From IMG/VR virus record IMGVR_UViG_3300034198_001823, positions 1-23,904 of that record: a DNA stretch of 23,904 bases; one strand, 5' to 3'. The notes beneath the pieces were generated by a model, which saw nothing but the letters and a program-made list of their open reading frames with translations, searched no databases and was not told the DNA's origin. This document shows, piece after piece, positions 1-23,904 of the stretch (position 1 is its first letter; every line of letters starts with the position of its first letter). This stretch comes from a virus. A program made the translations under genes and the position numbers.

Positions 1-60
<60 letters not shown>

Positions 61-139
61 AACAAAAAAAAAGAAGAGGGTATAGATAAAACACTAAAAA
101 AACGAGTAAATTAAGTATATTGCGTAACAACCATTGAAA

Positions 140-670
140 ATGAACAAGTTAGATAAAAATAAAATAATAGAGTTTTTGTATAATCACGTCGACATTAACC
201 GACTTATTAATTCTGTGGACCCGGAACACGTTAGAGACGATTTAAGACAAGAAACATTCCTAGCGTTACTATCTATGCCGGATGACAAAATAAGCGAAAT
301 TTGGGCCTCTAATGGCCTTGTAGGGTTTACTATAAAGATTATTACTAACATGGCATTTTCTAGCACGTCACCATTTTATAAGAAGTTTAGGAAAAATGAC
401 TATCAAAAAGCTTTAGAATATTACCGGAGTCAACAAAAACTACCGGAACTTAACCTTAACTTTGCTAATATTGCTAATAAACGCTTGGCTATGAAATACC
501 ATGAAGACGAATTGCAAGCACACGAAGCCATATTGTTTACCAAATATGTTGAATTAAGAAGCTGCAAAAAGGTAGCCGACTTTTATACCATACCAGAAAA
601 ACACGTTAAAGACATAATCCGTAAAACAAAACTTGAACTAAAGAATATTTGCTTAAATAATAAAAATTAA
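140..670 (+). CDS. Sigma-70-like transcription factor (phage regulator)
   Basis: This gene encodes a 176-residue protein from the ATG at 140; a TTG two codons upstream (134) is less likely. The N-terminal half carries a segment like sigma-70 region 2: an acidic start followed by DDLRQETFLALL (about residues 36-47), then a helix with KIITNMAF and a basic patch (FYKKFRK). The C-terminal 45 residues look like a region-4 helix-turn-helix (SCKKVADFYTIPEKHVKDII) ending in a Lys-rich helix. Small sigma-like proteins of this size are used by phages to recruit host RNA polymerase. It sits at the upstream edge of the structural genes, so control of late transcription is a reasonable inference. It is short for a full sigma factor, and a non-sigma DNA-binding activator is the alternative. 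Confidence 0.6.
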   Translation: MNKLDKNKIIEFLYNHVDINRLINSVDPEHVRDDLRQETFLALLSMPDDKISEIWASNGLVGFTIKIITNMAFSSTSPFYKKFRKNDYQKALEYYRSQQKLPELNLNFANIANKRLAMKYHEDELQAHEAILFTKYVELRSCKKVADFYTIPEKHVKDIIRKTKLELKNICLNNKN

Positions 671-674
671 ACTT

Positions 675-911
675 ATGATTGAAACAAATTCTATTCATCA
701 AGGATGGGAATGTCCTAAATGCAATAGGGTATATTCTCCAACAATAATTATGTGTATTCATTGTCCTACTAGAAAAGTAACAACTAATGGAACTAGTAGT
801 ATTTCTTTTACACATTCATTTTCATCTAATATACCAAGTCCAACAAACAAAACTAAATGCAGTATATGTGGATTAGAAAAATGGCAGCACCCTAATATTT
901 CAAATACATAA
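675..911 (+). CDS. Small zinc-ribbon protein
   Basis: This is a 78-residue protein with three Cys pairs. C13-x2-C16 and C27-x2-C30 form a classic four-Cys zinc ribbon, and C62-x2-C65 with H72 could make a second partial site. The two are joined by a Ser/Thr-rich linker. It starts four bases after the sigma-like gene, so the two are probably co-transcribed. Zinc ribbons of this type bind nucleic acid or protein, and a regulatory partner role for the upstream gene is only inference. I do not recognise a named family. Confidence 0.6.
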   Translation: MIETNSIHQGWECPKCNRVYSPTIIMCIHCPTRKVTTNGTSSISFTHSFSSNIPSPTNKTKCSICGLEKWQHPNISNT

Positions 912-920
912 AATAAAATA

Positions 921-948
921 TGTTACAATTTTATATAAAAAAGTAACA
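921..948. promoter_or_regulatory. 28-bp imperfect palindrome, candidate operator or hairpin
   Basis: TGTTAC (921-926) is mirrored by GTAACA (943-948), and the centre TTTTATATAAAA (929-940) is itself a perfect palindrome. Only two A-A mismatches break the symmetry, so 24 of 28 positions are dyad-symmetric. It lies in the 53-base gap between the zinc-ribbon gene and the membrane-protein gene. No T-run follows on the + strand, so it is not an ordinary terminator for upstream genes. The AT-rich composition makes some symmetry expected by chance. Confidence 0.35.
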
Positions 949-964
949 AAATAAAAAACAACTT

Positions 965-1204
965 ATGATTACTATTTCACTAGCAGCTTTCTTTTTTGCC
1001 TATTACTTTGTGGAAGTGGCCAAAATAGTTTACGTTATAAAAAAGGTATGGAAAATTCCTTTTGACAAAAGAATGAAGCCGTTTGACTGCGTTACTTGCT
1101 TAAGCGTTTGGATGGCAGTCTTATTTTATTTTATGCCGTTTGAGGTCGTACAATTTATTTGTATTATATTTGGGGCTGGATTCATTGGACAAAAAATTAA
1201 ATAA
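965..1204 (+). CDS. Small membrane protein with CxxCxxxW motif
   Basis: This 79-residue protein has an aromatic hydrophobic segment at the N-terminus (about 4-25), a basic stretch (KKVWK...DKRMK, 26-38), then FDCVTCLSVW (40-49) leading into a second hydrophobic segment (about 48-75). Two membrane helices with the basic loop in the cytoplasm are likely. A Cys-x2-Cys-x3-Trp at the start of a membrane helix is seen in small bacterial and phage membrane proteins of the DUF1360 kind, and I infer a loose relationship. A role in superinfection exclusion or envelope modification fits its position before the glycosyltransferases, but it is not shown by sequence. Confidence 0.55.
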   Translation: MITISLAAFFFAYYFVEVAKIVYVIKKVWKIPFDKRMKPFDCVTCLSVWMAVLFYFMPFEVVQFICIIFGAGFIGQKIK

Positions 1205-1205
1205 T

Positions 1206-1439
1206 ATGACACCAGTAATACTACCGCTACTTTGCCACAACGATAATACAATTTTATTTGATGAACTTGGCATAGATTACAACTACGAGAATTTAACGAG
1301 CGTTGAGTTTATGTTTTTTAATATTGACTATGCTTGTAGCAATATCAAAAACAATAGAGAGTTTACAGAAATTGTCAGCACTGGCGAAAGCTTTGTCGTT
1401 GACTTAAGCTGGGATGAATTTAAAAAATTGTTTAAATGA
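1206..1439 (+). CDS. Unknown 77-residue protein
   Basis: I do not recognise this protein. The ATG at 1206 follows the upstream stop by one base and is preferred over the in-frame GTG at 1140, which would overlap the membrane-protein gene by 65 bases. The product is acidic, with a hydrophobic start (MTPVILPLL), several Asn/Asp/Phe residues and a C-terminal FVVDLSWDEFKKLF segment. Its stop codon overlaps the start of the glycosyltransferase gene (ATGA at 1436-1439), so it is translationally coupled to the sugar cassette. Confidence 0.55.
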   Translation: MTPVILPLLCHNDNTILFDELGIDYNYENLTSVEFMFFNIDYACSNIKNNREFTEIVSTGESFVVDLSWDEFKKLFK

Positions 1440-2443
1440 TACAAGTATTAGGCATAACCCAAAAAGGTAGTGGCTGCGGATGGCATAGAGTCACAATGCC
1501 GCTTGCGTATATGGATGATGCTTATAACCATGTTACTAATGTACCTAGCAAAGAAATACTAGAAGAGCGACGATTTGATATATTGTTATACAATAGGTTT
1601 AGTCCTTTTGATAATGCTTGGGATGAAACTAAGCAGCACTTTAAAGTTGTTTTAGACTTAGACGATGACTGGGAGTTACCATATAGCCACCCACTTTATC
1701 CATTTTATGAAGCGCAAAAAAATCGTTTATTAATTAACTTGCTTAACGCGGACCTTGTTACTTGCACTAACGAGCGCATTGCAGACAAAGTAAGTAAGTA
1801 CTGCAAGAATATTTTAATACTACCTAATTGCATACCACTAGGAGAGCAACAATACACCGACCATAGACACGAAAGCGATTTAGTTCGTATATTCTGGGCC
1901 GGAGGTAGCACACACCTAGAAGATATAAGGCTACTTGCTAATCCTTTAAAAAGGTTAACTGCGTCTAAAGGTTTTGAAATGATATTAGGTGGGTACACCG
2001 ATAGCGACCCAGTAAGTAAAGCTTATTGGGACCAAGTGCATAGTATGTTTACCTTTGGTGGAAAGTTTCCTAATAGAAAACTTGCAAGCACTTTGCCCAA
2101 TAATTATATGAGCCATTTTGAGCACGCCGACATAATGCTTATTCCTTTGCAAGAAAGCGATTGGCACGCGTGTAAAAGCAATCTAAAGATACTAGAGGCT
2201 GCAAGCAAACGCATAGCGGTAATATGTAGCCACGTCGAACCATATAGCAAAGATAGCGACGCACCGGTGCTTTGGGTAAAGACTCAAAGCGACTGGTATA
2301 AACATATAAACTATTTATTAAACAATCCACTAGAAAGGATAAAGCTAGGTGAAGACCTTTACGAGTGGGCAAAAACAAAGTACAACTATGAGTCAATCGG
2401 AGCAACTAGACGCGAAGCATTTGGAAACCTTGTTAAAGCATAA
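1436..2443 (+). CDS. GT-B fold glycosyltransferase (GT4-like)
   Basis: This 335-residue protein is a group-1/GT4-type sugar transferase. The N-terminal half has a Gly-rich start (GSGCGWHRVTMPL, 11-23), an acidic VVLDLDDDW strand (71-79), and a TNERIADKV/LPNCI linker (111-133) as seen before the second Rossmann domain. The C-terminal half begins at IFWAGGSTHLEDI (152-164) and contains ADIMLIPL (231-238) and CKSNLKILEAAS (246-257), the nucleotide-sugar binding region of this fold. Donor and acceptor cannot be read from sequence. Its ATG overlaps the upstream stop, and its 3' end overlaps the next gene by 56 bases. With the acyltransferase and GT2-like genes downstream, modification of a host surface glycan or of virion proteins is the likely role. 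Confidence 0.8.
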   Translation: MIQVLGITQKGSGCGWHRVTMPLAYMDDAYNHVTNVPSKEILEERRFDILLYNRFSPFDNAWDETKQHFKVVLDLDDDWELPYSHPLYPFYEAQKNRLLINLLNADLVTCTNERIADKVSKYCKNILILPNCIPLGEQQYTDHRHESDLVRIFWAGGSTHLEDIRLLANPLKRLTASKGFEMILGGYTDSDPVSKAYWDQVHSMFTFGGKFPNRKLASTLPNNYMSHFEHADIMLIPLQESDWHACKSNLKILEAASKRIAVICSHVEPYSKDSDAPVLWVKTQSDWYKHINYLLNNPLERIKLGEDLYEWAKTKYNYESIGATRREAFGNLVKA

Positions 2444-2630
2444 ACACTTCTACGATTTGTTTATTGTTTCTGGCGAGTTAGTAGCATTTACTAACGAAAT
2501 ACAAAACGAACTATTAGAGGTCATGCGCACACGTGATGCATACTATACGTATAACAACCGCTGCGGTGCTTGTATCGGAACCTTTTTAACTAACGTATAT
2601 AAAACATTCAATGAGCAACTTCATTCATAA
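2388..2630 (+). CDS. Small conserved-looking protein with CGAC motif
   Basis: The ATG at 2388 gives 80 residues; a GTG at 2349 in the same frame would add 13 residues but deepen the overlap with the glycosyltransferase gene. The product is mostly helical-looking (LDAKHLETLLKHKHFYDLF, then NEIQNELLEVMR), with RCGACIGTFL close to the C-terminus. The two Cys could bind metal or form a disulfide. I do not recognise a function. It overlaps genes on both sides (56 and 20 bases), so it is part of the coupled sugar-terminase operon. Confidence 0.55.
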   Translation: MSQSEQLDAKHLETLLKHKHFYDLFIVSGELVAFTNEIQNELLEVMRTRDAYYTYNNRCGACIGTFLTNVYKTFNEQLHS

Positions 2631-3096
2631 GACGGCCATAGTAGGGCCAAACGTAACACTTGGAGACAATGTTTATATTGGTCCTTATTGCGTAATAGGC
2701 GAACCAGCCGAACATAAGCTATTTTGGAACGCACCACTAGGCCAAGTGGTAATAGGCGACGACTGCGTAATAACTGGCCATGTAACTATCGACGCTGGTA
2801 CTACTGAAGTGACAACCATTGGCGCTGGTACATGGATGCTAAAGCATAGTCACGTCGGACACGATTGTAAAATAGGTACTAATGTAACTATAAGCTGCGG
2901 CGCAAAGATAGGTGGCCACACACGTATTGGCAACCATTGTAATATAGGACTTAACGCAGTCATTCACCAAAAGCAAGTAATAGCTCCGGGCTGCATGATT
3001 GGTATGGGTGCCGTTATTACACGTAAGCTTTATACAACACATTCCACAAAGTATGCTGGGAATCCAGCTAAAGAAATAGGAAAAAATATAATATAA
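2611..3096 (+). CDS. LpxA-like left-handed beta-helix acyltransferase
   Basis: This 161-residue protein consists almost entirely of hexapeptide repeats (I/V-G-x4 pattern: IVGPNV, TLGDNV, YIGPYC, VIGDDC, TIGAGT, KIGTNV, RIGNHC), which build a left-handed beta-helix. Residues 79-86 (HSHVGHDC) match the catalytic His-x2-His-Asp-Cys arrangement of LpxA, the UDP-GlcNAc acyltransferase, making H84 the likely general base. LpxA is about 260 residues with a C-terminal helical domain. That domain is missing here, so an O- or N-acyl/acetyl transferase on a sugar is more likely than true lipid A synthesis. The stop overlaps the next ATG by one base (TAATG at 3094-3098), tying it to the GT2-like gene. 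Confidence 0.8.
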   Translation: MSNFIHKTAIVGPNVTLGDNVYIGPYCVIGEPAEHKLFWNAPLGQVVIGDDCVITGHVTIDAGTTEVTTIGAGTWMLKHSHVGHDCKIGTNVTISCGAKIGGHTRIGNHCNIGLNAVIHQKQVIAPGCMIGMGAVITRKLYTTHSTKYAGNPAKEIGKNII

Positions 3097-3698
3097 TGAA
3101 AGTACTAATTGCCGGCTTAGTATATGGAGAAAGGCCAATAGACGCTTTGGTAAATAACCTAGCAAACTTAAATTATGAGGATGCTACCTTTTATGCTATA
3201 AATAAAGAAGGTATAGCAAACGCTATGAATGAAGCTATTGACATTGCTTTAATGGATGGCTTCGATGCGATTGCTTATTTAGCAAACGATATAATTGAGC
3301 CAGACAATTGGCTTAACAAAAAGGTAGAAGCTTTAAAAACTTATCCTAAAGCTGGCATTGTGGCAAGTAGTTTAGATAGGGTAAGAATTGGCATTAATAG
3401 TGAACACATTATAAGCAACTGGTTATTAAGTATGGACGTAGTTAATACAATAGGTATCTTCAATGAGTCAATGTTTCCGTATGGACCTATTGACTTAGAC
3501 TATTGCGAGAGGGCCAACCTAGCTGGATTTAATACTTACTATGTGAAAGATTGTCTTGCCGAACATTTAGGAGGTCATGCTAGCGGTAACGAGTATGGCT
3601 ACGACAAGGCCGAATTATTACAAAAGAATTGGTCTAAACATGAAGCGGATATAAAAGGCTATCGTGAAGGCACTAAAGATATAACAATATGGATGTAA
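3096..3698 (+). CDS. GT2-like glycosyltransferase (short)
   Basis: This 200-residue protein resembles the core of a GT-A fold, family 2 transferase. It shows AIAYLANDIIEPDNW (57-72), where the usual metal-binding acidic motif is reduced to Asn-Asp, then GIVASSLDRV (87-96) and GPIDLDYCERANLAGF (130-145), which corresponds to the acceptor/catalytic segment (E/D-x-D-x2-x-R) of the family. The usual N-terminal nucleotide-binding strand is shortened to about 40 residues. It could be active with a reduced metal site, as some rhamnosyltransferases are, or be a degenerate partner of the GT4-like enzyme. Its end overlaps the small terminase gene by 10 bases. Confidence 0.7.
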   Translation: MKVLIAGLVYGERPIDALVNNLANLNYEDATFYAINKEGIANAMNEAIDIALMDGFDAIAYLANDIIEPDNWLNKKVEALKTYPKAGIVASSLDRVRIGINSEHIISNWLLSMDVVNTIGIFNESMFPYGPIDLDYCERANLAGFNTYYVKDCLAEHLGGHASGNEYGYDKAELLQKNWSKHEADIKGYREGTKDITIWM

Positions 3699-4117
3699 GA
3701 GAAAGCGTAACAAGAAAGTTTAAAGACATAGACGAAGACAAACTAATGGAGTTGGCCTTTGCCTATTGCGACAATTGTATGATGGGACAAAAGCAAGTTG
3801 CTACCGGTAGCGGTAAGATAGTAGAAATACGCGACCGCTTTGTGCCGACAATAGATTACTTTTTAGACCATTGGCTTAGAAAGCATGACTTTGAATTTTA
3901 TACAAGAATGGGTCTTTGGAAAATTAGACAAGACCAGACACACCCTTATCATGAGGTGGCAAACAGAATAGTTACAATGTTTAAATCATTAGCTATTGAT
4001 ATTGTTGCTAACGAAGGTAAAGCTATTTTCTATGCTAAGAATGCATTAGGAATGACCGATAGGGCCATGACTGAGAATACAAACATAGACACCATCACAA
4101 TCAAGTATGAATCTTGA
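3689..4117 (+). CDS. terS: Putative terminase small subunit
   Basis: This is a 142-residue protein directly upstream of, and overlapping (11 bases), the large terminase gene. Near the C-terminus it has AIFYAKNALGMTDRA, close to the [I/L]-x-[W/F]-x-[A/L]-KN-x-G-x2-D segment found in many small terminases of the P22 gp3 type. The N-terminal half is helical, and FVPTIDYFLDHWLRKHDF could be the DNA-recognition or oligomerisation region. Small subunits recognise the packaging site and regulate the motor. The assignment rests on this motif and on gene position; sequence divergence in this family is high. Confidence 0.65.
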   Translation: MDVRESVTRKFKDIDEDKLMELAFAYCDNCMMGQKQVATGSGKIVEIRDRFVPTIDYFLDHWLRKHDFEFYTRMGLWKIRQDQTHPYHEVANRIVTMFKSLAIDIVANEGKAIFYAKNALGMTDRAMTENTNIDTITIKYES

Positions 4118-5273
4118 TATAAAGCTATGTAAGCCGCACCCAGCACAAAAGCAAGTCTTGGACTCCGACGCTCGTTTTAGGGTTATGATGTGTGGGCGTA
4201 GGTTTGGTAAGTCATTAATTAGTCAAAACATATCTATTGAGACGGGCCTACAAAGAAAGCACGTAGCCTATATAACACCTACTTACCAATTAGGTAAGAT
4301 GTTTTTTAAGGAAATATGTAAGCTTTTGCCAGATAAGGTTTATAAAAAGAACGAGACCGATTTACTTATCGACTTTGTTACTGGTGGCTCTGTAAGGTTT
4401 TATACCGGAGAGCGTTTAGATGCTATGCGTGGAACCAAATACCATTTAGTTATTATAGATGAGGCCTCGTACATACCTAATTTAGAAGAGGGATGGAATA
4501 ATAGTATAAGGCCAACACTTACCGACTTTAAAGGTAAGGCAATATTCTTAAGCACGCCACGTGGCAAAAACTATTTTTATAGCTTATTCATGCGTGGCGG
4601 TGAGCCTAACTGGGAGTCTTTTAAGTTTACTACTTACGATAACCCACATATAGACCCTACGGAAGTTGACGCAGCTGCGGCCCAATTGCCATCGGTAGTA
4701 TTTAAGCAAGAATACCTTGCAGACCCTATGGAGAATGCAGCCAACCCTTTTGGCTCCGAGTTTATCTATGCTTGCACTAAAGAGACTAAAGGCGTAGCGG
4801 CTTACTATGGTATTGACTTAGCTAAGTCGGTCGATTGGTCCGTTATAATTGGTATGGACAAGCAAGGTAATGTCGTGCATTTTGAAAGGTTCCAAAAAGA
4901 CTGGATGCAAACTAAAGAGACAATATTAAGGTTGCCAAAGAACATACCGATAGTAATTGACTCAACTGGCGTAGGAGACGCCATAGTAGAAGACCTACAA
5001 AAAAAGTTTAACAAAATGTATGGGTTTAAGTTTACGGCTACAAGCAAGCAGCAACTACTTGAGTCATTAAGTAGCGCTATACAGACTAAAAGCATTAGCT
5101 ATCCAGATGGACCGATTAAACAAGAACTAGAAGTGTTTGAATATACCTTTACACCAACTGGTGTAAGATACTCGGCACCACAAGGATTCCACGACGACTG
5201 CGTTATTGCTTTGGCTTTGGCTAACAAGTGCCGTATTGAGCACAAAGAGGTAGGCAAGTACCACGTTATTTAA
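4107..5273 (+). CDS. terL: Terminase large subunit (ATPase and nuclease)
   Basis: This 388-residue DNA-packaging motor has both expected domains. ATPase domain: Walker A GRRFGKS (30-36), Walker B LVIIDE (114-119) and the coupling motif LSTPRG (148-153). RNase H-like nuclease domain: first acidic residue in GIDLAKSVDW (D236), second in VIDSTGVGD (D284, with D290 near it), and the C-terminal HDD (362-364) expected for the last metal ligands. Length is on the short side but the gene is complete. The start overlaps the small-subunit gene. This is the firmest anchor for calling the contig a tailed-phage genome. Confidence 0.95.
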   Translation: MNLDIKLCKPHPAQKQVLDSDARFRVMMCGRRFGKSLISQNISIETGLQRKHVAYITPTYQLGKMFFKEICKLLPDKVYKKNETDLLIDFVTGGSVRFYTGERLDAMRGTKYHLVIIDEASYIPNLEEGWNNSIRPTLTDFKGKAIFLSTPRGKNYFYSLFMRGGEPNWESFKFTTYDNPHIDPTEVDAAAAQLPSVVFKQEYLADPMENAANPFGSEFIYACTKETKGVAAYYGIDLAKSVDWSVIIGMDKQGNVVHFERFQKDWMQTKETILRLPKNIPIVIDSTGVGDAIVEDLQKKFNKMYGFKFTATSKQQLLESLSSAIQTKSISYPDGPIKQELEVFEYTFTPTGVRYSAPQGFHDDCVIALALANKCRIEHKEVGKYHVI

Positions 5274-5292
5274 AAACTATATTTATAATAGT

Positions 5293-5931
5293 ATGAAGCT
5301 AACAATTGAGAAATTCCAAAAACTGCAAGACTTATCAATACTTGAGGAAAGCGAACAAGATAAGTCAAGCCGTATTATTCAAATACTCTTAGATAAAACT
5401 ATGGAGCAAGTGGATAAAATGCCGGAAAAGAAGTTTAATAAGCTTTGCTTAAGTATTAAAAACTTATTTGAATTAGAGGTTGAGAATGCAGTAACAAGTA
5501 AGCCGCAAAGATTAATTAAAGCAAATGGCAATTGGTATAGATTAAACTTTGAAATTAAAAGGCCTTTTAATGCTGGTAGGTATATAGAGGTCTTGACATT
5601 TAGTAAAGGCAATCCAATAGTTGATATGCACAATATCCTAGCTAGTATTTGCACACCTTTAAAATGGAGTTGGAAAAGGTTTAAATTAATCAACCAACCA
5701 TACGATGCGCTAAGCCACGAAAAATATGCAGACGATTTCAAGCAAGCAGACTTTAAACATGGTTATCATGCTATGGTTTTTTTTTGCATACTATTAACCA
5801 ATTTAACGAGCAATACAAGGGCTTATTCGGCTCAAGAAGTAATGAGGATAATGAGCAATCAAAAGAGGTTAAGAGTATTGAAGAGAAATTTCAAGAAGAT
5901 TTTGGATGGGTTTACAACGCATCAAAAGTAG
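5293..5931 (+). CDS. Tail-assembly-chaperone-like protein, zero-frame product
   Basis: This frame gives 212 residues. The first 164 look like a compact conserved domain: a helical N-terminus (KLTIEKFQKLQDLS), a YRLNFEI/RYIEVLTF beta section and DMHNILASICTPLKW, ending in KHGYHAMVFF. After the T9 run at 5777-5785 this frame becomes strongly basic and low in typical composition (RLRVLKRNFKK), while the -1 frame reads as normal protein. The natural reading is therefore a domain followed by a frameshifted extension, the gpG/gpGT arrangement of tail chaperones, which help load the tape measure during tail assembly. Size (164 + 94 residues in the fused form) and position before tail genes fit. I recognise the family only loosely. 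Confidence 0.6.
   Translation: MKLTIEKFQKLQDLSILEESEQDKSSRIIQILLDKTMEQVDKMPEKKFNKLCLSIKNLFELEVENAVTSKPQRLIKANGNWYRLNFEIKRPFNAGRYIEVLTFSKGNPIVDMHNILASICTPLKWSWKRFKLINQPYDALSHEKYADDFKQADFKHGYHAMVFFCILLTNLTSNTRAYSAQEVMRIMSNQKRLRVLKRNFKKILDGFTTHQK
5777..5785 (+). other. T9 slippery run: candidate -1 frameshift or transcriptional slippage site
   Basis: Nine T bases lie in codons GTT-TTT-TTT-TGC of the 5293 frame. Positions 5778-5784 form T TTT TTT, a perfect X-XXY-YYZ heptamer for -1 slippage, after which reading resumes with TTG at 5784 in the downstream frame. RNA polymerase slippage adding one U would give the same product, as would a one-base undercall of a true T10. No convincing downstream pseudoknot or strong stem is visible by eye. 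Confidence 0.55.
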
Positions 5932-6068
5932 CAGACTTTGAGAGAATACCACTAGACTTGGTATACGATTTGCCGGTAATACAATTTTTAAACGATTTGA
6001 GCTATTTAAAACAAAAACTAAGTGTAGATGAGTATCAACATAAGCAGCGCACAAAAGAAGGCACTTAG
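5784..6068 (+). CDS. Frameshifted extension of the chaperone gene (-1 frame)
   Basis: This frame encodes 94 residues joined to the upstream domain by a -1 shift at the T9 run; the TTG at 5784 is simply its first sense codon and probably not a real start. The sequence has an acidic linker (SNEDNEQSKEVKSIEEKF) followed by a conserved-looking segment (DFGWVYNASKVADF, then LVYDLPVIQFLNDLSYLKQK). Such a W-plus-LP-x-FLN-x-L pattern is a plausible T-type extension that contacts the tape measure. It overlaps the next gene by 41 bases. If the run is really T10, 5293-6068 would be one ordinary gene of 258 codons. Confidence 0.6.
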   Translation: MHTINQFNEQYKGLFGSRSNEDNEQSKEVKSIEEKFQEDFGWVYNASKVADFERIPLDLVYDLPVIQFLNDLSYLKQKLSVDEYQHKQRTKEGT

Positions 6069-6684
6069 CGAAGGTTTTGACTTTGGCGGTGAGGACCTAT
6101 CACAATTTGGAGTAATAAGTAATGTATTAGAGCAATATGGCAACTTGTTTCTTGAGAATATAGACAAGTATGCAGACGAATTAAGTGTTACCAGTAGTGG
6201 TAGCTTACTTAAGTCTATGAGTGCTGAAATCAAAGACTCTAATAACATTAAGTCATTCACACTCAAGCTTTTAGATTATTACGATTATCCAAACGAAGGA
6301 GTAAAAGGTGTTGATAGTAGCAATAACGCTCCCGACTCACCATATCAATACAAAAACTACGGAATGCCACCGGAGGCCCTAAGTAGCTTAAAAAAATACA
6401 TACTTAGTGGAAAAGCTAAAATTGCTAGTGTTAAAAATGACAAAGCACTAGGAATTGGACAAGAAAAGAAAGGATTAAAGCAAAGAGACAAAAAAGCACT
6501 TATAGAACGTCAAGTGTTGACTATGGCTTATTTGATTAAAAAATATGGTATTAAAGCAACGCACTATTTTGACCTAGCTTTTGAAGATACGTTTAAAGAT
6601 TTTGACGACGTAATGACAGAGGCGCTTGGTGAGGATGTGCAAATAACAATAGACTTAATGAGCAAGAAATATGGCAATAACTAA
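6028..6684 (+). CDS. Neck/tail-completion-like structural protein
   Basis: This is a 218-residue protein. The middle carries YDYPNEGVKGVDSSN and PYQYKNYGMPPEAL, and the end has QVLTMAYLIKKYGIKATHYFDLAFED. The pattern of a Ser/Leu-rich helical N-terminus, a 'GVKG' loop, a 'PY-x-YKN-GMPP' turn and a C-terminal 'I-x-KYGIKAT-x-[FY]-[FD]' helix is one I associate with small tail-completion or head-tail joining proteins of Bacteroidetes phages, distantly like HK97 gp10. The function is inferred from this and from its location among tail genes. It overlaps both neighbours (41 and 14 bases), so it is translated from the same mRNA. Confidence 0.5.
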   Translation: MSINISSAQKKALSEGFDFGGEDLSQFGVISNVLEQYGNLFLENIDKYADELSVTSSGSLLKSMSAEIKDSNNIKSFTLKLLDYYDYPNEGVKGVDSSNNAPDSPYQYKNYGMPPEALSSLKKYILSGKAKIASVKNDKALGIGQEKKGLKQRDKKALIERQVLTMAYLIKKYGIKATHYFDLAFEDTFKDFDDVMTEALGEDVQITIDLMSKKYGNN

Positions 6685-7807
6685 TTTAGCTTACCCAAGT
6701 GGTAGCCCATCGTTACAAGATAGCTTGTGGCACATTTTTGATAGCAACATTACAAGCACCGACTTAAAATATGTCGTTGATTTGTTCGTAGGCGGAGTGC
6801 AACAAGTAAGAGTTAAAATATATCCAGAGCCACTAAGTGGATTAGGTTATTTTGATGCTGGACCTATTGTTCGTAATACTATTACTTATCAATGGTTTAC
6901 ACCTAAAGAAGAGTTATTAGTTTGTGAGCCAAACGTAAGCGGTGAAGTAGCGCAAACTTACCAATATAGAATAGGTGATGAAGCAAGCGGTATAACTAAT
7001 TTAAATTTAGCTAGTGGTAATGTTACGGCTTATAATTGGACGGCTCCAGTATTTAAAAGAAAGGTAAGTGATATTAGCACTTATAACGGAAAAGCATTTA
7101 CTAATAGACCTAGCACAATTGATTTAAATTTAACAGATAATTTATACATAGGAGCTAAGCAAGTAAGCGGCGTAACTATTGCGACTTATAATGAAAGCAA
7201 CACATTAATAACCAGCACTAATTTAACATTAACTACATTAAGACAATTTGTTCAATTAAACATTGGACCTAATGCTTTAAATACAACTTACGGAAGTAGT
7301 TTAATAAATAGCTCGGTTAAATATTATATGGTTACAATTGGAACAAGTATTTTTAGAGTTAATGTTTTATGCAATCCAAAATATGAAAGTAATAACTTAC
7401 ACTTTATTAATCATTTAGGAGTTTTTGATACCGCCGTATTTGATTTATCTAGTAGGTTAATGATGGACGTACAAAGAAAAGGTTTTGAAAAAAGGGATTA
7501 TACCTATGGCGCAACGTCTGTTAATTACTTTGATGCTAATAAAAAATATGTTGATAGCAAAGTAAACTACTTAAATATTAAAGACCATAGTTATAAACTT
7601 ACAATGAATGCGCCAACAGACGCTGACTACGAATGGCTTGCAGAATTAATAGACTCACCTCAAGTTTATTTTGAGTTAGATGGTTATTATTATCCAGTAA
7701 GCATTAAGAATAATAATTACGAGTATAGTAAATACATAAATAATAGACTTAGAGTTTTTGAGGTTGAAATTGATATTAACCAAACGCGTTATAGCCAATT
7801 AAGATAA
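6671..7807 (+). CDS. Tail-tip (distal-tail-like) structural protein
   Basis: This 378-residue protein is rich in beta-forming residues, with Asn/Thr/Tyr-heavy strands, no signal peptide and no membrane segment. The middle contains YYMVTIGTSIFRVNVLC followed by LHFINHLGVFDTAVFDL, a segment I associate with a tail protein found beside hub-like genes in Bacteroidetes phages. The last part (APTDADYEWLAELIDSPQVY, then YYPVSIKNNNYEY) resembles the end of distal-tail or baseplate ring proteins. It stops two bases before the hub-like gene. A baseplate or tail-tip role is inferred; the exact position in the particle is not known. Confidence 0.5.
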   Translation: MAITNLAYPSGSPSLQDSLWHIFDSNITSTDLKYVVDLFVGGVQQVRVKIYPEPLSGLGYFDAGPIVRNTITYQWFTPKEELLVCEPNVSGEVAQTYQYRIGDEASGITNLNLASGNVTAYNWTAPVFKRKVSDISTYNGKAFTNRPSTIDLNLTDNLYIGAKQVSGVTIATYNESNTLITSTNLTLTTLRQFVQLNIGPNALNTTYGSSLINSSVKYYMVTIGTSIFRVNVLCNPKYESNNLHFINHLGVFDTAVFDLSSRLMMDVQRKGFEKRDYTYGATSVNYFDANKKYVDSKVNYLNIKDHSYKLTMNAPTDADYEWLAELIDSPQVYFELDGYYYPVSIKNNNYEYSKYINNRLRVFEVEIDINQTRYSQLR

Positions 7808-7808
7808 C

Positions 7809-10800
7809 ATGACAAGAATTTTTATTGAAGGATACGAACTGGATTTAACGCAAGGCATAAGTAATCAAATTACTTATGCTATTGATGATTTGCATAACTT
7901 AGATAGTAAAAGTACAAGCTTTAGTAAAACAATTGTATTACCCGGAACTGCTAAAAATAATAAGCTTCTAGGTAATATCTTTGATTTTAATAATGCAAAC
8001 TTTGATAATCCTTTAGAGCCTAACGTATTGCAAAACTTTAACGCAGCACGCAACGCCATTGCTCGTATTGAAGTAGACGGATTACAGATTATAAAAGGAG
8101 TTTTAAGACTACTTGAAATAATAAACTTAGACGATGCAATAGAATATGAGTGCGCAATATTTGGAGAATTAGGCGGATTTATTAACGCACTTGGAAATAA
8201 AAGATTAACTGGTAATGATAATCCTTTAGATGACTTAGACTTTAGTATTTATAACCATACTTATAGTTATGCTAATATTGTAAGTAGTTGGGACACGTCT
8301 GGTAGCACCGGTTATTGTTATCCACTTATTGATTATGGTAATGTTAGTACTGGAGCTTATGGTATTGCTAAAAAAGATTTTCAATACAATACATTTAAAC
8401 CAGCTTTATTTGTAAGAGAATATTTAAATAAAATATTTAATGCTAGCGGATATACTTACGAATGTGCTTTATTTGATACTACAATTTTTAGAAATTTAGT
8501 TATACCATGTAATCAAAAGATAATTACAAAAGAAACAAGTAACGTTCTTAACTTAACTAAGTCAATAGGTCAGTCAATGAATACTGGTGGCACGCAAGAC
8601 TTTATTAGTTATGAAACTAAAGTAGGTGCTTTATTTACTGCAAGTGCTGGTGATACTATATTTACTTATACTGGAACGCCAACATTAACAACAACTTTAA
8701 ATATTGAAATACAAGGAGAATATAGTTTAAGTGTAAGACCTTTAACAATAGCAGTACTTAAAAATGGTACAATTATACCCGGCTCAAGTGTAACATATAA
8801 TGGAAGCGATTTGCTTTATTATAATAAAACTTTGTCAGTATCACTAGCTACAAGTGACTCATTAAGAGTAAGGACAAGTCTAGTAATTAATGGGGGAGAT
8901 TTTGTGCAAGTTAATGAAAGTACAATAAGTATAATTAATAGCGTTGCAACAACTGCGCCAATTGGACTAGGTGAAACAATGCTTATAAATAATACTATTC
9001 CGAGAGGTATTTTTCAAAAGGATTTTGTTACCTCTATTATGAAAATGTTTAACTTAATGATTGTAGAGGATAAATATAAAACTAATCATTTAATAATTAA
9101 ACCTTATATAGACTTTTACGATGGTACTATTATTGATTGGTCCGACAAATTAGATAGGAGTAAACCTATTAAAATAAAACCTATGAGCGAAATAAACGCT
9201 CGATATTATAATTTTAAATTTAAGCAAGACAATGATTTCTACAATGAAGATTATACTAAGAAATTTAATGAGGGATATGGTGATAGGATATACGATAATG
9301 GTTTGGAATTTGCAAAAGATACTGAAAGCGTTGAAGTAATCTTTGCATCAAGTCCTTTATATGGTACAAATACAACAGATAAAGTTTTCCCAGCTATTTA
9401 TAAGAAATCTAGCGAAAATACAAAAGAGGACCCAATGGACCATATTATACGTATACTACAAGTAAAGAAATTAAGTGGTGTTGCAAGTTGGTCTATTTAT
9501 AATTTATTTACTAACTTAGGAAATAATACTAGTTATCTTTATGGTGGTCATTTAAACGACCCAATTACACCTAGCATAGATTTAAACTATGGGGCACCGC
9601 AGCAATTATTTTTTAATTTAACAAGTGGTAACTTAAGTAATAACTTATTTAATACTTACTACTCACCTTATATGTCGGAAATTACCGATAAAGATAGCCG
9701 TTTACTAACTGGCTTTTTTGATTTAAAACAACTTGATATTTATAATATAGACTTTGCTAAGTTTATTTATATAGATGGCGGATTATATAGAATAAGTAAA
9801 ATAAGTGATTATAGCACCGAAGGTAATGAAACTACAAAAGTAGAGTTATTACGTGTAATTGATAAGTTTACTATTGTTATTGATGTAACGCCAAATTGGG
9901 TAAGTCAAGGATTTAATACTTGTAGCAGTTGTGCTAATTACTTAGTTTATAGAGACATTAATCCAAGTAGCCCTACTTATAATAACTATCAAGTTAATGG
10001 AGTTAATGTAGGTAATACGGCTCCAGCAAATGGAAATTGTGTTACTACTGGATTTTGGACAAGTCAATCTTATACTACTTGTATTGATTGTGCTAATTTA
10101 GACGTTCAAAGAGACACTAACGCTTGTAGCGCAACATATAATCAATATAGAGCTGGAGGCGTTGTATTAGGCCTTACCGCTCCAGCAAGTGGCCTTTGTA
10201 ATGTAACACCTAATTTTGTTAGTCAATCTTATAATACTTGCGTTGATTGTGTTAATTATCTTGTTTATAGAGACACAACACCTTGTAGCCCTACTTATAA
10301 TAATTATAGAGTTAATGGAGTTAATGTAGGCCTTACCGCTCCAGCAAATGGAAATTGCGTTACTACTGCTACTTGGACGAGTCAAGCTTATAATACTTGT
10401 ATTGATTGTGTTAATTATTTAGTTTACAGAGACACTAATCCTTGTAGTGCTACTTTTAATAATTACCGAGTAAACGGAGTTAACGTAGGTAATACGGCTC
10501 CAGTAAATGGAAATTGCAATACTACTGCTACTTGGACAAGTCAAGCTTATAATACTTGCGTTGATTGTACTAATTATCTTGTTTATAGAGACACTAATCC
10601 TTGTAGTGCTACTTTTAATAATTATAAGGTTAACGATGTTAACGTAGGTAATACCGCACCAACAAACGGAAATTGTGTTACTACTGCAAGATGGGTAAGA
10701 GACGGCGATGAATTTTGTTTTAACTGCGTAGCTTATCAACCTCAAAGAGACACTAATCCTTGTAGTGCTACTTACAATACTACAAGAAATTTAAATCAAG

Positions 10801-11804
10801 GTGCATCTTCACCTTGCGTTTACGATGCTACTTGGACAAGTCAAGGTTATAATACGTGCGTAAGTTGTGTTAACTATTTAGTTTATAGAGATACAAATGC
10901 TTGTAGTGCTACTTATAATAACTACCGAGTAAACGGAGTTAACGTAGGTAATACGGCACCAGCAAACGGAAATTGTGTTACTACTGCTAATTGGGTTAAT
11001 AATGGAGCTACATTTTGTTCTAGCTGCGTAGCTTATCAACCTCAAATAGATAATAACCCTTGTAGTGCAACTTACAATACTACAAGAAATGTAAACTTAG
11101 GCGCTGCGGCACCTTGTAATTATACCGCAAACTATGCAACAAATGTAGGAAATTTATATGTGTGCAATGTTCCAAATGGTGGCGTTAATACATACATAGT
11201 ATATCAAAATACAAATGCTTGCTTTACTGGTAATCAATTCTATGCAAATGGTAATAGTTACGCAACTAATCCTAGTAATAGTTATCCAGATACTACACAA
11301 AATTGGGTTTCAAATGGTGCTAACTATTGCGTAGGTGTTGATTTATATCAACCTCAAAAACAAAATAATCCTTGCGCAGTTAATTACAATGGAGTAAGAG
11401 ACCAATTAATACAAGCTAATTCTCCAACTTGTTCCGAAAGTTATACAATGAGTAATTGCTTAGGTGGTGGCGGCACTACATATAGCGCAACTTACGTATT
11501 AGGTAGCTTTAGTATTAATGAGCGAGTAACAAGTAGTGGAGTAACTTATGTTATTACTGGTACTACAACGCCAACTGCGGGTATATCAATAACAACTACT
11601 GGATTAACTGGATGTCCACAATATACCCAGTTTACCGATTTATGTACAAGTGCAACTTATTACATACTTGGAACTGGTTATAGCAGCGTTGGAACAAGTA
11701 GCGACATACCGGATGCGTGTTTGCAACCAACCGGCACAACGTCAACACCAACTGGAACCCAAATATATAATTTCACTAGCAACCCAAGTTGTGAGTGTGT
11801 ATAA
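7809..11804 (+). CDS. Hub-like tail protein with ten Cys-rich C-terminal repeats
   Basis: This is a 1331-residue protein. The first 690 residues start with IEGYELDLTQGISNQITY and SKSTSFSKTIVLPGTAKNN, a beginning I associate with the tail-tip or hub proteins of Bacteroidetes phages. A later part (FVTSIMKMFNLMIVEDKY, residues about 404-421) resembles the hub domain that cradles the tape-measure end. From residue 694 there are ten repeats of 47-57 residues (see the repeat entry), each with Trp and two to four Cys, followed by a Thr/Ser/Gly-rich tail ending in CECV. The repeats look like an extracellular adhesive or spike region stabilised by disulfides. The gene sits before the tape measure rather than after it, unlike lambda-type phages. 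Confidence 0.6.
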   Translation: MTRIFIEGYELDLTQGISNQITYAIDDLHNLDSKSTSFSKTIVLPGTAKNNKLLGNIFDFNNANFDNPLEPNVLQNFNAARNAIARIEVDGLQIIKGVLRLLEIINLDDAIEYECAIFGELGGFINALGNKRLTGNDNPLDDLDFSIYNHTYSYANIVSSWDTSGSTGYCYPLIDYGNVSTGAYGIAKKDFQYNTFKPALFVREYLNKIFNASGYTYECALFDTTIFRNLVIPCNQKIITKETSNVLNLTKSIGQSMNTGGTQDFISYETKVGALFTASAGDTIFTYTGTPTLTTTLNIEIQGEYSLSVRPLTIAVLKNGTIIPGSSVTYNGSDLLYYNKTLSVSLATSDSLRVRTSLVINGGDFVQVNESTISIINSVATTAPIGLGETMLINNTIPRGIFQKDFVTSIMKMFNLMIVEDKYKTNHLIIKPYIDFYDGTIIDWSDKLDRSKPIKIKPMSEINARYYNFKFKQDNDFYNEDYTKKFNEGYGDRIYDNGLEFAKDTESVEVIFASSPLYGTNTTDKVFPAIYKKSSENTKEDPMDHIIRILQVKKLSGVASWSIYNLFTNLGNNTSYLYGGHLNDPITPSIDLNYGAPQQLFFNLTSGNLSNNLFNTYYSPYMSEITDKDSRLLTGFFDLKQLDIYNIDFAKFIYIDGGLYRISKISDYSTEGNETTKVELLRVIDKFTIVIDVTPNWVSQGFNTCSSCANYLVYRDINPSSPTYNNYQVNGVNVGNTAPANGNCVTTGFWTSQSYTTCIDCANLDVQRDTNACSATYNQYRAGGVVLGLTAPASGLCNVTPNFVSQSYNTCVDCVNYLVYRDTTPCSPTYNNYRVNGVNVGLTAPANGNCVTTATWTSQAYNTCIDCVNYLVYRDTNPCSATFNNYRVNGVNVGNTAPVNGNCNTTATWTSQAYNTCVDCTNYLVYRDTNPCSATFNNYKVNDVNVGNTAPTNGNCVTTARWVRDGDEFCFNCVAYQPQRDTNPCSATYNTTRNLNQGASSPCVYDATWTSQGYNTCVSCVNYLVYRDTNACSATYNNYRVNGVNVGNTAPANGNCVTTANWVNNGATFCSSCVAYQPQIDNNPCSATYNTTRNVNLGAAAPCNYTANYATNVGNLYVCNVPNGGVNTYIVYQNTNACFTGNQFYANGNSYATNPSNSYPDTTQNWVSNGANYCVGVDLYQPQKQNNPCAVNYNGVRDQLIQANSPTCSESYTMSNCLGGGGTTYSATYVLGSFSINERVTSSGVTYVITGTTTPTAGISITTTGLTGCPQYTQFTDLCTSATYYILGTGYSSVGTSSDIPDACLQPTGTTSTPTGTQIYNFTSNPSCECV
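9888..11438 (+). repeat. Ten tandem Cys-rich protein repeats (159/141-base units)
   Basis: Units start at 9888, 10047, 10206, 10365, 10524, 10683, 10824, 10983, 11124 and 11295. Six are 53-residue units of the form xxxW/F-x7-C-x2-C-x4-L/D-V-x-RD...PCSxTYNNY...VG-TAP-x-NGNC. Units 6 and 8 are a shorter 47-residue type with AYQPQ and a TTRN-x-N-x-GA-x2-PC ending, and the last two are degenerate. Units 3, 4, 5 and 7 are nearly identical in protein and closely similar in DNA, which implies recent duplication or gene conversion. Similar Trp/Cys repeats with 'RDxNPCSxTY' cores occur in secreted Bacteroidetes proteins, to my knowledge. Confidence 0.9.
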
Positions 11805-11817
11805 AAAATAAAAAATA

Positions 11818-13803
11818 ATGGCAAAAAAGACAAAAGTAATAGGCGCAAAGATTGAAGTTGATACCTCGGGTGCCAGTAAATCTGTAAGTGAATTAGGAAA
11901 AGAATTAGGTAGCTTATCACCAGCTGCAAAAAAAGCTGGTGATGCTGCAAACCTTTTTAATAATGCTTTAAATATTATTAGGGCAAACCCAATAATTGCA
12001 GTAGTTACAACCCTTGTAGGAGTGGTAACAGCACTATTCCAGCCATTTAAAAAAATGGAGGGTGTAAGTGATGCGCTTGGTAAATCTTTTGGAATCTTAA
12101 GCGGTATATTTACTACGTTTATAACCAAAATACTTACTCCATTAATAGACGGATTTATACAATTTACCGAAGTTATTAATAATGGTTTAATAGGTGCGCT
12201 TGATGCGTTAGGTATTTCAAGTAAAGCAACAAGTGAACGCTTTGGAGAAATTACAGAGGCCCTAGATGACCTAGACGATGCGCAAAGAAATTCAGCTTTA
12301 GCAACTGCGGAATCAAATAGAAAATTACAAGAAGCTAGAGAAATTGCAGCGGATGCAAATAGACCAATAAAAGAAAGAGTTATAGCTTTAAAAGAAGCAG
12401 CAAGAATAGAAAAAGAAGAGACAGACAAAGTCATAGCTATTAATAAGCAAAGGGCTTCTTTATTATTAGAGCAACTTGCACTAGAACTTGGAGCACGTGA
12501 AAATGTTTTAAAAGTTATTAGAAGTGGAACTTTAGAGAATTTAAAGATAGCACGTGCCGAGTTAATGGGTATGAAAAACATTGACAAAGATAAGCTTGCG
12601 GCTATTGATGCACTTATTATTGCCGCTGAAGATGCCGGCGCACAAAGTGCTAAAATTGCAAAGCGCACGCAAGGTCAAGTTAATGCAATAGAAAAAGAAG
12701 GACAAGCAAAAGCACTAGAACAAAAAAATAAGGCATTTGAAGATAAGCTAAAGCTTATGGAGGCAAACGATAAGCTTGACATAGCAGCGCTTGATAAGCA
12801 AAAAGCTATTGCTTTAAATACTGCTAAGAGTGAGCAAGAAAAACTAGACATAGAGATTTTATATGCAAAAAAATCTTTTGATTTAAGAAATAAAGATTTA
12901 CTAGATAAGCAAGGACTTTATAAAAAAGATAGCTTAGAATACAAAACATTGCAAGCAGAAATTATAAAGCTTGGCACAGAAAACATAGACAAGCAAACAG
13001 AGCTTGCGGATAAGCAAAAAGTAATAGATACTAAAATTACAGATGATAAAAAGAAAGCTTTAGAAGATAGATTAAAGTCTCAACAAGAATGGGACGCTTT
13101 TTATTATAAACAATTAGAAGATTTAAAAAAACTAGAGCAAGAAAGACAAGACTCAATTCTTGCAATCAATATAGCAATTAGTCAAAGCTGGATTAATTTA
13201 GGTACTAATATAGCTAATACTATTGGTAATCTTAATAGTGTATTTGCTGAAGGTAGCGACTTAGCTAAAGTATTTGGAATTGCTCAAGTTGCAATTTCTA
13301 CGGCTGCAAGTATAGGCTCAATTTTACAAAGTGGCAGACAACAACAAGCGGAATATAACAAAGCTATTGCCGCTGGTAATGCTACAATTGGTATAGGTAT
13401 TGCTAATGCTTTTATTCCGGGAATGCAAGGCTTAGCAGCTTCGCAAATATTATCTGGTAAAGCCGCGGTCGGTGCCGCAATGGTAGGAAAGGGAGTTTCT
13501 AAAGCTAATACAATAGCTCAAGCAGTTGGTGCCGGTGTATCTGGTGCGGCACAAATAGCAGCTATTTTAGCAGCTGGTAAAAGCAAAAGTGCGCCATCAA
13601 CTGGAGGCGGAGGTGGTGCGGACGGAGGTAGTAGCGTAGTTGCAAGCGCTCCATTGTTACCAATGGCATCAACAACAACTTTAAACCAAGCGCAAGTTAA
13701 CCAAATGGGCAACCAGTCACAAAGGGCCTATGTAGTTGAAAGCGACATAAGCGGCAATCAAGAACGTATTATAAGGCTTAACAGAGCGGCAAGAATAAAC
13801 TAA
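11818..13803 (+). CDS. Tape measure protein
   Basis: This 661-residue protein has the build of a tape measure. It has an Ala/Gly/Lys-rich start and a hydrophobic segment (NPIIAVVTTLVGVVTALF, 57-74). A long Lys/Glu/Ala-rich coiled-coil stretch covers roughly 130-450, with a second Ala/Gly/Ile-rich hydrophobic region at about 480-590, a polyglycine linker (596-600) and a conserved-looking end (AYVVESDISG...IIRLNRAARI). The ending is typical of Bacteroidetes phage tape measures in my experience. At the usual ratio of about 1.5 angstrom per residue the tail would be near 100 nm long. Hydrophobic parts may reach the host membrane during DNA entry. It lies after the tail-tip genes and just before the head genes. 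Confidence 0.8.
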   Translation: MAKKTKVIGAKIEVDTSGASKSVSELGKELGSLSPAAKKAGDAANLFNNALNIIRANPIIAVVTTLVGVVTALFQPFKKMEGVSDALGKSFGILSGIFTTFITKILTPLIDGFIQFTEVINNGLIGALDALGISSKATSERFGEITEALDDLDDAQRNSALATAESNRKLQEAREIAADANRPIKERVIALKEAARIEKEETDKVIAINKQRASLLLEQLALELGARENVLKVIRSGTLENLKIARAELMGMKNIDKDKLAAIDALIIAAEDAGAQSAKIAKRTQGQVNAIEKEGQAKALEQKNKAFEDKLKLMEANDKLDIAALDKQKAIALNTAKSEQEKLDIEILYAKKSFDLRNKDLLDKQGLYKKDSLEYKTLQAEIIKLGTENIDKQTELADKQKVIDTKITDDKKKALEDRLKSQQEWDAFYYKQLEDLKKLEQERQDSILAINIAISQSWINLGTNIANTIGNLNSVFAEGSDLAKVFGIAQVAISTAASIGSILQSGRQQQAEYNKAIAAGNATIGIGIANAFIPGMQGLAASQILSGKAAVGAAMVGKGVSKANTIAQAVGAGVSGAAQIAAILAAGKSKSAPSTGGGGGADGGSSVVASAPLLPMASTTTLNQAQVNQMGNQSQRAYVVESDISGNQERIIRLNRAARIN

Positions 13804-13838
13804 AAGTACATTAAGCACAAAAAAGATATTTATTAAGT

Positions 13839-14867
13839 ATGGACTTACCTATTTACGAACTTAAGATTCAAGAAGAGTTGCAAGACGATGCCGAGGTTTC
13901 GTTTATTGCACTTGTAGACAAGCCGGCCATTCAGCGTGATTTTGTAGCATTTACTCAAGATTTTATACAACCAAATAAAGGCGAAGGCAAAGATGCATTT
14001 TTACCTAGGTGCATAAGCTATGTAATTAATGAAGGTAAAGAAAGTGAGCAAGCAGTAGCTATTTGTAATTCTATGTGGGAACAACACTTTGCAGCTGCTA
14101 AAGTTTCATTTGATTATGATGATACCTTAAGTACTGATAGGGGCAAAGAAATGGCTAAAAGAGCAATAGCAGCTGGAAATACGCTTTATATTATTTCAGC
14201 TAGACAAGATAAAGAAGGAATGCTAAGCGTAGCTAAAGAATTAGGCATACCAGAAAGCAGAGTTTATGCAACTGGCTCAAATAAAGCTAAAGTTGAAAAA
14301 ATTAAAGAACTTGGAATTTCTAAACATATAGATAATAATGCAGACGTAATTAAAGAACTTGGACCAATTGGCTCTAAGTTTAATTTTGAAATGTTTGCTA
14401 TTCAAGATGAAGATAAGCATATTATAAGTGGACCATTAATGTTAGCGGATAAACCTATTTATAGAAATAATAGCAAATTTGGAGAACATTATGTCGTATT
14501 TAGTGCCGACACTATTAAAGATATTGCGATTAAATTTAGCAAAAAAGGCTACCAAGGTAACGTTAATTTAATGCATGACCAAGATATGCAGCTAGATGGT
14601 CTTATAATGTTTGAAAGCTTTTTAGTTGATAAAGCTAGAGGTATACACCCAATGTCGGGGTTTGAAGATGCAAAAGATGGTAGCTGGTTTGGTAGCTTTT
14701 ATGTAGAAAATCAACAAGCTTGGGATTTAATTAAACAAGGTAAAGTAAAAGGTTTTAGCGTTGAGGGTTACTTTGAATATCCTACCGAAACTAAAGCTCC
14801 TACTTATGCAGAACAAAAGCTAGCAGAACTAGCAGAACTATTAAAAGTACCTTTAACACATAAATAA
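13839..14867 (+). CDS. XkdF-like prohead protease with inserted HAD-type domain
   Basis: This is a 342-residue protein of three parts. Residues 1-40 have the XkdF-like opening (EVSFIALVDKPAI). Residues 52-83 carry a Cys-containing motif (C58-I-x2-V-I-x-EG...QAVAIC76-x3-W80) found in phage capsid-region proteins. Residues 88-176 form a HAD-type phosphohydrolase-like domain: DYDDT (92-96), ISAR with S120, Lys149/151 and IDNNAD (164-169). Residues 180-320 return to the XkdF-like protease, with a likely catalytic His in LMHD (H246) and Ser in GFSVEG (S307). The enzyme should mature the capsid by cleaving scaffold or capsid subunits. It is followed by the scaffold-like gene and the capsid gene, the expected order. 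Confidence 0.75.
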   Translation: MDLPIYELKIQEELQDDAEVSFIALVDKPAIQRDFVAFTQDFIQPNKGEGKDAFLPRCISYVINEGKESEQAVAICNSMWEQHFAAAKVSFDYDDTLSTDRGKEMAKRAIAAGNTLYIISARQDKEGMLSVAKELGIPESRVYATGSNKAKVEKIKELGISKHIDNNADVIKELGPIGSKFNFEMFAIQDEDKHIISGPLMLADKPIYRNNSKFGEHYVVFSADTIKDIAIKFSKKGYQGNVNLMHDQDMQLDGLIMFESFLVDKARGIHPMSGFEDAKDGSWFGSFYVENQQAWDLIKQGKVKGFSVEGYFEYPTETKAPTYAEQKLAELAELLKVPLTHK

Positions 14868-14878
14868 TATATATAAAC

Positions 14879-15457
14879 ATGGAACAAGCACAAAACATTC
14901 TTAACAAAGTTTCTATGTTCTTTGCAGAACTTGTAGGAAACGAAGCAATGCCAATGCCTAGCGGAGAAACTGCGGCACCGGTAAAAATGATGCAAGCTAA
15001 ATTATTAGACGGCACCATTGTTGAAGTAAGTGATTTAGCAGTAGGTGGAATTGTTACTATTGATGGTCTACCAGCTCCGGTTGGTGAACATACTTTAGAA
15101 ACAATGGACACTATTGTTGTTGGTGACAATGGCGTTATTATGGAAATTAAGCCTAAAGTTGAAGATATGCCAACAATGGAAGTTCCAGTAGTTGAAGACA
15201 TGAGCGCAAAGTTTGCAGCTTTTGAGTCAGCAACAAACGAAAAATTCACCGCTTATGAGTCTAAATTTGCTCAATACGAAGCTAAATTAGGCCAAGCAAA
15301 CAAAGTAATTGAAGGCCTTATGCAAATTAGCAAAATGCTAGTTGAGGCACCACAAAGCGCACCGGATGCTGGTGTTAAAACAAGCAATGCTTTTGCAGAC
15401 GAAAAATTAGATGCAAAGAGCGAGTTCGAGAAATTCTCAAAATCAATTTGTTCATAA
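14879..15457 (+). CDS. Putative capsid scaffold-like protein
   Basis: This 192-residue acidic protein lies between the protease and major capsid genes, where scaffolds normally sit. The first third is helical. The middle is a small beta domain (AKLLDGTIVEVSDLAVGGIVTIDG...EHTLETMDTIVV...GVIMEIKP), a fold I associate with this position in Bacteroidetes phages. Residues about 108-150 form an Ala/Lys/Glu coiled coil (KFAAFESATNEKFTAYESKF). The C-terminal end is short and charged, with FEKFSKS. Coiled coils and a charged C-terminus are normal for scaffold proteins that bind the capsid subunit and are later cleaved or expelled. No catalytic motif is visible. A minor head decoration role is the alternative. 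Confidence 0.55.
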   Translation: MEQAQNILNKVSMFFAELVGNEAMPMPSGETAAPVKMMQAKLLDGTIVEVSDLAVGGIVTIDGLPAPVGEHTLETMDTIVVGDNGVIMEIKPKVEDMPTMEVPVVEDMSAKFAAFESATNEKFTAYESKFAQYEAKLGQANKVIEGLMQISKMLVEAPQSAPDAGVKTSNAFADEKLDAKSEFEKFSKSICS

Positions 15458-15474
15458 ACTAAAAATTATAAAAA

Positions 15475-16434
15475 ATGGCATTATCATTCAGCGGCATAAG
15501 CGCATATACTAAAGAGCAGATTGCGCCCTTATTAACCGAAGCAGTATTTGCTGCAAAAACACAGACTTTATTAAAGTCTGGTGGTATCTTATTACCTAAG
15601 ACAAAATCAAGCGTAAAAATCCCTAAGTTAGCTACTAATGCAAACTTTCAAGTTGATGCGTGCGGTTGGTCTCCAAGTGGTACAACAACTTTAACGCAAG
15701 CTAGTGTTACCGTTGGTAAAATCAAAATTGAGGAAACAATTTGTCCTAAAGATTTTGAAGCTTATTTCTCTCAAGAAGCTTTAAAAGCTGGTTCTACTTA
15801 CGAAGATTTCGGATGGACTGATTTTCAAACTAAGTTCACAGAACAAAAAAATAAAGTTATTGCTAAGCAATTAGAAGTTGCAATTTGGCAAGGTGATACT
15901 ACAAGTGCAAATCTTAACTTAAAGAGTTTTGATGGTTTACAAAAGTTAATCGACGCTGGTTCTCCAGTTGATGCTAACGTTTCTGGTTTTGTATCTGGTG
16001 GACCGATTGCAACAGTTACAGCTGCTAACGTAGTAAGTATTTTGAATGCAGTTTACAAAGCTATCCCAGTTGAAATCATCGACGCTGACGATTTAAAAGT
16101 TATGGTTGGTAACGATGTTTATAGATTAGCAGTATTAGCTTACCAACAATTGAACTTGTTTAACTACAAGGTTGATGGTGATATGAATCAAACATTCATT
16201 ATCCCGGGTACAAATGTAGAATTAGTAGCAGTTAACGGATTAAACGGAACTGGTGACATTTACGCAACAACTTTGTCTAATATCGCAATGGCGTTTGACT
16301 TAGAAGCTGAAGAAGAAAACTACATGATTTGGTACTCTAAAGATAATAACGAGGTTCGTTACAGAGTAGCTTTCAAATTAGGAGTTGGCTTAGCTTATAC
16401 ACAATTAGTTGTGAAGTTTAAATCAGCAATCTAA
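15475..16434 (+). CDS. Major capsid protein (HK97-fold likely)
   Basis: This 319-residue protein has the size and layout of an HK97-type capsid subunit after protease and scaffold genes. The N-terminal arm (AYTKEQIAPLLTEAVFAAKT) is followed by KIPKLATNANFQVDACGW, a long helix-rich section around 105-150 (TYEDFGWTDFQTKFTEQKNK) resembling the spine helix, and a late beta section. Codon use differs from neighbours: TTC, TAC, ATC and AAC are more frequent and codons look optimised, consistent with very high expression. It is preceded by an A/T-rich leader with no Shine-Dalgarno sequence, and is followed closely by a hairpin terminator. Confidence 0.8.
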   Translation: MALSFSGISAYTKEQIAPLLTEAVFAAKTQTLLKSGGILLPKTKSSVKIPKLATNANFQVDACGWSPSGTTTLTQASVTVGKIKIEETICPKDFEAYFSQEALKAGSTYEDFGWTDFQTKFTEQKNKVIAKQLEVAIWQGDTTSANLNLKSFDGLQKLIDAGSPVDANVSGFVSGGPIATVTAANVVSILNAVYKAIPVEIIDADDLKVMVGNDVYRLAVLAYQQLNLFNYKVDGDMNQTFIIPGTNVELVAVNGLNGTGDIYATTLSNIAMAFDLEAEEENYMIWYSKDNNEVRYRVAFKLGVGLAYTQLVVKFKSAI

Positions 16435-16450
16435 TTAAATTATAAACTAT

Positions 16451-16481
16451 AAAAGGCGGTTAAATAAGCCGCCTTTTTTTT
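16451..16481 (+). terminator. Intrinsic terminator after the capsid gene
   Basis: AAAAGGCGGT (16451-16460) pairs with GCCGCCTTTT (16468-16477) around a 7-base loop (TAAATAA), and eight T bases run from 16474 to 16481. The stem has five G-C pairs flanked by A-T pairs. It lies 17 bases after the capsid stop and only 12 bases before the next start codon, which matters for the expression of the following gene. Confidence 0.85.
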
Positions 16482-16493
16482 AAACTTTTTATT

Positions 16494-17012
16494 ATGCCAT
16501 GCGCCATCACTAGCGGTTATTCCATCGACTGCCGCGAAAATATCGGGGGATTACAAGCCGTATTTTTAGCCGAGTTCGGCAATATTTCTGGAGTTACTGA
16601 AGTAAGCGGTTTAGTTACCGGCATTACTAAAGCTACCGGAAAAAGATTTTACAAGTTTGAGGTGCCACGTGCTACCGCAAATACAAGTTCAAATGCAACT
16701 GCGTCCGAGGAAAACGGCTCAGTATTCTATACACACCAAGTAGTATTCCCTTTAAACAAAAGAGACTCTACAACTGCAAACATTGTTCGCACTTTAGCTA
16801 AAAACAAGCTAATGGCGGTTACTTTAGATATGGACGGAAATTACAGAATGTATGGTAAAGCAAATGGCTTATTCTTAGCTTCTACTGAGTCAATGAGTGG
16901 TACCGCAGCTGGTGACAGAAACGGATATAACATTACTTTGACTGGTATTGAAAAAGACGATTTTTTACAAGTGTCTAATGCAGTAGGATTAGCGCTTGAG
17001 ACTGCTGGGTAA
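16494..17012 (+). CDS. Putative major tail (tube) protein
   Basis: This is a 172-residue beta-rich protein. The start (CAITSGYSIDCRENIGGLQ) with a GY-x-x-DCR-x2-x-GG pattern, and the later MDGNYRMYGKANGLFLA and GDRNGYNITLTGIE segments, match the type of small tail-tube protein I associate with Bacteroidetes siphoviruses. Like the capsid gene it uses more C-ending codons (TTC, AAC) than average, fitting high copy number. It is isolated between two hairpin terminators. No other candidate for the tail tube appears in the window. If the call is wrong, the protein is still likely an abundant virion component. Confidence 0.55.
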   Translation: MPCAITSGYSIDCRENIGGLQAVFLAEFGNISGVTEVSGLVTGITKATGKRFYKFEVPRATANTSSNATASEENGSVFYTHQVVFPLNKRDSTTANIVRTLAKNKLMAVTLDMDGNYRMYGKANGLFLASTESMSGTAAGDRNGYNITLTGIEKDDFLQVSNAVGLALETAG

Positions 17013-17037
17013 TTCTACCTATTAGTTATTTAATTTG

Positions 17038-17070
17038 ACCCTACCTACAATTGAGTAGGTAGGGTTTTTT
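17038..17070 (+). terminator. Intrinsic terminator after the tail-tube gene
   Basis: ACCCTACCTAC (17038-17048) and GTAGGTAGGGT (17055-17065) form an 11-bp perfect stem with a 6-base loop, followed by T bases to 17070. It lies 26 bases after the tail-tube stop and 13 bases before the next ATG. A second copy of CTACCTA at 17015-17021 could compete for the same right arm. Confidence 0.88.
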
Positions 17071-17083
17071 AATTTATAAGCAA

Positions 17084-17455
17084 ATGTTGCATATTTATAA
17101 AGGTGTTGATAATAATTTAATATTTTCTGGCTTAGAATTGGCAACAATTACTAATCCGAAATATTTGTTTATTTTTACAAGTGCTACCGAACAAAATGTT
17201 ATATTTGTAGGAACTAATTTAAGTACTGACAATAGATATCAAAAAGTATTAGTATCAAAGTTGATATTTGAAAATCAAGAATGTGGCACTTGGAGGTATA
17301 AGATTCGCGAACAAGTAAGTGCTACAAATAAAAAAGAGGCCTTAAGTGGTGCCATAGTTGAGGAAGGCTTTATGTATTTGCATGAAGTAACAGATTGTGA
17401 AGACACGCAGTATGCGGAACAATGTAACGAATTTAAAACCTATTCAAGTGAGTAA
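17084..17455 (+). CDS. Small tail/baseplate accessory protein
   Basis: This is a 123-residue protein with no named family I can prove. It reads as an alternating beta-strand domain (LIFSGLELATITNPKYLFIF, then YQKVLVSKLIF), with a GTWRYKIREQVSA strand and a GAIVEEGFMYLHE ending. These features recall short Ig-like accessory proteins beside tail-fibre and baseplate genes in Bacteroidetes phages. The last 15 residues are Cys-containing and acidic (DCEDTQYAEQC). The coding end overlaps the portal start. It starts 13 bases after the hairpin terminator, so its mRNA probably depends on read-through. Confidence 0.5.
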   Translation: MLHIYKGVDNNLIFSGLELATITNPKYLFIFTSATEQNVIFVGTNLSTDNRYQKVLVSKLIFENQECGTWRYKIREQVSATNKKEALSGAIVEEGFMYLHEVTDCEDTQYAEQCNEFKTYSSE

Positions 17456-19568
17456 AGCTTATAACATTATTAACGTCCAATTTGACCAAGCGCAGCAACC
17501 TAAATTTGAAGAGAAAAGGGGCCGCAATTACATAGAATTTGGAGAAAAAAATAATTACCCTAATTACTTAATAGACCTTTATGGCGAAAGTCCAAAGCAT
17601 GGTGCTATTATTAAGGGAAAAGTAAATTATATTTATGGTAAAGGCTTTGAGGATATAAACCAAAAAGCTAACACCCATGGTGAAACATGGAATCAAATAT
17701 TAAAGCGTTCTATATTAGACGATGAGTTGCATGGCGGATTTTACTTACAAATTATTTATAATGCGCTAGGTAAGATTAAAGATGTATTTCATATTGAGTT
17801 TCAGAAAGTAAGAGCAAGCAAAGACTTGACTTGTTTTTATGTTAAGAATGATTGGACCTTAAGCGACTTTAAAGAAAAAGCTAGAGAATATCCGGCTTTT
17901 AATATTAATGAGCCTAAAGGCACTCAAATACTTTTTGTTAAGCAATATAACCCTAAGAGTGATGTTTACCCATTACCAAGTTATTTTCAAGGTTTAAACT
18001 ATATCGAGAGTGATATTCAAGTAAGTAGACACATTTTAGGTAATGCAAAGCATAACTTTGTCGCTACTAAGTTAATTAATTTTAATAACGGATTACCTCA
18101 AGAAGAGGAACAAGCCGACGTTGAAATGGATTTAAAACGTAAGTTTACTAATCACGATGGCGACCGCGTAGTTATTGCTTTTAACCCAAGTAAAGAAAAC
18201 GCAGTAGACATTGTAGACCTTGGAGAAACAAGTTTAACAAAAGAAGACTTTACTAATGTCAATAATTTAATACAACAAGAAATATTTAGTTGTCATCAAG
18301 TTACAAGCCCTATGTTGTTTGGTATTAAAACCGAAGGACAATTAGGAGGCCGTAGCGAAATAAGAGACGCATACCAGATATTCCAAAATACATATGTTAA
18401 CGAGCGCCAACAAGAACACGAGCAAACTTTTAGTAAGCTTATGAATTTAGCTGGCATACAAGGTGAACATACCATTATACCAGTTGAGCCGTTAAGCTTT
18501 GAATTTACCGAGGCTATTATGGCTGCTAACTTAACTAAAGATGAAATAAGAGAGTTAATGGGAAAAGAAGCTTTAGACCCAAGTATTAAAACACAAGCGC
18601 AAATCATTAGCGATAATATTAATTCATTAAGTCCATTAGTAGCTAATAAGGTTTTAGAAAGTATGACAAGCGACGAAATAAGAAGCTTAGCTGGTTTAGT
18701 CCCTAAAGATATTACAATAGATGCAAGTGGTAATACTATTACGCCACAACCAATAACGGCTGCAAATGAGTCTATTAAGAACTTAACCGGACGTCAACAC
18801 CAGAACGTAATGCGCATAGTGCGTCAATTTGCAAATGGTAAGATTAACAAGGCGCAAGCAAGCTTAATGCTTAAGAGTGGATTTGGATTTACCGACGACG
18901 ATGTTAATACTTTCTTAGGCGTTGACGATGACCCAGCAACCGAGCAAGCTTTTGCATCAATGCAAGACGAATTGTTATTAAGTGAGTTTGCAGCGTGTGG
19001 CGATAATGTTAATGATTTTGACGTATTAGAAACGCATGAAGCTAAAAACTTTGAACAATTTGCGGATGCTGAAATTAACAAATTAAAAGCCAACGTTTTA
19101 GACCTTATAAGCAAAGATAAGCGCATTACTCCGGAGACTATGGCGATTGTATTAGGTAAAGAAGTAAGTGCTATTAACGTGGCTTTAAAGGCCCTACAAG
19201 CGGAAGGTTATTTAAGTGTCATAGGTAGCGCAATAAATATATTAAATGCTAACTATAAACCTATTGTTCGTCAACTATTACAACCATTAGATAAGATTCC
19301 GGGTGGTGATAAAACTACAACGACCGAGGTGCTTTTAAGATATACTTACTATGGGCCAGAGGATGATAAAAACAGACCATTTTGCGCTAGAATGTTACAA
19401 TTAGCAAAGACTAAGGTTTGGAGTCGTGCTGACATAGAAAACATAAGCGAGCGTTTAGGTTACTCTGTTTGGGATAGAAGAGGTGGTTGGTTTACAGAAC
19501 CAAACGGAACACACCGACCATATTGCCGCCATCGTTGGAATGTAAAAATAGTAACTAGAAAAAAATAA
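17412..19568 (+). CDS. Portal protein with winged-helix-like segment and Cys/His C-terminal domain
   Basis: The ATG at 17412 gives 718 residues; GTG codons at 17397 (723 residues) and 17448 (8-base overlap with the upstream gene) are alternatives. The central part is portal-like: RNYIEFGEKNNYPNYLIDLY, KHGAIIKGKVNYIYGKGF, a long stem/clip region, and GQLGGRSEIRDAYQIFQNTY near the crown. After it come GRQHQNVMRIVRQFANGKI, then a winged-helix-like segment (about nt 19095-19230: VLDLISKDKRITPETMAIVL, then ALQAEGYL). The last 75 residues (YYGPEDDKNRPFC...PYCRHRW) resemble the C-terminal piece of Mu gpF/SPP1 gp7 head-morphogenesis proteins. The portal forms the DNA entry ring. It lies unusually far downstream of the capsid gene. 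Confidence 0.8.
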   Translation: MRNNVTNLKPIQVSKAYNIINVQFDQAQQPKFEEKRGRNYIEFGEKNNYPNYLIDLYGESPKHGAIIKGKVNYIYGKGFEDINQKANTHGETWNQILKRSILDDELHGGFYLQIIYNALGKIKDVFHIEFQKVRASKDLTCFYVKNDWTLSDFKEKAREYPAFNINEPKGTQILFVKQYNPKSDVYPLPSYFQGLNYIESDIQVSRHILGNAKHNFVATKLINFNNGLPQEEEQADVEMDLKRKFTNHDGDRVVIAFNPSKENAVDIVDLGETSLTKEDFTNVNNLIQQEIFSCHQVTSPMLFGIKTEGQLGGRSEIRDAYQIFQNTYVNERQQEHEQTFSKLMNLAGIQGEHTIIPVEPLSFEFTEAIMAANLTKDEIRELMGKEALDPSIKTQAQIISDNINSLSPLVANKVLESMTSDEIRSLAGLVPKDITIDASGNTITPQPITAANESIKNLTGRQHQNVMRIVRQFANGKINKAQASLMLKSGFGFTDDDVNTFLGVDDDPATEQAFASMQDELLLSEFAACGDNVNDFDVLETHEAKNFEQFADAEINKLKANVLDLISKDKRITPETMAIVLGKEVSAINVALKALQAEGYLSVIGSAINILNANYKPIVRQLLQPLDKIPGGDKTTTTEVLLRYTYYGPEDDKNRPFCARMLQLAKTKVWSRADIENISERLGYSVWDRRGGWFTEPNGTHRPYCRHRWNVKIVTRKK

Positions 19569-19571
19569 GCA

Positions 19572-20144
19572 ATGAGTTTAAACATACTTTTTATAAACGA
19601 GACTTTAATTAAAAGCCGAACTGCTATAAGTGATGCAATTGATGGCAAGCAAATAAAGCCATTAATTAAATTAGCGCAAGATAAATTTATTTTACCGGCT
19701 TTAGGTAGCACGTTTTATAATAGATTACAAGATGGCATTGAAATTGGTGACTTAAGCCAAGATGAAAAATACTTACTTGATAACTATATAACAGATGCTT
19801 TAGTATGGTTTACAATTGCAGAAATGGTTGTAAGTACAAGCTTTCAATTTTTTAGTAAAGGTGTATTGCAAAAGAGTAGTGAAGAGAGTAATTCACCAAG
19901 TAAAAGCCAATTGGATTTATTAGAACGTAAATATATGAGTAATGGCGAATTTTATAAGCAAAGATTAATAGATTATTTAAGAGAAAATTGCACAAAGTTT
20001 GAAGAGTATATGAACGTCGGCTCTGGCTTAGATGTAATTAACCCACAAATTCAAGCTTATACCTCTCCTATTTTTTTAGGTAGAAAAAACAATATGCGCA
20101 AAATTAGTAACCTAGATTTTCCTTATGAAAGCAAGAAGCTATAA
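19572..20144 (+). CDS. Putative head-tail connector (adaptor)
   Basis: This 190-residue, mostly helical protein lies just after the portal gene. The N-terminal half (IKPLIKLAQDKFILPALGST, residues about 28-47, then LSQDEKYLLDNYITDALVWF) has the pattern of small helical adaptor proteins (gp6-like) that dock onto the portal, where 'AQ-x2-x-I-x-P-x-LG' is a familiar segment. The C-terminal 30 residues are basic and low-complexity, with ISNLDFPYESKKL. Placement between the portal and a tail-terminator-like gene agrees with a connector. It starts three bases after the portal stop. Confidence 0.6.
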   Translation: MSLNILFINETLIKSRTAISDAIDGKQIKPLIKLAQDKFILPALGSTFYNRLQDGIEIGDLSQDEKYLLDNYITDALVWFTIAEMVVSTSFQFFSKGVLQKSSEESNSPSKSQLDLLERKYMSNGEFYKQRLIDYLRENCTKFEEYMNVGSGLDVINPQIQAYTSPIFLGRKNNMRKISNLDFPYESKKL

Positions 20145-20179
20145 ACGCGAGTTTTTAGACAAAGTAAAACAGAAATTCA

Positions 20180-20617
20180 ATGACTTACAACCAAGTAATA
20201 AAGACTATAAAAGCGATATTAAGCAGTCACGCAATGATAAAGAGCGTAAAGGGGGCAACACCTCGCGAGTGGCTTTACGAGGATAGCCATCCGGTTTTTC
20301 CAGTTGCTTGTTATGCCGTTAATACTGGTAGTTTAAATATAGGACGTGAGCAAGTATATAACTTAACGCTTTGGTTCTTAGATAAATCTGGTATGGAGCG
20401 TGAATTTGAGGACGATGTAACTAGCGACCAGTTGCAAATATGCGCCGACATTATTAGTAAGCTAAGAAATGGTGATAACAATTGGATAATAGATGACAAT
20501 ATAACATATAATTTAATAAGCGATAAATTTGAAGACTATTTAGCTGGTGTTGAAATTAGTTTCGACATGACTACTTTTTCTGATTTTGACGCTTGCGATA
20601 TACCATTAAACCCATAA
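20180..20617 (+). CDS. Putative tail terminator or neck protein
   Basis: This is a 145-residue protein with a helical N-terminus (TYNQVIKTIKAILSSHAMIK), an alternating central alpha/beta section (YNLTLWFLDKSG, TSDQLQICADIISKL) and a strongly conserved-looking acidic end (VEISFDMTTFSDFDACDIPL). Small alpha/beta proteins of this size between connector and tail genes commonly cap the tail tube at the head side. The CD[I/L]P ending is one I have met in Bacteroidetes phage proteins at this position. The exact role is inferred from position and size. Confidence 0.5.
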   Translation: MTYNQVIKTIKAILSSHAMIKSVKGATPREWLYEDSHPVFPVACYAVNTGSLNIGREQVYNLTLWFLDKSGMEREFEDDVTSDQLQICADIISKLRNGDNNWIIDDNITYNLISDKFEDYLAGVEISFDMTTFSDFDACDIPLNP

Positions 20618-20620
20618 ACA

Positions 20621-20992
20621 ATGAGTTGCAATACTAGCACTACGGCTGACTTAAGGCCAGCACAATATAATGTAAAAATATGGCGTAATGACTCATGGAG
20701 TCAAGTTTTTGCAATTCTTGCAGACACTACGCCAGTAGATTTAAGCGGTTCCACTATTTTAATACAAGTAAGACCAACGCCATCAAGTACAACTATTTCA
20801 ATGACTTTAAGTAGTGCAAATAGTAGTATAAGTATAGGCGGTGTAAGTAGAAATCAAATAACTTTAAATAAAAAAGTTGACGTTGCAGCTGGTTCATACG
20901 TGTATGATATGAATGTGACGTTCCCTAGCGGAGAGGTTAAAACATATCTTTGGGGTAATTTTATTATAAGTGAGGACATATCTAAACCATAG
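20621..20992 (+). CDS. BppU-N-like baseplate/fibre accessory protein
   Basis: This is a 123-residue beta-rich protein. The opening STTADLRPAQYNVKIWRNDS with the following WSQVFAI...TPVDLSGSTILIQVR, and the later GSYVYDMNVTFPSGEVKTY, have the strand pattern of the N-terminal Ig-like domain of BppU-type upper baseplate proteins, which anchor receptor-binding proteins to the tail. It sits three bases after the tail-terminator-like gene and six bases before the large fibre gene, so a fibre-attachment role is plausible. No enzymatic motif is visible. Confidence 0.6.
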   Translation: MSCNTSTTADLRPAQYNVKIWRNDSWSQVFAILADTTPVDLSGSTILIQVRPTPSSTTISMTLSSANSSISIGGVSRNQITLNKKVDVAAGSYVYDMNVTFPSGEVKTYLWGNFIISEDISKP

Positions 20993-20997
20993 TAACA

Positions 20998-23904
20998 ATG
21001 GAAATATTAAACGTGACGGAGCAAATTATTAATGTAAATGCTACGGATGAAATAATAGACATAAATGTAACTGAGGAAATAATAGATATAAATGTAACTG
21101 AAGAGGTCATTAATATTATTTCTCAAGCTGGAGCTTATCCATTGCCAAGTAATGTATTTAGCGTATTTGGTAGAGCTGGAAATGTAGTTGGTCAAGTTGG
21201 TGATTACACAACAAGCATAGTAGGTGAGGGAACAAATCTTTATTATACTGAAGCCAGAGTTGATGCAAACACAAATGTTGCTGCTAATACGGCTGCAAGG
21301 CATAACGCAGTTACAATAGGTACTGGAAATGGTTTAAGCTTAAGTACTCAAGCTTTAAGCTTAGCACTTGCTAGTACAAGTACAACTGGTGCTTTAAGTA
21401 GTACTGATTTTACTACATTTAATAATAAATTAAGTACTTCTACGGCTGCTTCTACTTATGTACCTTATACTGGTGCAACTAATAATCTTAATTTAGGTAC
21501 TAAAAACTTATTAGCTACTAATGCTTTTTTAGGATTTACTTCTTTAACTGCATCTGGGACACAATTAGTTTTAACAATAACTTCAGCTCCAACGTATATA
21601 GTAAACGGCTCCGGAGGCCAAACGATTAAACTACCAGATGCAACAACTTTGCCTAATGGGGCTAATTATGTTTTTAATAATAATCAAAGTAGTGGTGCAA
21701 TTTTAGTAAATAATAATTCTAATACTTTAGTAGTATCTATTCCATCTGGTGGTTATTGCACTTTAGAATTAACTGATAATACAATTGCAGCTGGTTCTTG
21801 GGATAAACATTTTGAAACACCAAGTAACGTAAGTTGGTCTACAAATACTTTAGATTATGCTGGTTCTATTATTAATGCGACATGGAACGGTGTTGCAATT
21901 GCGCCAAATAGAGGCGGAACTGGACAAAGCACTTATACAGATGGTCAATTATTGATAGGTAATTCTACTGGTAATACTTTAAGTAAAGCTAATTTATCCG
22001 CTGGTACTGGTGTAAGTATTACAAATGGTGCTGGTACTATATCAATTGCTTCTACAATTACTCAATATACAGACGCTTTAGCAAGGGCAGCAATAAGCTT
22101 AACAACAACTGGTACAAGTGGTGCGGCTACTTATAATTCAATTACTGGTGTTTTAAATATTCCTCAATATAGTGGCGGAGGTGGCTCTATGGTTTATCCA
22201 GCGGCTGGAATTGCACTTTCTACTGGTACTGCATGGGGAACTTCTATAACTGATAATTCAACTAACTGGAATACTGCTTACACAAATAGAATAACAAGTT
22301 TAACTACTACCGGAAGCTCTGGAGCTTCTACATTAATTTCTAACGTTTTAAATATTCCTAGTTATACTTTATCTGGATTAGGTGGACAAGCATCTTCTAC
22401 AAATTTAACTTCATTATCTGGTTTAAGTTATGTTTCAACTTCATTTGTAAAAATGACTGCGGCCGGAACTTTTACTTTAGATACAAATACTTATTATTTA
22501 AATTCAAATCCAAGTGCATTTATTGCGTTAAGTTCCGCTATTACTGGTTATACAATTGGAACTAATACGGCTTTAGTTGCAACTGATACTTTGAATACTG
22601 CTTTAGGTAAACTACAAGGTCAAGTTTCAGCAAGACAAGCTGCATTAAGTGGTACAATTAATACTATTGCTTATTGGGATTCAGCTACAAGCATATCAAG
22701 TTTAGCAGTAGCAACTTATCCTACATTAACAGAGTTGTCTTATGTTAAAGGTGTTACAAGTGCTATTCAAACGCAATTAACTAATAAGCAAGGTACACTA
22801 ACTTTAACTACAACTGGTACAAGTGGTGCTGCTACATTAGTTGGAAATACCCTTAATATACCTCAATATGCTGGTGGTGGCTCTATGGTTTATCCAGCGG
22901 CTGGCATAGCACTTTCTACTGGTACTGCATGGGGAACATCTATAACTGATAATTCAGCTAATTGGAATACTGCTTACACAAATAGAATAACAAGTTTAAC
23001 AAATACTGGTACTTCGGGTGCTGCTACTTTGATAAGCAATGTTTTAAATATACCTAGTTATACTTTAGCTGGTTTAGGTGGTCAACCATTAGCGACAAAC
23101 TTAACTTCATTAGCGGCTTTAAGTTATGCTTCAGCTTCATTTGTTAAAATGACTGCGGCCGGAACTTTTGCATTAGATACTAATACTTATCAAGGTACTT
23201 TAACTTTAACTACAACCGGTACTTCGGGAGCGGCTACATTAGTAGGAAACACTTTAAATATTCCTCAATATACTGGAGGCGGAGGTTCTATGGTTTATCC
23301 TAGTGCTGGTATAGCAGTTTCTACTGGTACTGCATGGGGTACTTCATTAACAGATAATTCAGCTAACTGGGATTCAGCATATACAAATAGAATAACAAGT
23401 TTAACAACTACTGGTACTTCGGGTGCGGCTACACTTGTTGGAAATGTTCTTAATATTCCTCAATATAGTGGTGGTGGTGGTATGTCTATTGGTGGTACTA
23501 TTACAAGTGCAACGGCTGGTAGTATTTTATTTGCCGGTGCAAGTGGTGTACTTGCTCAAAACAATGCAAACTTTTTTTGGGATAATACTAATAGTAGATT
23601 AGGAATTGGTAGTACAACTTTAGGTTCATCTTTACAAATTAATGGTAACGCTGCTATTGGTTACTTAGCAAGTACGGCTGCTCCAGTTAATGGATTATTA
23701 GTATCTGGAAATACTGCTATTGGGTCAACTACTGCAACTTCAAAATTTAGTGTTGGAAATAAACTATTAATGTGGGATTCAAGACCAACAAATGCTCCGG
23801 TAGAGACAACTATGGGGTATATGTTTAATGTAGCTACTCCATCTGGTTTAATTAATGAAGACACACTTGCTGGTCAGCCTATTTTAACCCTTGCAGTAAA
23901 TGTA
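20998..23904 (+). CDS. Tail fibre protein, 3' end missing
   Basis: The reading frame is open from the ATG at 20998 to the end of the window (969 codons, no stop), so the true protein is longer. The N-terminus has four copies of a 9-residue unit of the form T-E/D-E-I-I-x-I-N-V (21016-21120). It is followed by the fibre motifs VFGRAGNVVGQVGDY and YYTEARV, a Gly/Ser/Thr-rich region (NRGGTGQSTYTDGQLLIGN), and long repeats (22102-23481). The last part has RLGIGST and LQINGNAAIGYLASTAAP, segments typical of Bacteroidetes tail fibres in my experience. It has few Cys. A host-binding role is expected. Receptor-binding and chaperone tip domains would lie beyond the window. Confidence 0.75.
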   Translation, partial: MEILNVTEQIINVNATDEIIDINVTEEIIDINVTEEVINIISQAGAYPLPSNVFSVFGRAGNVVGQVGDYTTSIVGEGTNLYYTEARVDANTNVAANTAARHNAVTIGTGNGLSLSTQALSLALASTSTTGALSSTDFTTFNNKLSTSTAASTYVPYTGATNNLNLGTKNLLATNAFLGFTSLTASGTQLVLTITSAPTYIVNGSGGQTIKLPDATTLPNGANYVFNNNQSSGAILVNNNSNTLVVSIPSGGYCTLELTDNTIAAGSWDKHFETPSNVSWSTNTLDYAGSIINATWNGVAIAPNRGGTGQSTYTDGQLLIGNSTGNTLSKANLSAGTGVSITNGAGTISIASTITQYTDALARAAISLTTTGTSGAATYNSITGVLNIPQYSGGGGSMVYPAAGIALSTGTAWGTSITDNSTNWNTAYTNRITSLTTTGSSGASTLISNVLNIPSYTLSGLGGQASSTNLTSLSGLSYVSTSFVKMTAAGTFTLDTNTYYLNSNPSAFIALSSAITGYTIGTNTALVATDTLNTALGKLQGQVSARQAALSGTINTIAYWDSATSISSLAVATYPTLTELSYVKGVTSAIQTQLTNKQGTLTLTTTGTSGAATLVGNTLNIPQYAGGGSMVYPAAGIALSTGTAWGTSITDNSANWNTAYTNRITSLTNTGTSGAATLISNVLNIPSYTLAGLGGQPLATNLTSLAALSYASASFVKMTAAGTFALDTNTYQGTLTLTTTGTSGAATLVGNTLNIPQYTGGGGSMVYPSAGIAVSTGTAWGTSLTDNSANWDSAYTNRITSLTTTGTSGAATLVGNVLNIPQYSGGGGMSIGGTITSATAGSILFAGASGVLAQNNANFFWDNTNSRLGIGSTTLGSSLQINGNAAIGYLASTAAPVNGLLVSGNTAIGSTTATSKFSVGNKLLMWDSRPTNAPVETTMGYMFNVATPSGLINEDTLAGQPILTLAVNV
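21016..21120 (+). repeat. Four tandem 9-residue repeats at fibre N-terminus
   Basis: Reading the fibre frame, residues 7-41 are built on T-E-Q/E-I-I-x-[V/I]-N-[V/A] with a 27-base period, with copies starting at residues 7, 16, 25 and 34. Copies 2 and 3 are almost identical (DEIIDINV and EEIIDINV). Alternating hydrophobic residues suggest beta strands. The DNA is similar enough between copies 2 and 3 for slippage to change the copy number. Confidence 0.85.
22102..23481 (+). repeat. Three long fibre repeats, two full and one shorter
   Basis: Copy 1 is 22102-22494, copy 2 is 22807-23190 and copy 3 is 23209-23481 (first part only). Each begins TTTGTSGAAT and contains PQY-x-GGG-x-MVYP, GTAWGTS and a D/N-NWxxAYTNRIT core. 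Copies 1 and 2 continue into NIPSYTL-x-GLGGQ and FVKMTAAGTF. Copies 1 and 2 are highly similar at the DNA level over about 385 bases, with a spacer segment of about 310 bases between them; copies 2 and 3 are nearly adjacent. Confidence 0.9.

Follow-up and report, generated by a model that had tools for sequence, protein, structure and literature searches.

Why does the gene of a phage prohead protease contain a phosphatase-like domain, and what might such a domain do there? The question is raised by a stretch of viral DNA of 23,904 nucleotides (IMG/VR record IMGVR_UViG_3300034198_001823), here referred to as the window. Capsid proteases are usually regarded as assembly tools. A preliminary description, made from the window sequence, had proposed that a HAD-type phosphohydrolase domain lies between an XkdF-like N terminus and the catalytic part of such a protease and that it could act as an enzyme during assembly or might serve only as a spacer. 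Here, we compared the gene with its relatives and predicted its structure.

The HAD domain and its host protease

The open reading frame at positions 13839 to 14867 (342 amino acids; plus strand, as for all parts of this protein) encodes an XkdF-type prohead protease with a slot for additional modules. It matches PF14550 (Peptidase_S78_2/XkdF) at residues 185 to 311 with an E value of 2e-10 and a score of 41.1 bits, above the cutoff of 24 bits, and phrog_24921 with an E value of 9e-27. An N element of residues 1 to 40 (positions 13839 to 13958), which we delineated with our own HMM from 35+ relatives, is common to all architectures. In the protease core (positions 14394 to 14795), His246 (LMHD) and Ser307 (GFSVEG) do not vary among relatives (alignments A3 and A5). 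The protein thus resembles other XkdF/Peptidase_S78_2 prohead proteases in having a core with conserved His and Ser residues but differs from them by its N-terminal module slot. XkdF peptidases were treated as likely head-processing enzymes in a study of jumbo phages (PMC7824862). The window gene precedes candidate scaffold and major capsid genes; cleavage of capsid or scaffold proteins during assembly would be its putative role. A terminase and weak portal matches are also present in the window.

Between the two protease parts, residues 88 to 180 (positions 14100 to 14378) form a HAD phosphatase domain of ~92 residues with no cap insertion. Asp92 and Asp94 of motif I (DYDDT; positions 14112 to 14126) are kept in 145 of 145 unique relatives and Thr96 in 144 of them. 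Arg122 of motif II (I119-S120-A121-R122; positions 14193 to 14204), Lys151 as motif III (positions 14289 to 14291), and His163, Asp165, Asn166, and Asn167 of motif IV (HIDNNAD; positions 14325 to 14345) are kept in all 146 unique HAD sequences. The position of Ser120 holds Ser or Thr (alignment A6), and that of Asp169 holds Asp or another residue, with Asp169 or an acidic residue one position further on in most members. In HAD relatives outside the XkdF-type protease gene, stand-alone copies included, the catalytic residues are likewise kept. The family is large, with relatives encoded by more than 500 stretches of the viral collection, of which the best 80 were listed in each of two lists. 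The median pairwise dN/dS was 0.22 for the HAD domain, a value indicative of purifying selection, and 0.03 for the protease core. The reading frame, its coordinates, the order of the motifs, and the placement of the domain were correct in the preliminary description. For motif III it had offered Lys149 or Lys151, and only Lys151 holds, because position 149 is not conserved and is often Ser, Thr, Gln, Ala, or Glu.

An AlphaFold2 model of the isolated domain, built with 47 relatives, was of high confidence (pLDDT of 97.3 and pTM of 0.90). A Foldseek search of the PDB placed KDO8P phosphatases at the top (E value of 4e-4), and VIA aligned the phosphatase of T4 Pnkp over 97 to 98 of 99 residues (Z score of 11.5; 2.1 Å), followed by phosphoserine phosphatase (Z score of 11.3), AphA (9.7), and MDP-1 (8.9). 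Degenerate catalytic residues in homologues or a match to another fold had been named beforehand as findings that would speak against a HAD assignment. No degenerate residues were observed and the fold is consistent with HAD, though Rossmann-like chains of universal stress proteins also score high, with VIA Z scores of up to 11.8, the general Rossmann-like layout being common to both. Since these folds score equally high, the fold alone is no proof of a HAD domain, and it is the motifs that supply the proof. We do not favor a universal stress protein identity, as it is the HAD residues that are conserved; a dehydrogenase/Rossmann identity (ADH_zinc_N, 0.001) was ruled out, since this match is below the cutoff and the HAD motifs are invariant. 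Weak matches to PADLOC defense families were judged to be due to chance.

With single-sequence HMM searches, the window domain gave only weak matches (phrog_4256, 3e-4; Pfam HAD, 0.07), and individual members of the wider family matched phrog_4256 with values as good as 1e-10. Of 24 such members, 12 matched the nucleotidase family phrog_8630 (best, 1.3e-6), 10 matched the 5'-nucleotidase family PF06189 (best, 2.5e-5), and 5 matched the polynucleotide kinase family phrog_415 (best, 1.6e-4); none of these matches was shown to exceed a Pfam cutoff. The window domain itself did not reach the curated Pfam and NCBIfam cutoffs (Hydrolase_3, 13.3 of 20.9 bits; NCBIfam, far below). As these models describe specific subfamilies, the missed cutoffs bar filing in a subfamily and not in the HAD superfamily. 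The domain is a predicted, intact phosphomonoesterase. Because the nearest annotated families are nucleotidases and a polynucleotide kinase, we infer that the substrate could be a nucleotide or a nucleic acid end, which is a guess from remote similarity. In capless HAD phosphatases, the accessible cleft admits macromolecular substrates (PMC11164532).

Two other proteins of the window are of note in their own right. A portal-like protein (positions 17397 to 19568), whose Phage_portal match is below the cutoff, has a winged-helix-like stretch at residues 562 to 606 (HTH_24; E value of 0.003, below the cutoff). This stretch separates the portal core from a C-terminal part containing Cys, His, Arg, and Trp and is possibly a further embedded module. 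A protein of 1,331 amino acids with many repeats of the TWTSQAYNTCVDCVNYLVYRDTNPCSATFNNYRVNGVNVG type (positions 7809 to 11804) is probably a tail or fiber protein.

Exchange of modules in the protease slot

Proteases whose N and core parts are ~90% identical vary in the content of the stretch between them. In the window, the HAD domain is preceded by a module termed M (FLPRCIS..AVAICNSMWEQHF; positions 14001 to 14089), a predicted two-helix hairpin with two Cys residues (AlphaFold2 helices at residues 51 to 64 and 69 to 83) that is present in some relatives and absent from others. The slot is empty in L030, L033, and L034; holds M alone in L020 to L029, L031, and L035; M with a domain termed Y in L004 to L007 and L032; Y alone in L017; M with HAD in the window and L019; and M-Y-HAD in L018, a more distant relative. 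Further contents, at other loci, are a Cys-rich module (CPxATQDI) and a zinc ribbon, and combinations occur. The Y domain, as in L004 (positions 187 to 1230; YNDYPESAKNNA..CATQVGKVRAQQ..CGTISYLLWGG), matches phrog_2859 and has no Pfam match; the Cys-rich module of L070 (positions 2356 to 3753; CPVATQDI..NLKNR), of about 120 amino acids, occupies the same slot.

At the DNA level, the HAD cassette behaves as a unit (positions 14093 to 14393). BLASTN homology between the window and its close slot relatives (81 to 87% identity) breaks off at about 13960 or, with M-only and M-Y relatives, at 14092 to 14101 and restarts at 14394 in nearly all comparisons and at 14376 to 14393 in three. HAD is absent from phages whose flanking DNA is about 85 to 96% identical. 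In the pairs L099/L223, L081/L209, and L049/L236, the flanks are 91 to 97% identical, and one member has the insert where the other has 8 to 14 bases. Identical core proteins even occur with unlike inserts, namely, L223 (M) and L099 (M-HAD), L051 (M-HAD) and L069 (M-Y-HAD), L068/L060, L020/L004, and L203/L202. A maximum-likelihood tree of 138 N-plus-core sequences, which is blind to gain versus loss and for which sampling was skewed to HAD-bearing and close sequences, requires at least 23 state changes of HAD, 27 of Y, and 15 of M. Since this place is empty or taken by other small domains in near-identical phages, the slot resembles a docking site for interchangeable cargo, which could be packaged in the viral head.

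The full-length AlphaFold2 model is weak (pLDDT of 74 and pTM of 0.49), with M, HAD, and protease modeled as distinct units connected by linkers of low confidence at residues 30 to 49, 82 to 84, and 182 to 184, the latter two with a pLDDT below 50. Flexible linkers thus flank the HAD domain on both sides. Foldseek searches with this model returned HAD and Rossmann-like folds together with unreliable long alignments, and no protease was among the matches listed. Phe-Ala is present at 54 of 54 M-HAD borders, 14 of 16 M-protease borders, and 46 of 58 HAD-protease borders, compared with 51 of 2,518 interior windows (2%); the border count is no independent evidence because some of these residues came by descent with M and the core. 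At the borders, Phe-Ala may be a trace of recombination or a site of cleavage. The candidate scaffold gene, which comes next after the protease gene (positions 14879 to 15457), encodes four Phe-Ala sites versus about one expected, two of them as KFA, resembling the module linkers; the sites are possible protease sites.

Other homes of the HAD domain

The HAD domain is not confined to the XkdF slot. Upstream of terminase genes, it occurs as a stand-alone gene, either by itself or together with Y. Fusions join it to S78 prohead proteases (L198; PF04586, E value of 5e-23), to portal-XkdF fusions (L037 and L162), and to a portal alone (L118); in L036 and L167, it lies downstream of the protease part. 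A scan of genome contigs gave one locus, in a Bacteroidetes MAG (L119), where the domain overlaps the end of a protease gene. We also noted a stand-alone gene that combines HAD and Y with an M-like part directly upstream of terminase genes (L112; positions 2866 to 3588) and a stand-alone HAD relative in cultured Flavobacterium elemo phages, which grow on strain BAL314; in one of them (L285; positions 3977 to 8255), it is in a tail gene region near the GroES and GroEL genes.

Exactly one copy, fused or stand-alone, was present in 31 of 31 HAD-bearing records. Genomes with a stand-alone HAD have an XkdF protease without an insert or an S78 protease: among 17 records with a stand-alone or S78-fused domain, 11 have an XkdF reading frame of 195 to 239 amino acids and 6 have an S78 protease. 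Conversely, 15 of 16 long records of insert-less XkdF relatives lacked HAD, and one had a stand-alone copy; as the records may be fragments, such absences are no proof. According to these counts, the HAD function can be provided by a separate gene, is dispensable for some relatives, and is not duplicated.

Possible roles and relation to known systems

The reading that we favor, and regard as probable, is that HAD is an active but dispensable phosphatase of the nucleotide or nucleic acid type that is an exchangeable cargo of head proteins, probably within the procapsid. It builds on what sequence comparison brings out, namely, the fold, invariant catalytic residues, linkers, clean presence or absence, swapping, single copy, and fusion to head proteins; activity, substrate, packaging, and injection are extrapolations from there. 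The fused phosphatase would be carried into the procapsid as the protease, or the portal, enters and would perhaps be released at the linkers through self-cleavage of the protease. It could then act in or near the head or enter the host along with the DNA, where it might help early on by trimming phosphate ends or nucleotides or by blunting a defense. Fast module turnover fits conflict-driven change, and stand-alone copies need not reach the head. It is conceivable, if rather doubtful, that the protease is a general carrier whose slot takes up, in exchange, small modules with enzyme or binding functions that enter the procapsid with it, are cut free at the Phe-Ala linkers, and are injected as early and fast-changing counterdefense or takeover effectors, of which the phosphatase would be one.

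HAD could instead be active as an enzyme in the cell that produces the phage, with the fusion merely securing late coexpression and no delivery to the next host. Stand-alone copies upstream of terminase genes and, in elemo phages, near tail genes are in line with this, as is the finding that fused and stand-alone forms substitute for each other; however, the fusion partners observed are head proteins (XkdF, S78, and portal), which would be odd if location were irrelevant, and we consider this explanation unlikely. The options of the preliminary description missed the exchangeable-module pattern. Close relatives without HAD contradict the idea that assembly requires the domain. A role of the domain as structural spacer or as regulator of the protease, its catalysis being irrelevant, would agree with its position between two protease elements and with some insert being present in many relatives. 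This is very improbable, since HAD swaps with unrelated modules of very unlike sizes, can be absent, and also occurs alone or fused elsewhere, and since its catalytic residues are invariant, stand-alone copies included. We see just as little likelihood, or slightly less, that the modules are selfish or nearly neutral insertions of little benefit to the phage that recombine at a short shared border sequence (TTTGC, Phe-Ala): the very high turnover and the recurrence of Phe-Ala at borders are expected from such inserts, but purifying selection and invariant catalytic residues over hundreds of copies are not.

Several known systems are related in part. The polyvalent phage proteins described by Iyer et al. 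in 2017 (PMC5512222), for which packaging and injection were predicted, combine several small domains of unlike activity in one polypeptide of portal-terminase phages, and the window protein does the same with two functionally unlike domains, HAD and protease. Their assemblin-like peptidases are always C terminal; the window modules differ in being internal, between the protease N terminus and core, and in swapping between near-identical phages. In the main text of that study, neither XkdF nor phosphatase is mentioned and no HAD domain is described. Its predictions would be a precedent, by analogy, for HAD as protease-borne cargo, and so would MuF effectors. MuF polymorphic toxins of temperate phages (PMC5576092) likewise join a variable domain to a head protein, but there it is a C-terminal toxin on a MuF domain, whereas the window has an XkdF protease with an internal phosphatase-like module, and neither a toxin nor an immunity gene was identified with it. 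With the 3'-phosphatase domain of T4 polynucleotide kinase, HAD shares the fold, over 97 residues, and the DxD arrangement; at 16% identity, it is shorter, has DNNxD as motif IV, lacks a kinase domain, and resides in head proteins. Fusions of a DNA methyltransferase and a prohead protease in Rhizobium phages (phrog_1530) also set an enzyme domain beside an XkdF-like protease, but the enzyme is another one.

Neither the HAD enzyme family nor the notion that head proteins can bear accessory domains is new. The preliminary description knew of no described function for the HAD-protease pairing, and our search of openly accessible journal articles likewise found no description of it, nor of the slot in XkdF, of the turnover of that slot between near-identical phages, or of HAD as slot cargo. 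Searches against PDB sequence profiles gave nothing significant. The pairing is already in public data under automatic names, as the best structural match in BFVD is a 335-amino-acid protein named XkdF with 78% identity.

In summary, the natural pairs of phages with 91 to 97% identical flanking DNA, with and without a module, make module function directly testable, and a fast-turning slot for enzyme modules within a protease would let phages load proteins into the head.
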